From an uncultured Carboxylicivirga sp. (GTDB lineage: Bacteria > Bacteroidota > Bacteroidia > Bacteroidales > Marinilabiliaceae), in assembly GCA_947503525.1 (NCBI GenBank), contig CANNEA010000001.1:1240001-1304000 (forward strand): a stretch of 64,000 nt of DNA, read 5' to 3'. The first letter of the stretch is position 1. Every line of letters starts with the position of its first letter. The notes under the pieces are model-generated. The model did no database searches. It had not been told where the DNA came from and saw nothing but the letters and a program-made list of their open reading frames with translations. Position numbers and translations under genes: made by a program. This document shows positions 1 through 64,000 of the stretch, one piece after another.

Positions 1-1284
1 GCATTTGAACCCAATTATGGAACGGAACAAGAATTTGCCGAATTGGTAGAGATGGCGCATTCAAAAGGTATTCGTATTCTGATGGATGTTGTTATAAATC
101 ACACAGGTCCTGTAACGCCAATGGATCAGGTTTGGCCAAATGACTGGGTTAGAACTTCACCGCAATGTAAATATCAGGATTATGAAAGTACAGTTACTTG
201 TACTTTGGTTGAAAATTTGCCTGATGTGCTGACAGGAAGCACAGAAGAAGTAGACTTACCAAAACATTTAACTGAGAAATGGGCTGCGGAGGGCCGTTTA
301 GAGCAAGAAGTAAACGAGCTGAATGCCTTTTTTGAAGCAACAGGGTATCCTCGAACTCCACGTAATTATATTATTAAATGGTTAACTGATTATATTCGCA
401 AGTATGGTATTGATGGCTATCGCATTGATACAGCAAAACATACTGAAGAAGATGTTTGGGGTGATCTTTGGAAGGAAGCCTTTAAAGCCTTTGCAGAATG
501 GAAAAAGTCGAATCCTGATAATGTCTTAGATTCGAATGATTTTTTTATGGTTGGAGAGGTTTATAATTATGGTATTTCAGGAGGGCGCTTGTTTGATTTC
601 GGAGATCGAAAAGTTGACTACTTTGCTCAAGGCATGAAAAGTCTGATAAACTTTGATTTTAAAGGTGATGCCAATAAGGGTTATGAAGAGTTATTTGCTT
701 CGTATAGTAAAACACTAAATGGACCAATGAAGGGATTAAGTGTAATGAATTATACCACTTCACACGATGATGGTTCTCCTTTTGATAAAGAGCGCAAACG
801 TACCATGGAAGCAAGTACAAAACTTCTTTTATGTCCTGGGTCTTCACAGGTTTATTACGGTGATGAATCGGCCAGGAATCTTATTGTAGAAGGAGCTGTA
901 GGTGATGCAACCCTTCGAACATTTATGAATTGGGATGAAATACAGAATAATAAGTCAATAAATGGAGTAGAAATAAAAACACTCTCTGAACATTATAAGA
1001 AACTGGGCCAATTCAGATCTTCTCATCCATCAGTTGGAGCTGGTGTACATACAATGATTCAGGAAAACCCGTATTACTTTAAACGCGAATATAATTCAAA
1101 CAACTATTCAGATAAAGTTGTAATTGGTTTGGATTTAGTAGCTGGATTAAAGACTATTCCTGTTAAAGATATATATGAAGATGGAACTATGCTAACTGAT
1201 CATTATTCCGGAGTAACGGTAAAAGTTAAAAACGGGAAAGCAAAGCTTGATACTCAGTTTAATTATGTACTTCTATCTGAATAA
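1..1284 (+). CDS. alpha-amylase, GH13, MalS-like (5' end missing)
   Basis: The open reading frame runs in from the left edge, so the N-terminus and the first part of the (beta/alpha)8 barrel are missing; about 427 residues are visible. GH13 motifs are in order: region I DVVINHTG, region II DGYRIDTAKH with the nucleophile Asp at codon 427-429, the acid/base Glu in MVGEVYN at 556-558, and region IV TSHDD with the transition-state Asp at 766-768. The stretch from NLPDVLTGST through TPRNYIIKWL to the region II block is as I recall it in periplasmic MalS-type alpha-amylases (GH13_19), so alpha-1,4-glucan hydrolysis is the likely role. A short all-beta C-terminal domain follows. The missing part would show any signal peptide or lipobox. 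Subfamily is less certain than family. Confidence 0.9.
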   Translation, partial: AFEPNYGTEQEFAELVEMAHSKGIRILMDVVINHTGPVTPMDQVWPNDWVRTSPQCKYQDYESTVTCTLVENLPDVLTGSTEEVDLPKHLTEKWAAEGRLEQEVNELNAFFEATGYPRTPRNYIIKWLTDYIRKYGIDGYRIDTAKHTEEDVWGDLWKEAFKAFAEWKKSNPDNVLDSNDFFMVGEVYNYGISGGRLFDFGDRKVDYFAQGMKSLINFDFKGDANKGYEELFASYSKTLNGPMKGLSVMNYTTSHDDGSPFDKERKRTMEASTKLLLCPGSSQVYYGDESARNLIVEGAVGDATLRTFMNWDEIQNNKSINGVEIKTLSEHYKKLGQFRSSHPSVGAGVHTMIQENPYYFKREYNSNNYSDKVVIGLDLVAGLKTIPVKDIYEDGTMLTDHYSGVTVKVKNGKAKLDTQFNYVLLSE

Positions 1285-1304
1285 TAAAATAAAATAGTAA
1301 ATTG

Positions 1305-1331
1305 AATCCGGGCTAGTCCCGGATTTTTTTT
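1305..1331 (+). terminator. Rho-independent terminator after the amylase
   Basis: An 8-bp perfect stem (AATCCGGG paired with CCCGGATT) with a 5-nt loop is followed by a run of eight T. It lies 20 bases after the amylase stop and separates that gene from phzF. Confidence 0.9.
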
Positions 1332-1349
1332 GCCATTTAAATTCCAAAT

Positions 1350-2141
1350 ATGGGTGTAATTAAAATGTATCAGATCGATGCTTTTACCAATGAATTGTTT
1401 AAAGGGAATCCTGCAGCAGTTTGTCTTATGGAAGAATTATTATCTGACAAAGAAATGCAGAATATTGCCATGGAGAATAATTTGGCTGAGACAGCTTTTG
1501 TGAGGCAGATTGAAGGGACAAAGTATTCCATTCGTTGGTTTACTCCGAAAGCAGAAGTCGATTTGTGTGGCCATGCCACATTGGCCAGTGCCTATGTTTT
1601 ATTTTCAAAGAAGCACTATGGCGATAATCAAATCAGTTTTATGAGTTTGAATAGTGGGGAGTTAATTGTGACCAAGTCTGGCGATTTATTAGAAATGGAT
1701 TTCCCGCAAGATCATATTGAACAGGCAGAGCTAAGCAATGATTTGCTAAATGCTATGGGAATTAGACCCGAATCTGTTTTTAAAGGAAAGACGGATTACT
1801 TGATGGTTTATAGTTCAGAGAAACAGATTCAATTATTAGAACCTAATCTGGAAGTACTTTCAAAATTGGACGCCAGAGGAGTTATTGTTACATCAAAAGG
1901 GGATGAAGTTGATTTTGTTTCGCGTTTTTTTGCGCCTCAAATTGGGATAGATGAAGACCCTGTTACCGGTTCAGCTCATACTACATTAATGCCATATTGG
2001 ACAAAGAGGCTTAATCATAGTGTTTTATTGGCCAGGCAAATCTCAGAAAGAGGGGGAGTGCTGCGTTGTCGATTAGAAGGTGACAGAGTAATAATAGGAG
2101 GGCAGGCCAAATTGTTTTTTGAAGCAAACATATATTTATAA
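1350..2141 (+). CDS. PhzF family isomerase/epimerase-like protein
   Basis: A full-length PhzF-fold protein of 263 residues. The start has the family signature (QIDAFTNELFKGNPAAV), the conserved Glu is in NLAETAF (Glu47), followed by VDLCGHATLAS (70-80) and the C-terminal DEDPVTGSAH (201-210). PhzF proteins are diaminopimelate-epimerase-like; in phenazine producers they isomerise DHHA, but most bacterial members lie outside phenazine clusters and have unknown substrates. No phenazine gene is nearby, so no substrate is assigned. The ATG at 1365 (MYQIDAF) fits the usual family start better than the ATG at 1350; neither has a clear ribosome binding site. It stands alone between two strong terminators. 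Confidence 0.88.
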   Translation: MGVIKMYQIDAFTNELFKGNPAAVCLMEELLSDKEMQNIAMENNLAETAFVRQIEGTKYSIRWFTPKAEVDLCGHATLASAYVLFSKKHYGDNQISFMSLNSGELIVTKSGDLLEMDFPQDHIEQAELSNDLLNAMGIRPESVFKGKTDYLMVYSSEKQIQLLEPNLEVLSKLDARGVIVTSKGDEVDFVSRFFAPQIGIDEDPVTGSAHTTLMPYWTKRLNHSVLLARQISERGGVLRCRLEGDRVIIGGQAKLFFEANIYL

Positions 2142-2147
2142 TAAAGC

Positions 2148-2172
2148 AAAGGAGGCCCAGGGCCTCCTTTTT
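2148..2172. terminator. Bidirectional terminator between convergent genes
   Basis: A 10-bp perfect stem (AAAGGAGGCC with GGCCTCCTTT, loop CAG) is flanked by A and T runs, so it can end transcription of phzF on the plus strand and of the repeat protein on the minus strand. Confidence 0.85.
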
Positions 2173-2176
2173 AGTT

Positions 2177-3475
2177 CTAGAAACTAAATCCAGAACTAAA
2201 TCCAAACCATGTGGTGATTTTTTTATTACCTACGGTATGACTACTCAAGGTTGATTTCCAGTGAGCTTGAATATTTTCGCCCAAAGGATTTTGTTTAGAT
2301 TGAGCAACTCCAATGTTAAATGTTGGGGCAATGTTGAATGTGGCTGCAGAACCAAGTGGTATACCGATACCAACCTTCAATTGATTGACCAGATTTGTTC
2401 GGTCTATATAAAGTGATTTTGGAGCTCTCTTATCGCCTACCCATAATTCCTGATGAATAGTGGCTTCAACGTTAACTTTAAGTTTTTCATTCAACATTCC
2501 CTGATATCCAAAGCCACCACCAAAAGACCATCTGCTGGCTTGTTCAGGTAATTTAGAAATGGTGTAAACATTGTAGAAGTGACGAACACCCATTTTAAAA
2601 CTGGCTTGAGCAATACTAAAGTCGGAACTTGAAAGTTCAAAGCTTCTAAAACCATTCTTACGCACAATACTAACCAGTGCGATTGGAACACCATCAATAG
2701 AGTCGCAGACGTTTATAAAACCAGCTATTTGTGCTCCTTTTACCTTGTCCGCTACATTAATAAAGCCAGCTATTTGGGCATTACTTTGACCTTTAGCTGC
2801 CACATTAACAAATCCAGCAATTTGACTTGCTGTATCCACTTTTACTGCCGAATTCACAAATCCGGCTATCTGTGCCGAATTTTCCAGTTCAAGCGTATTA
2901 TTTACAAAACCGGCAACTTGAGCACCTTCAATTTTTGGAGCATAATTAACGAAACCAGCCACCTGCGCATTATCCAAACCTTTACTTGCAACGTTAACAA
3001 ATCCGGCAACCTGAACTGCAGATAGACTATTAGTACTATAATTTATAAATCCGGCTACTTGTGCTCCTGATAATGAATGATTAGCGGTATTAATAAATCC
3101 TGCTACCTGAGCACCTTTAAACTTTGTGTTGTTTACATTAATAAATCCTGCGCCTTGAAACCCACTGGAATGATGATCTTTGGTTTGCTTTGTACCGGTC
3201 AGGTTTATAAAACCACTAAGTTGAGCTCCCTTTGAATAATAGCGGTTAATGTTTAAAAATCCACCAGCCTCGAAGCTTTCTGTGGCCCCTGTCTGTCCAA
3301 ATAGTAAGTTTAGGGATACATCATAACTCGAATTGATACTATTAGTTCCACCTGTTCCAAGTGGATAGAAAAACGTTAGTTGAAAATCTTTAACAGGAAT
3401 ACTATCTGCCTGAGCAAACAGTTGGCTATATATTGAGCCGATAAATATTAGACTAAGTAAAATTCTTTTCATCAT
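2177..3475 (-). CDS. AGF(I/V)N-repeat surface protein (LA_2272 type)
   Basis: The protein has a Sec signal peptide (MKRILLSLIF, cleavage near LFAQ), then about twelve tandem units of roughly 15-18 residues built on the core (A/S/G)GF(I/V/L)N, mostly preceded by (A/G)AQ(V/I), at about residues 70-257. After the repeats, GVPIALVSIV leads into a beta-rich C-terminal part of about 150 residues that looks like an outer-membrane barrel. I recall this pattern as the LA_2272/LA_2273 surface-repeat family; the function is unknown to me. The reading frame extends to a TTG at 3487, but the ATG pair at 3475/3472 directly precedes the signal peptide and is preferred. A cell-surface location is inferred. 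Confidence 0.8.
   Translation of the reverse strand: MMKRILLSLIFIGSIYSQLFAQADSIPVKDFQLTFFYPLGTGGTNSINSSYDVSLNLLFGQTGATESFEAGGFLNINRYYSKGAQLSGFINLTGTKQTKDHHSSGFQGAGFINVNNTKFKGAQVAGFINTANHSLSGAQVAGFINYSTNSLSAVQVAGFVNVASKGLDNAQVAGFVNYAPKIEGAQVAGFVNNTLELENSAQIAGFVNSAVKVDTASQIAGFVNVAAKGQSNAQIAGFINVADKVKGAQIAGFINVCDSIDGVPIALVSIVRKNGFRSFELSSSDFSIAQASFKMGVRHFYNVYTISKLPEQASRWSFGGGFGYQGMLNEKLKVNVEATIHQELWVGDKRAPKSLYIDRTNLVNQLKVGIGIPLGSAATFNIAPTFNIGVAQSKQNPLGENIQAHWKSTLSSHTVGNKKITTWFGFSSGFSF
2705..3268 (-). repeat. Tandem AGF(I/V)N-unit repeats within the surface protein gene
   Basis: About twelve degenerate repeats of roughly 45-54 bp encode the GF(I/V/L)N core. The units differ in spacer length and synonymous positions, so they look old and diverged rather than a recent satellite expansion. 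Confidence 0.85.
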
Positions 3476-3564
3476 TATAATTTTCAAAATACACTATAAT
3501 GACCATGCATAATTTAAAGGGTTGCACGAATGCCTAAAAAAAGTATTGCATAAGGTTAATTGGA

Positions 3565-3603
3565 AATAAAAAAGCGCTTATTTCTTATGAAATGAGCGCT
3601 TTA
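3565..3603 (-). terminator. Terminator of the DUF4251 gene
   Basis: A 13- to 14-bp stem built on AAGCGCTTATTTC and GAAATGAGCGCTT (one G-T wobble) has a 4-nt loop. Read on the minus strand it is followed by a T run, about 20 bases after the stop of the gene at 3623. Confidence 0.85.
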
Positions 3604-3622
3604 GAATATTGCTAAGTTATTT

Positions 3623-4150
3623 TTATTCCTCTTTTTCTTTTTCTTCTTCTTCAAGTTTCTCAATATCTCCTTGATAACTAATGTGGCTGCGATTATTACT
3701 GATTACACTAACTGATGCGCTACCACTATATCCAATTTCCATATTTATGGTAAAATGATCTTTATCTTTAACTTCAAAAGAAAAGGAAATCATTCTTTTC
3801 TTTTCGTTAAGTTCGATCTTCTTATTGATCATTTCACCACTAAACTTAATGCCACCATCACCACCATAATTTGCTTGAAAGCCTCTTCCAAAAAAAGGCA
3901 TATCAGACTCAGCCTGATCATCTTTTATTTTTATGAATCCATAATTAGTGGTTAAATCCACCGATTGGTAGCCTTGAGGAAAAGCCCGTGAAGGAACATA
4001 AATGAATTGTGCATCTTCAACTAGTTTAATCATCTCCTTAAAGGCTTCATCCTTTTTGTTTTGTTTGTTTTTCTTATTCTGCGCAGAGCTCTGTTGAGGG
4101 CTTAGCATTAAAAAAAAGCTGAATAATATTAAGGTAATAATTGATTTCAT
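3623..4150 (-). CDS. DUF4251 domain protein, secreted
   Basis: This 175-residue protein has a signal peptide (MKSIITLILFSFFLML, cleavage near SSAQ), a lysine-rich linker (NKKNKQNKKDE), then a compact domain starting at FKEMIKLVEDAQFIYVPSRA. The pattern of a helix, YVPSRAFPQG, FGRG and alternating strands matches DUF4251, a Bacteroidota family of unknown function found in the periplasm or outer membrane. The C-terminus is an acidic tail rich in Glu and Lys. It is monocistronic, with its own terminator downstream, and divergent from the small zinc-ribbon gene. No enzymatic residues can be named. Confidence 0.75.
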   Translation of the reverse strand: MKSIITLILFSFFLMLSPQQSSAQNKKNKQNKKDEAFKEMIKLVEDAQFIYVPSRAFPQGYQSVDLTTNYGFIKIKDDQAESDMPFFGRGFQANYGGDGGIKFSGEMINKKIELNEKKRMISFSFEVKDKDHFTINMEIGYSGSASVSVISNNRSHISYQGDIEKLEEEEKEKEE

Positions 4151-4192
4151 GGCATATTGGTTTTAATTTTGAACATTATATTATCAAAAGAT

Positions 4193-4396
4193 ATGCCAAT
4201 TACCCCTATTATCAAAGCAAAATCGCGATCATGTTTTGTCTGTTCTGAAATTGCGAGTGTTGAACAATTGGAAATTAATCCAAAGGTTAATATGTTTGTT
4301 TGCAAGAAATGCAAGGGATCAGAAGCTGAAAAACTCAAAGTACAGGACTATTTAAATGATTTGGGTTCGGGGTTCACTGTAGGATGCATTAGCTAA
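4193..4396 (+). CDS. Small zinc-ribbon protein, unknown function
   Basis: A 67-residue protein with two CxxC knuckles, CFVC near residue 18 and CKKC near residue 42, the spacing of a zinc ribbon. The remaining sequence is helical and charged, with a final short GFTVGCIS tail. The frame can be extended to a TTG at 4157, but that would overlap the promoter region of the divergent DUF4251 gene, so the ATG at 4193 is preferred. It ends 21 bases before the barrel-protein gene at 4418 and may share its transcript. I do not recognise a named family; a nucleic-acid-binding or metal-sensing role is only a guess from the fold. Confidence 0.55.
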   Translation: MPITPIIKAKSRSCFVCSEIASVEQLEINPKVNMFVCKKCKGSEAEKLKVQDYLNDLGSGFTVGCIS

Positions 4397-4406
4397 GAAC
4401 ATAACA

Positions 4407-4417
4407 TAACCTAACTC
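4407..4417 (+). promoter_or_regulatory. Possible small-RNA pairing site abutting a start codon
   Basis: The 11 bases TAACCTAACTC directly before the ATG at 4418 can pair over their full length (one G-U) with GGGTTAGGTTA at 25024-25034 in the putative small RNA. A pyrimidine/adenine-rich leader is common before Bacteroidota genes, so chance is possible. Confidence 0.25.
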
Positions 4418-4951
4418 ATGAAAAAACTCCTTTTATCTATTGCTTTGCTAATTGCGATAGGTTTTAATATTACAGCGCAGAATGATTCCGGAAAGTCAGA
4501 TTTCAAAGATAAATTGTACACCGGAGGTAACCTTGGTCTAACGTTTGGTACCTACACCAATGTTATTGTAAGTCCAATGGTAGGAGCCCGGCTTAATGAA
4601 AGAATGTATGCCGGCTTGGGAATTGAATACCAGTATACGAAAGACAAACGTTATGAACCTGCCTTAACTTACAACCAGTTTGGGGCTCGTGTTTTTACCC
4701 AGTATAATTTTATACCTCAATTGTTTGCTCACCTTGAATTTGCAGCCATGAGTATGGAAAAGTATAATCTCCAATTGAATAAAGAACGCAATTTTGTTCC
4801 TTTTCTATATGTTGGGGGTGGTTACCGCCACATGATAAGTAAAAAAAGCTTTGTTTCGTTTCGGATTTTGTTTGATGTACTTCAAAATCCAAACTCACCT
4901 TATAAATCATGGGAGCCTATTTACAGCATAGGTTTTGGAGTAGGAATTTAA
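4418..4951 (+). CDS. Outer-membrane beta-barrel protein, unknown function
   Basis: A 177-residue protein with a signal peptide (MKKLLLSIALLIAIGFNITAQ) followed by alternating amphipathic strands: YTGGNLGLTFGTYTN, VGARLNERMYAGLGIEYQY, FLYVGGGYRHMI, and a final strand SIGFGVGI. This is the layout of a small 8-stranded outer-membrane barrel of the porin-like family common in Bacteroidota. The start is fixed by the signal peptide. It lies 21 bases after the zinc-ribbon gene. Its stop TAA (4949-4951) overlaps the stop of the convergent gene at 4948, with no terminator hairpin between. Function cannot be inferred further. Confidence 0.75.
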   Translation: MKKLLLSIALLIAIGFNITAQNDSGKSDFKDKLYTGGNLGLTFGTYTNVIVSPMVGARLNERMYAGLGIEYQYTKDKRYEPALTYNQFGARVFTQYNFIPQLFAHLEFAAMSMEKYNLQLNKERNFVPFLYVGGGYRHMISKKSFVSFRILFDVLQNPNSPYKSWEPIYSIGFGVGI

Positions 4952-5709
4952 ATATAGCCTTTCATTTTATAGACTATTATTCCAATCCACTCTTTAATCA
5001 GTATAGGCCATGTATTAAGGGCATGTAATGAAGGTAGAAAATAATCACCTGGTTTTAATTTCGTAACAGATTGTAGTGGGTTCGTAGGATAAGGTAGTAC
5101 TTTAAAACCTTGTTTTTCGAAACAGGCCCTTGCTCTGTACATATGAAATGATGAAGTGACAAGTATAATTGAACTGTCCGCTTCTTCGCTTAATAAATCA
5201 AAACTGTATAATGCGTTTTCATACGTGTTTCTTGATTTATTCTCAATGTAAATTTGTCTTGAATCAATACCTATTGAGTTAAGAAATGGGGCCATGTATT
5301 CTGATTCTGGAGTTTCATCAAAATATATATTGGATCCTCCTCCTGAAAGAATAAGTTTGTTTTCTGAATTAACTTGAACTAAGGGCAATGCCTGTAATAT
5401 GCGATCTGCTCCAAAACTAAAACTTATCTGCCTGCTTTCTTCATTTATCGACGAGTAGCCTCCTAGAACAACAATATTATTGGCTTGTTTAGAACTAATG
5501 TCCGGAATGGAGTAGTTGTTTTCCCATTTGGCACAAACGAATTGAAAAAGGGCGGCATTACTGAATATGACAAATATTGCAAGCGAGGTAAAGCGAAAAA
5601 GCTTTTTGCGTTTTGGTGTTTTTATAAATTGAGCAAAGATCAATAATAGAAGAAACCAATTAAATGGATGAATAAGGAATGATAATATTTTAGATAGTAA
5701 GAAAAACAT
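4948..5709 (-). CDS. YdcF/SanA/ElyC-family (DUF218) membrane protein
   Basis: Two hydrophobic helices (about residues 1-26 and 37-57) anchor the protein; a soluble DUF218 domain follows. Family motifs are visible: NIVVLGGYS, KLILSGGGSN, the ENKSRNTYENA segment and VTSSFHMYRARACFEKQG, then VLPYPTNP. Relatives include E. coli ElyC and SanA, which affect envelope integrity and peptidoglycan precursor handling; the biochemical activity is not settled. At 253 residues it has the usual length. The gene is divergent from the nitroreductase, and its last bases overlap those of the convergent barrel gene. Confidence 0.85.
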   Translation of the reverse strand: MFFLLSKILSFLIHPFNWFLLLLIFAQFIKTPKRKKLFRFTSLAIFVIFSNAALFQFVCAKWENNYSIPDISSKQANNIVVLGGYSSINEESRQISFSFGADRILQALPLVQVNSENKLILSGGGSNIYFDETPESEYMAPFLNSIGIDSRQIYIENKSRNTYENALYSFDLLSEEADSSIILVTSSFHMYRARACFEKQGFKVLPYPTNPLQSVTKLKPGDYFLPSLHALNTWPILIKEWIGIIVYKMKGYI

Positions 5710-5724
5710 TTGATTGAGTTAAAA

Positions 5725-5755
5725 TTTGTAAGTTATCTCAGGACGATTAAATTTG
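5725..5755 (+). promoter_or_regulatory. Bacteroidota-type promoter of the nitroreductase gene
   Basis: A -33 element TTTG (5725-5728), a 19-base spacer, and a -7 element TAAATTTG (5748-5755) match the TTTG/TAnnTTTG consensus. The predicted start near 5762 gives a leader of about 43 nt before the ATG at 5805. Confidence 0.7.
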
Positions 5756-5804
5756 TAATACGGTCAAAAGTACCACATTAACCAGATAATCTAAAAACAT
5801 TTTT

Positions 5805-6338
5805 ATGCATTTCAATCAGCTACTTCGTGAACGTTATTCCATTCGTGATTATAAAACTCAAAAAGTTTCTAAAGCACTTTTGATGGAAGTGCTGGAAGCT
5901 GGACGCATGGCGCCATCAGCGGCGAATAAACAACCCTGGAGTTTTATTTTAGTGTCGAGGGATGAAACCTTGAATAAACTTAAAGAGGTTTACGACAGAG
6001 AATGGTTTAAAAATGTTCCACAGATAATTGTTGTTTGTGGGAATCATAAGGAATCGTGGAAAAGATCATTTGATGGAAAAGATCACTGTGACATAGATAT
6101 CGCCATTGCAGTAGACCATATGACTATCCGTGCATCTGAGCTAGGCTTGGGTACCTGTTGGGTTTGTCACTTTAATCCTGAAATGGTTAAAGAACAAATG
6201 CAGCTCCCTGAAGGTATTGAACCAATTGCCCTTCTTCCAATTGGCTATCCTCTAGTTAATAAACCGCCATTGAAAAACAGAAAGTCTATTAATTCAATTG
6301 TATTTGAAGAAAAGTATGGTCAACAATTAGTTAAGTAG
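5805..6338 (+). CDS. Nitroreductase family protein, FMN-dependent
   Basis: A 177-residue single-domain nitroreductase. RERYSIRDYK near residues 8-17 is the FMN-phosphate-binding Arg segment, and APSAANKQPW (about 36-45) is the second cofactor motif. ELGLGTCWVCHF and PIALLPIGYP complete the fold. Such enzymes reduce nitroaromatics, quinones or flavins with NAD(P)H, usually as FMN homodimers; the natural substrate here cannot be told. It has its own promoter. Its stop codon is directly followed, with no gap, by the stop of the convergent DUF6588 gene, so transcripts of the two strands probably overlap. Confidence 0.9.
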   Translation: MHFNQLLRERYSIRDYKTQKVSKALLMEVLEAGRMAPSAANKQPWSFILVSRDETLNKLKEVYDREWFKNVPQIIVVCGNHKESWKRSFDGKDHCDIDIAIAVDHMTIRASELGLGTCWVCHFNPEMVKEQMQLPEGIEPIALLPIGYPLVNKPPLKNRKSINSIVFEEKYGQQLVK

Positions 6339-7343
6339 TTATCGAAACGATATCCCTGCTCCGAGAGAAACCATTCCATAATTACTGTATGTATATGACG
6401 CTTGCAGATTAATGAAATATAATCTTAATTGTATGCCAGCCTCATATTCAACAGCTGAGAGGTCATAATTAAGCTTTATAGGATCATTAATGTTATTTGA
6501 TTGTTCAGGTATATTAGCATAGCTGCCTTTAAAGGTAAGATCACTTGAACGACTACCATAACCGATGCTTCCAAATAAGTCGACGATGTTAAAGTGTGTG
6601 CCTATCAATAAACGAGCTGATAAAGCTTTACCGGCAAGTTCAAGACTTTGATCATTCTGACCTTGATAACTAATATCATTGGATGACTTAAGTTGTGAAT
6701 AGCTTAACATTACTGACGTTTCGAGAAAGGGATGTTTCTGCATAAAACTGAAATAAGGAATTAAGCTATGTTTAACACCAACACCCCACATATGAGATTT
6801 GCCTAATCTTGAGTATTCTAACGGAGGCGAGAATCTAACACTAATATCTGTATTAAATGAGATTCCTACAGTGGCAGAAATGGAATGCATCTGAAGATTA
6901 TTTATCTCCTCTCCATTGGGTACTGTAATTGTTTCTCCTCCATAATTTAAGGCTGGAAGATCTTGCCCTTCCTTAAAACGATATATAGCAGAAGGCGCAT
7001 TAAACACCTGTGGGTTTTGCAATGTTATACCTGATAGTTGATTGCTTTCGATGAGTTGCGCGATATTAAATAGTTCCTTATTACTCTTAGCAAGACTTTG
7101 GTTACTGAAGTAGTGAACCGAAAAACGACCCTTCCGCATTACTCGGGGTGACATGTTCCAACCACTGGTCAGGTTGGCATCAGCCATTCCTGCGAATGGA
7201 TCTAAATAGGCTCTAGTTAATACCTCTGCATTTGCAACTCCAAAGTCTAAATAGTTTACAGCATTCTTTTGTGCATGAATACTAATACCCAAAAGAATAA
7301 AAACGGTGCATAGGATTACCTGTATAGAATTATATTTTCTCAT
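6339..7343 (-). CDS. DUF6588-type barrel protein, copy B
   Basis: A 334-residue protein with a signal peptide (cleavage near ISIHAQ), then ANAEVLTRAYLDPFAGMADANLTSGWN and a series of beta strands ending in an aromatic-terminated strand (LGAGISFR), typical of an outer-membrane barrel. It is a paralogue of the protein at 8470: both have the motif (A)DA/NA-x-L-x(3-4)-YL-x-P near the N-terminus, a similar WGVGVKHSL/WGLGLKHSL segment and the same end. I assign DUF6588 from memory of the family. Its ATG overlaps the stop of the upstream SPOR gene (ATGA, 7340-7343), so the two are translationally coupled. Function unknown. Confidence 0.75.
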   Translation of the reverse strand: MRKYNSIQVILCTVFILLGISIHAQKNAVNYLDFGVANAEVLTRAYLDPFAGMADANLTSGWNMSPRVMRKGRFSVHYFSNQSLAKSNKELFNIAQLIESNQLSGITLQNPQVFNAPSAIYRFKEGQDLPALNYGGETITVPNGEEINNLQMHSISATVGISFNTDISVRFSPPLEYSRLGKSHMWGVGVKHSLIPYFSFMQKHPFLETSVMLSYSQLKSSNDISYQGQNDQSLELAGKALSARLLIGTHFNIVDLFGSIGYGSRSSDLTFKGSYANIPEQSNNINDPIKLNYDLSAVEYEAGIQLRLYFINLQASYTYSNYGMVSLGAGISFR

Positions 7344-8350
7344 TGGGCTGAATTAAGAAGTGTTTTTGCTTTTGATACAGGAATACGTTCCTTATTGTGG
7401 TAAGCAACGATATAGCCTTTTATTCCTTGCGATTTCATGGTTGAACTCGCTTTCGAATAGCTGTTAAATTTACCAACAGAATAGCGGTACCAATCATCTC
7501 CTTTATTCATTATAACTTTTATGGATCCTGAATAAATCGATTTAATCTGTGCAGCAGACGCTTCTTTGCGATCCGCCATTATCTGAATGGTGAAATACGT
7601 TTCTGGCTCCTTTATGATTTTGGGTTCTTCCTTTATCGGAGGAGGAGTAACTGCAAGCACAGGTACTATTGCACTAACTGGTTTTTCAGCTACTTCTTCT
7701 ATTTTTTGAGGCTGTACTTCAGGAGTTATTTCTTTTTCAGTTTTCTGGACAGAAATAGTGTCAATATTGGTTTTTGCCAAGTTAACTGAAACTTCACTTG
7801 TAAGTTGATGTTTGAGAGTGTTGTAGATGTCTTCCTGAACTTGTTTATGCAGCTCAATGGCAGAGGCAGACATTATTAAAGCATCATCCAAATGTTTGTT
7901 GTCTCTTGATTTTTGGAAATTTTGCTTTGATAGAACTATCTTATCTTCATATTCAGAAAGCTGAGAGTTTATTTTCTCATTATCCATGGCTTCCTTTTTC
8001 AATTGCTCAAAGCGAATTAGGTAAACATCCGTTTTTGAAGAGACACCGACATAATATACGCGCAAGGCACGTATTGAGCTTTCAAGCTTATCTTTTTCAT
8101 TGTTTGAAAGAGGATGACTTTTTAATTCAGAGTTTTCATCGCGATCGCGATATACTATAAGAATGGAATCTAATTGAGAGAACAGGTTTTTACCTTTGGT
8201 AATTAACTGATCTCCTTTAGCTAATTGCTTTAATTCCTTGGGTGAAAAAAGCAACTCTAATGTATCCTTTGATGTTTGGGCATTACTTTTCCATGCAGAA
8301 ACTACAAATAATACAGCAATCAATAATCGGGATAACAGATTACGATTCAC
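7340..8350 (-). CDS. SPOR-like domain envelope protein, copy B
   Basis: A 336-residue protein with a signal peptide (LLIAVLFVVSA, cleavage near SNAQ), a long charged coiled-coil region (about 30-180), a Pro/Glu/Val-rich linker, and a C-terminal SPOR-like domain from FTIQIMADRK to IKGYIVAYH. SPOR domains bind denuded peptidoglycan glycans, so a periplasmic wall-binding role is likely. The start appears to be GTG at 8350: no ATG precedes the signal peptide in frame. It forms a two-gene unit with the DUF6588 protein and is a paralogue of the protein at 9515. A terminator hairpin at 8412-8452 separates it from the upstream pair. Confidence 0.75.
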   Translation of the reverse strand: MNRNLLSRLLIAVLFVVSAWKSNAQTSKDTLELLFSPKELKQLAKGDQLITKGKNLFSQLDSILIVYRDRDENSELKSHPLSNNEKDKLESSIRALRVYYVGVSSKTDVYLIRFEQLKKEAMDNEKINSQLSEYEDKIVLSKQNFQKSRDNKHLDDALIMSASAIELHKQVQEDIYNTLKHQLTSEVSVNLAKTNIDTISVQKTEKEITPEVQPQKIEEVAEKPVSAIVPVLAVTPPPIKEEPKIIKEPETYFTIQIMADRKEASAAQIKSIYSGSIKVIMNKGDDWYRYSVGKFNSYSKASSTMKSQGIKGYIVAYHNKERIPVSKAKTLLNSAQ

Positions 8351-8411
8351 GGCAGTTGACTTAAAATGTGGTGTTTTATGGGGTATGTCCCGATTGAACA
8401 GGCGTGAGAGA

Positions 8412-8452
8412 AAAAGTAGTCGTTTAGGTGTTGGGCAAAAACGACTACTTTT
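8412..8452 (-). terminator. Terminator between the two SPOR/DUF6588 units
   Basis: A perfect 14-bp stem (AAAAGTAGTCGTTT with AAACGACTACTTTT) has a 13-nt loop. On the minus strand the descending arm ends in a T run, 18 bases after the stop of the gene at 8470. Confidence 0.85.
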
Positions 8453-8469
8453 AGGATCTAATTTCTTTA

Positions 8470-9471
8470 CTATCTAAAATTGATGCCAAAACCTGCAGTA
8501 ATTGCAGAATAGTCACCAACCGAATAATCAGCATGTAGCGAGAATATCGCAAAACGAATTCTCATTCCTACATTAAAATCGAAATTTCCTGTGGTATATG
8601 CAAGTGAAATTGGGTTAGAAAGTTCTTCTTCCATATCCCCTGATCCAACCTTAAAGTCTCCGATAACATCAAAATTACTATTTGTGTTACCATAACCCAT
8701 GCCTGTATAAAATGATACTACTGGAAAGTTAGCCCCAATCAAAAGGCGACCTGTATATGCATTAGCCACTGTTTCAAGAGATCCGCTACCTACACTGTTT
8801 ATATCATCGCTTCCTACTCCAAGGCTTGACTCAAAGTGGGTATAGGCACCTAAGACAGATAGCTGAAGAAAAGGCACACGTTTTACAAATGGAATATAAT
8901 CTTTAAGCGAGTGCTTTAATCCTAGTCCCCACATATAGGCTTTTCCGAAATCGCCATAATCAACACGAGGCATAAAACGGCCCATAATCTCTGTATGGAA
9001 AGGAAGTCCGACAGCACCTTGTATCATAGGACTTGCAAAATAATTCAATCCAGCGCCTTCAAGTGGTACCTGGGTTAAGTTACTTCCTAAATCTCGTTCG
9101 CTTTGCAAGCCAAATAACACACGGCTATCTTTGCTGCCCGACATGGTTGGAGCAGAGCTTTCACCATTAATAGCATACAACTCTTCAAGACTTAAAGCAT
9201 CAATATCAAAACTTTTACGATTCTCAGGAGGTGTGGTATACGTTCCCATTATCGTAATGTCAAATCCGCCAATCTTATGCACTTTTGCTGAATTATACCA
9301 ACCAGCATTTAGATTAACACCTAACATCTCACCATATGGACGTAGGTATTCATTTCCTATTAAATTGGCATCAGCAGCACCTCCTTTTAGTATGTCGATG
9401 ATTTGCTGCTGCGCACTTATATTACTTACAGATAAAAATGCTACAATTAAGTATATTAGACTTTTTTTCAT
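8470..9471 (-). CDS. DUF6588-type barrel protein, copy A
   Basis: A 333-residue paralogue of the protein at 6339. It has a signal peptide (MKKSLIYLIVAFLSVSNISAQ), then ADANLIGNEYLRPYGEMLGVNLNAGWY and amphipathic strands ending in ITAGFGINFR. Shared landmarks with copy B include the early DANL/NAEVL-YL-P motif, FGKAYMWGLGLKHSL (SHMWGVGVKHSL in copy B), GRLLIGANF (ARLLIGTHF in copy B) and the terminal beta strand. An outer-membrane barrel is the likely form. The gene follows the SPOR gene at 9515 after 43 bases and is closed by the hairpin at 8412-8452. No biochemical function is known to me. Confidence 0.75.
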   Translation of the reverse strand: MKKSLIYLIVAFLSVSNISAQQQIIDILKGGAADANLIGNEYLRPYGEMLGVNLNAGWYNSAKVHKIGGFDITIMGTYTTPPENRKSFDIDALSLEELYAINGESSAPTMSGSKDSRVLFGLQSERDLGSNLTQVPLEGAGLNYFASPMIQGAVGLPFHTEIMGRFMPRVDYGDFGKAYMWGLGLKHSLKDYIPFVKRVPFLQLSVLGAYTHFESSLGVGSDDINSVGSGSLETVANAYTGRLLIGANFPVVSFYTGMGYGNTNSNFDVIGDFKVGSGDMEEELSNPISLAYTTGNFDFNVGMRIRFAIFSLHADYSVGDYSAITAGFGINFR

Positions 9472-9514
9472 GTTGTTTTCGTTTTTACTGTCTGTGAGGT
9501 CTTAATTTACGATA

Positions 9515-10633
9515 TTAATTTGTTCCAATTAATTCTATTGCTTCTTTTACTGAAATTCGGTCATCTACATTGTAGGCAACAATAAATCCTTTAATGCCTT
9601 CATTTTTCATTGTTTCTTTGGCTGTATCGATGTTTGTGAATTTACCTACTGAGTAACGGTACCAACCATTTCCAATCTTCTCAATGACGTCTAAATTTCC
9701 ACTATAGGCTTGTGTTATTTGAGCGGTACTTGCTTTCTGTTTATCAGCTAAGATCTGAATGCTTAAAAACACATCCGTATTTTGATCTTCCACTTCTTCA
9801 ACAATAACTGGAGTTTCCACTTCCTCTATAACAGGTATCTCTGTTTCTACAGGTTCTTCAGTTGATTCGTTAGTTAAGGTCGCAACAGTTGCAACTCCTG
9901 CTCCGGCTGCAACTACTGCTGCACCTGCATTTGAAGGTTCAGGTGTTAAGTCTGTTGGCGTAGTCTGAAGATTTGAATTTGAGATACTGTCCTCCATAGC
10001 CACTTCTTCTTCAATTATAGCTGAAGTTGTATCAGCTACTTCTTCCATAACTGCAGCCAATTCTTCTACAGGTTCTTCTTCTGTTTGTATATTAGCTAAA
10101 GCGGCTAAAAGAAAAGTTTCCTGAACAGCAATTGCTTTATTCTGATTTTCCTGAGCTAATTCAGCAAGTTCAACCATCTCGCCCGGTTCTGATAAGCGCT
10201 CTGATTTATTAAATTGTTTTCTTGCCTTCTTTTCTAAATCGTCTGCCTCATCACGAATTTGGCCGGCTTTAGTATCTCCGGCCTTTTCCATTTCTTTTAA
10301 TCGCTTATCCAATACCTTTATGTGCTTGGCATATCCATCCTCAAAATAAACAGCAGCCTTTAATTTTTCCTCGGCTATTTTTTTATTCAGTTTATTTATT
10401 TTTCGGGTTTTTATTCGACCATCCGAATTTTTCAATGCTGCAATTTCTTCTTCCATTGGACTTAGTTCTTCAAGAACTTTATTCCCTTTGTTTACAAGCT
10501 TTTCAGCAGAAGTTATTTTTTTGTTTTCTTTCTCACTTAAGTATTTATTTAATTCATTTTCTTGCCCAATTGATAGCAGGGGAAGTAGAAATAAAAAAAT
10601 AACGGTAGCACTTTTGATTTTGTTTGATAGCAT
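9515..10633 (-). CDS. SPOR-like domain envelope protein, copy A
   Basis: A 372-residue protein: signal peptide (ATVIFLFLLPLLSIGQ), a charged coiled-coil region rich in Lys and Glu to about residue 175, a long Glu/Val/Thr/Ala-rich acidic linker that contains an odd Ala/Val-rich stretch (NAGAAVVAAGAGVATVATL), and a C-terminal SPOR-like domain from FLSIQILADKQKAS to GFIVAYN. The last 80 residues match copy B closely (WYRYSVGKF in both). The coiled coil and long linker suggest a periplasmic tether that reaches the wall. It is the first gene of its unit, divergent from the M3 peptidase. Confidence 0.75.
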   Translation of the reverse strand: MLSNKIKSATVIFLFLLPLLSIGQENELNKYLSEKENKKITSAEKLVNKGNKVLEELSPMEEEIAALKNSDGRIKTRKINKLNKKIAEEKLKAAVYFEDGYAKHIKVLDKRLKEMEKAGDTKAGQIRDEADDLEKKARKQFNKSERLSEPGEMVELAELAQENQNKAIAVQETFLLAALANIQTEEEPVEELAAVMEEVADTTSAIIEEEVAMEDSISNSNLQTTPTDLTPEPSNAGAAVVAAGAGVATVATLTNESTEEPVETEIPVIEEVETPVIVEEVEDQNTDVFLSIQILADKQKASTAQITQAYSGNLDVIEKIGNGWYRYSVGKFTNIDTAKETMKNEGIKGFIVAYNVDDRISVKEAIELIGTN

Positions 10634-10772
10634 TTTAACAGGTTGTCTTACTGATTATCACTCTTTTATTACCAACAAGCATGTTGATTTAAACATACTT
10701 TAAGCTTTTTAACGAACGTTATTGAAAAAGGTTTGTTGTTCTATCAGTATTTTAGAATCATTGATAGATGTT

Positions 10773-10780
10773 TACTTTTG
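10773..10780 (+). promoter_or_regulatory. -7 promoter element of the M3 peptidase gene
   Basis: TACTTTTG matches TAnnTTTG and lies 33 bases before the ATG at 10814. No convincing -33 TTTG is at the usual distance, so this is a tentative call. Confidence 0.45.
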
Positions 10781-10813
10781 TATTTACAGGAATAAAAGAA
10801 ATATAAGACATAT

Positions 10814-12835
10814 ATGATAAATCCATTATTGCAGAGTTTTGATACACTCCATAACACACCTCCATTTGAATTAATTAAAGAAGAGCATTACTTAAATGCT
10901 TTTAAAGAATTGATTGCGGAAGGAAAATCTCAGGTTGAAGAGATAGTATTACAAAAGAGCATGCCAAGCTTTGATAATACTATACTGGCTCTGGAAAAGG
11001 CCGGTAAAAGATTAGGTATCGTTAGCCATATTTTTTTCAATTTAAATCATGCCGAGACCAATTCTAATATTCAAGAAATAGCACGTGAAGTATCACCTTT
11101 GTTAACAGAATACTCCAATGATATTTGGCTTAACGAAAAGCTCTTTAATAAGGTTAAGTTGGTTTATGATGATAAAAGCCAGAATCAATATACAATTGAA
11201 GAGGAGAAGCTTTTGGAGGATACCTACAAGGCTTTTGTGCGAAAAGGGGCGTTATTATCCGGTGAGCAAAGAATTAAATATCGAGAGATTACAACTGAGT
11301 TATCTAAACTTGGATTACACTTTGGTGAGAATTTACTCGCGGAAACAAATGCTTACCATCTGCACTTGACGGATGAATCTGAATTAGAAGGGTTACCTGA
11401 AGGATTAAGGGTGGCTGCTGCGGAGCTGGCAAAATCGATGAGTAAAGAAGGTTGGATATTTAATTTACAATTTCCGAGTTATGTGCCATTTATGAAGTAC
11501 TCTTCTCGACGGGATTTAAGAAAGCAAATGTATTTGGCCTACTCCAAACGAGGACATAATGGTAATGATCATGATAATAAGGAGATAATTAAAAAGATTG
11601 TTTCATTACGCGTTCAAAAAGCTAAGCTGTTAGGTTTTGAAAGTCATGCCCATTTTGTTTTAGAAGAACATATGGCCTTACGTCCTGAAAAGGTTAATGC
11701 CTTTCTTAATGAATTATTGGATGCATCATTAAATGTCGGCGAGGATGATGTTAAAGCCGTTGAAGAATTTGCTAATAAGAATGGACTAAAGGATAAACTA
11801 CAAAGATGGGATTATCCCTATTATGCTGAACAATTAAAGGCAAAGGAGTTTGGGATAGATGATGAAGCAACTCGACCTTATTTCAAACTCGAAAGGGTAG
11901 AGGAAGGTGTTTTGGGTTTAGCCACTAAACTTTATGGTTTAAAATTTAAGGAGAACACTTCCATCTCAAAATATCATATGGACGTAAAAACCTACGAAGT
12001 TTTTGATGTTGATGGAAGTTTCCTAAGTATTTTCTATGTGGATTATTTTCCAAGAGATTCAAAACAAGGTGGAGCATGGATGACTTCGTTCAGAGATCAG
12101 TACGAAGATATTCGGCCGCATATATCTATTGTTTGTAATTTTACAAAACCTGCAGGTGATACACCTTCGCTTTTAACTTTTAATGAGGTTAAAACCTTTT
12201 TGCATGAGTTCGGACACGCACTTCATGGAATGTTAAGCAAGGTTCGGTTCGAGAGTTTAGCTGGAACCAATGTCTATCGTGATTTTGTTGAATTACCTTC
12301 TCAGATAATGGAGAACTGGGCTACACAAAGGGAGTGGCTTCAGGACGTAGGTGTACATTATGAAAGTGGTGAACTAATACCTGATGAATTAATTCAGAAA
12401 ATAATTGACAGCGATAATTATCAAAGTGGTTATGCTACAGTTCGTCAATTAAGCTTTGGACTGGTAGATATGGCCTGGCATTCCCTGACTGATGAGTTTA
12501 AAGGAGATGTAGTTGATTTCGAAAGATCTTCGATGAAAAGTACTGAATTATTTCCTGAGGTGGAAGGAACTGCCTTTTCAACCGGTTTTTCCCATATTTT
12601 TGATGGAGGTTATGCAGCCGGATATTATGGCTATAAATGGGCCGAAGTATTAGATGCTGATGCATTTGATTCATTTCTTGAAAATGGGATTTTTGACAAA
12701 GAAACAGCTCATAAATTCAGAACTGAGATATTGGAAAAGGGAGGCACGCAGCATCCCATGGAATTGTACTTGAAGTTTAAAGGCAAGGAGCCTTCAATTG
12801 ATCCATTGTTAAAAAGAAGTGGACTAAAGAAATAA
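10814..12835 (+). CDS. M3 family zinc oligopeptidase (Dcp/PrlC type)
   Basis: A 673-residue thimet-oligopeptidase-like protein. The zinc site is FLHEFGHALHGML, with His464, Glu465 and His468; the third ligand lies in the downstream helix (LPSQIMENWA). The C-terminal FSTGFSHIFDGGYAAGYYGY block is characteristic of the family. There is no signal peptide, so it acts in the cytoplasm, trimming short peptides (oligopeptidase A or dipeptidyl carboxypeptidase activity; these two cannot be separated here, though the length suits Dcp). A strong terminator follows. It may finish degradation of peptides produced by the peptidases encoded from 13 to 20 kb. Confidence 0.92.
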   Translation: MINPLLQSFDTLHNTPPFELIKEEHYLNAFKELIAEGKSQVEEIVLQKSMPSFDNTILALEKAGKRLGIVSHIFFNLNHAETNSNIQEIAREVSPLLTEYSNDIWLNEKLFNKVKLVYDDKSQNQYTIEEEKLLEDTYKAFVRKGALLSGEQRIKYREITTELSKLGLHFGENLLAETNAYHLHLTDESELEGLPEGLRVAAAELAKSMSKEGWIFNLQFPSYVPFMKYSSRRDLRKQMYLAYSKRGHNGNDHDNKEIIKKIVSLRVQKAKLLGFESHAHFVLEEHMALRPEKVNAFLNELLDASLNVGEDDVKAVEEFANKNGLKDKLQRWDYPYYAEQLKAKEFGIDDEATRPYFKLERVEEGVLGLATKLYGLKFKENTSISKYHMDVKTYEVFDVDGSFLSIFYVDYFPRDSKQGGAWMTSFRDQYEDIRPHISIVCNFTKPAGDTPSLLTFNEVKTFLHEFGHALHGMLSKVRFESLAGTNVYRDFVELPSQIMENWATQREWLQDVGVHYESGELIPDELIQKIIDSDNYQSGYATVRQLSFGLVDMAWHSLTDEFKGDVVDFERSSMKSTELFPEVEGTAFSTGFSHIFDGGYAAGYYGYKWAEVLDADAFDSFLENGIFDKETAHKFRTEILEKGGTQHPMELYLKFKGKEPSIDPLLKRSGLKK

Positions 12836-12840
12836 CTCAT

Positions 12841-12872
12841 AAAAAAAGGATGGTGAGCACCATCCTTTTTTT
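12841..12872. terminator. Bidirectional terminator
   Basis: A long perfect stem (A7-GGATGGTG with CACCATCC-T7) and a very short loop lie between the convergent M3 peptidase and GlsB-like genes; both strands end in a T run. Confidence 0.9.
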
Positions 12873-12873
12873 A

Positions 12874-13113
12874 TTATTTTTTAAATAGGCTGGCCACCCA
12901 AATAATTACAACCGCTCCAATTACTGCAGTAACCAATTCTCCGATTAATCCACCCCAAGTAATCCCCAAAACTCCAAGAAGCCAACTTCCGATAAATGCT
13001 CCCGCAATACCCAATAAAATGTTTAAGAGAATACCGAATCCGGAACCTTTCATAATTTTACCTGCGAGAAAACCGGCAACTAAGCCGATAAGAATAATGT
13101 ACAATAATTCCAT
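12874..13113 (-). CDS. GlsB/YeaQ/YmgE family membrane protein
   Basis: A 79-residue, almost wholly hydrophobic protein with three predicted membrane helices and Gly-rich motifs: LVAGFLAGKIMKG, GFGILLNILLGIAGAFIGSW and GELVTAVIGAVVIIWV. This is the transglycosylase-associated / GlsB-YeaQ-YmgE family, small inner-membrane proteins often induced by general stress; the molecular role is unknown. The length is the usual one. It is a single gene, read convergent to the M3 peptidase and ended by the shared hairpin. Confidence 0.9.
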   Translation of the reverse strand: MELLYIILIGLVAGFLAGKIMKGSGFGILLNILLGIAGAFIGSWLLGVLGITWGGLIGELVTAVIGAVVIIWVASLFKK

Positions 13114-13211
13114 AATTTTGATTTTAGTGCAATGTAAATTACAAATAAAGAATCAATTATCCATAAAATCTCCTAGGTGATAATGATTTATTGATGTCCA
13201 ATATTAGGCAA

Positions 13212-14846
13212 TTATATGCCTTGCTTGTTATTTGTATAAAAGGATATCATATCCATTCTTAATTCCTGAAAGAGTTTGTGAACTTCCTCCATTCGTTTTA
13301 TGGTAAGCTCCGTTAGGTATTCAGAGGCGCTCTTGGGATCTTGTTTATATAAATTGGCGGCCTTTTGATCTACTTCGGCCTGATCATCAAAGAATGATTG
13401 TTCAAGAGGATCTCTTTTGGAATGTAGTGTTTTAACGGCATCCTGCCATCGTAAGTACATCAGATTATCCACAAAATCAACGCACCATCTTATGCTATTC
13501 TCCTGAAAATATTCGGGATCATAAATTTTATAACATTCAGCTACGTCTTGCACTCCGGTATAAATTGGCACATAGGCGCTTGTATAGGCATTATCGACAT
13601 AAAACCAATATATTCCACCAACGGCATCGGGTAACCATCCCCTTAGCTGTGTTATCATGCCATACTCACCTCTTGCCCTAGCTACATTACGTCTGCTATT
13701 AATATTCAATACTCGCCTCATTTCTTTGGTAGGAAATGGAGTTGCAAAGGCACTTTTTGTTAATTGTCCTTCTTCATCAGGATAGTACCAGGCTGGAGCA
13801 TTTTCTTTATCATAGACAGTACCTGTAAATGTAGAACGCTGAAAGGCCATAATGTCCTGTACAGAGATCTTTTGTTCCGGTTTAACCGAAAATGGGTATA
13901 TGGAAAGTGGTTCTACATATTGCGTATATTGGTTGTCGCCTTCCCATGGGGATTCAGTGAATCTATCCGGCCAATTAGTATAATTTGGTGCATATGTGGC
14001 GTAAAACTGCCAGAATCGTGAAGTGGCCCACTCTCTGGGAATTGGTGAATAAGCTTCCTGCCATATAAATGGTTTACCTGATTTAGGATTATACCAACCT
14101 CTATCAATTGCTTCTTGTTTGTAGTTTGATGATGCTTTAAAGTTATCCTTATCCTTGATATTTATTTGCTTAATAATGCTCCAGTTAGGTATAATCATGG
14201 CATGATTATCCGGTACTCGTTGGGCCGCCCAAATACATCCCGGTTTTCCTGAATCCGGCTGCCATGAATTACCAATACTAAAAACTTCCAGCACCCAAAT
14301 TTCATCAACATCAGCTATAACCAATGATTCACTTTCATCAACACATGAGGGAAGAAAACCATACTTTTCAAACAAGTGGGTAATCAATTTTAGAGCTTCT
14401 TCGGCAGTAGTGCAGCGTTGCAAAGCAAAAGCCTGAGCCTGTTCGATCGTCATTATCTGCTTGCAAATTGATCGATCAAGTTTAAGTTCATCGCGTTGGC
14501 TTAATGTGCTTTCACCTATTGCCAACTGATGCGCATTAACCTGAGGATAGGCTGTTTGAAAATAGGAATTGGTTTGCTTAACCTGAGGTATTGAGCCGAT
14601 TACTTCGCCATAATCGCCTAGTTCTCTTCCTAAATCAATCATCCCCCAAAATACATCTGCTTTACTTCCTTGGTTAAACTTTTGACCTGGCACAAGGTGT
14701 AACCTGCAATCAGGACCGGCATCGGTGTGAGAAACAATTACTGATCCATCGGCTGATGCATTTTTACCAACGGCAATTACAGTGCAAGCTTCTGAATAAG
14801 ATAAAGAAATCCCGATAAATAGGATCAGGGCATATACTATTTTCAT
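13212..14846 (-). CDS. C69 family dipeptidase, secreted
   Basis: A Sec signal peptide (MKIVYALILFIGISLSYSEA) is followed directly by CTVIAVGKNASADGSVI. In the C69/PepD family this Cys becomes the N-terminal nucleophile, so signal cleavage just before Cys21 would activate the enzyme (inferred). The frame opens upstream at 14921, but the ATG at 14846 sits at the signal peptide and avoids overlap with the upstream gene. It is the last gene of the operon running from 20566 and would release amino acids from dipeptides in the periplasm. Length 544 residues, normal for secreted members. The start could also be ATG 14852, two codons earlier. Confidence 0.87.
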   Translation of the reverse strand: MKIVYALILFIGISLSYSEACTVIAVGKNASADGSVIVSHTDAGPDCRLHLVPGQKFNQGSKADVFWGMIDLGRELGDYGEVIGSIPQVKQTNSYFQTAYPQVNAHQLAIGESTLSQRDELKLDRSICKQIMTIEQAQAFALQRCTTAEEALKLITHLFEKYGFLPSCVDESESLVIADVDEIWVLEVFSIGNSWQPDSGKPGCIWAAQRVPDNHAMIIPNWSIIKQINIKDKDNFKASSNYKQEAIDRGWYNPKSGKPFIWQEAYSPIPREWATSRFWQFYATYAPNYTNWPDRFTESPWEGDNQYTQYVEPLSIYPFSVKPEQKISVQDIMAFQRSTFTGTVYDKENAPAWYYPDEEGQLTKSAFATPFPTKEMRRVLNINSRRNVARARGEYGMITQLRGWLPDAVGGIYWFYVDNAYTSAYVPIYTGVQDVAECYKIYDPEYFQENSIRWCVDFVDNLMYLRWQDAVKTLHSKRDPLEQSFFDDQAEVDQKAANLYKQDPKSASEYLTELTIKRMEEVHKLFQELRMDMISFYTNNKQGI

Positions 14847-14865
14847 GATCATAAATTTTTGTGTG

Positions 14866-15906
14866 TTATCTAAAAATAAAACCTTCTTTAAGCGGATCAG
14901 AAGGATCAAACCAAAACTCACTTTTCCCGGTTAATGCTGCAGTTCCACTAACTTTGGGTATCACCGCATTATGTGGACCGTATGTGCATAATTCATTTAT
15001 TTCCACATCCATTGTTGTACCCAGTATGCTTTCAATGGTTATAGCTTCACCTACAGTCAATTCTCCTTTGGCATGATGCAGAGCTGCACGGGCACTAACT
15101 CCTGAACCTGTGGAAGATCTATCGACTTCACCTTCGGCAAAAATGCATACATTCCGACTATGATGCTTAGGTTTTTTAGCTTTACCGGTAAAAATAGTAC
15201 CATATAAAAAGCTCAAGTCGGCTTCAAAAGGATGAGCTATATTAAAGTTATCCATCACAGCATGTTTGATACGTCGCCCCCAATCAATGAGCTGATTGTA
15301 ATTTTTCTCTTCCAATCCAAGTCCTAACTCGTCGGCATCAACAAAAGCATAAAAAGCACCACCATAAGCCACATCAAATTTGACCTGGCCTATGCCATCA
15401 ACTTCTATTGACTTATCCTGATATAAAACAAAGGATGGAACATTCAGAAAACTAACTTTTGTCACTACACCATCTTTAATGAAAGCCTTTGATTTAATTA
15501 ATCCGGGAGGAGCGTCAATGCTTAATTCAGGTTCAGAACTATCTTTCTCAATTATACCCGTATCAAATACAAGTTTAGTTAAAGCGATGATGGCATGTCC
15601 GCACATGGTACTATAACCTTCGTTGTGTAAAAAGAAGGTTCCAAAATCAGAATCAGGTGAGATTGGTTCGGTAATAATAGCTCCATACATATCGGCATGA
15701 CCACGGGGCTCAAACATGGTTCCTGTTCTAATATGATCCAGATGCTTCTTGAAGTACCTTCTTTTCTCGAGAATGTCTTTTCCTTGTATTTCCGGAATAC
15801 CATCATATAATACTCGCAGAGGTTCGCCGCCGGTATGTAAGTCAACAGTTTTAATTTTAAGCCAGGACAGAGGAGCTTTCCACTTCCATTTATTTAGTTG
15901 AATCAT
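14866..15906 (-). CDS. Trans-3-hydroxy-L-proline dehydratase-like (proline racemase family)
   Basis: A 346-residue member of the proline racemase superfamily (VDLHTGGEPLRV at 21-32). The first catalytic Cys is present in MCGH (Cys102), but the second position, Cys in proline racemase and 4-hydroxyproline epimerase (DRSPCGTG), is Thr here: DRSSTGSG, Thr266. The Cys/Thr pair is the known mark of trans-3-hydroxy-L-proline dehydratases such as human L3HYPDH, which eliminate water to give delta1-pyrroline-2-carboxylate. The next upstream gene encodes a family able to reduce that product to proline, which supports the assignment. There is a 16-residue extension before the usual start; the only other initiation choices lack an ATG. 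Confidence 0.82.
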   Translation of the reverse strand: MIQLNKWKWKAPLSWLKIKTVDLHTGGEPLRVLYDGIPEIQGKDILEKRRYFKKHLDHIRTGTMFEPRGHADMYGAIITEPISPDSDFGTFFLHNEGYSTMCGHAIIALTKLVFDTGIIEKDSSEPELSIDAPPGLIKSKAFIKDGVVTKVSFLNVPSFVLYQDKSIEVDGIGQVKFDVAYGGAFYAFVDADELGLGLEEKNYNQLIDWGRRIKHAVMDNFNIAHPFEADLSFLYGTIFTGKAKKPKHHSRNVCIFAEGEVDRSSTGSGVSARAALHHAKGELTVGEAITIESILGTTMDVEINELCTYGPHNAVIPKVSGTAALTGKSEFWFDPSDPLKEGFIFR

Positions 15907-15916
15907 TCAATCAATA

Positions 15917-16879
15917 TTATAATTCGATCTCAGTACCCAGACCTTTTTCGTTTACCTTTTCATAAACTAATTTTGCCGCAAACAAATCAAAAATGCCCAA
16001 GCCAACTGTCTTAAAGAATCGCGTTTCCTTAAAACCCAATTCATTAGGTTGCTGTATCAATTTCGAAATATGGCGAATTCGTTCAGGTTTAATCCATTCA
16101 TTTTTGATAGGTTCAATTAAATCACCGCTTTCCGATTTTCCATGTTCAGCATCAATCCATACCGTATCAATAAGACGAAAAATGGCTTCAGAAAATTCCT
16201 GCATTTCTGGTTTGTATGAACCGAGCCCTATAAATGTTTTGCCCAGAAGTAAATCTTCAAGATCAGGAACAACAGGAATGTTCGAAGTGGTAGCCGTGCA
16301 AATAATTTCAGTATTAACAATTACTTGTTGTTCGTCTTCACAAGGCGCCACTTCAACATCAGGACAATGCTCAGCCATAAATTTCATAAACTCCATTACT
16401 GATTTATGTGACGGATCATATACGTAAACCCTTTCTAAGTCACGCTCGTGAGAGGCTAGCCACGCCACATGGCGACCTTGTATTCCAGCACCAATTATGC
16501 CTAAGTATCGCGCCATTGGGTCAGATAGGTGGCGAATTCCGACACAAGCAACAGCAGCTGTTCGCATTGCTGTAAGTTTAGCACCGTTAAACAGCGCTAA
16601 AGCTGCTCCCGTAGCGGCATCATTAAGTAATAAAGTTCCATTTATCGCAGCTTTATTACGTTCTATGTTGCCGGGAAATACAGAGACCAGTTTAGTTGAA
16701 AACAAATCAGGACCAACGGAGGGCATAAGTAACAGCGTATTTTCATCCATTTCAACATGCATTCGATTGGGCGTAAAATAGTCCCTATCTTCTATGGTGT
16801 TAAGTGCAATTTCCATTGCATCTATCCAATGGTGAGGATCTGCTGCTTTAGCAATTGTTTCCGAAGATATAATTTGCAT
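15917..16879 (-). CDS. Ornithine cyclodeaminase family; likely delta1-pyrroline-2-carboxylate reductase
   Basis: A 320-residue OCD/mu-crystallin family protein. A Rossmann dinucleotide motif GIIGAGIQGR lies at 127-136, preceded by KLTAMRTAAVA, and IGLGSYKPEMQEF is the conserved substrate-side segment. True ornithine cyclodeaminases and NAD(P)H-dependent ketimine reductases share this fold. Here the gene sits 10 bases upstream of a trans-3-hydroxyproline dehydratase, the pairing known from trans-3-hydroxyproline catabolism, so reduction of delta1-pyrroline-2-carboxylate to L-proline is the best inference. The gene lies 9 bases after the Xaa-Pro aminopeptidase, within one operon. Ornithine cyclodeaminase remains the alternative. 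Confidence 0.8.
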   Translation of the reverse strand: MQIISSETIAKAADPHHWIDAMEIALNTIEDRDYFTPNRMHVEMDENTLLLMPSVGPDLFSTKLVSVFPGNIERNKAAINGTLLLNDAATGAALALFNGAKLTAMRTAAVACVGIRHLSDPMARYLGIIGAGIQGRHVAWLASHERDLERVYVYDPSHKSVMEFMKFMAEHCPDVEVAPCEDEQQVIVNTEIICTATTSNIPVVPDLEDLLLGKTFIGLGSYKPEMQEFSEAIFRLIDTVWIDAEHGKSESGDLIEPIKNEWIKPERIRHISKLIQQPNELGFKETRFFKTVGLGIFDLFAAKLVYEKVNEKGLGTEIEL

Positions 16880-16888
16880 AGTCTGTTT

Positions 16889-18280
16889 TTAAAAAGCTTT
16901 TAGACGTTCGTTTTCCACATCTTTGATGGATTTAGGAAGTGGTTTGCCCAATAGTTTTGCACCTGTATCGGTAATCACAAAATCTTCCTCATTTCTGCAT
17001 CCACCAAAGTTTTTGTACTCTTCTAATTTAGTGAAATTAAGGAAATTTTTAAATTGTTTCTGATTTTTCCATTGATCTATAAGTTGAGGAATAAAATATA
17101 TTCCCGGTTCAATGGTTAAAACAAATCCTGGTTCAAGCTTCCGTGCTAATCGTAATGATTTAAGGCCAAATTGAGTGCTTTTCAGTTCGTTATGATAGCC
17201 TACGTGTTGTTCTCCTAAATCTTCCATATCGTGAACATCTAATCCCATCATATGTCCCAGGCCACAAGGGAAGAACATGGCATGCGCCCCGATTGAAATG
17301 GCGTCTTCAATATCACCCTTCACAAAACCCAATTCCTTCATGCCTCGCATAATCTCTCTGGCTGATTCAAAGTATATTTCTTTGAACGCAATACCTGGTT
17401 TAAGCATTGACACAGCCTTATTGTGAGAGTTTAATGCAACCTGGTATATGTCCTTTTGCTGAGCACTGAAGGTTTTGCTAACGGGAAAAGTACTTGACAT
17501 ATCGCCTGCATAACCCATTGATGTTTCCGCACCTGCATCCAGTAAAAATAAATCACCTTCCTTTAAGGAATTGCCATGATAGTGATTGTGCAGAGTTTGA
17601 CCATTAATCGTAGCTATCACAGGGAATGAAATATAACCATCTTCAGCTGATACTATTCGTTCTACTTCGGCGGCTATTTCAGCTTCTCTCATTCCCGGCA
17701 TTGCCATACGCATTGCTGCCAGATGCATATCGACCGTCGTGTTAACAGCCTTTTCTATTTCAATTATTTCTTCTTCACTCTTATAATTACGTTGTTTTAC
17801 AATGGCCTTCACTAATTCAAGCGAGGCTTCTTTATCAACTTCGGAAGGCAAAACACCTAAGTATTCAAAGAGCTTAATTTTATTTTCGGCCCTATAGGCA
17901 GGAAGAAAATGGATTTGACGTCCTGCACTTTTAGCCTTGTTTAAATCATTACTTAACGCACTTAAAGGAGAGGTATTTGTAACGCCACATCCCTTTGCTC
18001 TATCCTCTATTGTAGGCTGGTTACCCATCCATACGATGTGGTCAATGGTATAATCATCGCCAAAAATTTTTTCTTCACCGGAATCCAGATCTATTATTCC
18101 AACCAGGTCAGGATGTGAGATTCCAAAAAAGTATAGAAAGCTGCTGTCTTGACGATATCTGTAGGTATTATCAGCATAATTCATTGGACTTTCAGTATTT
18201 CCCAGCAAAATGATAATTCCGTTTTCAATATCTTTTGCCAACTGTTGGCGTCGATTGATGTATGTTTCTTTTCTAAACAT
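16889..18280 (-). CDS. Xaa-Pro aminopeptidase (M24, aminopeptidase P type)
   Basis: A 463-residue protein with an N-terminal AMP_N domain (about 1-130) and a C-terminal pita-bread metallopeptidase domain. The five metal ligands are visible: Asp248 in LLDAGAE, Asp260 in GYAGDMSS, His343 in GLGHMMGLDVHD, Glu391 in TIEPGIYF and Glu431 in CRNEEDFVIT. It removes N-terminal residues preceding proline or hydroxyproline, using two Mn2+ or similar ions, in the cytoplasm (no signal peptide). It is 24 bases downstream of the DPP IV gene and 9 bases upstream of the OCD-family gene. Prolidase activity on Xaa-Pro dipeptides is possible as well. Confidence 0.92.
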   Translation of the reverse strand: MFRKETYINRRQQLAKDIENGIIILLGNTESPMNYADNTYRYRQDSSFLYFFGISHPDLVGIIDLDSGEEKIFGDDYTIDHIVWMGNQPTIEDRAKGCGVTNTSPLSALSNDLNKAKSAGRQIHFLPAYRAENKIKLFEYLGVLPSEVDKEASLELVKAIVKQRNYKSEEEIIEIEKAVNTTVDMHLAAMRMAMPGMREAEIAAEVERIVSAEDGYISFPVIATINGQTLHNHYHGNSLKEGDLFLLDAGAETSMGYAGDMSSTFPVSKTFSAQQKDIYQVALNSHNKAVSMLKPGIAFKEIYFESAREIMRGMKELGFVKGDIEDAISIGAHAMFFPCGLGHMMGLDVHDMEDLGEQHVGYHNELKSTQFGLKSLRLARKLEPGFVLTIEPGIYFIPQLIDQWKNQKQFKNFLNFTKLEEYKNFGGCRNEEDFVITDTGAKLLGKPLPKSIKDVENERLKAF

Positions 18281-18304
18281 ATATTTTGGTTTTAGATAGG
18301 TGTT

Positions 18305-20566
18305 TTATTTGATTTTGAATTCACGAGGAGGCTGACATTCGTGCAGGTGTTTGACGAAAAAATCCCAACGTTTACGTGTGAGGTATTTGTCGTAGTATAC
18401 GGTGCTATGATCCTTGTTGGGAATGATTAGCAATTCAAAATTTTTATTTGCCTTTATCAATTCCGAAGCCAAACGCTGCGATGCAGTTGGGTTTACATTC
18501 TGGTCCATTTCACCATGAACAAGCATAAGGAATCCTTGCAATTCCTTTGCATGTGTATAATTCGATTGTTCGTCGTAATGTTTTTCGACAGGATAGCCCA
18601 TGTATAATTCAGGCCACCATGCTTTAGCTGCTCTGTGATCGTGGTTTCCTGCTGTGGCTACGCCCACTTTATAAAAATCTGGATGAGTTAATAATGCTCT
18701 GGCAGCATCGTACCCACCCGCTGAATGACCAAAAATGCCAATTCGTGTTGTGTCCATCCATGGATTGTTATTGGCCAGAGTTTTGATTACGGTTATTTTA
18801 TCTGCGGCACCAATGTCACCCAAATTTTTATAGGATACATCATGGAAGGCTTTACTTCTAAAAGCTGTTCCCATTCCATCAATGTTAATAAGTACAAAGT
18901 CCAATTGTGTCAATGGAGTATCATCATTCAGTAGGCCTCTGCTAAAGGTTTTTGGGCTACGAATGGTTTGAGGCCCTGAATAAGTCCCTTCAATAATCGG
19001 ATAGGATTTAGTTGGATTAAAATTTGCCGGTTTATAGATTACGCCATAAATGTCAGTTTCTCCATCGCGTCCTTTTGCCTTAAATGGTTCGGGTGCTTCC
19101 CACCCTAATGCTTCAATTTCTGCATAATCTGCTTGTTCTAATGTTTTAAGAACACTGCCATCCTTTAGATCTCGAAGTACAGCTATATTGGCTTCTTGAA
19201 TTGTAGAAAAATTGTCTACAAAAACACCACTTTCATGATTTATGCTTATGGTGTGGTGTGCCTGTTCGGGAGTTAATAACTCAAGGTTTTTACCATTAAA
19301 ATCAACTTTGTAAAAAAGAGGAAGATAAGGATCGCAACCTGGCTCTTTTCCTCCGGCCGTAAAATATATGGTCTTTGATTTTAAATCAGCGTGCTCGATG
19401 CTACGTATAACATACTCGCCGGATGTAATTTGTTGAATGAGCTTTCCGCTTTTAATGTCGTAACGATAAATATGGTTCCAACCATCCTGTTCCGATAAAA
19501 ACAGAAAACTTCCATCTTCAAGAAGTTTATAAGCATCATTTAAAGGATCTACATAGGTGTCAGAACTCTCAGAATAGATTGTTTTATGGGATGCATTTTC
19601 AGTATTAACTTCCATTAATTCCATTGACTTATATCCTCTATGATATCTTATCTGGTAGGCGCGATCACCTTCTTTATTCCATTTAAAATCATAGCATAAA
19701 AATGTGGCAGCAGGAGGAAGGTCAATATGGCTAAAGCTATTTGTTTTTGTATCTACTAAGATATATTCAACGGTAGGAACTACCGAATCACCGGCTAATG
19801 GTCTTTCATAGGAATATACTTCGGCTCTATTTCCTTTTTCCGGATGTGATTTATACAGATATAAGTTCCTTGCATGTCTCCTGTCATATTTGCCAACAAT
19901 AGCGTATCTATTATCAGGACTCCAATTAATATCTATTTCTAATGTGTGGTCAATTTTAGATTCGATGTTTCTGACTGAATACCATGAAGGACGTACACCA
20001 TAACCATATTTCTGTGTTCCTTTTTTCGTAATTTGAACGGAATCATTTACTGTGGTTTTTAGCCAGATATTATAATTACGAACCGAAAGGACTGTACTTT
20101 TGTCGGGGCTTTCCGAACTTGAATCATCCACTTTGCCTTCTTCCACCAATTCTTTGAGAGCAGAATTGCTTAAGTTAAAACTGTATTTTTGTTTTTTGTA
20201 TTTAAAATGAATGACATTCCCTTTATCTACAATTTTTACAGAACTGATTGGCAGTTTATAAGGGTGGATAGTATCCTGTAGCGTTTCTTTAAACTGATTA
20301 GCCAACTTTATTTGATCAAATAAAGGATTAATTTCAAGACTTTCTAAATCTACCTTAATGTATTCTAATCCTTTTCTCGTTTTTACGGTGTACCATAGTA
20401 GATCGTTCTCCTTATCCCATTGAGGATTAACCCATGAACGATATAGTTTTTTACGAAGATTAGATGCGATAAATTGTTCGGCTCGCTTATAAGCACTACT
20501 GTCAATTTGTGCAATGGCTGAACTCCAGATTAGCAAAGCTAAGGTGGACAAAATAATATTTTTCAT
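18305..20566 (-). CDS. S9 dipeptidyl peptidase IV-like protease, secreted
   Basis: A 753-residue protein with a signal peptide (MKNIILSTLALLIWSSAIAQ), an eight-bladed beta-propeller region (about 100-490) and a C-terminal alpha/beta hydrolase domain. The catalytic Ser is Ser615 in FGHSAGGYD, the Asp is in VHGEMDQNV and the His in NKDHSTVYY. DPP IV removes Xaa-Pro dipeptides from peptide N-termini in the periplasm. The frame opens upstream at 20653 with a non-secretory sequence; the ATG at 20566 is chosen for the signal peptide. It is the first gene of the proline/hydroxyproline peptide operon. The nucleophile context differs from the usual GWSYGG, so specificity may be broader. Confidence 0.87.
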   Translation of the reverse strand: MKNIILSTLALLIWSSAIAQIDSSAYKRAEQFIASNLRKKLYRSWVNPQWDKENDLLWYTVKTRKGLEYIKVDLESLEINPLFDQIKLANQFKETLQDTIHPYKLPISSVKIVDKGNVIHFKYKKQKYSFNLSNSALKELVEEGKVDDSSSESPDKSTVLSVRNYNIWLKTTVNDSVQITKKGTQKYGYGVRPSWYSVRNIESKIDHTLEIDINWSPDNRYAIVGKYDRRHARNLYLYKSHPEKGNRAEVYSYERPLAGDSVVPTVEYILVDTKTNSFSHIDLPPAATFLCYDFKWNKEGDRAYQIRYHRGYKSMELMEVNTENASHKTIYSESSDTYVDPLNDAYKLLEDGSFLFLSEQDGWNHIYRYDIKSGKLIQQITSGEYVIRSIEHADLKSKTIYFTAGGKEPGCDPYLPLFYKVDFNGKNLELLTPEQAHHTISINHESGVFVDNFSTIQEANIAVLRDLKDGSVLKTLEQADYAEIEALGWEAPEPFKAKGRDGETDIYGVIYKPANFNPTKSYPIIEGTYSGPQTIRSPKTFSRGLLNDDTPLTQLDFVLINIDGMGTAFRSKAFHDVSYKNLGDIGAADKITVIKTLANNNPWMDTTRIGIFGHSAGGYDAARALLTHPDFYKVGVATAGNHDHRAAKAWWPELYMGYPVEKHYDEQSNYTHAKELQGFLMLVHGEMDQNVNPTASQRLASELIKANKNFELLIIPNKDHSTVYYDKYLTRKRWDFFVKHLHECQPPREFKIK

Positions 20567-20767
20567 GAATAAGTATTTAATAGAACTGCTGTTTAAATAA
20601 AATTGAAACAGTAATGATCTAGTAAATCCAACATTCATATAGGCCCATTCCAAATCGGCCGTATAATTTTGTTAAAGCAATTTTAGTGAAGGAAACACGC
20701 AATAAGCTAATATCAACATCTGACATTCTACGATGCCCTATATGAGTATTGAGATTAAATTGCCACA

Positions 20768-20791
20768 TGCGTCTGAGATTTGTCAAACGCA
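20768..20791. promoter_or_regulatory. Candidate operator dyad upstream of the hydroxyproline operon
   Basis: TGCGTCTGA and TCAAACGCA form inverted arms matching at 8 of 9 positions around a 6-base spacer. It lies about 200 bases upstream of the DPP IV start in otherwise empty sequence. The binding protein is unknown. Confidence 0.35.
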
Positions 20792-20875
20792 ATTTATAAA
20801 AATATTTGTTTGATGAAAACTCGGGTGACTAAATAAATCGGAATTGCTCCGGGATTATTCTCATAAACCAGGTGA

Positions 20876-20906
20876 CATAAAAAAGCCGGAAGATAACTTC
20901 CGGCTT
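20876..20906 (-). terminator. Terminator of the barrel protein gene
   Basis: A perfect stem (AAGCCGGAAG with CTTCCGGCTT, loop ATAA) is followed by a T run on the minus strand, about 20 bases after the stop at 20928. Confidence 0.9.
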
Positions 20907-20927
20907 CATCTATATAATGTAAATATC

Positions 20928-21410
20928 TTAGAATGCATATCGTAATGCAAGAGCTAATCCTAAATTAAAATCATTATAGCTATTCATTAATCCAAACATT
21001 GGTCGGGTGTCAACACTAATGTTTAGCGGAATCTCATCAAAGTTATACTCAATTCCAACCTGACCACCAATACCCATATAGAATCCAGAGTCTGTTGTAC
21101 CTGACTTACCACTTTTATAACTCCAAGAACCAAGAGAAGCACCAGGACCTGCATACCAATTGAAACCCCCGTCGATATTCCAGACCCATTGATAAATACC
21201 GGCTAAATTAAAACCACTTCCATCAGAATGAGAATGAAGCCCAAGGCCAATTTCAAGACGATTGATATCAGATAATCCTCTTTGATAATTAATCTCTCCA
21301 CCAAATAAATTACCACCACTAAATCGAAGCCCAACGGCATGATCATTGACCTGTGCAATAGCACCAACACTAAAGAATGCTAACAAAACAAACAGTACTT
21401 GCTTTTTCAT
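20928..21410 (-). CDS. Small outer-membrane barrel protein, unknown function
   Basis: A 160-residue protein with a signal peptide (MKKQVLFVLLAFFSVGAIAQ) and repeated amphipathic strands: HAVGLRFSGGNLFGGEINYQR, LEIGLGLHSHSD, FNWYAGPGASLGSW, GFYMGIGGQVGIEYNF, and a final LGLALALRYAF ending in Phe, as expected for recognition by the BAM complex. An 8-stranded barrel of the OmpA/OmpW-like size is likely. It is monocistronic with its own terminator. No ligand or partner can be inferred; the neighbouring peptidase operon has a separate leader. Confidence 0.75.
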   Translation of the reverse strand: MKKQVLFVLLAFFSVGAIAQVNDHAVGLRFSGGNLFGGEINYQRGLSDINRLEIGLGLHSHSDGSGFNLAGIYQWVWNIDGGFNWYAGPGASLGSWSYKSGKSGTTDSGFYMGIGGQVGIEYNFDEIPLNISVDTRPMFGLMNSYNDFNLGLALALRYAF

Positions 21411-21597
21411 GTTATAGTTTTTTTCATTTGTCTTCAGTCATACAATCCAGTCATATAAATCGTATGAATCAGATTACAAAAATAATTAAGGTTTAATATT
21501 AGATATATACGAAATGCAATTACGCAAATGTACTAAATCGCTTTTATAACGATGAAGTTTACGTTTTGTTTTATTTGAGTGTGAAAAGATATGAACA

Positions 21598-24500
21598 TTA
21601 CTTGTTGATCGGCAATTTAAAAATAAACCTTGAGCCTTTCTTATACTGAGAATCAACCCATATTTTGCCCTGATGTTCCTCTATAGCCATTTTGCAAAAA
21701 CTTAGGCCAATACCTGTTGAATTTACTTTACCGGACTTCTTTGCATCAATTTGTTGGTATAAGTCAAATATTGAATCTTGATCCTCAATAGCAATACCCG
21801 CACCTTCGTCGCTTATAGAGATAATTATATGCGAATCATTTATCTCAGAATTAAGAGTTATAGGCCCATTTTCGGGACTAAATTTAATGGCATTGGTTAA
21901 AAGATTTACATATACCCGCCTGATGATATCCGGATCAAGTTGTAGTTCGAAACTAAAGGTATTGTTGATGATTCGATTGTTTTTTTGTTTGAGTAAAAAG
22001 CTCACTTCTTCAATAGCCTCATTACTTAGTTGTTTTAGATCGGAATGGACTAAAAAAAGCTTAAGCGAATTGGTTTCATATTTTCGTACATCCAGTATGT
22101 TCTCAACCAAATGAAGCATTTGTCGACTGGCATTGTGTATATGTTTGATAAATATTGGATCGTTAAGAGATGACAAACCAATAATCGAATTTAAAGGGTT
22201 TTTTAAGTCATGAATGATCATACTAATTACCGATTCCTTAAAACCCTCCAATTGCTTATTCGTTTGTAGCGTTCTTTTTAAGGCATCGCGTTGATCAGCT
22301 ATTTCAATGGTTTTATTTTCTAAATCAATAGTTTTTTCATTAACCGTTTTTTCAAGATGTTTCTTGTTGGCTTTTAATCTTTTTATACGGTTTCTATATT
22401 GTGCAATTAGGGCAATACTTATTACGAAAATCAATAAAGTATAAAACCAGGTTTTTTCCCACCATGGACTTTCTTTTATTATTGTTAACTTTTTGAGTCC
22501 GGACATTTGAGGTGTCATGTCTCTATTGACGGGAAAAATTGACAGATTGTAAGTTCCAGCAGGTAAATTATGAAATGACATTTTACCGCTTGTAATAGAT
22601 AAGTCAGAGACATCAGAGGCCTTATTCATTGAATAAGCAATCTTGTTTTGATTATTATAGAAATAATTAATAACGTTGGTACTAATACTAAAAAAGTTGA
22701 CATTGTATGGAATAACTATCTCATCTAGAAAATTGATATGTTTTTCCATTTTCTTATGATCGGAATAATAAGCTCCTGTTCTAATATTGGTATTATAAAT
22801 TTCAAATGAGCTTAAAAATACACTTTGCTCATGATCAGGAAATTTGTATTCATCCGGATTTATAAGATTAAAGCCATTAATACCACCAAATAAGATGCAA
22901 CCATCCGATAATTTAAAAAACGAAACGGGCTGATATTCTTTTTCCTGCAGGTTAAAACTTGAAATGGTATGAAGCAGATTGTTATTGGGATTATATCTAT
23001 ATAATCCCGTGGATGAACTTAGCCATAACAAACCATTCGAATCTTCTATAATTCCAAAAACATCAGACTCTTCAGGTAAAATGTTTATAGGCTTGAAGTC
23101 ATTTAATTCTACTGAATATTTGTAAAGACCTTTGTCTGTGCCAACATAGAATGAAGAATCGCTAAGTGTTGCAGACGAATAACTTAACCTTCCATCCAGA
23201 TTAGTATACATTTCACCTTCCAGATTATCCTTACTTACCTTAATTGTTCCACCTCCTGCACTAGATAGCCAAACGTTTGAGCTATCCTGACTAAGATGAA
23301 AGAAGTCATTCAATTTGTAGCCATCTTTGTGATAAATGAAAATGGGTTCAACCTTATCTTCGATTAAAGCATGCAGTCCACCATCAATGGTTGCCAGAAG
23401 ATAGCGCTCCTTTTCATCTTCTATTATGCTGCGTATAAAGTTACTTTGCAAATCATCTTTTTCAGCATTATAATGCTTTATTCGTTTCGAATTTAAATTA
23501 ATTTGATAAAGCCCGCTGTTATAGGTTCCTACTGATACAACGTTGTTTCTATGACTGTAATGAATAGCAGTTATCGGTTGGTCACCAATCTTGCGAAGAA
23601 TGGAAGTATAAAGGTTTTGAGAGAGCTGGTAATTTTTATTTTTTCTGTCATAAATGCTAATACCTGATTCTGTACCAATCCATATGTGACCTTTGCTGTC
23701 TTCTGTAAAGCAGTTTATTATATTATTTGGCAGACCCGGTTTAAGCTCACTGGTTTTATAAAAATGTGAAATGCCATCATTCTCTAACAATGTTCGACTC
23801 AGACCGTCTTTAAAATAGCCTGTCCATAAAATATCTATTTCATCGATGAATATACTTTGTAGTTGATTACTTACCAATGAATATTGATCGTGAGGTCTTT
23901 GTTGAATGTGACTTACATTTAAAGTATTAGCGTCAACCTTGAATAGGCCTTTCCCGTCTGTAGCAATAAATACATTTCCGCTATGATCAAGTTGAAGATC
24001 CATTATTGGATAATGCTGTATATTCCTGAGCATATCCGGTAATTCAAGCTCTATGTAATTTTGATCTATCAGGAATAAACCATTGTACTTAGTTCCAATC
24101 CAGAAATTACCTAAACTATCCTTAACCACATTACTTATTTCAGCTTTATCCAAATGGACTTCAGCTACTTTATTGTATGTACCGGTTTCAGTATTAAGCT
24201 CAATGATTTCACCAAGATTGGTAAATAAAATGACAAGTTGCTCGTATTTTGGTATGATTGCCAGTATGTTGGGGTCTCCTTTGGTCAACGTTTCTTCAAA
24301 CAGATACTGCTCAAATTTACCATTGCCATTGGTCACATTTAAACCATAAGCTGTGCCAATCCATAAGTTTTCATTGTTTCTATTGTAAATACAATTAATG
24401 TAACTGTTGCTTATCGAAAGGCTGAGATTTTCGGTATTAATTCGGAAGTGTTTGTATTTTCCTGTTTCAATATTAACGGAGTAAATGCCATCACCAGATG

Positions 24501-24804
24501 TCCCAATCCATAATTCATTTTTATCCAGTTCATTAATAACATTAACAGCCCCAAGAGTTTGATGAATTGAATCACCTACAAAATGACCAAGGGAAATAAA
24601 TTCTGTACCTGTAAAAAGGCTGGCACCTCTGGAAGTACCAATCCATAATCGACCGTTATTATCTTTATATATATCAGTTACAGTACTATTATTTAAACCA
24701 TAGGTATGATCATAGGATTTAAATTTCAATTCATTACCGTACAATGAAGTTGAGGTAATGAGCCAAAGGATAAATGCAACAATATATGACTCAAATAAGC
24801 GCAT
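21598..24804 (-). CDS. Beta-propeller (Reg_prop/Y_Y_Y) sensor histidine kinase
   Basis: A 1068-residue inner-membrane sensor. After the signal/anchor (MRLFESYIVAFILWLI) come many Reg_prop repeats with the (L)WIGT signature (for example GRLWIGTSRG), forming two periplasmic propellers, then a Y_Y_Y domain, one membrane helix (TLLIFVISIALIAQY), a coiled coil, a HisKA domain with the phospho-acceptor His865 in IIHDLKNPLN, and an ATPase domain with N-box NLLTNAIKFSP and GIGLSFCKMA. This is the front of a hybrid two-component system, but it stops after the ATPase domain: the receiver and AraC parts are absent. No response regulator is adjacent. The signal and target are unknown; ligands of such sensors are often glycans. 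Confidence 0.9.
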   Translation of the reverse strand: MRLFESYIVAFILWLITSTSLYGNELKFKSYDHTYGLNNSTVTDIYKDNNGRLWIGTSRGASLFTGTEFISLGHFVGDSIHQTLGAVNVINELDKNELWIGTSGDGIYSVNIETGKYKHFRINTENLSLSISNSYINCIYNRNNENLWIGTAYGLNVTNGNGKFEQYLFEETLTKGDPNILAIIPKYEQLVILFTNLGEIIELNTETGTYNKVAEVHLDKAEISNVVKDSLGNFWIGTKYNGLFLIDQNYIELELPDMLRNIQHYPIMDLQLDHSGNVFIATDGKGLFKVDANTLNVSHIQQRPHDQYSLVSNQLQSIFIDEIDILWTGYFKDGLSRTLLENDGISHFYKTSELKPGLPNNIINCFTEDSKGHIWIGTESGISIYDRKNKNYQLSQNLYTSILRKIGDQPITAIHYSHRNNVVSVGTYNSGLYQINLNSKRIKHYNAEKDDLQSNFIRSIIEDEKERYLLATIDGGLHALIEDKVEPIFIYHKDGYKLNDFFHLSQDSSNVWLSSAGGGTIKVSKDNLEGEMYTNLDGRLSYSSATLSDSSFYVGTDKGLYKYSVELNDFKPINILPEESDVFGIIEDSNGLLWLSSSTGLYRYNPNNNLLHTISSFNLQEKEYQPVSFFKLSDGCILFGGINGFNLINPDEYKFPDHEQSVFLSSFEIYNTNIRTGAYYSDHKKMEKHINFLDEIVIPYNVNFFSISTNVINYFYNNQNKIAYSMNKASDVSDLSITSGKMSFHNLPAGTYNLSIFPVNRDMTPQMSGLKKLTIIKESPWWEKTWFYTLLIFVISIALIAQYRNRIKRLKANKKHLEKTVNEKTIDLENKTIEIADQRDALKRTLQTNKQLEGFKESVISMIIHDLKNPLNSIIGLSSLNDPIFIKHIHNASRQMLHLVENILDVRKYETNSLKLFLVHSDLKQLSNEAIEEVSFLLKQKNNRIINNTFSFELQLDPDIIRRVYVNLLTNAIKFSPENGPITLNSEINDSHIIISISDEGAGIAIEDQDSIFDLYQQIDAKKSGKVNSTGIGLSFCKMAIEEHQGKIWVDSQYKKGSRFIFKLPINK

Positions 24805-24975
24805 AATTAAAAAGCAATATTTTAGTTTGCTTGTTGATTTGTTCCAAGGACTGAGCGTGTACTTCAAGAGTAAACGAAGATTCGTCAAAATAGTTTCTTT
24901 TCTATCGAAGCTTATGCTAATACAATTAACTAACGCTTGTTTTATTTAACGTTTACTAACTAATGATCTTCTTTT

Positions 24976-24991
24976 TTGGCACAGAACTTGG
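24976..24991 (+). promoter_or_regulatory. Sigma-54-like promoter
   Basis: TTGGCAC (24976-24982), five bases, then TTGG (24988-24991) matches the -24/-12 consensus TTGGCAC-N5-TTGC except for the last base. It lies in non-coding DNA and points at the terminator hairpin ending at 25073. Confidence 0.4.
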
Positions 24992-25002
24992 AATATACCT
25001 GT

Positions 25003-25076
25003 CAGATTTTTTTTCATAGATTTGGGTTAGGTTAGTAAAAAGGGAATCAGGCAACGGTCTGGGTTCCCTTTTTCGT
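25003..25076 (+). ncRNA. Putative small RNA of about 74 nt
   Basis: A transcript starting 12 bases after the sigma-54-like -12 element would carry a U-rich 5' part, an unpaired GGGTTAGGTTA seed-like segment (25024-25034) and an intrinsic terminator. No open reading frame fits. The alternative is that the hairpin only serves the DJ-1 gene on the other strand. Confidence 0.3.
25037..25073. terminator. Bidirectional terminator hairpin after the DJ-1 gene
   Basis: AAAAAGGGAA and TTCCCTTTTT form a 10-bp stem, with an inner CAG/CTG pairing. It ends the minus-strand DJ-1 gene and, on the plus strand, would end the putative small RNA. Confidence 0.75.
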
Positions 25077-25119
25077 TTTATAGATTTAATTCCAGAGTTA
25101 AGAAATTACAATATTTTAA

Positions 25120-25674
25120 TTATACATCCACAAACATTGAAGAAGCCACCTCTTTAGCTTTTTCACTTCCGCATAATATTTCGAGCAATTGAAAAGCAAA
25201 TCGCATTGAAGCTCCGGCGGCTTTACCGGTTAATACATTATTATCATACACGGTCATCTCTTTGCTATGATTTGCTTCTTTTAATTCATTTTCAAATCCG
25301 GGATAACAAGTGGCCTTTTTATCTTTTAACAGTCCAAGTGACCCTGGTATCATTGGAGCCGCACATATTGCACCAATTAATTTCCCCTCCGTCGAAAATT
25401 GAATTAACAATTCATTCAACTTGGCATGGTTCTTTAAATTTTTAGCTCCCGGCATTCCACCTGGTAATATTATTGTGGTGATCTCAGAGAAATCTGTTCT
25501 ATCAAAGGTTGTGTCGGCTTTAATGGTTATTTGATGTGACCCTGTAACTTCTAGAGAGTTACTTATTGATATGGTACTTACTTTAACCCCGGCTCTTCTT
25601 AATACATCAACAGGAGTGAGAGCCTCTATCTCTTCAAAGCCATTTGCCAGAAATAATGCAACGTGTTCAATCAT
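25120..25674 (-). CDS. DJ-1/PfpI family protein (YajL-like)
   Basis: A 184-residue protein of the DJ-1/ThiJ superfamily. FLANGFEEIEALTPVDVLRRAG at the start carries the conserved Glu of the active site, and GAICAAPMI holds the redox-active nucleophilic elbow Cys. LTGKAAGASMRFAFQLLE completes the DJ-1 signature. Members act as redox-stress-protective proteins; glyoxalase, deglycase and chaperone activities have been reported and are disputed. The ATG at 25674 begins the standard domain; an upstream extension from 25704 adds ten residues not typical for the family. It is followed by a hairpin terminator. Confidence 0.9.
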   Translation of the reverse strand: MIEHVALFLANGFEEIEALTPVDVLRRAGVKVSTISISNSLEVTGSHQITIKADTTFDRTDFSEITTIILPGGMPGAKNLKNHAKLNELLIQFSTEGKLIGAICAAPMIPGSLGLLKDKKATCYPGFENELKEANHSKEMTVYDNNVLTGKAAGASMRFAFQLLEILCGSEKAKEVASSMFVDV

Positions 25675-25746
25675 TATCAATCGTTTTAATGCTAAATTTA
25701 GCAATTACTGGCGAGTAAGTAAAGCGGTAGTGTGGAGATAAGTCTT

Positions 25747-27456
25747 TTAGTAGAATCGATCCCACAGGTTTAACTTATCAATTCTGCTTTTTATTGCAGT
25801 TTGACTTCGACCCAGTAAGTGAGCAATCTGATGTATGGGTTTTCCCTCAATAAACAACTGACTCAATTCAATTTCTTCTGCTTTTGTCCATCTGGCATTT
25901 CCATTCGAAAGTGAATTTCTGCCAAATTCTTTCTTAAGTTGAGTAGTTGAACCTGTGGATATGGTTTTCATTCCTTCAATATAGAAACCCGAAGGCAAAA
26001 GTTTATCAGGAAGGTGTAATTTGCTTTTTGTACGTGTAATGGCCACATATAATAAGTTGATTTCTTCTTCCAGTTGACTCGGTTGAATCTCATTTCCACT
26101 AATGCCGGCCTTTGCATTAAACAGGTTTTGCTCCGTAATAAAATCATCCTGAAGAAAAACTTCATCAAATTCTAAGCCTTTACATTTATGCACGGTGGAA
26201 AAGACCATCTCCGCTTCATCCTTATTGGCAATATCTACCTGACAATCCTTGATTCTTTTCATGTAATAGGGCAGATCCTTATGGTATTTCTCTACTAAAT
26301 CAGTCAAAGGTTTCAGGTTTGTGCTGCCGGTTTCATTAATGTAGTCTTTTAATTCAGCAAACCCCGGCATCATGGCTATCTGAGGATCTTTAATCATGTG
26401 GCGCTGGCCATTGTACAGATTTAAGATATCATAAATCGAACCTCCTTCATCCGCAAAAGTGTAGGAGTTAAGCTGGCCTTCGAAATATATTTTTTTTAAC
26501 TCACGTTGCTGAACTAAAAGTTCGATGGCTCGTGATAATAAACTACTGTTTGATCGAGCCAGAGTAACCTTGCCATCAACTGATCTTGATTTTCCCCGTC
26601 CGCTAATTTTTATTGAGCCATTGCGACCAATCATTCCTTTTAAGCCAATTACTGAAGAAGCCAATGCAGATACTTCATTGTTAAATCTAAAACTTTGACT
26701 CAGATATTGATTCTCGAAATCAACTTTCTGTAATGCATTTATGGCAAACCTCCATCCATAGATTTGCTGATGCTGATCACCAATAATTATTTTAGTGGCA
26801 TGTTGGTTAAGGAAAATATCCAACATGGCAGGTGAAGCATCCTGCCCCTCATCAAATAGTATATATTGATGGGGTAATTGGATATTGGATAATTGAAACT
26901 GTTTCAAATAAAAGTCATGAATAATGTCAATTTCGCCATTATACATTTTTGCCAGAAATAGTCGCGTATAAAACAGGATTGCTTCATAATGATGTTTTAC
27001 AAAGTTCAGACTCTCAGCTTCAAATACAATTTTTGTGTAATTTAATTCAGCTACTTTTTGTGCATTACTGTTACAAAAGTAGGTGGCGAACCGATATACG
27101 TGATTGGCAATTTTTAAGTGTAGTAAATCATTTGATTTTTGATGAATATTTAGGATCCGGACTAAATCATGCGCCTGATAAGTATATCTAAGTTTATAGG
27201 CTGAACCTCGCATTATATATTTAAATGCCAATGAATGTGCAGTTTCAACCTGAACATTATTCAATCCCATTTTTTGAAGCTTTAATTCTGCTTCCTGTTT
27301 AACCGACTTGTTGAAAGCAATATAGAGGATTGGTTTGTGATATCTGCGTTTGGCATACTCTAAAATAGTAGTCGTTTTACCAGACCCAGCTACCGCATTG
27401 ACTTTTAAATCACCTTCCGTTTCTATTATGGATTGTTGCTCTTCCGTCAGTTGCAT
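25747..27456 (-). CDS. UvrD/FBH1-like superfamily 1 helicase with C-terminal HTH
   Basis: A 569-residue SF1 helicase. Walker A is AVAGSGKTT (21-29), motif Ia is in FNKSVKQEAE, Walker B is LFDEGQDAS, motif III is IIGDQHQQIYGWR, motif V is STVHKCKGLEFDEVFL and motif VI is YVAITRTKSKL. The ETAHSLAFKY segment and short length are like eukaryotic FBH1 and its bacterial relatives rather than full UvrD/Rep. The last 50 residues (ARWTKAEEIELSQLF onwards) form a separate Myb/SANT- or sigma-region-4-like helix-turn-helix (IHQIAHLLGRSQTAIKSRI), which could bind DNA. A role in recombination control or fork repair is inferred. It is preceded by no obvious partner. Confidence 0.85.
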   Translation of the reverse strand: MQLTEEQQSIIETEGDLKVNAVAGSGKTTTILEYAKRRYHKPILYIAFNKSVKQEAELKLQKMGLNNVQVETAHSLAFKYIMRGSAYKLRYTYQAHDLVRILNIHQKSNDLLHLKIANHVYRFATYFCNSNAQKVAELNYTKIVFEAESLNFVKHHYEAILFYTRLFLAKMYNGEIDIIHDFYLKQFQLSNIQLPHQYILFDEGQDASPAMLDIFLNQHATKIIIGDQHQQIYGWRFAINALQKVDFENQYLSQSFRFNNEVSALASSVIGLKGMIGRNGSIKISGRGKSRSVDGKVTLARSNSSLLSRAIELLVQQRELKKIYFEGQLNSYTFADEGGSIYDILNLYNGQRHMIKDPQIAMMPGFAELKDYINETGSTNLKPLTDLVEKYHKDLPYYMKRIKDCQVDIANKDEAEMVFSTVHKCKGLEFDEVFLQDDFITEQNLFNAKAGISGNEIQPSQLEEEINLLYVAITRTKSKLHLPDKLLPSGFYIEGMKTISTGSTTQLKKEFGRNSLSNGNARWTKAEEIELSQLFIEGKPIHQIAHLLGRSQTAIKSRIDKLNLWDRFY

Positions 27457-27639
27457 TAGCTCCTTTTTTAAGGTTCACAAAAGTCATAAAAGAAAGGATA
27501 CCGAGCAAGTAAATCTTAAAGGAGATTTACTTCTAAAAGTAAATCTGTTTATCCATTCTCCATTGTTTATTCATACCCAGATAAGTAACTTTTGAGAAGG
27601 AAGGATTAAGTTTCTTCATGGAATCTAAAGGAGCGAAGC

Positions 27640-29523
27640 TTAATCTAATGGTAAAATCAATCCAAATGTAGAACCAAGGCCTTTTTTACTTTTTAGATAT
27701 ATTTTACCATTCATCAAGCTAGCGAGTGACCGAGCAATATTTAGTCCAAGCCCAAATCCACCATGTTGACTTCTATAATGAGAATCATCCCGACTAAAAC
27801 GTTCAAATATCACTTTCTGTTGTAGAGTGTTTATTCCTACACCTGTATCGCTAACATATAATAATAAGGCTGACTTATACTCTGGGTAAGCTATAGCAAT
27901 ATCGGGAAAAGCTTGAAGGTTATCATATCCAAAAGTGATGCTTCCTTCTTCAGTAAATTTAACGGCATTAACTAAAAAGTTATGCATTATCTGATTGATC
28001 CGTAATTCATCACCTGTGAGTTGTCCTTGTTTTGGATTGGTTTTTTTATGTAATTCTAAATTCATCTTATCATTTGATGCCAATAGAGGTAAGGTGGTCA
28101 TATATAGCTGATCAAACATTCGTTCTAAGTCAAAAGCTTTGTTCACTAGCTTAATTTCATCGGCATCGATTAGTGATAAATCAAGAATGTCGTTAACCAA
28201 TTGAGATAAAAGGTGAGTATTGGTGTGAATGATTTGCAGGTATTGTTTTAGTTCGTCATGCGGGTCTTCGATCATCGCCAGTTCTGAAAAACCGGAAATG
28301 GCATTTAAAGGAGTTCTAAGCTCGTGTGATACATTGGCTAAAAATGCTCCTTTCAAGCGATCTGACTCTAAGGCTTTATCCCTTGCCTTTTCAACTAATG
28401 ATCTGTTTTTCTTTTCTATGGCTATATACCGTACTAAAACAATTATGGCGAATACCATAATGATTATCAGTAAAGAAAACCAGATAATAATCATCTTATA
28501 CCTGCTAAATACAGTGATTGGTTTACTTATAAAAACTGTACCTGCAGGTGCTCTTTTCGGATCAATCCCAAATTCAATAAGTTTGGAATAGTTAAAAATA
28601 AATCCCGATTGAGTATTAAATATTCTTTGCTCTATTTGCTCACCGTCCAACAAACGCTTAGCAATTAAAGCTGTCGTTTTTCCATGTTCTTCCGAATAGG
28701 CAAACCTGCCCCCTGTAATATTTTCAATGTCAGCAATGTAGCTTGAGAATATTGGGATATTACAGTTGTCAGCAAGCAATTGAGCTACTTTAATATCATC
28801 TGCATTATTTCCATCAGCATATTTGGTAACTCCAAAATAAAAGAGTGCCGCGTTTTTCTTTTGGTTTATTTCATCTATAACAGCAAGAGTGTTATCGTTT
28901 GTAATTGTATCGATTATTTCCAGTGAAATTCGATATTCATTTTGAATCTGTTGTATGGCTTGTTTCTTATAAACCTCTCCGGTAATCGTATTATCTGCAA
29001 TAACAATCACTTTCTCCATGTCAGGGTACAGATCTTTAATGGCGTTAAATGTAAGACTCAGTACCGTTTGTTCTCTTACGCCCACAAGGTTTAATTCTTG
29101 CAAGTCATAATCTTCTGGATTTGATATTCCACAAAATACTATAGGTTTATTTTCGAATAATGAATCATTACGATGTTTAACCACAAAATCCAAAGCAGCA
29201 TTATCAGCAACAATTATCAGATTTATTGAGGTATTGCCATATTTATTATTTAAATATTCTAAAAAATTGAAGTGCGGACTTGGCTTTCTTGAATCCATAA
29301 ACTCAGATAGTAAATTGTTATCTTCCCAATTACTATATTGTTTGGATATTCCTTCTGTAACTTTTCTTGTCCAAATGTAATCTATACTGTACGAACTAAT
29401 ATAAAGAGTATTGTTTTGCTTATTGTTTAACTCCATCTGTCCATTGCAGAATAGGAACGGAAAGAAAAACACTAAGAAGTAAGTAATACTAATTAGTACT
29501 CTTTGAGATATTATGTAATTCAT
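27640..29523 (-). CDS. Sensor histidine kinase with ABC-substrate-binding-like sensor domain
   Basis: A 627-residue membrane kinase. An N-terminal hydrophobic segment is followed by a periplasmic domain (about 35-325) resembling the ABC_sub_bind / periplasmic-binding fold (VFCGISNPEDYDLQELNLVGV, KVIVIADNTITGEVYKK, ITGGRFAYSEEHG). A membrane helix (IIIWFSLLIIIMVFAIIV) leads to HisKA with His400 in NVSHELRTPLN, and the ATPase domain with NFLVNAVKFTEEG, DTGVGI and GLGLNIARSL. No receiver domain is fused, and no regulator is adjacent. The ligand is unknown; the domain family suggests a small molecule bound in the periplasm. Confidence 0.88.
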   Translation of the reverse strand: MNYIISQRVLISITYFLVFFFPFLFCNGQMELNNKQNNTLYISSYSIDYIWTRKVTEGISKQYSNWEDNNLLSEFMDSRKPSPHFNFLEYLNNKYGNTSINLIIVADNAALDFVVKHRNDSLFENKPIVFCGISNPEDYDLQELNLVGVREQTVLSLTFNAIKDLYPDMEKVIVIADNTITGEVYKKQAIQQIQNEYRISLEIIDTITNDNTLAVIDEINQKKNAALFYFGVTKYADGNNADDIKVAQLLADNCNIPIFSSYIADIENITGGRFAYSEEHGKTTALIAKRLLDGEQIEQRIFNTQSGFIFNYSKLIEFGIDPKRAPAGTVFISKPITVFSRYKMIIIWFSLLIIIMVFAIIVLVRYIAIEKKNRSLVEKARDKALESDRLKGAFLANVSHELRTPLNAISGFSELAMIEDPHDELKQYLQIIHTNTHLLSQLVNDILDLSLIDADEIKLVNKAFDLERMFDQLYMTTLPLLASNDKMNLELHKKTNPKQGQLTGDELRINQIMHNFLVNAVKFTEEGSITFGYDNLQAFPDIAIAYPEYKSALLLYVSDTGVGINTLQQKVIFERFSRDDSHYRSQHGGFGLGLNIARSLASLMNGKIYLKSKKGLGSTFGLILPLD

Positions 29524-29621
29524 TCACTATGATTTATGATTCACGAAAATAGATAAATTAATCTGTTTAGCGAAAATCAAAAATAATCGATAGGTCTTGC
29601 TAACCAATAATGTCGTGTAAC

Positions 29622-30710
29622 TTACTTTAGTGCATTGACCGCAAAGGAAGCTAACCAATGTGTACCTTCATAGTTTCCATCAGTAATGTTTGGTAAAGAA
29701 TGCTTAATATGAAGATTAGCAATTTTTATAAGATGGTTATACTCTTCATATTGATTTGCCAAAGCATATAAACACCAGGCCCTGCTGAAATTGACACCAT
29801 CCAGATGCACTAATTTGCCGTCTGTTCGATCGCTTACCAGGCTAGGTTCAATCTTAAACTTGGGATCAGATAACTCTGGCATAAATGCACTCATCCATGC
29901 TAGAAATTCATCTTTACTTAAAACGCGACGCATAATATCAATCTCTTGAAAACAAGGGGAAAGGAAATCGAATCCACTCGGTTCCCATTTTAAAGGACAG
30001 GCTTCGTCGGCTAAATAGAAATCACGAGCTCTATAGCTAATCATATTTTTGAGAGTAGTATTACCAACAGCATGTGCATAATCCCAGGCGAAACTCATTC
30101 CAAAGGCAGTATTTGTGTGCTCACCGACGCGAATAGGATAATTTAGCCTCGGTAAGAAATCAAAATACTTTTCAACAATGAAATCGGTAAGTGGTTGAAG
30201 GTTTTTTTTCAGTATTTTTGCATCAGCATTGTCCCAGGTATGGAGTTCTTCGGCTAATTTAAGTAACCATGCCCACCCATAAGTGCGTTCGAAGGATTTT
30301 TCAGAGGGGCGTTTAAAATATTCAAGTTCAATAAGAATATTAGAAGCGCTGATATTTTCTTTCAATTTTTGAAGTATTACCTCTCTTTGATTCAGTTCAG
30401 GATAATCTTTGAGAAGCTTAATAAGCATCCAGTGACCATGAACAGCCGAGTGCCAATCGAAACAACCATAAAAAGCCGGGTGTAAATCTTTAGGTGTGCC
30501 AATGTCTTTCTCAGATCCCAGAGTTTGATTGAGTTTATTGGGAAACTCAATTTGCATGCAATGTATTGGTAATTCGGCCAGTCGATTTGCCTCTTTGAGA
30601 TTAAGAACGATTTGCTCATTCTTGATGCCAGGATTTGAGTCTTTTGTTTTCTTTACATCGTTAAGACATGAACTTAATATTAGACTTAATGCTATAAGGT
30701 GTATTTTCAT
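29622..30710 (-). CDS. DUF2891 family lipoprotein
   Basis: A 362-residue protein with a lipobox (LSLILSSC, Cys15) and then the DUF2891 fold, an all-helical (alpha/alpha) toroid: YGCFDWHSAVHGHW, ERTYGWAWLLKLAEEL, GEHTNTAFGMSFAWDYA, PSGFDFLSPCFQEIDIM, FSRAWCLYALA and GTHWLASFAV are recurring His/Trp-rich motifs. The conserved acidic and aromatic residues suggest an enzyme or carbohydrate/peptide binder, but no activity is known to me. The gene lies 16 bases downstream of pxpC and so probably belongs to the 5-oxoproline operon; whether it handles a pyroglutamyl or related substrate is speculation. Confidence 0.82.
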   Translation of the reverse strand: MKIHLIALSLILSSCLNDVKKTKDSNPGIKNEQIVLNLKEANRLAELPIHCMQIEFPNKLNQTLGSEKDIGTPKDLHPAFYGCFDWHSAVHGHWMLIKLLKDYPELNQREVILQKLKENISASNILIELEYFKRPSEKSFERTYGWAWLLKLAEELHTWDNADAKILKKNLQPLTDFIVEKYFDFLPRLNYPIRVGEHTNTAFGMSFAWDYAHAVGNTTLKNMISYRARDFYLADEACPLKWEPSGFDFLSPCFQEIDIMRRVLSKDEFLAWMSAFMPELSDPKFKIEPSLVSDRTDGKLVHLDGVNFSRAWCLYALANQYEEYNHLIKIANLHIKHSLPNITDGNYEGTHWLASFAVNALK

Positions 30711-30726
30711 GATATCCTCTTTAGAA

Positions 30727-31665
30727 TTAACTAATTCTGTAATTACTTAAATATTCTTCGTGTTCTCGTAATAAGCGATGAGCCTCTTTCAGTGAAACTT
30801 CTTGGAATCGAATAGTATCTCCTGGTTTTAATTGTGCCAGTTTGCTATGGTCAGTGCTGATGATTTGTCCTATACGCGTATATCCGCCTATTGTCTGGCG
30901 GTCGGCCATCATAATAATGGGAGAACCATCACCGGGTACCTGAATTGTGCCAAATCCAATAGCGGATGACACAATATCGGAGTTTCCGTTAATTTGAGTT
31001 AGCGATTTCCCCGAAAGACGATAACCCATTCTATCACATTGTGGTGTTAATTTATAGGAAGAGGTGAGCAGGTTTTTGATGCTATTCCAATTAAAGCGCT
31101 CTTTTTCCGCGCCAGGTAGTATACGTAATAGTACTTCAGTTTTAAATGTGGGAATGTGTTTGTTTTTTATACTTAATCTCTTCGGGTTTTTAGTAACTCC
31201 AACAAAATTGAGCTCATCATTTGCTTTCAATGCCCTTCCCATAAAACCACCAAATTTGCCCCTTAAGTAGGTTGATTTACTTTCCATGATGATCGGCACA
31301 TCAAAACCTCCGGCAATGGCAAGGTATGATCTGGCTCCTTCCTCAATTTGTCCGATTTCAACCATATCACCTGCTTTTATCTTGATCGTTTTATAGCATG
31401 ATTTTACTCGGGAGTTAAGCTTTATTTGACATTTTCCTCCAGTTACAGCAATGCAGGCATCATTCAAAAATTGCAGACTGGGTCCTAAAAGTGTTATTTC
31501 CAGACATGCTTCGTTAAATGGGTTACCTACCAGATAATTGGCCAGTTGTAAAGATGTAGTATCCATGGCTCCACCAACTGGCATACCAATGTTTTGGTAA
31601 TTAGCTCTGCCCAAATCCTGAATAGAGCTTAGTAGACCTGCTTGGATGATTTTAACTTTGGCCAT
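30727..31665 (-). CDS. pxpC: 5-oxoprolinase subunit PxpC
   Basis: A 312-residue protein of the KipA/carboxyltransferase C-terminal family: VKIIQAGLLSSIQDLGRANYQNIGMPVGGAMD at the start, NPFNEACLEITLLGP, and GFGTIQVPGDGSPIIMMADRQTIGGYTRIGQII near the end are the family blocks. With PxpA and PxpB it forms the ATP-dependent 5-oxoprolinase that opens 5-oxo-L-proline (pyroglutamate) to glutamate. It overlaps the end of pxpB by 14 bases, so translation is probably coupled, and precedes the DUF2891 gene. Confidence 0.93.
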   Translation of the reverse strand: MAKVKIIQAGLLSSIQDLGRANYQNIGMPVGGAMDTTSLQLANYLVGNPFNEACLEITLLGPSLQFLNDACIAVTGGKCQIKLNSRVKSCYKTIKIKAGDMVEIGQIEEGARSYLAIAGGFDVPIIMESKSTYLRGKFGGFMGRALKANDELNFVGVTKNPKRLSIKNKHIPTFKTEVLLRILPGAEKERFNWNSIKNLLTSSYKLTPQCDRMGYRLSGKSLTQINGNSDIVSSAIGFGTIQVPGDGSPIIMMADRQTIGGYTRIGQIISTDHSKLAQLKPGDTIRFQEVSLKEAHRLLREHEEYLSNYRIS

Positions 31666-32392
31666 TGTTAATCATTATAGTTTCGCTTTTAACAAAGTAT
31701 TGTTTGTTTCGAATTGCTTCTTTAATGTCGTGATACTCGACAGGACTTATCGGGTCAAACTTTATATGATCACCGGATTGGATCAGTACTTCTGGTGTTC
31801 TGCTAATATCAAACATCTTTAAGGGGGTTTTACCAATAATTTGCCAACCTCCCGGACTGTCGATCGGATAAACTCCCGTTTGCTTATCGGCTATACCAAC
31901 AGCGCCAGCCTTTATTTTTTGTCTGGGTTTATATTTCCGTGGTGTAGTAATTTTTTTATCTAATCCACCCAAATAAACAAATCCGGGAGTAAACCCTAAC
32001 ATATAAACCAGATATTCGACTGATGAGTGAAGGTTTATAACTTCTTCAACATCTAATTCATTGTGTCTGGCAACAAAGCTTAGGTCCGGAGCAAATTCCT
32101 CATGGTAACATACGGGAATATGTATGAGCTTGGATGCAGAATTAAAATCATTAATGGTATTTATGTCAATGGCTTTTAACTTACTTAAAAGCGTTTCATA
32201 ATCAATTATTGCAGGATCATAGCAAACCGTAACATCACAATACGCTGGTACTATCTGGCTAACACCCCTTATATGAAGTTGTTCTATTGCCCGAGTGAAG
32301 TTTTTTACTTTTCGATGTGTTTTGATATCAATATCATAACCAAAGCGAACAATAAAAGCCTTATCCCCGGACATATGGAATTCTGGATTCAT
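31652..32392 (-). CDS. pxpB: 5-oxoprolinase subunit PxpB
   Basis: A 246-residue protein of the KipI/allophanate-hydrolase-subunit-1 family. FHMSGDKAFIVRFGYDID at the start, IPVCYHEEFAPDLSFVA, YMLGFTPGFVYLGGLD, TPRKYKPRQKIKAGAVGIAD, and IDSPGGWQIIGKTPLKMFD are the family blocks in order. It works with PxpC in the phosphorylation and decyclisation step of 5-oxoproline hydrolysis. The reading frame opens at 32422, overlapping pxpA, but the ATG at 32392 starts the domain and leaves 4 bases after the pxpA stop. Kinase inhibition, the KipI role in Bacillus, is not expected to be the main function. Confidence 0.93.
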   Translation of the reverse strand: MNPEFHMSGDKAFIVRFGYDIDIKTHRKVKNFTRAIEQLHIRGVSQIVPAYCDVTVCYDPAIIDYETLLSKLKAIDINTINDFNSASKLIHIPVCYHEEFAPDLSFVARHNELDVEEVINLHSSVEYLVYMLGFTPGFVYLGGLDKKITTPRKYKPRQKIKAGAVGIADKQTGVYPIDSPGGWQIIGKTPLKMFDISRTPEVLIQSGDHIKFDPISPVEYHDIKEAIRNKQYFVKSETIMINNGQS

Positions 32393-32396
32393 AATA

Positions 32397-33158
32397 CTAG
32401 GCTTTGATTGGACGAATAGCAATATTATTGGCTTTTAGTTCCTCATTCAGTTTTCGGGCAAATAATAAAGCTTCCTTATTATCACCATGAATACATATAC
32501 TATCAGCTTTCATGTTAATCGTACTACCGTCAATGGAGGTTAGCTTCTGCTTATTTATCATACTTGAAACCTGATTTATACATTCATTTTCATCATGTAT
32601 TATGGCCAAGGAATTTGAACGCGTAACCAATGAGCCATTTTTGTTATATCTGCGATCGGCAAAAGCCTCATTAGCTGTTTTTAGACCAAGCTCCATTGCT
32701 GCCTCAATCATTTTAGAATTGGCAAGTCCATAAAATATTAAATGAGCATCAATTTGCTTTACAGCTTTGGCAATTGTACGAGCCATCTCAAAATTATTAG
32801 CTGCCATATTGTACATAGCTCCATGTATTTTCACATGACTTAGGTGGCCTCCCAAAGCCTCAGTCATTGACTTGAGTGCACTTACCTGATATAAAATAGA
32901 ACTATAAAGATCATCCGGACTAAGTTTCATTTCCCTTCGGCCAAAACCCTGAAGGTCGCTGAAACCCGGATGGGCCCCTATGGACACATTGTTTATCAAT
33001 GCTGCCTCAATGGTCTTTTGAATAACCAATGGGTCACCTGCATGAAAACCACATGCGATATTGGCAGAAGAAATATATTTGAATATTTCTTCAGACTCTC
33101 CCAGTGAATAAGGTCCAAAACCTTCGCCCAGATCGCAATTAATATCTATAGTACGCAT
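32397..33158 (-). CDS. pxpA: 5-oxoprolinase subunit PxpA
   Basis: A 253-residue LamB/YcsF family protein. TIDINCDLGEGFGPY, IANIACGFHAGDPLVIQKTI, GAHPGFSDLQGFGRREM, HVKIHGAMYNMA, ANEAFADRRYNKNGSLVTR and ICIHGDNKEA are the conserved blocks, full length. PxpA is the subunit of 5-oxoprolinase that contacts the substrate together with PxpBC. The gene is 8 bases downstream of the transporter gene at 33166, and this order recalls the Bacillus ycsF-ycsG-kipI-kipA arrangement, in which an Nramp-like gene also belongs to the operon. The pathway recovers glutamate from pyroglutamate released by peptide turnover. Confidence 0.94.
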   Translation of the reverse strand: MRTIDINCDLGEGFGPYSLGESEEIFKYISSANIACGFHAGDPLVIQKTIEAALINNVSIGAHPGFSDLQGFGRREMKLSPDDLYSSILYQVSALKSMTEALGGHLSHVKIHGAMYNMAANNFEMARTIAKAVKQIDAHLIFYGLANSKMIEAAMELGLKTANEAFADRRYNKNGSLVTRSNSLAIIHDENECINQVSSMINKQKLTSIDGSTINMKADSICIHGDNKEALLFARKLNEELKANNIAIRPIKA

Positions 33159-33165
33159 GTTATTT

Positions 33166-34401
33166 CTAAATTAATCCTAAAACTGACAGAATACTTCTTA
33201 ATCCTAAGCCTAATGTAGTTAAAACCACCAAGGTACCAGCAATGTTTGAAGCCAAAGTATTGGTGTATTTTCCCAATAAATTTTTGTTATTCATAACTAC
33301 TACTAAAAAGATTGCTATTACGGGCAGTAATAATCCATTGGTGACCTGTGCAAACAATATGGCTTGGATAGGTTTATAGCCGATGCTTGCAAAAACAATT
33401 CCTATACCTAGAATAAACATCCATACTATTTTAAAACGCCAGTTTTTCATGCCTTTATCCCATCCCAAAATTCCGGATGTTGCATAGGCGGCTGCCAATG
33501 GAGCTGTAATTGAAGAAGATATACCTGCTGCAAATAAGCCTGTGGCTAAGAAATATTTAGCCCACGAACCTAAAACCGGCTCAAGCTGGATGGCCAGGTC
33601 ATTGGCACCTGTGATAGAGTTGCCCTGACCAACGAAGGCCACAGAAGATGTAATGATAATGCTCATAGAAATCAGTCCACCGATAATGACAGAAAAGACT
33701 ATATCAAACTTGGCTTTGCCTAACTCCTCAGGTTTTTTCCACCTTTCGCCAACTGCAGAGGCATGAAGAAAGAGATTATACGGAACCACAGTTGTTCCAA
33801 TCAATCCGACTAACATTAAAATCGATTTATTCGGCAAGGACGGAATAAACATGCCTTTAAGTATATCGAGGATATTTGGTCCAATGACAATAACTGTAGT
33901 GATGAACACGAAACTCATTAACAATACAAGTGCAATTAATGAGCGTTCCAGCAATTTGTAACTGCCTGTCATTAACAATGCAAAAGCAATGCTACCAATA
34001 ATTATACTTATCAAGCTGATATGTTCTTCTCCGAATACTGCACTTGCACCTAAGGCCGAGCCTAGTATGTTACCTGTCTCATAAGCGGCATTACCAATAA
34101 CAATGGCTGAAAGAATCAAGATGATAACCACTGTTCTGAGAATTGGTGATTTTAACTGAGTACGAATAGATTCGCCCAATCCTTTTTGTGTTACAACACC
34201 TAAACGGGCAGTCATTTCCTGCAGTATTATAGTGGCTAATACCGAAAAAAGCAAACCCCATAAGAGAGCCATTCCAAAATTCGCGCCTGCCAATGAACAT
34301 GTTGTGATTGTGCCCGGGCCTATAAATGCAGCAGTTACTAAAGTACCTGGCCCAAGCTCTTTAAATTTTGATATAAATTGGTTTGAAGATAATTTACCCA
34401 T
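33166..34401 (-). CDS. Nramp-fold transporter of the 5-oxoprolinase operon, metal motifs altered
   Basis: An 11-helix, 411-residue member of the Nramp/APC superfamily. In Nramp metal carriers, helix 1 bears DPGN and helix 6 bears MPHN/S, whose Asp, Asn and Met bind the ion. Here helix 1 reads GPGT (Gly28-Thr31, in AAFIGPGTITTCS) and helix 6 reads VPYN (Val206-Asn209), so Asp, Asn and Met are all missing. The surrounding framework (NLFLHAS) is conserved. With pxpA 8 bases downstream, import of 5-oxoproline or another small organic solute is the better inference; manganese uptake is unlikely. It is the first gene of the pxp operon. Confidence 0.8.
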   Translation of the reverse strand: MGKLSSNQFISKFKELGPGTLVTAAFIGPGTITTCSLAGANFGMALLWGLLFSVLATIILQEMTARLGVVTQKGLGESIRTQLKSPILRTVVIILILSAIVIGNAAYETGNILGSALGASAVFGEEHISLISIIIGSIAFALLMTGSYKLLERSLIALVLLMSFVFITTVIVIGPNILDILKGMFIPSLPNKSILMLVGLIGTTVVPYNLFLHASAVGERWKKPEELGKAKFDIVFSVIIGGLISMSIIITSSVAFVGQGNSITGANDLAIQLEPVLGSWAKYFLATGLFAAGISSSITAPLAAAYATSGILGWDKGMKNWRFKIVWMFILGIGIVFASIGYKPIQAILFAQVTNGLLLPVIAIFLVVVMNNKNLLGKYTNTLASNIAGTLVVLTTLGLGLRSILSVLGLI

Positions 34402-34617
34402 AGTGATGGTATAGAATTATTAGTTCTCAAAAAACTAGTAGTTACAAGTGAGTTACATGGGTTGAATGTTTGACTAAAATAGAAAGAATATTTGGATGGA
34501 CAAGTGTAGATTCATTGTCAATTAGTTCTACTCTATGTGCACTAACTACTGAGAGCTTGGATTGTCTTAAATACCGTTTAAGAATTTATTAATAATAGAT
34601 TTCTTGTAATTTTAATA

Positions 34618-34631
34618 AATGAACGTTCATT
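34618..34631. promoter_or_regulatory. Candidate TetR operator
   Basis: AATGAACGTTCATT is a perfect 14-bp palindrome 18 bases upstream of the -7 element of the TetR gene, covering its -33 region. A protein bound here would block the promoter, the usual form of TetR autoregulation. Confidence 0.6.
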
Positions 34632-34648
34632 CAATAAGAAAATAATTA

Positions 34649-34656
34649 TATATTTG
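34649..34656 (+). promoter_or_regulatory. -7 promoter element of tetR
   Basis: TATATTTG is an exact TAnnTTTG match 14 bases before the ATG at 34670, giving a very short leader if transcription starts about 7 bases further on. The palindromic operator is directly upstream. Confidence 0.6.
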
Positions 34657-34669
34657 CCTCACTTTAAAA

Positions 34670-35251
34670 ATGGGAATGAAAGCCAGAGGAAAAATAAAGG
34701 ATAAGAAGGGTGCCATATTAAATGCTGCTTTGACATTAATAACCAAATATGGTTTGCACGGCGTAAGCATGAAGATGATTGCAGAGGAAGCCAATGTAGC
34801 TGCGGGCACCATTTATATTCATTTTAAGAATAAGGAAGAAATGTTGTCTTCTCTGTATTTAAATATTACTAATGAAATCAATCTGATGGTAGGTCGGCAC
34901 TATAAGGCCAATGTATCGTTTAAGGATAATTTTATTTTGATTTGGAGTGAGATATTAAAAGAATACATTAAAGATCAGAGGGTACCTGATTTTATATCAC
35001 AATTTGCGTTTTCGGCTGAGGATGCAAGTGCAGATAGTACGCAGTTACTTGCACCAATTTATGAACTGTTTGAGAAGGCACAGAAGGAAAACGTTATAAA
35101 AAATATGCCTATGCCCGGACTTGTTGCTCTAGCGCATGGTCCGATTACTGCCTTAGTTAGAATGGCAAGAAGTTCAAAGTTTGAAATAAGCAGTATTGAT
35201 GTCGAGAACTATGCCGAAGCCTGCTGGGACGCCATAAGGAGTAATCAATAG
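34670..35251 (+). CDS. TetR/AcrR family regulator
   Basis: A 193-residue repressor. The N-terminal helix-turn-helix is clear: KKGAILNAALTLITKYGLHGVSMKMIAEEANVAAGTIYIHFKNKEEMLSSLY. The C-terminal ligand domain (FILIWSEILKEYIKDQRVPDFISQF and onward) is not assignable to a ligand. It lies upstream of the export genes at 35347-38930 in the same direction, and a palindrome overlaps its promoter, so it very probably represses itself and perhaps the exporter. The likely start is ATG 34670; ATG 34676 is equally possible. Confidence 0.9.
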   Translation: MGMKARGKIKDKKGAILNAALTLITKYGLHGVSMKMIAEEANVAAGTIYIHFKNKEEMLSSLYLNITNEINLMVGRHYKANVSFKDNFILIWSEILKEYIKDQRVPDFISQFAFSAEDASADSTQLLAPIYELFEKAQKENVIKNMPMPGLVALAHGPITALVRMARSSKFEISSIDVENYAEACWDAIRSNQ

Positions 35252-35346
35252 TTAGTCATGATTAATTGTAAAGTATGCATTTGTTTTGCCCAAATACTCG
35301 AATAAACAAACAATAAGTTCAAAAATACAATCTAAAATATAATATA

Positions 35347-36765
35347 ATGAAGAAAGGAATATTACTATCCATACTCTGGCTATCGAGCTTTGTAATATAC
35401 TCAAGAGCCCAGGAGCTTGCTTTAGATAGTAGTCGTCAATTATCTTATTTTATTGAGGCAGCTATTGCCCATAATAAATTATTGAAAAGTCAACGCTTAG
35501 AGTTGGAGAAACAAGGTCTTATCAAAAAGCAAATATACCATACATACCTACCTAAATTAGAGGCCAGCGGTACATATGCTTACTCTAAAGGGAAATTGAA
35601 CATAGATACGGATCCTGTTCCATTTACTTTTCCGGGTTTGACACTGCCAATTACCGGAATGCCTCCAATGACGATTCCTCCAATGGACATGGCTATTCCC
35701 GGTTTGGACCATTCAATGGATTATAGTGGTAATCTTTGGATGGGAGGTTTAACAGCCAAGTGGACCATTTTTACAGGGTTAAAAGTGCCTTATCTGGGAA
35801 AGGCCATGCAACACAAGATTAGGGCTGAGGAATATATGCTTGATCAAAGTGAGGCTGATATTATTGAAGAGGTTTCATTTTATTACGATAATATAGCACT
35901 GTTGGCTCAATCGAGTAAATTGCTTCAAGAAAGTGAAAAACGTTTGGACAGGGAATCTAAAGTGGCCAAACATGCATTACAAGAAGGACTAATTACTCAG
36001 CATGATTTCCAAAAGATTGAGATTGCAATACTTGAGCTGGCTTCCAAACAAATTGAATATGATGGCAAACGTAGCTTGCTTCACTTAAAGCTGAAGCAAA
36101 TGACAGACTTGTCGTTAGAGGAGATTGCGCTAGTTAAAATAGACTTGCATCCAATAAAAAGTTTTAATCATGTAGGAACTTATTTAAACCGCCCGGAATT
36201 AAAGGCGTTAGATGAGGCTATTATCGCCAATGAGTACAAAGCTAAAAGCGAGCTTAGTGGTTACCTTCCAAAAGCTCAGGTGTTTGCTACTCACCAGTAT
36301 GCTGGTTTTACAAATGGTGAAGTTGGGCCAGTAGGGTTTAATAAGATTAACGCTTATCCTATTAATGCCGTTGGTGTTGGACTTAAGTGGGAGCTATTTG
36401 ATGGTTTGCATACGCATAGTGAGCGTAAAAAAGCCAAAATTGAGATTTTGCAAACTCAAAACAAACGAGATGAGGCTGCCGAGTTACTAATGTTGAATTA
36501 TAATAACTGCTACAGCAATTTTCAGGTTAATACTGCAAAAGAGGCTTTAAAAATCAAACAACAAGAATCATCCCTTAAAAGTCTTCAGATTTCATATAAA
36601 GAGTATCAGAATGGTTTGATTAATATTAGTGAGTTGCTTGAAGCGCTAACTGATTATGAGAAAATCGTTTTGGATTATTATCAAACCGTATTTGATCAGA
36701 GACAAAGTGCTGTTAAGTTAATGAATGCCACCGGTGATTTAAACGCATTATCTATTCAAAAGTAA
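35347..36765 (+). CDS. TolC family outer-membrane efflux channel
   Basis: A 472-residue protein with a signal peptide (GILLSILWLSSFVIYSRAQ) and two tandem OEP repeats of long amphipathic helices (AEEYMLDQSEADIIEEVSFYYDNIAL and the C-terminal block YNNCYSNFQVNTAKEALKI). Near residues 78-114 is a Pro/Met-rich insertion (PFTFPGLTLPITGMPPMTIP...), which probably lies in the outer barrel or loop region. It forms the trimeric outer-membrane tunnel of a tripartite exporter with the adaptor and permease encoded next. It begins 95 bases after tetR, so a separate promoter is possible. Confidence 0.9.
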   Translation: MKKGILLSILWLSSFVIYSRAQELALDSSRQLSYFIEAAIAHNKLLKSQRLELEKQGLIKKQIYHTYLPKLEASGTYAYSKGKLNIDTDPVPFTFPGLTLPITGMPPMTIPPMDMAIPGLDHSMDYSGNLWMGGLTAKWTIFTGLKVPYLGKAMQHKIRAEEYMLDQSEADIIEEVSFYYDNIALLAQSSKLLQESEKRLDRESKVAKHALQEGLITQHDFQKIEIAILELASKQIEYDGKRSLLHLKLKQMTDLSLEEIALVKIDLHPIKSFNHVGTYLNRPELKALDEAIIANEYKAKSELSGYLPKAQVFATHQYAGFTNGEVGPVGFNKINAYPINAVGVGLKWELFDGLHTHSERKKAKIEILQTQNKRDEAAELLMLNYNNCYSNFQVNTAKEALKIKQQESSLKSLQISYKEYQNGLINISELLEALTDYEKIVLDYYQTVFDQRQSAVKLMNATGDLNALSIQK

Positions 36766-36815
36766 AACTATAAGTAGGTTCACTAATAGTGTACTTGCAT
36801 CTAAATACTAAAACA

Positions 36816-37763
36816 ATGAAAGCAATTCTAAAAATACAATTCCTAATAGTTATAAGTTTATTTGTTGGGTGCAAACCTAAACAAATTGAAGGTATACAAG
36901 GTAAAGTTAAACGCGATGCCTTAATGGTGGTTTCAAAATACCCGGGACGAATTCTTGATATTCATGTACAGGAAGGCGATAAAGTGAGAAAAGGGGATAC
37001 CTTAATGCTGTTGGATATGCCTGAGGTTGAAGCTAAACTTGAGCAGGCCAAAGGTGCTGTAAGTGCGGCTCAGGCACAATATCAAATGGCTGTGAAAGGA
37101 GCAACAAATGAACAATTGGATCAGGTGATGGCCAAATTAGATGCGGTTACAGAGCAATATAATTATGCCGCAAAATCATATCAAAGAATTAACAACATGT
37201 TTAAAGATAGCATGGTATCGGTTCAAAAACACGATGAAGTGTATATGAAATATCAGGCGGCCAAGGCACAGTATAATGGCGTTAAAGCTAAGTACAATGA
37301 GGTTAAAAACGGCGTCAGAGATGAAAAAATTCAAATGGCTTTAGGTACATATGAACGTGCCAAAGGGACTTTACAAGAAGCCAATGTGGCTTATGCAGAA
37401 CGCTATTTAATTGCCCCGCAAAATATGACTGTTGAAACGATTGCCTTGCATGCAGGAGAATTGGTTTTACCGGGGTATGGTGTTATGACCGGCTATGAGC
37501 TTAATAAAGCATTTTTTCGATTTACAGTGGCAGAAAGCAAAATTACCCAATATAAAGTTGGTCAAGATATAATAGTGAACAGTCCATTTACGGATAAAGA
37601 CTATCGTGCAAAGGTTGTTTCAGTAAAACAATTAACTCGCTATGCAAATATTACATCTGCGTTCCCGGAGTACGAAATGGGTGAGTCGATTTATGAACTG
37701 AAGGCACTTCCTCAGAACGAAGTAACTGACTTGTTGACAAACCTTACTGTTCTACTAAAATAA
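36816..37763 (+). CDS. HlyD/MFP periplasmic adaptor, lipoprotein
   Basis: A 315-residue membrane fusion protein. The start ATG at 36816 gives MKAILKIQFLIVISLFVGC, with a lipobox whose Cys19 should be lipidated; the frame could begin at 36789 but would spoil the signal. A lipoyl-like half (VSKYPGRILDIHVQEGDKVRKGDTL), a long coiled-coil hairpin (about 65-190) and a beta-barrel region (YLIAPQNMTVETIALHAGELV) follow. It links the inner-membrane permease with TolC. It lies 50 bases after the TolC gene and 9 bases before the permease gene. Confidence 0.88.
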   Translation: MKAILKIQFLIVISLFVGCKPKQIEGIQGKVKRDALMVVSKYPGRILDIHVQEGDKVRKGDTLMLLDMPEVEAKLEQAKGAVSAAQAQYQMAVKGATNEQLDQVMAKLDAVTEQYNYAAKSYQRINNMFKDSMVSVQKHDEVYMKYQAAKAQYNGVKAKYNEVKNGVRDEKIQMALGTYERAKGTLQEANVAYAERYLIAPQNMTVETIALHAGELVLPGYGVMTGYELNKAFFRFTVAESKITQYKVGQDIIVNSPFTDKDYRAKVVSVKQLTRYANITSAFPEYEMGESIYELKALPQNEVTDLLTNLTVLLK

Positions 37764-37772
37764 TTCAAAAGG

Positions 37773-38930
37773 ATGAAAAATTTTATTTCCTTATTAAAAC
37801 GAGAATTTAAACTGTTTACCAGTAATTCGGTTGTGGTTGCCATTTTTATTGGTGCCCCTTTGGCCTATGGTTTATTATTGGGAGCAGTTTACAGTAAAGG
37901 TAAGGTCAATAACCTGCCTGTTCTGGTGGTTGATATAGATGATACGCCTTTAAGCCATCGTGCCATAGAAATGCTAGATGATAGCGAAATACTATTGGTT
38001 GATGTGAGTCATGGTAATGATGATATTAAACAAGCTATTATTGACAAGGATTATAGTACCATTATTACCATACCTTATCGTTTCGAAGCTGAGATTATTC
38101 AAAAACGCCATCCGGAGATTAAAGTTGAAATTAATTCAGCAAATATTGTACCGGCCAATTATGCCGCAAAGGCTGTTCAGGTGGCATTAGGAACTTTAAA
38201 TGCTGGTATTGAAATTCAAAGTCTCACAAAAACGGGAATGCCGGCGATAACCGCATTGGAACAGTATGAAGCTTTTAGTGTAAGCTATGCGCGTTTCTTT
38301 AATAAGTCGGGCAACTATGTTAGTTTTATGTGGCCAGGTGTTTTAGGTGTTATTCTTCAGCAGGTTTTTATGTTGGTGATGGCTTTAAGCTTTGCGCGTG
38401 AATTTGAAGATAAAACATATCATACTGAGTTTTATCCAAGGGTAAATAATGCCTGGTATGCCATGCTGATAAAGGCTTTACCTTTTTGGGTGATGGGCAT
38501 TGGAATTGTGGCACTACTATGGAGTATGTTTCCCTTGTTTAAAGTGCCATTTCAGGTTGATCCTCTGGCTATGGTTTCCCTGCTTGTTGCATTGATTCTG
38601 TCTGTTACCTTTATGGGTATTGCGGTTAGTTTAGCTATACCTAGTCAGCTCAAAGCTACTGAGATCTTAATGGTAATTGCAACGCCAAGTTTTATCTTAA
38701 GTGGTTTTACCTGGCCTTTGTCACAAATGCCTGAAGGCATTGTTTTGCTGGCTAAAACCATTCCATTAACTCATTTTCTGGAAGGGCTTCGAAAGTTGAT
38801 GCAATATGGTGCTACTTTCAATGACATCTTGCCGCAGCTCAAAGGACTTATGTATATTACTATTGTATTTGCTGCAATTTGTTATGCTTTATTCAAAATA
38901 TTACCTAACCTAAAGAAGTCATCCGTCTAA
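37773..38930 (+). CDS. ABC-2 type permease of an efflux system
   Basis: A 385-residue membrane protein of the ABC2_membrane_3/YhgE-like type: one N-terminal helix (VVVAIFIGAPLAYGLLLGAV), a periplasmic loop of about 150 residues (LPVLVVDIDDTPLSHRAIEML...), and five or so C-terminal helices with FILSGFTWPLSQMPEG, the typical end. No ATP-binding subunit is encoded in the operon. Either an ATPase elsewhere in the genome energises it or these permeases work differently. It is the last gene of the exporter operon, followed by a terminator. Substrate unknown; drug or envelope-component export is the general role. Confidence 0.85.
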   Translation: MKNFISLLKREFKLFTSNSVVVAIFIGAPLAYGLLLGAVYSKGKVNNLPVLVVDIDDTPLSHRAIEMLDDSEILLVDVSHGNDDIKQAIIDKDYSTIITIPYRFEAEIIQKRHPEIKVEINSANIVPANYAAKAVQVALGTLNAGIEIQSLTKTGMPAITALEQYEAFSVSYARFFNKSGNYVSFMWPGVLGVILQQVFMLVMALSFAREFEDKTYHTEFYPRVNNAWYAMLIKALPFWVMGIGIVALLWSMFPLFKVPFQVDPLAMVSLLVALILSVTFMGIAVSLAIPSQLKATEILMVIATPSFILSGFTWPLSQMPEGIVLLAKTIPLTHFLEGLRKLMQYGATFNDILPQLKGLMYITIVFAAICYALFKILPNLKKSSV

Positions 38931-38954
38931 AAGGATGAACATTGTGAATGAGCC

Positions 38955-38986
38955 GCCTCTGATTTTAATTGTCAGGGGCTTTTTTT
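38955..38986 (+). terminator. Terminator of the exporter operon
   Basis: GCCTCTGA and TCAGGGGC form an 8-bp stem (one G-T pair) with a 9-nt loop, followed by seven T. Confidence 0.75.
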
Positions 38987-39152
38987 ATTAATGACAAAAG
39001 GATAACGGTTGAGTTCAAAATGGATTAAGTAAATGTAATGTTTAAGTGTTATCCATACTGAAAATCGGAATCTTGAATGGGTCAGTTAAATGTAATCAGC
39101 AATATAGCTGTCCCGACAACTTTTTATATCCTGCAAAAAAATCGGTTCAAAA

Positions 39153-39184
39153 TTGATATAATGAGAAATATCTCATTATATTTG
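39153..39184 (+). promoter_or_regulatory. Promoter of the DUF134/ORP-like cluster
   Basis: A -33 TTG (39153-39155), a 21-base spacer and the exact -7 element TATATTTG (39177-39184) precede the DUF134 start by about 40 bases. The two dyads at 39162-39175 and 39188-39201 lie within the spacer and at the predicted start point. Confidence 0.65.
39162..39175. promoter_or_regulatory. Operator dyad 1 of the DUF134 promoter
   Basis: TGAGAAATATCTCA has perfect 5-bp inverted arms (TGAGA/TCTCA) around AATA. It lies between the -33 and -7 elements. An identical copy follows 26 bases downstream. Confidence 0.6.
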
Positions 39185-39187
39185 TAG

Positions 39188-39201
39188 TGAGAAATATCTC
39201 A
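39188..39201. promoter_or_regulatory. Operator dyad 2 of the DUF134 promoter
   Basis: A second identical TGAGAAATATCTCA, just after the -7 element and over the predicted transcription start. Two copies around the promoter suggest cooperative repression. Confidence 0.6.
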
Positions 39202-39222
39202 TAAACGTATTTAATTCCCATT

Positions 39223-39633
39223 ATGCCAAGACGTAGAAGATTAAGAAGGGTGGTTGCTCCACCGGGATTTAAGGGTTTTAAACCATATGGTGTGTTTAAG
39301 TCATCAGAAGATAAGGTTGAACTTTTGTATGAAGAATATGAAGCGATTAAGCTTTCGGATTACGATGGACTAAACCATGAAAATGCAGCCAGCTTGATGG
39401 GTGTTTCTCGCCCAACATTTGCCCGGATATATGAGAGTGCCAGAAAAAAAATTGCACAAGCTCTGGTTGAGAATAAGGAAATAATGTCGGTGTATGGAAA
39501 TGCATTACTGGATAAGCATTGGTTTTTATGTAAGGATTGTCATGCCCGGTTTACAATTCCCCAATCATTAACTCAACAAATATGTGCCTTATGCTCCTCT
39601 AAAAATATTGAACCTTTAAAAGAGATTGTATGA
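39223..39633 (+). CDS. DUF134 family DNA-binding protein
   Basis: A 136-residue protein of the DUF134 family: PRRRRLRRVVAPPGFKGFKP at the start is the family signature, followed by the LLYEEYEAIKLSDYDGLNHENAASLMGVSRPTFARIYESARKKIA block with a sigma-70-like helix-turn-helix, and a C-terminal CxxC pair (CKDCHARF and CALC) that probably binds zinc. DUF134 proteins are predicted regulators found beside NifX/NifB-type and Mrp-type genes. It overlaps the next gene by 4 bases (ATGA). Its own promoter carries two dyads, so autoregulation is likely. Confidence 0.85.
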   Translation: MPRRRRLRRVVAPPGFKGFKPYGVFKSSEDKVELLYEEYEAIKLSDYDGLNHENAASLMGVSRPTFARIYESARKKIAQALVENKEIMSVYGNALLDKHWFLCKDCHARFTIPQSLTQQICALCSSKNIEPLKEIV

Positions 39634-39947
39634 AAACATTAATATCAGCATCAGAGAATAAAGTGGAAGCCTTGTTTGATAAACGTTTTGGCAGAGCTGC
39701 ATGGTTTTGTATCTACGATGAAATAAGCGGAGCTATTGAGTTTGTTGAAAACGAAAATGTTAATGCCAGTAATGGAGCAGGTTCAAAAGCTGCTGAAACA
39801 GTTATAGCACATGATGTTAAAAAAGTAATATCTGGTGATTTTGGTCCAAAAGCCAAGGAGTTGTTAGAAAAGTTCGAAATACAGATGGTTATCATTCAGG
39901 ATGATAGCTTGACGATTGAACGCATTATTACAAAACTTAGAAAATAA
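39630..39947 (+). CDS. NifX/NifB-like dinitrogenase iron-molybdenum cofactor-binding protein 1
   Basis: A 105-residue single-domain protein of the NifX/NifB/Mo-nitrogenase cofactor-binding family, the fold of the Desulfovibrio orange protein (ORP). ASENKVEALFDKRFGRAAWFCIYDE and GSKAAETVIAHDVKKVISGDFGPKAKELL are the family blocks. Members bind metal-sulfur clusters such as FeMo-co precursors or a Mo-Cu cluster. There is one Cys (WFCIYD) and no C-terminal Cys/His tail, unlike the second copy. It overlaps DUF134 by 4 bases and is followed 4 bases later by the small Gly-rich gene. Confidence 0.87.
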   Translation: MKTLISASENKVEALFDKRFGRAAWFCIYDEISGAIEFVENENVNASNGAGSKAAETVIAHDVKKVISGDFGPKAKELLEKFEIQMVIIQDDSLTIERIITKLRK

Positions 39948-39951
39948 AATT

Positions 39952-40131
39952 ATGCCGGGATTTGATAAGACTGGCCCTGAAGGACAAGGATCTCGAACAG
40001 GCCGAATGATGGGTAAATGTAATTCAAAAAACACTTCCTGTGATGGAAGTGGGCTAAGGAATGGAAGTGGAGGTCATGGATTCGGCAACAGAGAGAATAG
40101 CGGACGTGGCAAGGGTGCACAAGGTAAATAA
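39952..40131 (+). CDS. Small Gly-rich DUF5320-like protein
   Basis: A 59-residue, low-complexity protein. It begins MPGFDKTGPEGQGSRTGR, the pattern of the DUF5320 family (MP-D-TGP-G-G-TGR), then continues with Gly, Asn and Ser-rich sequence and two Cys (GKCNSKNTSC). A reading frame extends upstream to 39916 inside the NifX gene, but the ATG at 39952 starts the family motif. Such proteins accompany NifX-like and Mrp-type genes in anaerobes; function unknown. It lies between the two NifX-like genes in the same operon. Confidence 0.7.
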   Translation: MPGFDKTGPEGQGSRTGRMMGKCNSKNTSCDGSGLRNGSGGHGFGNRENSGRGKGAQGK

Positions 40132-40226
40132 ATGCTAGCTGGGGCTCTGTTTTTATTTGCTTTAGGATAAGTCAAACAGGACACATGGTTTAATGATTTG
40201 ATTTTTCAATATTAAAATAATTAAAA

Positions 40227-40595
40227 ATGACGAAAAAAATTGCAGTACCTGTTAATGAAGCAGGAATATTGGATGCACATTTTGGACATTGCAAGTTTTT
40301 TGCACTGCTACATACCAATGGAAAACAAATTGTGTCTGAAGAAAAGGTTATACCACCTCCTCATGAACCTGGACTGTTGCCACGTTGGTTAGGTGAGAAA
40401 GGCGTAACAGATATCATTGCTGGTGGTATGGGGCAGAAAGCCATACAATTATTTACGCAAAATGGTGTTAATGCTTTTGTTGGTGCTCCAAAGCGTAGCG
40501 CAGTTGAGTTGGTAGAAGGGCATTTAAATGGAGAGTTAAGCTTTAATTCAAATTATTGCAATCATGATACTAACCACAGTTGCACTGGACATTAA
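40227..40595 (+). CDS. NifX/NifB-like cofactor-binding protein 2 with Cys/His tail
   Basis: A 122-residue NifX/NifB-family domain: KIAVPVNEAGILDAHFGHCKFFALLHTN, then a Pro-rich loop (IPPPHEPGLLPRWLGEKGVTDIIAGGMGQKAIQLF) and VNAFVGAPKRSAVELVEG. The C-terminal tail NYCNHDTNHSCTGH adds two Cys and three His, a likely metal site lacking in the first copy. Members bind metal-sulfur cofactors; by resemblance to the ORP of Desulfovibrio this may bind a molybdenum-copper-sulfur cluster, but that is inference. It starts 95 bases after the DUF5320-like gene. Confidence 0.87.
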   Translation: MTKKIAVPVNEAGILDAHFGHCKFFALLHTNGKQIVSEEKVIPPPHEPGLLPRWLGEKGVTDIIAGGMGQKAIQLFTQNGVNAFVGAPKRSAVELVEGHLNGELSFNSNYCNHDTNHSCTGH

Positions 40596-40736
40596 CTGCC
40601 CTCTTAGGATTTTATCCAATGCCTTTCTAAAAGCAAATAAATTACTGAATAAGTCATTTCCTTTTTATTCGGCTGATAATTAAATCTAGTTAATGGTCGG
40701 ATAATTTGAATGTATCACAAATAATTAAGGTTATAA

Positions 40737-41615
40737 ATGTCATATAAAATAGCCATCGCAAGCGGTAAGGGTGGAACTGGTAAAACAACGGTTGCTATTA
40801 ATCTTTTAGTATCATGGCAAAGGGTTATTGGAGAGCATATTGAGTTGGTGGATTGTGATGTGGAAGAACCTAATGCCATGATCTTTTTTCCAGAAGCACA
40901 AAAAGAAAAGGAAGAAAGTATTTTACAACTTATCCCGGAAATCAATCGTGATTCATGTACCTTTTGTAAGGCATGCGTTGAGTATTGTGAGTTTAATGCC
41001 ATTTCACTTATTCCTCATGTAAGGTTTGCCGAAGTTAATCAGAGTCTTTGTCACTCATGTGGCGCTTGTTTAGTTGCCTGTAAGCACAATGCCATTAATG
41101 AAATTCCATATCCAATAGGCAAGGTTTCAAGCTATAAAACGAATAATGGATACTTCATAAAAGAAGGGCGCTTAAAAATTGGTTCGCTTATGCAAACCAT
41201 GCTTATTAAAGAACTTAAAAAAAGGGTAAGCGAGCATTCTAATATTATACTCTATGATGCGCCTCCAGGTACTAGTTGCCCCGTGGTTGAAACAATCAGC
41301 GATACAGACTATGTAATTATTGTTGCCGAACCAACCCTGTTTGGATTATATGATTTAAAACTGATGATAAAATTAACCAGGGAAGTTAATCTTCCTTTTG
41401 GTGTGATTATTAATAAATCAGGTTTAGGGGATCGTCAGGTATATAATTTTCTCAGAGAGGAAGGTATTCAGTTATTAGGTGAAATCCCTTTTAGCAAAGA
41501 ATATGCTGGATTATATGCAAAAGGAGATATTGTGGATAAGGCATCTGAAGGTATCCAAGAGGTGTATAAAAATGTTGTCGCTAAACTTTCAAATGAGATA
41601 ATGCAGTATGATTGA
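40737..41615 (+). CDS. MinD/Mrp-like ATPase with two 4Fe-4S motifs, copy 1
   Basis: A 292-residue P-loop ATPase of the nucleotide-binding MinD/Mrp superfamily. The deviant Walker A is SGKGGTGKT (9-17), with the later switch VDCDVEEPN and DAPPGTSCP. Between residues 74 and 115 is an inserted ferredoxin-like part with two CxxCxxCxxxC motifs (Cys74/77/80/84 and Cys105/108/111/115), so it should bind two 4Fe-4S clusters. Members are thought to load or move metal clusters for the ORP-type complex (inferred). It overlaps the next gene by 8 bases. It is clearly distinct from a ParA partition protein. Confidence 0.9.
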   Translation: MSYKIAIASGKGGTGKTTVAINLLVSWQRVIGEHIELVDCDVEEPNAMIFFPEAQKEKEESILQLIPEINRDSCTFCKACVEYCEFNAISLIPHVRFAEVNQSLCHSCGACLVACKHNAINEIPYPIGKVSSYKTNNGYFIKEGRLKIGSLMQTMLIKELKKRVSEHSNIILYDAPPGTSCPVVETISDTDYVIIVAEPTLFGLYDLKLMIKLTREVNLPFGVIINKSGLGDRQVYNFLREEGIQLLGEIPFSKEYAGLYAKGDIVDKASEGIQEVYKNVVAKLSNEIMQYD

Positions 41616-42477
41616 GATAACGGTTTTAAGTGGCAAAGGTGGAACGGGTAAAACCAGTATTACGGCAGCCCTGGCTTCAATAGCTGAGAGTGCAGTCTAC
41701 TGCGATAATGATGTAGATGCTGCTGACCTTCATTTGTTATTTAAACCAAAGGTGAAGGAAAAATACCTCTTCGAAAGTGGATGGAACGTAATAATTAATT
41801 CGGATACATGTAAACTATGCAACATATGCATAAAGCATTGCAGATTCGACGCCATTTATTCAGATAAAAATGGAGGGTTACAGATTAACCCTCATAAATG
41901 TGAAGGGTGTAGACTTTGTGAACGTATCTGCCCGGAAAGTGCCATTAGTTCAGTCAAAAATAATAATAATCAATGGTTTGTGTCTGATTCTCGTTTTGGT
42001 ACATTGGTTCATGCAGAAATGGGGCCTGGGGAGGAAAACTCAGGAAAATTGGTAAGTCAGGTGCGCAAAAAAGCAAAAGAAATTGCCTTATCTGAAAACA
42101 AAAAATTTGTCATTAATGATGGCCCTCCCGGAATTGGTTGCACCACCATTGCATCCCTTACTGGCACCAATAGGGTGCTATTGGTTATTGAACCCACTAA
42201 GTCAGCTTTGCATGATGCTTTTCGACTGCTTGAATTAATTCATTCTTTTAAAATTAAGGCTTTTGCAATAATCAATAAATATGACATTAATATGGAGCTT
42301 GTTCGGAAAATAGAATTATTTCTGAATGAAAAGAATATACCTATACTGGCTTATATCCCATTTGATGAATGCATGGTTGAATCCATGACTAAAGGACAAA
42401 CCATTGTTGAGCATCAAGTGAATTCTACATCTTCCGAATTGATAAAGAAGGCATGGGAGAAGATAAGCATTTTATAA
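41608..42477 (+). CDS. MinD/Mrp-like ATPase with two 4Fe-4S motifs, copy 2
   Basis: A 289-residue paralogue of the preceding gene. Walker A is SGKGGTGKT (8-16), followed by CDNDVDAADL and NDGPPGIGCT. The two ferredoxin motifs are Cys68/71/74/78 and Cys98/101/104/108. The two copies overlap by 8 bases and are probably made in equal amounts, suggesting a heterodimer. Paired cluster-carrying ATPases of this sort are a hallmark of ORP-type loci. The sequences differ enough that the duplication is old. Confidence 0.9.
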   Translation: MIEITVLSGKGGTGKTSITAALASIAESAVYCDNDVDAADLHLLFKPKVKEKYLFESGWNVIINSDTCKLCNICIKHCRFDAIYSDKNGGLQINPHKCEGCRLCERICPESAISSVKNNNNQWFVSDSRFGTLVHAEMGPGEENSGKLVSQVRKKAKEIALSENKKFVINDGPPGIGCTTIASLTGTNRVLLVIEPTKSALHDAFRLLELIHSFKIKAFAIINKYDINMELVRKIELFLNEKNIPILAYIPFDECMVESMTKGQTIVEHQVNSTSSELIKKAWEKISIL

Positions 42478-42498
42478 AATTATTTAAAATGGGATAAC

Positions 42499-43236
42499 AT
42501 GAAAATCAACAAAGTAAAACTTAATCTATTATTAGATATATTAATGTTTATCCATATGTTGCCGATAATCGGAATCGGTTTTCTCATTAAGTCTGTTCTC
42601 GTGCCGGGATACGAACGAAATAGTATTTATGGCCATGATGTTGAACTTTATTTTTGTGGAATTGATCGTCATCAATGGGGAACAATTCATTTTCTATTCA
42701 GCTTGGTACTGATTTTTTTATTAGGTCTACACATTGTTTTTCACTGGAAGCAAGTTGTTTGCATTTTTAATAAAATGCTACCATTACGACTTGTACGTGT
42801 TGTAATAGCATTAGTATTATTGATGTTAACAATCGTCATTGGTATACTCCCCCTGATTGTTACTCCACAAATTAAGGAAAATGTCTCTCATAATGCCCAT
42901 GCTAATGAATTACCGGGAGTTTCTCATACGTATGAGCCTAAGCAAATTAAAAAGCAGTTCCATAATATCGAATCAACGAAAGATGGTTCGGCTGGTAATA
43001 CACATGGCGGACATGCCAAAATAGAAATATATGGCTACATGACCTTAAATGAGCTTGCAAAGAAGTACAAGGTAAATGCAAAGGCTTTAGCATTAAGTAT
43101 TAATGTTCCACAAGGAAATATGGATGAACGCCTAGGTAGGTTAAGGAGGAAGTATGGTTTTGAATTAAGTGATCTGAAAAGATATTTAGAAAACAAATTG
43201 ACTGAAAATATTGCAAATGAAGAAGATGTAAAATAG
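42499..43236 (+). CDS. DUF4405 cytochrome-b-like membrane protein
   Basis: A 245-residue protein with three membrane helices (about 10-33, 63-84, 98-122). His residues in or beside the membrane (His19, His58, His64, His78, His82) match the DUF4405 heme-b-type pattern, so electron transfer is possible. The C-terminal soluble part (TLNELAKKYKVNAKALALSI ... RLRRKYGFELSDLKRYLENK, about 182-234) is a small helical domain that also follows NapH-type ferredoxins and other redox membrane proteins. It lies 21 bases after the second ATPase gene, so it may connect that system to the quinone pool (inferred). Not a standard gene of ORP loci that I know of. Confidence 0.75.
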   Translation: MKINKVKLNLLLDILMFIHMLPIIGIGFLIKSVLVPGYERNSIYGHDVELYFCGIDRHQWGTIHFLFSLVLIFLLGLHIVFHWKQVVCIFNKMLPLRLVRVVIALVLLMLTIVIGILPLIVTPQIKENVSHNAHANELPGVSHTYEPKQIKKQFHNIESTKDGSAGNTHGGHAKIEIYGYMTLNELAKKYKVNAKALALSINVPQGNMDERLGRLRRKYGFELSDLKRYLENKLTENIANEEDVK

Positions 43237-43354
43237 CACTAGTCAGGAGGTTTAATTTCAATTGAGATCAGCTGAATTGACTTAAACCCGTTGGACTTCA
43301 TCCTTAGTCGAGTTGTTTAGTTTTTGTTTTAACTAGAATTGATTTACAGAAGAT

Positions 43355-43780
43355 ATGATAACAGACAAAATGCAAATACGACCCCGTTACGGGGAAGTTG
43401 ATCAAATGGGCTATGTGTACCATGCAAACTATGTTACGTATTGCCATCAGGCTCGAACTGAACTGCTTCGTAAGATCGGCCTGCACGACAGTTTACTTGA
43501 ATCTGAAGGCATCATGCTTCCTGTAATTTCATTTGATATTCGGTATAAAAAGCCAGCACATTACGATGAAATATTAACCATCACAACAAGGGTTAGAGAG
43601 TTACCTGATGTGCGGTTTAATTTTGAATTTCAAATTACAAACAGCTTTGGGGAATTGCTTTCAACAGTAAAATCAACGGTCGTATTCGCCGATAGTGTAA
43701 ATCGGAATCCTGTGCGAATACCTCAATTTGTTAAAGTTGCCATTCAAGAACATTTCTATAAAATAAAGAAATGCATCTGA
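43355..43780 (+). CDS. YbgC/FcbC-like acyl-CoA thioesterase, hot-dog fold
   Basis: A 141-residue single hot-dog domain. RYGEVDQMGYVYHANYVTYCHQARTELL contains the active-site Asp16 and the YHANY motif (4HBT/YbgC class), and SFDIRYKKPAHYDEILTI is the second block. It hydrolyses acyl-CoA thioesters, probably short or medium chain, in the cytoplasm as a tetramer. It starts 118 bases after the DUF4405 gene, after a gap that may hold its own promoter. Its last 10 bases overlap the start of the deleted MBL-fold remnant. Its relation to the metal-cluster genes is unknown. Confidence 0.87.
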   Translation: MITDKMQIRPRYGEVDQMGYVYHANYVTYCHQARTELLRKIGLHDSLLESEGIMLPVISFDIRYKKPAHYDEILTITTRVRELPDVRFNFEFQITNSFGELLSTVKSTVVFADSVNRNPVRIPQFVKVAIQEHFYKIKKCI

Positions 43781-43923
43781 CAGTTTTAACTGATCAATTT
43801 ATGAAGAATATTAAAGTCAGGCAAGTTTACCCTTCGCATTGTACGGAACAGGATGCCATCTGTGCTTTTAAAAATGAGTTGAAGACCTTTCAGGTGAAAA
43901 CCGGTCAAAGAATAAAAATATGA
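43771..43923 (+). pseudogene. Internally deleted MBL-fold metallohydrolase remnant
   Basis: A 50-codon frame reads MHLTVLTD, the typical start of MBL-fold proteins of the dihydropterin-synthase-like group, and then, after QFMKN, IKVRQVYPSHCTEQDAICAFKNEL..., the typical end (HCT followed by an AxxxF(K/L) helix). The central 200 or so residues with the HxHxDH metal site are absent, so an in-frame internal deletion is inferred. The frame starts within the thioesterase stop region and ends on the ATGA overlap with TrmO, so it sits in the operon just as a functional gene would. It may still be translated as a short peptide. MBL-fold proteins commonly occur beside DUF134/NifX/TrmO genes, which supports the reading. 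Confidence 0.6.
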
Positions 43924-44411
43924 ATCGAAAAGAAATTAGTATTCAGCCTATTGGAGTAATACATACTCCACACCATGATATAAGCAATATGCCTATTCAG
44001 CCAATTGCTGCAGTGGGAATAAAAGGGTATATCGAGCTTTTTCCCGAATATGTTGATGGATTAACAGATTTGCAAGGTTTTTCACACATTACCCTGGTGT
44101 ATCACTTTCATAAAATAGAAGGATACCAACTGATGGTGAAGCCTTTTATGGATAATGTCGAACATGGCATATTTGCATGCAAGGCCCCCAAACGACCCAA
44201 TGCAATTGGTATTTCTACAGTAAAGCTCTTGAAGGTTGAAAACAATTTAGTGCATATAGAAATGGTTGATATGTTAGACCAAACACCATTAATTGATATA
44301 AAACCATTCTTTCCCAAGTACGATAATAGACTTGATACAAAATCAGGATGGTTGGATAAAGCCACATCAATATCTGCTGATAGAATGCGCTCAGATAATC
44401 GTTTCAAATAA
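43920..44411 (+). CDS. TrmO family tRNA methyltransferase (TsaA domain)
   Basis: A 163-residue protein. IGVIHTPHHDISNMPIQP, LQGFSHITLVYHFHKIEG, KRPNAIGISTVKLLKVE and DQTPLIDIKPFFPKYDN are the TrmO/TsaA (UPF0066) blocks in order. TrmO methylates N6 of threonylcarbamoyladenosine at tRNA position 37 with SAM. Short, TrmO-like proteins also occur in metal-cluster loci, where their role may differ, so no gene name is given. The ATG overlaps the stop of the MBL-fold remnant by 4 bases. Its substrate in this locus is not proven. Confidence 0.85.
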   Translation: MNRKEISIQPIGVIHTPHHDISNMPIQPIAAVGIKGYIELFPEYVDGLTDLQGFSHITLVYHFHKIEGYQLMVKPFMDNVEHGIFACKAPKRPNAIGISTVKLLKVENNLVHIEMVDMLDQTPLIDIKPFFPKYDNRLDTKSGWLDKATSISADRMRSDNRFK

Positions 44412-44433
44412 AAATAATTTAAAGCATAGCAGA

Positions 44434-46122
44434 ATGGCAAAAAAAATTATAGTAATCGGTGGTTCAGCAGCAGGCCCTAAAACTGCAGCAAGAGCCAGAA
44501 GAATGGATGAAACTGCAGAAATAACCATGTTTCAAAAAAGTCCTGACTTATCAATGGCATCCTGTGGTTATCCATATTTTGTTGGTGGATTTTTTGATGA
44601 TAGAAATAAGTTATTATGCACGCCAACAGGAGTTGTTCGTGATCCTAAATTTTACTGGAATGCCAAAGGAATAGTGGCAAAAGTAAATACCGAAGTCACA
44701 AAAATCGACCGAAAGAAGAAAGAAATTGAGTTTGTGGATTTAACGAACGGTGACAAAGGCTGCCAGGCATATGATAAGTTGATACTCACAACCGGTGCCA
44801 CAGCTAATATGCCGCCGGTTCCAGGAATAGAACTTGAAGGTATCACAACTCTTCAGACGATGCAAGATGCAGATTACCTTCGAAAAATCAGGGACGAAGG
44901 TAAAATAAAAAAAGCAGTTGTTATTGGTGGAGGCTTAATTGGAATTGAAACTTTGGAAGCCTTGCATTTAGCTGGCATTGAATTAACCATGATTGAGCTT
45001 TTGCCACAGTTGCTTACTTTTTTGGATTGGAAAATGGCGAAATTGGTTGAAAATTACCTTAAGTCAAAAGCCAATGTGATTACTCAAAACGGGGTGGCTG
45101 AATTCCTTGGAGAAAACAATAAATTGGTTGGAGTAAAACTGCAAAACGGGACTGAGATTCCATGCGAATTGGCGGTAGTAGCTATTGGCGTAAAGCCGAA
45201 TATAAAGCTTGCCAAAGAGGCCGGATTACATATTGGAGGTTTAGGAGGTATTATTGTGAATGAACATATGCAAACCTCCGATCCTGATATATATGCAGCG
45301 GGGGATTGTTGTGAAATTAAAAATACCATAACGGGCAGAAATGTACTTGCTCCATATGGCGATTTGGCTAATCTCGAAGGTAGGGTTGTTGGAGAGAACG
45401 TTATCAAAGGAAATGTGGCAGTCTTTCCCGGAACTCAACAAACTGGTATTTGCAAGTTGTTCGACTATGGTATTGGCATAACAGGTTTATCAGAAGCAAA
45501 AGCAAAGGAAGCTGGTATTGATTACGTTAAGGTGATAAATGCCAGTCCTGATAAGCCCGGTTTTATGAATGGGAAACTGTTAATAAGCAAGTTGCTGGCA
45601 GAAAAGGAATCGGGTAAGTTATTAGGCGCACAGTGCATCGGTTTGGGTGATGTAAGCAAACAGCTAGCCATTTGGGCTACGGCTTTAAAGGGTGGTTTAC
45701 GTATTGATGATATGGTTAATGCAGATCTACCATATGCCCCGCCATTTTCTTTGGCAATCGATCATAGCATAGCAACAGCACATATTTTGCAAAATAAAAT
45801 ACATGGAATTTTTGAAGGGATATCATCATTGGAATTAAAAGAAAAATTAGCTAATAAAGATAATGTTTTTCTGCTTGATGCCCGTGGAGCCGATGAGTAT
45901 GAACAAACGCGCCTTGGAATAGGAGAGACTCTTATTCCCATTGGAATGCTTCGCAAAAGATTAAATGAACTCCCTGCAGATAAAAACCAGGAGATCATAA
46001 CTTTTTGCAAAATATCCTTAAGAGGCTATGAGGCGGCCGTGCTGTTAAAGGCGCATGGTTACACCAATGTAAAGGTACTGGAAGGAGGCATAATGGCCTG
46101 GCCTTTTGCAAAAGAAAAGTAA
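44434..46122 (+). CDS. CoA-disulfide reductase-like flavoprotein fused to rhodanese domain
   Basis: A 562-residue fusion. Residues 1-450 form a pyridine-nucleotide-disulfide oxidoreductase: FAD motif VIGGSAAGPK, the single redox-active Cys44 in SMASCGYPYFVGG, NAD(P) motif VVIGGGLIGIE and DIYAAGDCCE. The last 100 residues are a rhodanese domain (VFLLDARGADEY and the active loop FCKISLRG, Cys525). Such CoADR-RHD enzymes reduce CoA disulfide, CoA persulfide or polysulfide. The frame opens at 44332, but ATG 44434 starts the FAD domain. It lies 22 bases after TrmO. A sulfur or redox supply function for the locus is inferred. Confidence 0.87.
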   Translation: MAKKIIVIGGSAAGPKTAARARRMDETAEITMFQKSPDLSMASCGYPYFVGGFFDDRNKLLCTPTGVVRDPKFYWNAKGIVAKVNTEVTKIDRKKKEIEFVDLTNGDKGCQAYDKLILTTGATANMPPVPGIELEGITTLQTMQDADYLRKIRDEGKIKKAVVIGGGLIGIETLEALHLAGIELTMIELLPQLLTFLDWKMAKLVENYLKSKANVITQNGVAEFLGENNKLVGVKLQNGTEIPCELAVVAIGVKPNIKLAKEAGLHIGGLGGIIVNEHMQTSDPDIYAAGDCCEIKNTITGRNVLAPYGDLANLEGRVVGENVIKGNVAVFPGTQQTGICKLFDYGIGITGLSEAKAKEAGIDYVKVINASPDKPGFMNGKLLISKLLAEKESGKLLGAQCIGLGDVSKQLAIWATALKGGLRIDDMVNADLPYAPPFSLAIDHSIATAHILQNKIHGIFEGISSLELKEKLANKDNVFLLDARGADEYEQTRLGIGETLIPIGMLRKRLNELPADKNQEIITFCKISLRGYEAAVLLKAHGYTNVKVLEGGIMAWPFAKEK

Positions 46123-46192
46123 AATGAAGCACAAATTAAAGGCTTTATACTTCCAGATATAGAGTTTAATATTAATCTTAAAACACTAAGAA

Positions 46193-46903
46193 ATGGAAAA
46201 TCAAGAACAACAAGTAGTGAGTATGCCACGAATTGGCGATCCTGCACCAGAATTTAAAGCTGTAACAACCCAGGGTGACATTAATTTTCCAGCTGATTAC
46301 AAAGGAAAGTGGTCAATCCTATTTAGCCATCCTGCTGATTTTACGCCGGTATGTACATCCGAATTCATGACTTTTGCCCATTTAGAGAAGCAATTCAATG
46401 CGGCTAATTGTGAATTGATTGGTTTATCTATAGATGGTTTATATAGTCATATTGCCTGGCTTCGAACGATTAAGGAAAAGATTGAGTATAAAGGCATGAA
46501 GGATATTGAGGTGACATTCCCCTTGATTGAAGACATTAAAATGGATGTGGCCAAAAAATATGGAATGATTCAACCTAATGAGGACTCAACAAAGGCTGTT
46601 CGAGCGGTGTTTTTTATCGATCCCAAGGGAATTATTCGTACCATAATATACTATCCACTTAGTTTAGGTAGAAATTTCGATGAACTTTACCGTGTTCTTC
46701 TAGCATTAAAAACTGCTGATGAGTTTGGAATTGCCACTCCAGCCGATTGGCGTCCGGGTGATGATGTGATTATTGGGCCTGCAGGTTCATGTGGAACAGC
46801 ACAAGAAAGAATGGATGATAGTAATATTGACTGTAAAGACTGGTTTTTTTGTACTAAAAAGTTGGATAAGGACGAAGTGTTAAGTAAAGTTTTAAGCAAA
46901 TAA
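46193..46903 (+). CDS. Prx6-type peroxiredoxin with C-terminal Cys cluster
   Basis: A 236-residue peroxiredoxin of the Prx6/archaeal AhpC-like group. The peroxidatic Cys is Cys54 in FTPVCTSEF, after FSHPADF. The C-terminal extension has GSCGTAQERM, DSNIDCKDW and FFCTK, three more Cys, as in archaeal-type members that use resolving cysteines there. It reduces H2O2 or organic peroxides in the cytoplasm using an external thiol donor. It follows the CoADR-rhodanese gene by 70 bases. It probably protects the oxygen-sensitive clusters of the preceding proteins (inferred). Confidence 0.9.
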   Translation: MENQEQQVVSMPRIGDPAPEFKAVTTQGDINFPADYKGKWSILFSHPADFTPVCTSEFMTFAHLEKQFNAANCELIGLSIDGLYSHIAWLRTIKEKIEYKGMKDIEVTFPLIEDIKMDVAKKYGMIQPNEDSTKAVRAVFFIDPKGIIRTIIYYPLSLGRNFDELYRVLLALKTADEFGIATPADWRPGDDVIIGPAGSCGTAQERMDDSNIDCKDWFFCTKKLDKDEVLSKVLSK

Positions 46904-47372
46904 GACAAAAGGTCAAAAAACATTGTAGGTTCATTGTTATATCGCAAAACCATGCAAAGGCATAAATAGCCATGAAACTTACAAGCTCAAATCTAAGAAC
47001 CGCTTTGATGGGCGGTTTTTAGATTTATATTCAGGCTGGTAGGTCATGAAGGCCTCTCACAAAAGTTTTTGTTTATAAATGCCATTTTCACATCCAACTT
47101 TTCTCCGACGATTGAATTTTGTAAACCAAATACGAATGCAGTTCTCTACCTAAGTTTTCTCCTATAAAAGGTATTGAAGTGATCCCCGAAACGGTATCAC
47201 TATTTATTTAAGCCAATCCTGATGATTTCCGAAATATAGACTGTTTAGAATCAAATATTCTTTAATGCATTCTTCAATATTCATTAATCAAATGAAGATA
47301 GCTGTTGGTGGAAATAAGCGCACATTGTTATATACTTTGCCGTTATACTGGTTATGATTTGCAACCTTTTTT
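46904..47372. other. Intergenic region, 469 bases
   Basis: It contains a long hairpin at 46989-47026 but no supported gene. A minus-strand stretch around 47110-47210 codes a short frame of about 35 codons (GITSIPFIGENLG...) that could be a decayed fragment; I cannot assign it. Confidence 0.5.
46989..47026 (+). terminator. Hairpin, likely terminator of the peroxiredoxin gene
   Basis: AAATCTAAGAACCGC pairs with GCGGTTTTTAGATTT over 15 bp with one G-T wobble. The T-rich descending arm makes it a plausible terminator, but it lies 85 bases after the stop. Confidence 0.6.
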
Positions 47373-48221
47373 ATGAATCAATTACCAAGTAGTATGAGAA
47401 CGAAAATAGCATTATTGTATATCCTGCTTATTGTTAATTTCACATTAGCTTTTTCACAATACGAAGATTGTTTTACAGTGGATAACACCTCGTTATTGGC
47501 AATTGATTTAGAAACCAATTCAAACTATGATGGTACTTGTGAAAAATTCTTCGCAAATAATCAAATTGCGTGGCGTTTAATCATTAAGGATGGTATACCC
47601 ATTGAAATGAAGCACTGGCGAAAAAATGGTCAACTATCCGATAGTACTAAATATGTAGACGGATTTAAATTCTTTAAAAGATTTACACTTGACCGTAAAG
47701 GGCGAATTATAAGCGAAGAATTACTGGAGATGAAAAGCATTGCCAATAGTGATGAAAAAGAAGTCTTGAAAATGGTTCGAAAAAAGAAATATGCCTCTTC
47801 AACAGTTTACGAAGATTGTCTCTCCTACAAAAGCATCTCTTATTCAAAAAACAATACTCCAAAGCTTGTATATCAAACAATGTACGACCAATCTAAAACT
47901 CTGCTTGTTCAATATCATAAAAACGGAAATGTTAGCGACTCTACTTTTTACAAGAATAAATCAGTTGGAACATCGAAATACATTTTAGTAAAAGATGGAG
48001 CCAGCATTCAATATGACCTAGCAGAAAATCAAAGTGCAATAAAATTCTTTGAAAATGATAAAATAGTTAAGGAAATTTTGATTGAATCAATGAATAAAAC
48101 ACTGGAGTTGGATTATGAAAATGGTAGACTGGTCAAGGATGCCAAACTCATTTCAGAAAATGGTGAGAATATAAAAGTATGTGTAAAACTGGATTGGCAA
48201 GGTAATCCAAAAATTAATTAA
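47373..48221 (+). CDS. Secreted protein, MORN/YwqK-like repeats, unknown function
   Basis: A 282-residue protein with a signal peptide (MRTKIALLYILLIVNFTLAFSQ when read from ATG 47394; the frame starts seven codons earlier). Several repeats resemble the antitoxin-component/MORN-like units of YwqK proteins: MKHWRKNGQLSDSTKYVDG and VQYHKNGNVSDSTFYKN. Four Cys residues suggest disulfides. Such proteins are common and diverse in Bacteroidota; the function is unknown. It stands alone between two gene-free stretches. Confidence 0.65.
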   Translation: MNQLPSSMRTKIALLYILLIVNFTLAFSQYEDCFTVDNTSLLAIDLETNSNYDGTCEKFFANNQIAWRLIIKDGIPIEMKHWRKNGQLSDSTKYVDGFKFFKRFTLDRKGRIISEELLEMKSIANSDEKEVLKMVRKKKYASSTVYEDCLSYKSISYSKNNTPKLVYQTMYDQSKTLLVQYHKNGNVSDSTFYKNKSVGTSKYILVKDGASIQYDLAENQSAIKFFENDKIVKEILIESMNKTLELDYENGRLVKDAKLISENGENIKVCVKLDWQGNPKIN

Positions 48222-48580
48222 ATCGGCTATAATTCGCGAATGTTAGATTCGCAGATAAGGTGCTTTGTGCATTAGCTAAACTTTTGGAGACATAGCTCAA
48301 CGTTTCTTTAATTGGTTTATAACAATGATTGTTTACTTCTGCTAAGAGGAATAAATGAACCCGTCAAGAAATATGCATCCATGGTGCAAGTCATTCAAAT
48401 ATTTTAAAGACAAAACTAGGTTTTACTAAGAATGATAATTCAATTCTTTTAAGTGATATCTGAGTCTCTGCGTCTTTGTGACTAATGAAGAACTAATTCC
48501 TTATTTAAATACATTCTCTAGTCGACTTTATTACTTATATTTGCGCCAAATTTTACGAAACTACTTAAAGGCAAATTTTA
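48222..48580. other. Intergenic region before guaA, 359 bases
   Basis: No gene is supported. The only recognisable element is the -7 promoter element at 48536-48543. A phrase near 48466-48481 (CTCTGCGTCTTTGTGA) recalls a sequence that often flanks small mobile-type genes, but nothing else supports an element here. Confidence 0.5.
48536..48543 (+). promoter_or_regulatory. -7 promoter element of guaA
   Basis: TATATTTG is an exact TAnnTTTG match 37 bases before the ATG at 48581; the -33 element is not obvious. Confidence 0.55.
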
Positions 48581-50110
48581 ATGCAGGAAAAGATCATTAT
48601 TCTGGATTTTGGCTCTCAGTATACACAATTGATTGCCAGACGTGTGAGGGAGATTAATGTATATTGCGAGATTCACCCGTTTAATAAATGTCCTGAAATG
48701 GACGAATCGGTAAAGGGTGTGATTTTAAGCGGAAGTCCACATAGTGTGCGCGATGCTGAAGCTCCAAAACCTGATTTATCTAACATTAAAGGTAAAATGC
48801 CTTTATTAGGAGTTTGTTATGGTGCTCAATACCTATCTCAATTTTTTGGTGGAGAGGTACAACCTTCAAAAACACGTGAGTATGGTCGTGCTAATTTAGA
48901 ATTTGTAGATAACAACAGCGAATTAATGAAAGGTGTTAGCCATCATTCGCAAGTTTGGATGTCGCACGGCGATACCATCGTTAATTTACCTGATGGATAT
49001 AATATTATTGCCAGTACAAAAGATGTTAAGGTAGCAGCTTATAAAATAGAGAACGAGCAAACCTATGGTATGCAGTTCCATCCTGAAGTATATCACAGTA
49101 CCGAGGGGACATTGATTCTTCAAAATTTTGTTGCCGACATTTGTGGATGTTCGCAAGATTGGACACCTGATTCATTTGTTGATACAACGGTGGCTGAGTT
49201 AAAGGCTAAGTTGGGTAATGATAAAGTGGTTCTTGGATTATCAGGTGGAGTTGATAGTACAGTTGCAGGAGTCTTGCTTCATAAAGCCATTGGTAAAAAC
49301 CTGACATGTATCTTTGTAGATAATGGTTTGTTACGTAAAGACGAATTTGAGGCTGTTTTGGATTCGTACCAGCACATGGGATTAAATGTGATTGGTGTGG
49401 ATGCTAAAAAAGCATTCCTGGATGAATTAGCAGGTGTTTCTGATCCTGAAACAAAACGTAAGATTATTGGCCGTGTTTTCATCGAAACATTTGATGATGA
49501 GGCGCACAAAATACAAGATGTAAAATGGTTGGCACAGGGTACTATTTATCCTGATGTAATTGAATCGGTTTCTGTTAACGGGCCTTCAGCTACCATTAAG
49601 TCACATCACAATGTGGGTGGATTACCTGAAGAAATGAACCTTAAGGTGGTTGAGCCTTTGAATTTGTTATTTAAAGATGAGGTGCGTCGTGTTGGTCGTG
49701 CAATGGGCATTGATGAAAATTTACTTGGTCGTCACCCATTTCCGGGACCTGGTTTGGCCATTCGTATCTTAGGTGACATCACGGCTGAGAAGGTAACTTT
49801 GTTGCAGGAGGTAGATCATATCTTTATCCAGGGATTAAAAGATAATAATCTTTACGATCAGGTATGGCAGGCCGGTGTTATGTTATTGCCTGTTCAGTCG
49901 GTGGGAGTTATGGGCGATGAGCGTACCTATGAAAAGGTAGTGGCCTTAAGAGCTGTAGCTTCAACAGATGGTATGACGGCTGATTGGGTACATTTACCAT
50001 ATGACTTTTTGGCAAAAGTATCCAACGATATCATTAATAAGGTTAAGGGAGTTAATCGCGTGGTATATGATATAAGTTCTAAACCACCAGCAACCATTGA
50101 GTGGGAATAA
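48581..50110 (+). CDS. guaA: GMP synthase, glutamine-hydrolysing
   Basis: A full-length 509-residue GuaA. The amidotransferase triad is Cys79 ([11 protein letters not shown]), His167 and Glu169 ([10 protein letters not shown]). The ATP pyrophosphatase domain has the PP-loop SGGVDS (221-226) and the dimerisation domain ends in [11 protein letters not shown]. The enzyme converts XMP to GMP with glutamine and ATP in the cytoplasm. Its own promoter lies upstream and a hairpin terminator follows the stop. No purine gene is adjacent. Confidence 0.97.
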
Positions 50111-50134
50111 TTATATATATTTAAGGAAATTATC

Positions 50135-50176
50135 AAAGGCCGGAAGAAACTTTTTCTCTCCGGCTTTTGTTTCTAG
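50135..50176 (+). terminator. Terminator after guaA
   Basis: A GC-rich stem (CCGGA with TCCGG, flanked by AAAG/CTTT with one bulged G, and an inner GAAA/TTTC pairing) is followed by TTTTG. It lies 25 bases after the guaA stop. Confidence 0.6.
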
Positions 50177-50236
50177 TATAATATTTGTGGGAATAAATTG
50201 ACCAAAAAGATAGCAATATACTAAAGAGCTGTTATT

Positions 50237-51838
50237 ATGAGATTGAAATTTGAATGGAGTGAGATTAGGACAACAGTATTGATGGGGGTGATGTTTTTGG
50301 GAGCTGTAGCTGCCAATGGACAATCGATGGATAAGAGCCTGCAAAAACTGCAATTAACCTATCAATTGATAAATTCCTTGTATGTCGATTCTGTAGATCA
50401 GGTTGATCTAACAGAGCAGGCCATAACCGGCATGTTAAAGAGTCTGGATCCTCATTCTGTTTATATCTCGGCTGATGAAGTAGCAGCAATGAATGAACCC
50501 TTGGATGGCAGCTTTGATGGCATCGGAATTCAATTCAACATTATGGACGATACTTTAATGGTGGTTACACCACTGATTGGAGGTCCATCGGAGAAGGTGG
50601 GAATAGTTGCCGGTGATCGTATTGTTGGTATTGATGGAGATGTTGTAGCCGGTGTGGGTTTAAAAAATAGTGATGTTTTTAAATATTTAAGAGGCAAAAA
50701 AGGAACTGAGGTTCAGCTTGAAGTTAATCGAAGAGGTAATCCTTTAAATTTTACTGTAGTACGGGATAAGATTCCTATTCATAGTGTGGAGTCAGCATAT
50801 ATGGCAGACCCCAAAACAGCCTATGTTAAGATTACACGTTTTGCTTTAACAACTCACAAAGAGTTTTTAGATGCTCTTAAAAAGTTGGAAGATAAGAAAT
50901 ACGAAAACCTGATCATTGACTTACGAGGTAACGGTGGTGGTTATTTAAAGGCAGCCATTGATATTGCCGATGAATTAATCGGATCGAATAGCCTATTGGT
51001 TTATACTCAGGGTTTAAATAGTGAACGCCGTGAGCACCATGCCAGTAAAAAAGGTAAATTCGAAAAAGGCAAACTTATTGTTTTAATGGATGAAGGTTCA
51101 GCTTCGGCAAGTGAAATTGTTGCTGGTGCGGTTCAGGACTGGGATAGAGGAATCGTTATAGGTCGTCGAAGTTTTGGAAAAGGATTAGTCCAACGCCCGT
51201 TTGATTTTCCAGATGGATCAATGATTCGTTTAACTATTGCGCAATATTACACACCGTCAGGCAGATGTATTCAAAAGGATTACAGTGAAGGAGATGATGC
51301 TTATCATTATGAAATAGGGCAACGTTATTTGAATGGAGAAATGTCCAACTCGGATAGTATTCATTTTGATGAAGGAATGAAATACAAAACAAAACTTAGC
51401 GGACGTACTGTTTATGGTGGTGGAGGAATTATGCCAGATGTTTTTATTCCTGTTGATACTACCATGTATTCCGATTATTACCGCGATTTGGTAGCATCCG
51501 GAACAGTGAATAAGGTAGTTTTGTCCTATGTGGATGATAACCGTGATGTACTGAAGGGGCAATATCAGAGTTATGAGGAATTTAATACTGAATTTGAAAT
51601 AACAGAAACACTTGTAGAGAAATTGATTGAAGAGGGCGAAAAGGCAGAGATTGAACGAAATGATGAGGAGCTTGCTATTTCAGAACAATTTATGAAGACG
51701 CAAATGAAAGCCTTAATAGCTCGTGATTTATTCACTACATCAGAATATTTCGAAACCATTAATGTATTGTCAGAAAGCTATCGCAAAGCATTACAAATAA
51801 TGGCAACTAAAAAAGATTATTCTCATCTCTTGAAATAA
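50237..51838 (+). CDS. S41 family C-terminal processing protease (CtpA-like)
   Basis: A 533-residue envelope protease. An N-terminal hydrophobic segment (TTVLMGVMFLGAVAA) serves as signal or anchor; a PDZ domain (GSFDGIGIQFN ... VAGDRIVGIDG, about 91-175) precedes the S41 domain. DLRGNGGGYLKAA, the Ser-containing EGSASASEI motif (about 286-293) and Lys315 in SFGKGLVQ provide the Ser-Lys dyad; YYTPSGRCIQ follows. A C-terminal domain of about 120 residues completes it. It trims protein C-termini in the periplasm. The gene precedes pnuC with only 2 bases between. Confidence 0.92.
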   Translation: MRLKFEWSEIRTTVLMGVMFLGAVAANGQSMDKSLQKLQLTYQLINSLYVDSVDQVDLTEQAITGMLKSLDPHSVYISADEVAAMNEPLDGSFDGIGIQFNIMDDTLMVVTPLIGGPSEKVGIVAGDRIVGIDGDVVAGVGLKNSDVFKYLRGKKGTEVQLEVNRRGNPLNFTVVRDKIPIHSVESAYMADPKTAYVKITRFALTTHKEFLDALKKLEDKKYENLIIDLRGNGGGYLKAAIDIADELIGSNSLLVYTQGLNSERREHHASKKGKFEKGKLIVLMDEGSASASEIVAGAVQDWDRGIVIGRRSFGKGLVQRPFDFPDGSMIRLTIAQYYTPSGRCIQKDYSEGDDAYHYEIGQRYLNGEMSNSDSIHFDEGMKYKTKLSGRTVYGGGGIMPDVFIPVDTTMYSDYYRDLVASGTVNKVVLSYVDDNRDVLKGQYQSYEEFNTEFEITETLVEKLIEEGEKAEIERNDEELAISEQFMKTQMKALIARDLFTTSEYFETINVLSESYRKALQIMATKKDYSHLLK

Positions 51839-51840
51839 CA

Positions 51841-52482
51841 ATGCTCGAATTTATACAGAATTATGGAATGGGAGCGGCCGGCACATTGGCTTCTCTCATT
51901 TATTTATATTATTCCATTCAAGAAAAAGTGTGGTTATGGCCCTGGGGGATTGTAGCCTCATTACTATCAATTAGTGTATTCTTTAGTTCAAGGCTTTATG
52001 CCGATATGAGCCTGCAATTATATTATCTGGTCATAAGTTTTTATGGCTGGTGGTATTGGACCCTGTCAAAAGGGAAAGTTAAAAATAAACATGTACCTAT
52101 TGTCAAAATAAATCCACGGCTAATATTACAGCTATCGTTGATTGGCTTTGGATTATATTTGATTTTACTATTGGCTTTACTCGAGTTGCCCAAGGTGTTT
52201 GAAATACCCGGTTCTGAAATGCCTTATTTAGATGCAGCAACAACGGCGGCTTCTTTTGTGGCCACCTGGATGTTAGCTCGTAAAATTATTGAACATTGGT
52301 TAGTTTGGGTTGTGGTTGATTTGGTTTCAATGATCATGTATTTTTACAAAGCCATTATTTACGATAATTCAGGAGATTTATATTTTTATAGTTTCCTGTT
52401 TCTGGTTTATACAATTGGAGCGGTATGGGGCTATAAGCAATGGCAAAAGACAATGAATGATGAGCAAGCAGCACAAGGATAA
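51841..52482 (+). CDS. pnuC: PnuC family nicotinamide riboside transporter
   Basis: A 213-residue membrane protein with about seven helices. Family motifs: YLYYSIQEKVWLWPWGIVASLL at the start, SRLYADMSLQLYYLVISFYGWWYW with the aromatic-rich segment, and the C-terminal WLVWVVVDLVSMIMYFYKAI. PnuC carriers bring in nicotinamide riboside by facilitated diffusion, trapped by phosphorylation. The next gene encodes the kinase that would do this, and its start overlaps this gene by 26 bases. So the two form a salvage module for NAD. Confidence 0.93.
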   Translation: MLEFIQNYGMGAAGTLASLIYLYYSIQEKVWLWPWGIVASLLSISVFFSSRLYADMSLQLYYLVISFYGWWYWTLSKGKVKNKHVPIVKINPRLILQLSLIGFGLYLILLLALLELPKVFEIPGSEMPYLDAATTAASFVATWMLARKIIEHWLVWVVVDLVSMIMYFYKAIIYDNSGDLYFYSFLFLVYTIGAVWGYKQWQKTMNDEQAAQG

Positions 52483-53035
52483 TTTAATCGTTGTAGTCAG
52501 TGGGCCTGAATCGTGTGGGAAAACTCATCTGGTAGAAGGTTTGTCAAGCGTTTATGATGCCATTGTAGTACCCGAGTATGCACGTTCATATATCGAAGAC
52601 TTAGATCGCCCATATACCTATGAAGATGTTGAGATTATTGCCAGATGGCAACAAAAGCAGTATGTCAATGTTATTAATGAAAAAGGAAAAATCATTCTGT
52701 TTGACACCTTTCTTATCATTACCAAAGTATGGTTTGATTATGTCTATAAACGTTGTCCCGATTGGATAATTGAAAGTATTAAAGAGATGAAGGTAGATCT
52801 CATATTATTATGTTTGCCAGATCTTCCTTGGGTTTCGGATGGAGTAAGAGAAAATGGTCATATCAGAAATGAATTGTTTGATCGTTATAAAAAAGAATTT
52901 GAATCCTTTGGCATTGATTATAAGATTGTAGAAGGTCTGGGAAAGAGTAGAATAGAATTAGCAAAATACCATATTAACCAATTATTAAGCAATAAACCAA
53001 ACTATGACAAACAATCAGACTGCCTCGATAGTTAA
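52457..53035 (+). CDS. NadR-like ribosylnicotinamide kinase
   Basis: A 192-residue P-loop kinase. SGPESCGKTHL is the NadR-type Walker A, PEYARSYIED and YEDVEIIARWQQKQ follow, and LPDLPWVSDGVRENG is the typical substrate-binding block of the NadR C-terminal kinase. It phosphorylates nicotinamide riboside entering by PnuC, giving NMN. The adenylyltransferase and helix-turn-helix domains of full NadR are absent. It overlaps pnuC by 26 bases and cysE by 32 bases, showing a tight operon. Confidence 0.88.
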   Translation: MMSKQHKDNLIVVVSGPESCGKTHLVEGLSSVYDAIVVPEYARSYIEDLDRPYTYEDVEIIARWQQKQYVNVINEKGKIILFDTFLIITKVWFDYVYKRCPDWIIESIKEMKVDLILLCLPDLPWVSDGVRENGHIRNELFDRYKKEFESFGIDYKIVEGLGKSRIELAKYHINQLLSNKPNYDKQSDCLDS

Positions 53036-53930
53036 AAAAGCCATTGATGAATTGTCAAAAAAGCAATCTTACCAATCGGTATGTCACCACCATACCCAAG
53101 ATCATAGTATGCCATCAATTGATGCCTTGGCGGATATTGTAAACTTAACCCGTGAGATTATTTTTCCTGGTTATTTTGGAGATAGTTCAATACGCCCGGA
53201 TAGTATTCGATATTACATTGGTGTCAACACTGAAAAACTTTACGCTTTACTTTCTGAACAAATCTTTTCAGGCTTATGTTTCGAATGTTCAGATCCTGCA
53301 GAAATGGATTTGGAAAGTGTGAGGTCCAGGTCACATAATTATGCAGCCGATTTTATAGCAGAGTTACCTGAGATACGTAGGGTATTATCAACTGATGTAG
53401 AAGCGGCTTACCTCGGTGATCCGGCGGCAAAAAGTAAAGGAGAGGTCATTTTTTGCTACCCTGCGATTCGTGCTATTTCAAATTATAGAATTGCACATTC
53501 CTTACTTAATATTGGTGTACCCTTAATACCTCGAATAATTGCTGAAATGGCTCATTCCGAAACGGGTATTGATATCCACCCTCGTGCCACTATCGGCGAA
53601 TATTTCTCAATTGACCACGGTACTGGAGTGGTTATTGGGGCAACTTCCATTATTGGTAAAAACGTTAAGCTATTTCAAGGTGTTACTCTTGGAGCAAAAA
53701 GTTTTCCATTGGATGAAGATGGTAATCCAATCAAAGGAGTACCACGTCATCCAATTATTGAGGATGGTGTTGTAATTTATGCGCAAGCCACAATTTTGGG
53801 TCGTATTACAATAGGAAAGGATTCAGTAATTGGAGGAAATGTTTGGGTGACAAATTCGGTTCCTACGCATTCGAAAATTGTTCAGTTTAAGCCTAGAGAC
53901 GTTTTATACACAGGAGGTGGAGGTATATAG
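53004..53930 (+). CDS. cysE: Serine O-acetyltransferase
   Basis: A 308-residue serine acetyltransferase. The N-terminal helical domain (about 1-175) leads to a left-handed beta-helix: GIDIHPRATIGEYFSIDHGTG, IGATSIIGKNVKLFQGVTLGAKS and GNVWVTNSVPTHSKI. His in DHGTG and HP are the catalytic residues of the family. The enzyme makes O-acetylserine from serine and acetyl-CoA, the first step of cysteine synthesis. It overlaps the kinase gene by 32 bases, but a functional link between NAD salvage and cysteine synthesis is not obvious; this may simply be co-transcription. Confidence 0.92.
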   Translation: MTNNQTASIVKKAIDELSKKQSYQSVCHHHTQDHSMPSIDALADIVNLTREIIFPGYFGDSSIRPDSIRYYIGVNTEKLYALLSEQIFSGLCFECSDPAEMDLESVRSRSHNYAADFIAELPEIRRVLSTDVEAAYLGDPAAKSKGEVIFCYPAIRAISNYRIAHSLLNIGVPLIPRIIAEMAHSETGIDIHPRATIGEYFSIDHGTGVVIGATSIIGKNVKLFQGVTLGAKSFPLDEDGNPIKGVPRHPIIEDGVVIYAQATILGRITIGKDSVIGGNVWVTNSVPTHSKIVQFKPRDVLYTGGGGI

Positions 53931-54029
53931 ATATCTTTATATTTAAACCGTTAATCAGCTAAAAAGGTAGGTTTATCATAATTTGGTATCCAAACTCTTT
54001 TAAAGAAGTATGTTTAATAAGAATTAGGA

Positions 54030-54058
54030 TTGAGCTTTCGGTAATTTTTTTATATTTG
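54030..54058 (+). promoter_or_regulatory. Promoter of siaB
   Basis: A -33 TTG (54030-54032), an 18-base spacer and the exact -7 element TATATTTG (54051-54058) precede the ATG at 54082 by 23 bases, so the SiaB/SiaC pair has its own transcript. Confidence 0.65.
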
Positions 54059-54081
54059 TAAGCCGTAACTGACCAATAAGA

Positions 54082-54630
54082 ATGGGGTTTGAATTAAAAA
54101 ATTGGTATTCGGAAAAAAAGCAAGGTGAAGTAGTTTTGGAGTATAATGGTAGCATTACTTCCGAACTTATTACTGAAGCTTTGGATTCTATCGAAAAGAG
54201 TCTCAACCTTAAAAATGAGAAAAACAGGGTGAGAAAGAAGGTTTACAATGTATTTGTTGAATGCCTTCAAAACTTGTATCACCATGTTGACTATCCACCA
54301 CTTACAGCCCCTGTAGAGCACCAAAGTAATTTTGGAATTATTATCCTAAGCAAGGATGGTACATTTTACAGAATATCAACGGGTAATTTTGTAAAAAAGG
54401 AAAAATTAAATTACATTAAAGATCGAATTGACCAGGTCAATTCACTATCAGATGAAGAGGTACGAATGTTGTATCGCGACATTCTGAGCAACGAAGAGTT
54501 TTCTGACAAAGGTGGAGGAGGATTAGGAATGTTGGATATTGTGAGGAAAACCGGAAATAAATTAGAGTATTATTTTTATCAATTTGATGATGAGTACATC
54601 TTCTTTTCATTAGATGTATACATTAGTTAA
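54082..54630 (+). CDS. SiaB family protein kinase
   Basis: A 182-residue protein related to SiaB of the Pseudomonas SiaABCD system, which phosphorylates SiaC on Thr68 and resembles anti-sigma-factor kinases. The N-terminal FELKNWYSEKKQGEVVLEYNGSITSELITEALDSIE and VYNVFVECLQNLYHHV with the GHKL-like N-box (ECLQN) are visible, as is GGGGLGMLDIVRK. The next gene encodes the SiaC-like partner 16 bases downstream. No SiaA phosphatase or SiaD diguanylate cyclase is encoded nearby, so upstream and downstream partners must be elsewhere. Confidence 0.82.
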   Translation: MGFELKNWYSEKKQGEVVLEYNGSITSELITEALDSIEKSLNLKNEKNRVRKKVYNVFVECLQNLYHHVDYPPLTAPVEHQSNFGIIILSKDGTFYRISTGNFVKKEKLNYIKDRIDQVNSLSDEEVRMLYRDILSNEEFSDKGGGGLGMLDIVRKTGNKLEYYFYQFDDEYIFFSLDVYIS

Positions 54631-54646
54631 CCGTTTAATTGCCAAT

Positions 54647-55027
54647 ATGGAAACAATTATTCGTGAAGGAACACCGAAGACGCCGTATGTTAGATTGGAT
54701 GGAGAGAATGGCTTAGTAGAGATAAAGGGCCGATCTATTCCGGAGAATTCAGTTGAGTTTTACAAGCCAATTATAGATTGGTTGGAGAAGTTTGGAGAAA
54801 CACCTTCAAATGAAACCGGTGTAAACATTCAGCTGGAATATTTTAATACGAGCTCATCCAAATGTATTCTTGATATATTCAAGCGATTGGAGTTGATTCA
54901 CAAGAAAGGAAACCCGGTTGAAATAAACTGGTATTACGAAGAGGATGATGAGGATATGTTTGAAGCTGGTGAGGATTACCAGTCGATTATTAATATTCCT
55001 TTTAAGATGATTGAGATGGAAGAGTAA
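54647..55027 (+). CDS. SiaC family regulatory phosphoprotein
   Basis: A 126-residue DUF1987/SiaC-like protein. The motif LEYFNTSSSKCIL carries Thr68 when counted from the ATG at 54647, exactly the position phosphorylated in Pseudomonas SiaC. This supports 54647 as the start rather than 54614, which would overlap siaB. The acidic C-terminal part (EEDDEDMFEAGEDYQS) is usual. Dephosphorylated SiaC binds and activates the SiaD cyclase in Pseudomonas; the target here is unknown. A terminator follows that overlaps the end of the convergent ABC gene. Confidence 0.85.
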   Translation: METIIREGTPKTPYVRLDGENGLVEIKGRSIPENSVEFYKPIIDWLEKFGETPSNETGVNIQLEYFNTSSSKCILDIFKRLELIHKKGNPVEINWYYEEDDEDMFEAGEDYQSIINIPFKMIEMEE

Positions 55028-55073
55028 AAACTCTTTACTTTTTTATAATTTATTCAAGTTATTGACTTGAAAG

Positions 55074-55109
55074 AAACTGATGAATGATTTATTGTTCATC
55101 AGTTTTTTT
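55074..55109. terminator. Terminator of siaC overlapping the end of the ABC gene
   Basis: AAACTGATGAA and TTCATCAGTTT form a perfect 11-bp stem with a 10-nt loop, followed by seven T on the plus strand. The last seven codons of the convergent ABC gene, including its stop at 55089-55091, lie in the loop and distal arm, so that gene ends inside the hairpin. Confidence 0.85.
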
Positions 55110-58100
55110 GTGCTCCGAAAAATTACGTTTATAAAGAACTTGAATACGTGTTCCAATTGAAAAGAGCTTGGTTAAGCCTTTCCAGTATAAACTTAGGAAC
55201 AAAAAGATGTTGATAAGCCAAATGATAAATAGATTGGCTCTGAATGTGCTTATTGAATAGTCGCCAATTCGTTTGGTTGGAGATAGAAAGTGAGCTTTGA
55301 TAAATTTGTTCTCAGGATCTTGAAAGATAGGATCTGTTTTTTGCCACAGTTCTCCTTTGTATTCGATTATTTTGTTGGATAAAAATTGATTCGAATTCTT
55401 CATAAAACGTTCTAAATCATGATTGTAATAATCATTCTTTAGAGTAATAAAAGCTTGTCTTTTTTCAGCACTCGAATTTAATTGATGCTTTTTGGTATCC
55501 TGTTTCTTATCAGCAATGTTATAAAGATCTCTATAAAAGTTCTTAATTGATTTTAAATGCGCTGAAGCAACACTTAAAGCTGAATCGTTGATTTGCTCAA
55601 AGGCAGGTAATTGATATAATTTGGCACGTTCAGGGTACAGTTCTCTATGTTTAACTAACTCTATATTTATTAAATCGATGGAATACCTGATGGCTTTAAC
55701 ATTGGATTCATCAGAGTCATCCTTAATGAGACGGCTAATTTTAGTGATGTGATTATTTAAGGCCGGAATCCAGTATTCCTTGCGATAACTGGCCTGACTT
55801 TTTAGTTTGTTATAAGTGTAAAATTCACTCTCGTAAGCATTGTCTTTAAATTGGCTTACGGCCAATGCTTCAAAGGCCCAACGAGCTGTTATAACTTCGC
55901 CATACAAAGGAATTCTTTCAGGAGAACTCAAACTTGGATTTAAACGGTCGAAACTAATAAAGACACCACTTAATATCAATTGAGGGATTATTAAAAACGG
56001 AATGATAATATAGATATTAACCGTTTTTTTGAAAGTGTCAGAAATATTTAATCCCAGAATATTAGCAAATACCGATGAGCTAAATAAGATTAACCAGTAC
56101 TCAATAAAGAGTCCATTTAGTTCTATAATTGAATTGCCAACAACAACAAACAAAAGAGATTGTAAGGCAGACAACCCTGATAAAATAATAAACTTTGATA
56201 GTAAATAGCTGAGGCGACTCAGGTTAAGAAATGATTCTCGTTTAAGTAATTTTCGATCATTTATTATTTCCTCCGCACTAACGGTCAGTCCAACAAAAAT
56301 GGCGATGATGATGGACATAATAATGTAGACGGTAATATTCGGATTGTTAGCAAAGGTGTATCCACCTTCCATATTACTATCAACATTGTGATATTTAATA
56401 ATACTAGCCAGGATAAGAGCTAATATTGGCGTTTCAAGAAAGTTGATTAAAAGATATTGCTTATTGGCAAATTTCGCTACCACATCTCTCTTAAGGAATA
56501 TAAATAATTGTTTTAATCGTTTGGGAATGCGAAAACTTATTTTGGGAAGTTTTAATGCTTCCTTATCATTTTCAAGCTCTCTGAAGTCCATTCCCTCATG
56601 GAAATGATTGTACCACTCTTCAGGTTCCACTCGTCGTGTGGTGGTGAAGTTGCCATACTCATCAAGAATCTGGGAGTTAACGATGTTTAATATCTGTTCA
56701 GAGTTAACATTACCACATGTTGGGCATTCACTTTCATCTCGGTTAACATGATTGATACAGGCTTTAAAATAATTCACACTTTCAACAGGATCGCCATTGT
56801 AGATAAGGAATCCTCCTGTGTCAAGAACCAATAGTTGATTGAACATTTTAAAAATGTCCGATGAAGGTTGATGGATTACCACAAATACCAATTTTCCTTT
56901 TATGGAAAGTTCCTTCAGAAGATCCATGATGTTGTCCGAATCTCTTGATGATAAGCCGGATGTTGGTTCATCAAGAAATAGAATAGCGGGTTCTCGAATT
57001 AATTCAAGAGCAATATTTAATCTTTTTCGCTGGCCTCCGCTTATTTTCTTATTTAAAGGACTGCCAACTTTCATCAGCCTTATTTCATAAAGGCCAAGTG
57101 CTCGTAATAGCTTAAGCACCTTTCGTTTAATATGAAATTCAGGTAAATCATCAAAACATAATTTGGCGTTGTAATATAAGTTTTGATATACCGTTAGATC
57201 TTCTATAAGTAAATCGTCCTGTGCAACATAGCCGATAAGACCATCAACCTTATCTTTTTCCTTATGTATGTCAATGTTATTGATCAGGACTTTTCCTTTG
57301 GTTGGAGAAGTAATGCCACTAAGCACATTTACCATTGTACTTTTACCGGCACCACTTGCACCCATTATCCCTACTAATTTACCTGACTTTGAAGTAAAGG
57401 ATGTTTTACGCAGACCAATGGCTTTTTTATTGAAATGATACTCAATGTTATCTGCTTTAAATTCAATGGGGGATGAAATACTATCTTTATTGAATTGTCC
57501 AAAGATGTCACTATAAAAGATAGGTTCAATTCGTTTATTTCTCAGCGAACTTCCAGGCCTTAAAACTTGAATTCGTCCTTCGGAGATTAACTGCCCATTC
57601 ATAAAAATGTCCAGGTTACCCTTGAACTTAAAAATAAATAAGCTTACCGATTTGATGTGCAAAATTCGAAGTTCACCATTAAGGTAATCCCAAAACATAT
57701 GATGAAATCCATTGCTGGGATATTGCACCTTATCGTTTACGATCAGAATATTGGGAGAACTGGGTGTTTTCTCAAAGGAGCTTATTATAAAGCCAATTAT
57801 TGAATCATACTCATCTTCCGGGAGATTAAAGGTTTGAGCAACGGTTTCAATAAACTCTCGCTCGTAGTCACTCATTCCCAAATCAATATTCAGGAATTCG
57901 ATAAGTTGAATAAGTACTATTAATTTTTGATAGTAAGTTAAGGCTTCATTTATTTCAGTGGCAATCTTAAGAACCTTAACTGAACTGGCGGAATGTCGTT
58001 TTCTAAATTTTCCTTTATCACTTAGTCGTATTTCATGTTCCTCATACAGGCGATCATACAGTGATAAATATTCTTCTATAAGTTGTTTGTTAAGCTGCTG

Positions 58101-58205
58101 GCTTAAGAAAGATTTGACAATAAAGCGACGAGACTGCGTTTCTGTCCTGGGATAAGCAACAAGTGCAAATAATTGGATTAACGCTCTTAATATCTCTTCA
58201 CTCAT
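55089..58205 (-). CDS. ABCG-type ABC transporter with N-terminal TerB-like region
   Basis: A 1038-residue half-size-plus transporter. Residues 1-150 are helical and resemble a TerB-like domain (tellurite resistance B fold). A region with an FHA-like or beta-rich part follows (about 155-250), then an ABC ATPase with Walker A GASGAGKST (282-290), signature SGGQRKRLN and Walker B LFLDEPTSG; a linker carries CPTCGN near residue 495. The rest is an ABC-2 permease with about six helices (LLINFLETPILALILASII and others) and a large external region of coiled coils (about 790-960). The substrate is unknown. It follows a small secreted-protein gene and may share its operon. Confidence 0.82.
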   Translation of the reverse strand: MSEEILRALIQLFALVAYPRTETQSRRFIVKSFLSQQLNKQLIEEYLSLYDRLYEEHEIRLSDKGKFRKRHSASSVKVLKIATEINEALTYYQKLIVLIQLIEFLNIDLGMSDYEREFIETVAQTFNLPEDEYDSIIGFIISSFEKTPSSPNILIVNDKVQYPSNGFHHMFWDYLNGELRILHIKSVSLFIFKFKGNLDIFMNGQLISEGRIQVLRPGSSLRNKRIEPIFYSDIFGQFNKDSISSPIEFKADNIEYHFNKKAIGLRKTSFTSKSGKLVGIMGASGAGKSTMVNVLSGITSPTKGKVLINNIDIHKEKDKVDGLIGYVAQDDLLIEDLTVYQNLYYNAKLCFDDLPEFHIKRKVLKLLRALGLYEIRLMKVGSPLNKKISGGQRKRLNIALELIREPAILFLDEPTSGLSSRDSDNIMDLLKELSIKGKLVFVVIHQPSSDIFKMFNQLLVLDTGGFLIYNGDPVESVNYFKACINHVNRDESECPTCGNVNSEQILNIVNSQILDEYGNFTTTRRVEPEEWYNHFHEGMDFRELENDKEALKLPKISFRIPKRLKQLFIFLKRDVVAKFANKQYLLINFLETPILALILASIIKYHNVDSNMEGGYTFANNPNITVYIIMSIIIAIFVGLTVSAEEIINDRKLLKRESFLNLSRLSYLLSKFIILSGLSALQSLLFVVVGNSIIELNGLFIEYWLILFSSSVFANILGLNISDTFKKTVNIYIIIPFLIIPQLILSGVFISFDRLNPSLSSPERIPLYGEVITARWAFEALAVSQFKDNAYESEFYTYNKLKSQASYRKEYWIPALNNHITKISRLIKDDSDESNVKAIRYSIDLINIELVKHRELYPERAKLYQLPAFEQINDSALSVASAHLKSIKNFYRDLYNIADKKQDTKKHQLNSSAEKRQAFITLKNDYYNHDLERFMKNSNQFLSNKIIEYKGELWQKTDPIFQDPENKFIKAHFLSPTKRIGDYSISTFRANLFIIWLINIFLFLSLYWKGLTKLFSIGTRIQVLYKRNFSEHKKTDEQ

Positions 58206-58281
58206 GAAATGTGCCTTTGGATATTAGTCGACTCCTCAGACGCTAGTTTGAATCACATGAAGGAGGGACTGTAATTTTATG

Positions 58282-58710
58282 TTATTCTTCCAAACTTCTA
58301 AATCCAACCATAAGAAGGGCAATTCCTGAAGTGGATTTCTCAGGATCCAAGCGAGCTTCAACAATACACTCTACTGATCCTTCAATTTTGAAATCCCAAT
58401 AACCCGAAGCATCAAATTCCTGATTGCTAAACAATAGATTGCGTTCTTTGTCGTAAATCGAGAATATTACGTTACCTTCTTGATGACTACTTGCAACTAC
58501 TCTGTACAAGCTACCTGCAAAAAAAGTAGTGTGAAACTCTGCAACTTCGGTACCGGTTAAAAAGGCTTTAAACGGTTGGCCACTGGCTATAAATGGAGAT
58601 TTAAGTTGGTCAAGACAAGAGTTAAATAATACATCTTCCTGTGAGTTCAACTTCCATGGCGTTAATACTAACGCTATTAATAAGAAGAGAGTAGTTAGGC
58701 TTCTTTTCAT
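58282..58710 (-). CDS. Small secreted protein, unknown function
   Basis: A 142-residue protein with a signal peptide (RSLTTLFLLIALVLTPWKLNSQ), one Cys pair (FNSCLDQL and VECIVE) and a beta-sandwich-like body (YRVVASSHQEGNVIFSIYDKERNLLFSN). The final GIALLMVGFRSLEE is conserved in appearance with Bacteroidota hypothetical proteins. It lies 76 bases upstream of the ABCG-type transporter in the same direction, so the two may be co-expressed. I do not recognise a named domain. Confidence 0.6.
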   Translation of the reverse strand: MKRSLTTLFLLIALVLTPWKLNSQEDVLFNSCLDQLKSPFIASGQPFKAFLTGTEVAEFHTTFFAGSLYRVVASSHQEGNVIFSIYDKERNLLFSNQEFDASGYWDFKIEGSVECIVEARLDPEKSTSGIALLMVGFRSLEE

Positions 58711-59056
58711 TTTATGTGATCTTTTATAGAGGTCGTTTTCAAATTCTTTCGCTTGCTAAACTAACGCAAAATTTTCAGAAAGATATCTAATTCTCATTAA
58801 AAATGCCCTTCGTTAAAGGAAAAAATAATCAATTTGCACTATTTTTCTTCATTCTAAAGTACAATAGTAAAATTAATTAGCTGATAAATAAACGTGTGAT
58901 CATTTTATATTATTGTTTGTTAAGGTAATAAATCTCATTGTTATACTCTTTTATTTTGGCCAACTATGCATTACCAATATTTTCATATCAAACTTAATAT
59001 TGATCTTTGTAATTGTTGGTTTAGTTGAATTGATGTTAAATAAATTGTTTAAAAAT
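58711..59056. other. Intergenic region upstream of the second DPP IV gene
   Basis: No supported gene. An open frame from 58913 to 59056 continues into the DPP IV gene, but it encodes a hydrophobic AT-rich stretch, and the signal peptide begins only at 59057. The minus-strand promoter of the gene at 58710 should lie here as well; no clear TAnnTTTG element was found. Confidence 0.55.
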
Positions 59057-61192
59057 ATGAAGCGTGTTCTGTTGTTAGTCATTGTTTTAACTACTTGTTC
59101 ATTGATGCTAAAAGCACAATTGAAGCTCGATGACGTTATTTCAGGAGGAAAGAATTTTTATAGGTATTATATGTTTACATATGATGCCAATTTTAAAGGA
59201 GAATCTAATGATTTGGTGTTTCAAAGGAATGATAGTGTTTTTTATCAACCTTTTAGTGCTAATGAACAGCAATATGCTTTTGATTTAAATTGGCTAAATG
59301 AATTACTAAAAAAAGAGGGTAATGAAGAGCTAAAGCGCATGCCTCGATTGAAATGGAAAACATCACAAACGGTTTCATTTTCAAATAAACTGGGATATTA
59401 CAGATTAAATATTGAAACTGGTAAAGTCGAATTTATCAAAAAGCCAAAGGGTGCGGCAAATGTGGATTGGTGTACAATAAATCAATACCTGGCTTTCACA
59501 AAAGGAAATAGCTTGTATGTTGTTGGTGAGGATTCTAATGAAGAGGCAGTTGCCATTTCAGATTCGAATGATATTGTTTATGGTACAACGGTACATCGTA
59601 ATGAATTTGGCATAAGTAAAGGAACGTACTGGTCGTCTGATGGGGCTAACCTAGCTTTTTATCGTAAGGATGAGTCAATGGTTTCGGATTATCCTTTGGT
59701 GAATGTGAATGAAAGAGTGGCTAAGCTGGAAAATATTAAATATCCGATGGCGGGTATGAATTCACATCATGTAATGATTGGAGTGTACAATCTGAAAACT
59801 AAAGCTACTATCTATCTTAAAACAGGAGAGCCTAAAGATCGTTTTTTTACCAACATCGCATGGACACCTGATGGTAAATTTATATTGGTTGCAGAATTAA
59901 ATCGTGAACAGAACCATATGCACTTGAATAAGTATAGTGCAGAGAATGGAGAGTTGGTTTCTACTCTTTTTGAAGAGCAGGATGATAAATGGGTTGAACC
60001 TCAGCATCCGGCATTGTTTATTCCGGGGAAAGCTGATTTATTTATTTGGCAAAGTGTAAAGGATGGTTATAACCATTTATACCTATATGATTTGGACGGT
60101 AATTTAAAAAAGCAAATAACGAAAGGTGATTGGGAAGTAACTACGGTTCTTGGTTTTGATAAAAAAGCAAAAAATATATTTATCCAAGCAACAAAAGGTG
60201 GAGCCCTGGAAAGCCATGCGTATAAAGTAAATCTGTCTTCGTTAAAAATAAATGCTATTACCAATGAGCCTGGGGTTCACAGAGTAAAGGTTAGTGCAGA
60301 TGGTAAATACGCGATCACCAATTATACATCATTAGATCAACCAACGAGAACTTTACTAAAGTCGACTCAGGGCAAATTGATCAGTGAACTAAATGAAGCT
60401 AAAAATCCCTATGCAAATATGGAAATTGGTGAAATTAAAATGGTGGACCTTAAAACTAAAGATGGTCAAACTGATTTACATGCTCGTATGGTATTGCCAC
60501 TAGACTTTGATCCTGGCAAAAAATATCCGGTTATCATTTATGTTTATGGGGGACCTCATTCGCAATTAGTTCAAAATAAATGGCAAGGTGGTGCAAGGGG
60601 CTGGCAGCTATATATGGCTCAGAAAGGCTATATAGCGTTTACTTTGGATAACAGAGGAACAACTCACCGAGGTAAAGAATTTGAACAAGCCATTCATCGC
60701 AAACTTGGTGAGTTGGAGGTTGAAGATCAGATGCAGGGAGTGGAGTACCTAAAATCTCTTCCTTATGTTGATGTTGATCGTATTGGAGTTCATGGTTGGA
60801 GTTATGGTGGGTTTTTGACTATTTCAATGATGACTCAGCACCCCGAAGTATTTAAAACTGGTGTAGCCGGTGGTCCGGTTATCGATTGGAGCTATTATGA
60901 AATAATGTATGGCGAACGCTATATGGATATGCCTCAGGAGAATCCTGAAGGGTATAAAAATGCAAATCTTAAACTTAAGGTTAATCAATTAGATGGTCGT
61001 TTGCTGGTCATTCACGGAGCTATTGATCCTGTTGTGGTGTGGCAAAATAGCTTAAGCTTTGTAAATGAGTGCGTAAAAAATGGTGTTCAATTGGACTATT
61101 TCGCTTATCCTCGTCACGAACATAATGTACGAGGGCATGATCGAATTCACTTGATGGAAAAAGTAACTCGATACTTCGACGATTTTCTATAA
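59057..61192 (+). CDS. S9 dipeptidyl peptidase IV
   Basis: A 711-residue secreted protease. The signal peptide is MKRVLLLVIVLTTCSLMLKAQ when read from ATG 59057; the frame opens at 58913 with a hydrophobic stretch that is not expected to be translated. The N-terminal DPPIV_N beta-propeller is followed by the alpha/beta hydrolase domain: Ser582 in GWSYGGFLT, Asp in IHGAIDPVVVW and His in RHEHNVRG. DPP IV removes Xaa-Pro (or Xaa-Ala) dipeptides in the periplasm. It differs from the paralogue at 18305 in the nucleophile motif. It stands alone with a terminator downstream. Confidence 0.92.
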   Translation: MKRVLLLVIVLTTCSLMLKAQLKLDDVISGGKNFYRYYMFTYDANFKGESNDLVFQRNDSVFYQPFSANEQQYAFDLNWLNELLKKEGNEELKRMPRLKWKTSQTVSFSNKLGYYRLNIETGKVEFIKKPKGAANVDWCTINQYLAFTKGNSLYVVGEDSNEEAVAISDSNDIVYGTTVHRNEFGISKGTYWSSDGANLAFYRKDESMVSDYPLVNVNERVAKLENIKYPMAGMNSHHVMIGVYNLKTKATIYLKTGEPKDRFFTNIAWTPDGKFILVAELNREQNHMHLNKYSAENGELVSTLFEEQDDKWVEPQHPALFIPGKADLFIWQSVKDGYNHLYLYDLDGNLKKQITKGDWEVTTVLGFDKKAKNIFIQATKGGALESHAYKVNLSSLKINAITNEPGVHRVKVSADGKYAITNYTSLDQPTRTLLKSTQGKLISELNEAKNPYANMEIGEIKMVDLKTKDGQTDLHARMVLPLDFDPGKKYPVIIYVYGGPHSQLVQNKWQGGARGWQLYMAQKGYIAFTLDNRGTTHRGKEFEQAIHRKLGELEVEDQMQGVEYLKSLPYVDVDRIGVHGWSYGGFLTISMMTQHPEVFKTGVAGGPVIDWSYYEIMYGERYMDMPQENPEGYKNANLKLKVNQLDGRLLVIHGAIDPVVVWQNSLSFVNECVKNGVQLDYFAYPRHEHNVRGHDRIHLMEKVTRYFDDFL

Positions 61193-61216
61193 AGAAAATA
61201 TTTAGGATTAAGGAAA

Positions 61217-61249
61217 GGCTATCCATCTTCTGAATGGGTAGTCTTTTTT
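61217..61249 (+). terminator. Terminator of the second DPP IV gene
   Basis: GGCTATCCAT pairs with ATGGGTAGTC (two G-T wobbles) around a 7-base loop, followed by six T. It lies 24 bases after the stop. Confidence 0.75.
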
Positions 61250-61395
61250 ATTGGATTTAATTGAATTACTGACATTATGCTAGAAACTTTCCTTATAAAG
61301 GAAAATTTGACATGCTAATTAGCGGCTAGAATGCCATAATGTCTTGAAATATAGTTTGGTAGGTTGTTTGTGATCGTGTTGTAAAATATTGAATC

Positions 61396-63978
61396 ATGAA
61401 TTTGAAAAACTTTACAATAAAAGCACAGGAAGTCATAGAGCAGGCTGCTCAAATAGCTAAAGGAAATAATCATCAAGCTATTGAAGCTGGACATATATTA
61501 ATGGGTATTCATCAGGTCGATGAGTCCATTATTGATTACCTGAATAAAAAGAATGGCTTGAATGATTACTCGCAAGTATTATCGTCTATTATACAATCAT
61601 ATCCAAAAGTAGTAGGTGCTGAGGTTTACCTATCCCGTTCAACTTCTGAAATTTTACAAAAGGCTACAGAGGTATCAAAAACACACGGCGATGAATTTGT
61701 CAGTGTCGAATTTCTCATATTGGGATTACTTAAAGTAAAAAACGATGTGTCAAATATGCTTAAGGATGCAGGTTTAACTGAGAAAGGATTGCTATCGGCC
61801 ATAGAGGAATTGCGACAAGGCAAAAAAGTGGATAGTGCAAGTGCCGAAGATTCTTATCAAACACTTAATCGCTATGCAATTAATTTAAATTCCAGAGCTC
61901 GGGATGGTAAGTTAGATCCTGTGATAGGTCGTGATGAAGAAATTAGGAGATTATTACAGATTTTGTCCAGACGAACTAAAAATAATCCAATCCTGGTAGG
62001 AGAACCGGGTGTAGGTAAAACAGCGATTGCAGAAGGTTTGGCCCAACGTATTATTAACGGTGATGTTCCGGAAAATTTAAAGAGTAAAGAGATATACTCA
62101 CTCGATATGGGCGCATTGATTGCCGGAGCTAAATATAAAGGCGAGTTTGAAGAGCGACTTAAAGGAGTTGTAAAAGAGGTGGAAAATGCAGAAGGTGAGA
62201 TAATTCTATTCATCGATGAAATACATACTTTAGTTGGAGCAGGCAAAGGAGAAGGAGCCATGGACGCCGCCAACATATTGAAGCCTGCATTGGCAAGGGG
62301 AGAACTTAGAGCAGTAGGCGCGACTACATTAAGTGAGTTTCAAAAATTCTTCGAGAAGGATAAAGCTTTGGAGAGACGTTTTCAAATGGTAATGGTCAAT
62401 GAACCAGATGTGTTGAGTTCAATTTCTATTCTTCGAGGTATAAAAGAGAAGTATGAAACACACCATAAAGTACGCATAAAAGATGAAGCTATTATTGCTG
62501 CAGTTGAATTATCAGATAGATACATCTCTGACCGATTTTTGCCTGATAAAGCCATTGATTTAATGGATGAGTCCGCAAGTCGTTTGCGAATTGAGATGAA
62601 TTCAGTGCCGGAAGAAGTTGATGAAGTAGAGCGTAAGGTCAAACAATTGGAAATTGAGCGCGAAGCCATTAAACGCGAAAATGATAAGCAAAAATTAAGT
62701 GAATTAAATCGGATTATTTCTGAGCTCAAGGAAGAACGCTCTAGTTTAAGAGCTTCCTGGGAAGCGGAAAAATCGCTGGTCGATAAAATTCAACAAAATA
62801 AAAGTGATATTGAAAACTTCAAGTTTGAGGCCGATAAAGCAGAACGTGAAGGGCATTACGATCAGGTGGCAGAGCTGCGATATGGTAAAATAAAAGATGC
62901 AGAAGCTTCAATTGATCAATTGAAGAAGGAGCTTGCTGAGCTTCAGTCTGATAATTTAATGATAAAGGAGGAGGTAGACTCTGAAGATATTGCTCATGTT
63001 GTAAGTCGTTGGACAGGTATACCTGTTTCAAAAATGGTGAAGTCAGAGAAGCAAAAGTTATTGCTGCTTGAAGATGAACTTCATAAAAGAGTAATAGGGC
63101 AGAATGAGGCTATAGAAGCTGTGGCTAATGCGGTGCGCAGGAGTAGGGCCGGATTACAGGATGCTAATCGTCCAATTGGATCGTTTATCTTTTTGGGTTC
63201 TACTGGTGTTGGAAAAACGGAGTTGGCTAAAGCTTTAGCCGAGTTTTTATTTGATGATGAAAATCAAATGACCCGCATTGACATGTCAGAGTATCAGGAG
63301 CGCCATTCTGTTTCGCGATTAATTGGAGCACCTCCGGGATACGTTGGCTATGATGAAGGGGGGCAATTGACAGAGGCCGTTCGAAGGAAACCCTATTCGG
63401 TGGTATTGCTTGATGAAATTGAAAAGGCGCATCCCGATGTATTTAATATTTTATTGCAGGTTCTGGACGATGGTCGCTTAACGGATAATAAAGGTAGAGT
63501 CGTGGACTTTAAGAATACTATTGTTGTGATGACTTCAAATACAGGTTCGCATCTGATTCAGCAAAAGTTGGATGGAGCAAATGAGCTATTGCAAGATGTG
63601 ATTGAAGATACAAAAAATGAAGTCTTTGATTTGCTAAAACAAACTATTCGACCTGAGTTTTTAAATCGAATTGATGAAGTGATCATGTTTACACCATTAT
63701 CGAAAACTGAAATTGGTGAAATTGTAGCATTACAATTTAATGCGCTGAGAAAGCGATTGCGCAGCATGGATGTAAAAATAGATATAACACCAGCTGCAAT
63801 TGATTGGATTGCTCAGGCTGGATTTGATCCGCTTTTTGGAGCACGACCAATTAAAAGAGCTTTGCAAAGGTATTTGGTAAATGATTTATCAAAGCAGTTA
63901 TTAGCCGATAAAATTAGCAAGGATGTTGACATATTGGTTGATGTTATGAATGAGAAGCTGGTTTTCTCGAATGCCTAA
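61396..63978 (+). CDS. clpB: ATP-dependent chaperone ClpB
   Basis: A full-length 860-residue ClpB disaggregase. An N-terminal Clp_N domain (about 1-140), the first AAA+ domain with Walker A GEPGVGKTA (202-210) and ILFIDEIHT, the ClpB-type middle coiled-coil (about 400-525, for example KVKQLEIEREAIKRENDK), and the second AAA+ domain with GSTGVGKTEL near residue 601 and VLLDEIEKAHPDV are all present. It works with DnaK to rescue aggregated proteins in the cytoplasm. No CIRCE-type operator was seen upstream; a small dyad at 61288-61304 is noted but not interpreted. Confidence 0.96.
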   Translation: MNLKNFTIKAQEVIEQAAQIAKGNNHQAIEAGHILMGIHQVDESIIDYLNKKNGLNDYSQVLSSIIQSYPKVVGAEVYLSRSTSEILQKATEVSKTHGDEFVSVEFLILGLLKVKNDVSNMLKDAGLTEKGLLSAIEELRQGKKVDSASAEDSYQTLNRYAINLNSRARDGKLDPVIGRDEEIRRLLQILSRRTKNNPILVGEPGVGKTAIAEGLAQRIINGDVPENLKSKEIYSLDMGALIAGAKYKGEFEERLKGVVKEVENAEGEIILFIDEIHTLVGAGKGEGAMDAANILKPALARGELRAVGATTLSEFQKFFEKDKALERRFQMVMVNEPDVLSSISILRGIKEKYETHHKVRIKDEAIIAAVELSDRYISDRFLPDKAIDLMDESASRLRIEMNSVPEEVDEVERKVKQLEIEREAIKRENDKQKLSELNRIISELKEERSSLRASWEAEKSLVDKIQQNKSDIENFKFEADKAEREGHYDQVAELRYGKIKDAEASIDQLKKELAELQSDNLMIKEEVDSEDIAHVVSRWTGIPVSKMVKSEKQKLLLLEDELHKRVIGQNEAIEAVANAVRRSRAGLQDANRPIGSFIFLGSTGVGKTELAKALAEFLFDDENQMTRIDMSEYQERHSVSRLIGAPPGYVGYDEGGQLTEAVRRKPYSVVLLDEIEKAHPDVFNILLQVLDDGRLTDNKGRVVDFKNTIVVMTSNTGSHLIQQKLDGANELLQDVIEDTKNEVFDLLKQTIRPEFLNRIDEVIMFTPLSKTEIGEIVALQFNALRKRLRSMDVKIDITPAAIDWIAQAGFDPLFGARPIKRALQRYLVNDLSKQLLADKISKDVDILVDVMNEKLVFSNA

Positions 63979-64000
63979 AGGTTAGCTTATCTCAACATAT

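Follow-up and report, generated by a model that had tools for sequence, protein, structure and literature searches.

In the 64,000-nt stretch of DNA analysed here (the window), from a marine anaerobic bacterium, we identified eleven genes on the + strand that form a single directon (39223-46903) and that probably encode a DUF134-controlled system for assembling and carrying metal-sulfide clusters, probably linked to molybdenum. This reading has computed support from homology, a conserved neighbourhood, a common operator, and a link between TrmO and molybdate. ORP-type clusters occur in many anaerobes, and what is at stake is their metal target, their regulation, and their purpose. The operator, a palindrome of sequence TAATGAGAATATTCTCATTA present in two copies flanking the promoter of this locus, is described here for the first time; it provides a handle on ORP-type loci and predicts the site of their regulator. 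Among openly licensed papers, our search turned up none that studied a DUF134 operator, the function of DUF5320, or TrmO within molybdate operons.

The gene content read by the initial annotation is borne out by the ORF layout and by matches to Pfam and NCBIfam. A terminator-like hairpin (38955-38979, + strand), recognized by consensus match only, separates the locus from upstream export genes, and an Rfam search of the whole window returned nothing reaching curated thresholds. The first gene (39223-39633) encodes a DUF134 regulator (Pfam DUF134, 79 bits) whose C-terminus has two CxxC motifs and which we propose as the binder of the operators. Operator 1 (TAATGAGAAATATCTCATTA, 39159-39178) scores 25.1 bits and operator 2 (TAGTGAGAAATATCTCATAA, 39185-39204) 22.8 bits. 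Between them lies TATATTTG (39177-39184, + strand), which we take, from the Bacteroidota promoter-box consensus, to be a Bacteroidota-type -7 box; because the -7 box alone occurs at chance level across the window, only the inter-operator position supports this assignment, and the Bacteroidota -33/-7 pattern taken as a single string is likewise at chance level.

The operator was scanned for across the fetched loci. It precedes DUF134 in 23 of 34 Bacteroidota loci, and the 1.52 Mb of cluster loci contain 36 sites scoring 14 bits or more, 35 of them ahead of DUF134. A further 40 loci (530 kb) that made no contribution to the 20-base operator matrix contain eight sites of at least 16 bits, all of them preceding operons of this gene set. 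Beyond the cluster, it stands before three of five DUF4405 operons, one of four CoADR operons, and one of 19 TrmO genes, the other 18 TrmO genes away from the cluster lacking it. No operator was found before CoADR where this gene lies away from the cluster in relatives G019, G020, and G055, before DUF4405 in G001 or the second copy in G006, or in L142 and L151, the downstream parts of the G006 and G002 loci. Most extension genes located away from the cluster, then, have no operator. The operator would place DUF4405 under common control, and in single relatives also CoADR-rhodanese, CobO, RibA, TrmO, and a FeoB-like gene.

The core of the locus, consisting of DUF134, two NifX proteins, DUF5320, and two ferredoxin-containing MinD-like ATPases, is by its sequence an ORP-like metal-sulfide module. 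NifX1 (39630-39947), a Nitro_FeMo-Co protein with an RFGR motif identified by profile and PDB matches, has D. gigas ORP (2wfb, E 1.2e-8) as its best solved relative. NifX2 (40227-40595), a DiNase protein with an HFGHC motif and a Cys/His-rich C-terminus, resembles the C-terminal part of MrpORP: it matches the DiNase part with 111.8 bits and aligns to positions 264-365 only of the 365 in NF041136. The Nitro_FeMo-Co domains of the two NifX proteins score 58 and 53 bits in Pfam. ATPase 1 (40737-41615) is a MinD/NifH-type P-loop protein with two inserted 4Fe-4S motifs, and ATPase 2 (41608-42477) is its paralogue with an identical layout; both match MinD/ParA and contain two Fer4 stretches. In ATPase 1, Cys181 sits seven residues past Asp174, and we match this residue, as well as Cys178 of ATPase 2, to a cluster-ligand cysteine of NifH. 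A cysteine occupies this register in 197 of 200 ATPases, the remaining three being short fragments. The resemblance to nitrogenase maturation (NifX/NifB/NifH) comprises the NifX domain, the NifH-type ATPase fold, and this cysteine, whereas the second NifH cluster cysteine has no visible counterpart here.

The proposed likeness to ORP loci holds for the core by homology (NifX1, NifX2, and the two ATPases) but does not extend to the full Desulfovibrio ORP complex, which comprises Orp3, Orp4, Orp5, Orp8, and Orp9/MrpORP. NifX1 is the counterpart of ORP (Orp8), NifX2 contains the MrpORP-type DiNase domain, and both systems have two related MinD-type ATPases with two 4Fe-4S motifs each; the ATPases fit Orp3/Orp4 as characterized in PMC6345978. 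The Desulfovibrio complex is encoded by two divergent sigma-54 operons, whereas here there is one directon in which DUF134 and the proposed operator replace sigma-54 control: a sigma-54 pattern with one mismatch occurs in the window only at 14773, 24977, and 42138, as often as chance would give and away from the promoter. The present locus further differs by the addition of DUF4405, YbgC, TrmO, CoADR-rhodanese, and a peroxiredoxin, and by the absence of an Mrp-DiNase fusion. The genome itself has no short Mrp carrier, its one strong Mrp match being a 373-aa frame.

The structure model of ATPase 1 resembles MinD, Cfd1, ApbC, and NifH, with MinD (1hyq) as the best match. Together with the suggestion, in PMC6345978, that ORP proteins take part in cell division, this predicted fold would fit a division or positioning complex like that suggested for the Desulfovibrio proteins; we regard such a role as highly improbable, however, as the identified recurrent neighbours all belong to the metal, sulfur, and electron-transfer classes, and no division gene is among them.

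DUF5320 (39952-40131; 59 aa; DUF5320, 33 bits), for which frame reading makes ATG 39952 rather than TTG 39916 the most likely start, has a pI of 10.2 and 29% Gly. A pI above 9 is found in 61 of 64 entries of the set, two of the 64 being from duplicate loci. The protein may be a free-standing version of the IssA tail, which raises the idea of an iron-sulfide store of the kind found in Pyrococcus furiosus, with NifX and the cationic, glycine-rich DUF5320 keeping hold of thioferrate and the ATPases setting it free. We consider such a store unlikely: NifX and DUF5320 are fused in a single locus (L072), as the two elements are in IssA, but the tail-like DUF5320 in the window is a separate protein, and ATPases are present here, which are not known to take part in IssA storage. 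The IssA tail is likewise cationic and glycine-rich but, according to PMC5524996, also rich in aromatic residues, a richness missing from DUF5320 here. Fusions in other loci, which besides the one in L072 include Mrp-NifX in four and DUF134-NifX in one, tie the parts to one another.

The gene arrangement is not due to chance, since the ATPase pair recurs in 27 of 59 relatives searched, own genome not counted; in G029 only the second ATPase was found, at a contig edge. Few members of the class as a whole have the pair (4 of 295 drawn genomes, own genome included), and the core module is present across many bacterial and archaeal phyla. A tie of the pair to nitrogenase was considered and rejected, as the association is not significant (8 of 11 nif genomes vs 19 of 48 others, p 0.09); the nif operon of the own genome lies on another contig than the locus, and nifD is missing in 19 of the 27 relatives in which the pair was found.

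Genes for NifU-like, Mrp, and radical SAM proteins are repeated neighbours of the pair in other phyla. Mrp/NBP35 genes accompany it in 45 of 107 loci; NifU-like scaffolds do so in 11, one of them confirmed by Pfam, a neighbourhood in keeping with a dedicated Fe-S assembly or repair system without molybdenum, in which the ATPases and NifX proteins would move ordinary Fe-S clusters to clients, a role already proposed for MrpORP. The likeness of the modelled ATPase 1 to MinD, Cfd1, ApbC, and NifH points the same way, as do the FeoB-like gene that ends the operator-controlled operon in G028 and, in PMC6345978, the finding that MrpORP transfers Fe-S clusters, with a DiNase domain that held a 3Fe-4S cluster. 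We nevertheless judge this reading rather doubtful, because NifX1 is closest to ORP, a family carrying Mo and Cu, because TrmO occurs in molybdate operons, and because relatives of the same genus (G002 and G006) have modA and modD within the locus.

Past the core, the initial annotation had the locus continue through five further genes, and placement in relatives upholds this continuation beyond 42477 for three of them, probably for TrmO, and weakly for the peroxiredoxin. The DUF4405 membrane protein (42499-43236; DUF4405, 43 bits) is a predicted haem b cytochrome with histidine motifs RHQWGTIH at 57 and LHIVFHW at 77, whose histidines are invariant in four of four aligned sequences; its structure model (pLDDT 65) was too poor for a structure search. 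It shares the conserved histidine pairs of the family with the haem b cytochromes and ferrosome FezC described in PMC11334425, and the two differ in an additional C-terminal domain. It is followed by a YbgC-type acyl-CoA thioesterase (43355-43780; TIGR00051, 96 vs a cut-off of 68.7), the TrmO family protein (43920-44411; TIGR00104, 127.8 vs 93.25), a CoADR-like disulfide/persulfide reductase fused to rhodanese (44434-46122), and a peroxiredoxin (46193-46903; 326 vs 211), the weakest member of the set. The reductase, of the pyridine-nucleotide type by its domain match, has CGYP and CKISLR motifs, scores 353.9 against TIGR03385, below the curated cut-off of 578.8, and most likely starts at ATG 44434 rather than TTG 44332, as judged from the frame. 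CoADR-rhodanese fusions have persulfide reductase activity.

Within the same loci, comparing the 5-kb vicinity of the pair with the rest revealed enrichment (p <=0.011) of NifX, DUF134, DUF5320, Mrp, DUF89, DUF4405, TrmO, and ferredoxins, and none (p >=0.08) for MBL, CoADR, YbgC, Prx, ModD (three near, in L031, L032, and L062 only, and one far; p 0.63), MGL, PDF, and CGGC. This control is weak because some cluster genes lie more than 5 kb away and the MBL and CoADR models catch wider families; whole-genome placement was therefore added. Within about 5 kb of the pair we found eight of 13 copies of CoADR-rhodanese (0.05 expected), seven of 11 of DUF4405 (0.03 expected), and six of seven of YbgC (0.03 expected), expected values that overstate certainty because the relatives are not independent. 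Identity thresholds (68% for CoADR, at least 50% for YbgC, and 69% for Prx) were picked after the tables had been seen, and copies scoring below them were excluded from the counts. The presence of CoADR, DUF4405, and YbgC in the extension is not accidental, and that of TrmO probably is not.

With the most copies next to the pair among the extension genes, CoADR-rhodanese could also speak for an operon against sulfide, persulfide, and peroxide stress, with the metal proteins serving in repair, as could the G006 locus, which ends with a Fur/PerR-type gene and a peroxiredoxin. We find this quite unlikely, given that peroxiredoxin linkage is weak (one of 13 copies within 5 kb, three of 13 within 20 kb) and that the conserved core consists of metal-cluster proteins rather than antioxidant enzymes. 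Judging from the recurring neighbours in relatives and the operator common to some of them, most of the extra genes seem to form part of the metal-sulfur kit.

For the favoured reading, a cluster assembly and carrier system, we envisage an ORP-like operon whose products, in an anaerobic cell, would assemble an inorganic metal-sulfide cluster, carry it, and pass it on. DUF134 would sit on both promoter-flanking palindromes and probably repress the promoter, a block that would be lifted once its CxxC domain receives a signal from metal or sulfide. The cluster would be held by NifX1 and NifX2, and DUF5320 may wrap or store it. The two ATPases are expected to work as a pair, with the ferredoxin inserts delivering electrons and, as the cysteine at the NifH-ligand register in sequence and model suggests, ATP hydrolysis driving cluster transfer. 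CoADR-rhodanese may supply or remove persulfide and sulfide, the DUF4405 cytochrome may connect the system to the membrane, and the thioesterase and TrmO would act as partners.

The metal would most likely be molybdenum, with copper or iron. TrmO adjoins the ATPase pair less often than CoADR, DUF4405, and YbgC, but does so in four phyla. Among 22 places of the TrmO family, nine are in molybdate-transport operons, three in the metal-sulfide cluster, and nine have neither Mo nor cluster neighbours; the TrmO of this locus belongs to a lineage present in molybdate operons too. That it occurs both in molybdate operons and in this cluster suggests a possible part in the molybdenum metabolism of these bacteria, despite its annotation as a tRNA methyltransferase, which would act on t6A37. 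More speculatively, and with a rather low probability in our estimate, DUF134 could regulate a metal-sulfide cofactor regulon in anaerobes of several phyla through palindromes of the form TGA-rCATATGy-TCA, the regulon here building a molybdenum-sulfide heterometal cluster, either for its own sake or for a non-nitrogenase client, and the TrmO-like protein handling molybdenum instead of acting as a tRNA methyltransferase.

TrmO genes are also found on plasmids, for which we read ten of 106 records (H1, H2, H3, H4, H6, H7, H8, H9, H11, and H27), mostly from halophilic archaea. The TrmO region is a mod operon in H8 and a DUF134/NifX locus in H9, and neither of these in the other eight. In H6, TrmO adjoins an ABC transporter and nikR, and in H7 it lies near feoAB.

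From 39223 to 46903, eleven plus-strand genes stand with short gaps downstream of a terminator-like hairpin (38955-38979) that lies 3' of the upstream export genes. Family searches bore out the gene list of the initial annotation: a core of DUF134, NifX1, DUF5320, NifX2 and an ATPase pair (40737..41615 and 41608..42477), followed by DUF4405, YbgC, TrmO, a CoADR-rhodanese and a peroxiredoxin. Among solved structures NifX1 is best matched by the Desulfovibrio gigas ORP (2wfb, E 1.2e-8), while NifX2 matches 1t3v/1o13 and PH0822, as well as MrpORP in its C-terminal DiNase part (111.8 bits, model positions 264-365); the HFGHC and PPPHEPG motifs of NifX2 resemble those given in PMC6345978. Since neither of two tested defining features, the MrpORP fusion and two divergent sigma-54 operons, was found, the locus is ORP-like rather than an ORP complex.

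ATPase 1 is 29% identical to ATPase 2, and all eight of its cluster cysteines are conserved without exception across 43 sequences drawn from many phyla. A cysteine seven residues past the Asp of a D-x-PPG-like motif is present in 197/200 such ATPases in the loci, the remaining three being short fragments; Mrp proteins have Asp there in 52/57, lack the motif in 4 and have Cys in 1, and the genome's own NifH has a Cys in the ATPase register (DVLGDVVC). The predicted model of ATPase 1 (pLDDT 93.8) matches MinD, FleN, Cfd1, HypB, protochlorophyllide reductase, NifH and ApbC. Fusions link the core pieces: Mrp with NifX (L098, L102, L114, L137), NifX with DUF5320 (L072) and DUF134 with NifX (L132).

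Judged by ATPase 1, the named relatives closest to the host (genome 6.56 Mb) are Plebeiobacterium marinum (67%, L062) and Marinilabiliaceae/Carboxylicivirga records. Nitrogen fixation by the host is probable, since a separate contig (contig 3; L061 and L152) holds a nif operon, read from ORFs as H, two GlnB, D, K, E, N, B and V with a 2Fe-2S ferredoxin between B and V, nifD being confirmed by family search. A further contig bears a second, small DUF134-NifX-YbgC locus (DUF134 and YbgC by similarity); this triad occupies 7426-8559 of L060 (contig 5), with the palindrome TGAGCATATGCTTA at 7419.

We surveyed 107 loci across phyla (78 of 80 from one similarity search, two duplicates being dropped, and 29 others; close relatives kept). 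On the same strand within 5 kb of the pair stand NifX (99), DUF5320 (50), Mrp (45), DUF134 (42), DUF89 (22) and TrmO (8). Further genes recur within 6 kb, among them radical SAM proteins in 16 loci, NifU-like scaffolds in 11, methyltransferases in 9, patatin-like proteins in 8 (all Bacteroidota), sigma-54-type regulators and an additional NifX-like protein in 8 each, DUF1847 in 6, the heavy-metal chelation DUF364 in 5 and CobO in 4. Their names come from one or two examples apiece, those of patatin and sigma-54 from reading; most of these genes are typical company for a metal-cluster assembly module. Such clusters also contain a DUF89/ARMT1-like damage-control phosphatase (22 of 107) and an extra peptide deformylase (7), as at 7411-8253 and 9988-10602 of L031.

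The extension was assessed by searching the own genome and 59 relatives, 27 of which carry the pair, with each protein. The observed and expected counts within 5 kb (a further 1.5 kb being granted for the pair itself) are only indicative because the genomes are related: CoADR-rhodanese (at least 68% identity; 13 copies, in 11/27 relatives having the pair) 8/13 against 0.05, and 11/13 against 0.16 within 20 kb; DUF4405 7/11 copies (9 genomes) against 0.03; YbgC (at least 50%) 6/7 copies (6 genomes) against 0.03; and TrmO 2/17 against 0.05. The earlier interpretation stands as to the type of system and for most of the added genes. It is less well supported for the peroxiredoxin (at least 69%), with 1/13 copies within 5 kb and 3/13 within 20 kb. 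Mere inheritance of the neighbourhood is argued against by its varying gene order: DUF4405 precedes ATPase 1 in L045 and L048-L050 and follows ATPase 2 in the window, L031, L032 and L036. L036, from a different genus of the family, has in an unbroken row NifX2, DUF89, both ATPases, peptide deformylase, Mrp, TrmO, DUF4405, YbgC, an MBL-fold protein and CoADR-rhodanese. Weaker YbgC homologues also lie near the pair in G014, G029, G039 and G058; in G006 and G002, YbgC is an ORF of only 80-83 aa, farther downstream. At its C-terminus the DUF4405 protein bears a domain (43031-43233) that has no Pfam match and is present in 2/3 aligned relatives.

New here are an operator with a partial regulon and a TrmO-molybdate connection. 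TGAGA-N4-TCTCA precedes DUF134 in 19/34 non-redundant Bacteroidota loci; when the regions were shuffled ten times, the most frequent dyad reached 3 or 4. Its only two exact occurrences in the window (39162-39175 and 39188-39201) lie on both sides of TATATTTG (39177-39184), a layout that suggests a repressor site. A matrix was built on 33 exact sites, wherever these lay in the window or the cluster loci. Across 1.52 Mb of the latter it gave 36 sites scoring 14 bits or more, 35 immediately before DUF134; the lone other stands ahead of a protein of 534 aa (L063, 724-2443) that carries eight CxxCH haem motifs and is perhaps an additional regulon member. The site occurs in 23/34 Bacteroidota loci whose DUF134 is on the cluster strand; by eye, eight of the other 11 have related palindromes such as TGAACATATGTTCA, and L027, L055 and L070 have none. 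Outside Bacteroidota, 11 loci were examined: DUF134 has a related palindrome in front of it in L095, L096, L119, L126, L131 and L132, and no clear one in L083, L084, L112, L115 and L141. From this position, and its recurrence before DUF134 in several phyla, we infer that DUF134 binds the operator.

A separate group of 40 loci (530 kb), retrieved on other grounds and kept out of the matrix, has 8 sites scoring 16 bits or more, all of them preceding members of the present gene set: DUF5320-CobO-CoADR-rhodanese in G015 (L149; 31.2 bits, 58 bases upstream of DUF5320), NifX-DUF4405-RibA-TrmO-DUF5320-FeoB-like in G028 (L143), which is without the pair, DUF5320-DUF4405-RibA-MBL in G032 (L165), NifX2-DUF4405 in G002 (L167) and the core itself in G364 (L183). 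The 10-15 bit range yielded only four sites, two before nifV, which is below the 6.6 expected in shuffled DNA. Outside the cluster, the operator precedes 3/5 DUF4405 operons (not G001 or the second copy of G006), 1/4 CoADR genes (not G019, G020 or G055) and 1/19 family TrmO genes; scanning found none in L142 and L151, downstream stretches of the G006 and G002 locus. Since operators precede such operons, DUF4405 is likely a member of the DUF134 regulon, as are, in some genomes, CoADR-rhodanese and TrmO. A compact form of the system is found on a Dongshaea marina (gammaproteobacterium) plasmid, typed as mobilizable (L172, 4937-8477), where DUF134-NifX-PaaI thioesterase-DUF364 stands opposite TrmO-TauE; TGGCATATGCTCA precedes both and occurs nowhere else in the 10.5 kb read, which contains no ATPase.

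TrmO stands beside the pair in 8 surveyed loci (Bacteroidota 4, Desulfobacterota 2, Planctomycetota 1, Chloroflexota 1) against 0.3 expected, assuming one copy per 2500 genes. The family TrmO matched at E 1e-25 or better in 21 of 71 genomes, at 22 places, all read to the limits of their contigs: 9 are beside modA, modB, modC, modE or mop genes (two directly after nif genes), the ORP-like cluster accounts for 3 (window, G022, G364) and the G028 operon for 1, and the remaining 9 have other neighbours. The mod genes were identified by NCBIfam in L157, L158 and L161 (ModE below cut-off) and by similarity to these in the other six. TrmO tracks nif (8/11 nif relatives vs 3/48 others, p 1e-5); the own modABC (contig 2) has no adjacent TrmO. 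In a tree of 36 proteins, the window copy groups, with support 97/93, with mod/nif-mod operon copies and three from other surroundings; the other cluster copies scatter over different branches, so the association probably arose several times. Some branches of the tree are long and weak.

Molybdenum is a candidate for the metal held by the NifX proteins. In G006, of the same genus, the locus runs on for about 20 kb with modD, modA, FeoA, a FeoB-like gene, CobO, a Fur-type regulator, CoADR and peroxiredoxin, and G002 has the same order spanning the start of its single contig; that modD lies near the pair only in L031, L032 and L062 counts against a molybdenum link. The short Mrp gene is two adjoining ORFs in L031 (G006) and L032 (G002) and a single ORF in L062.
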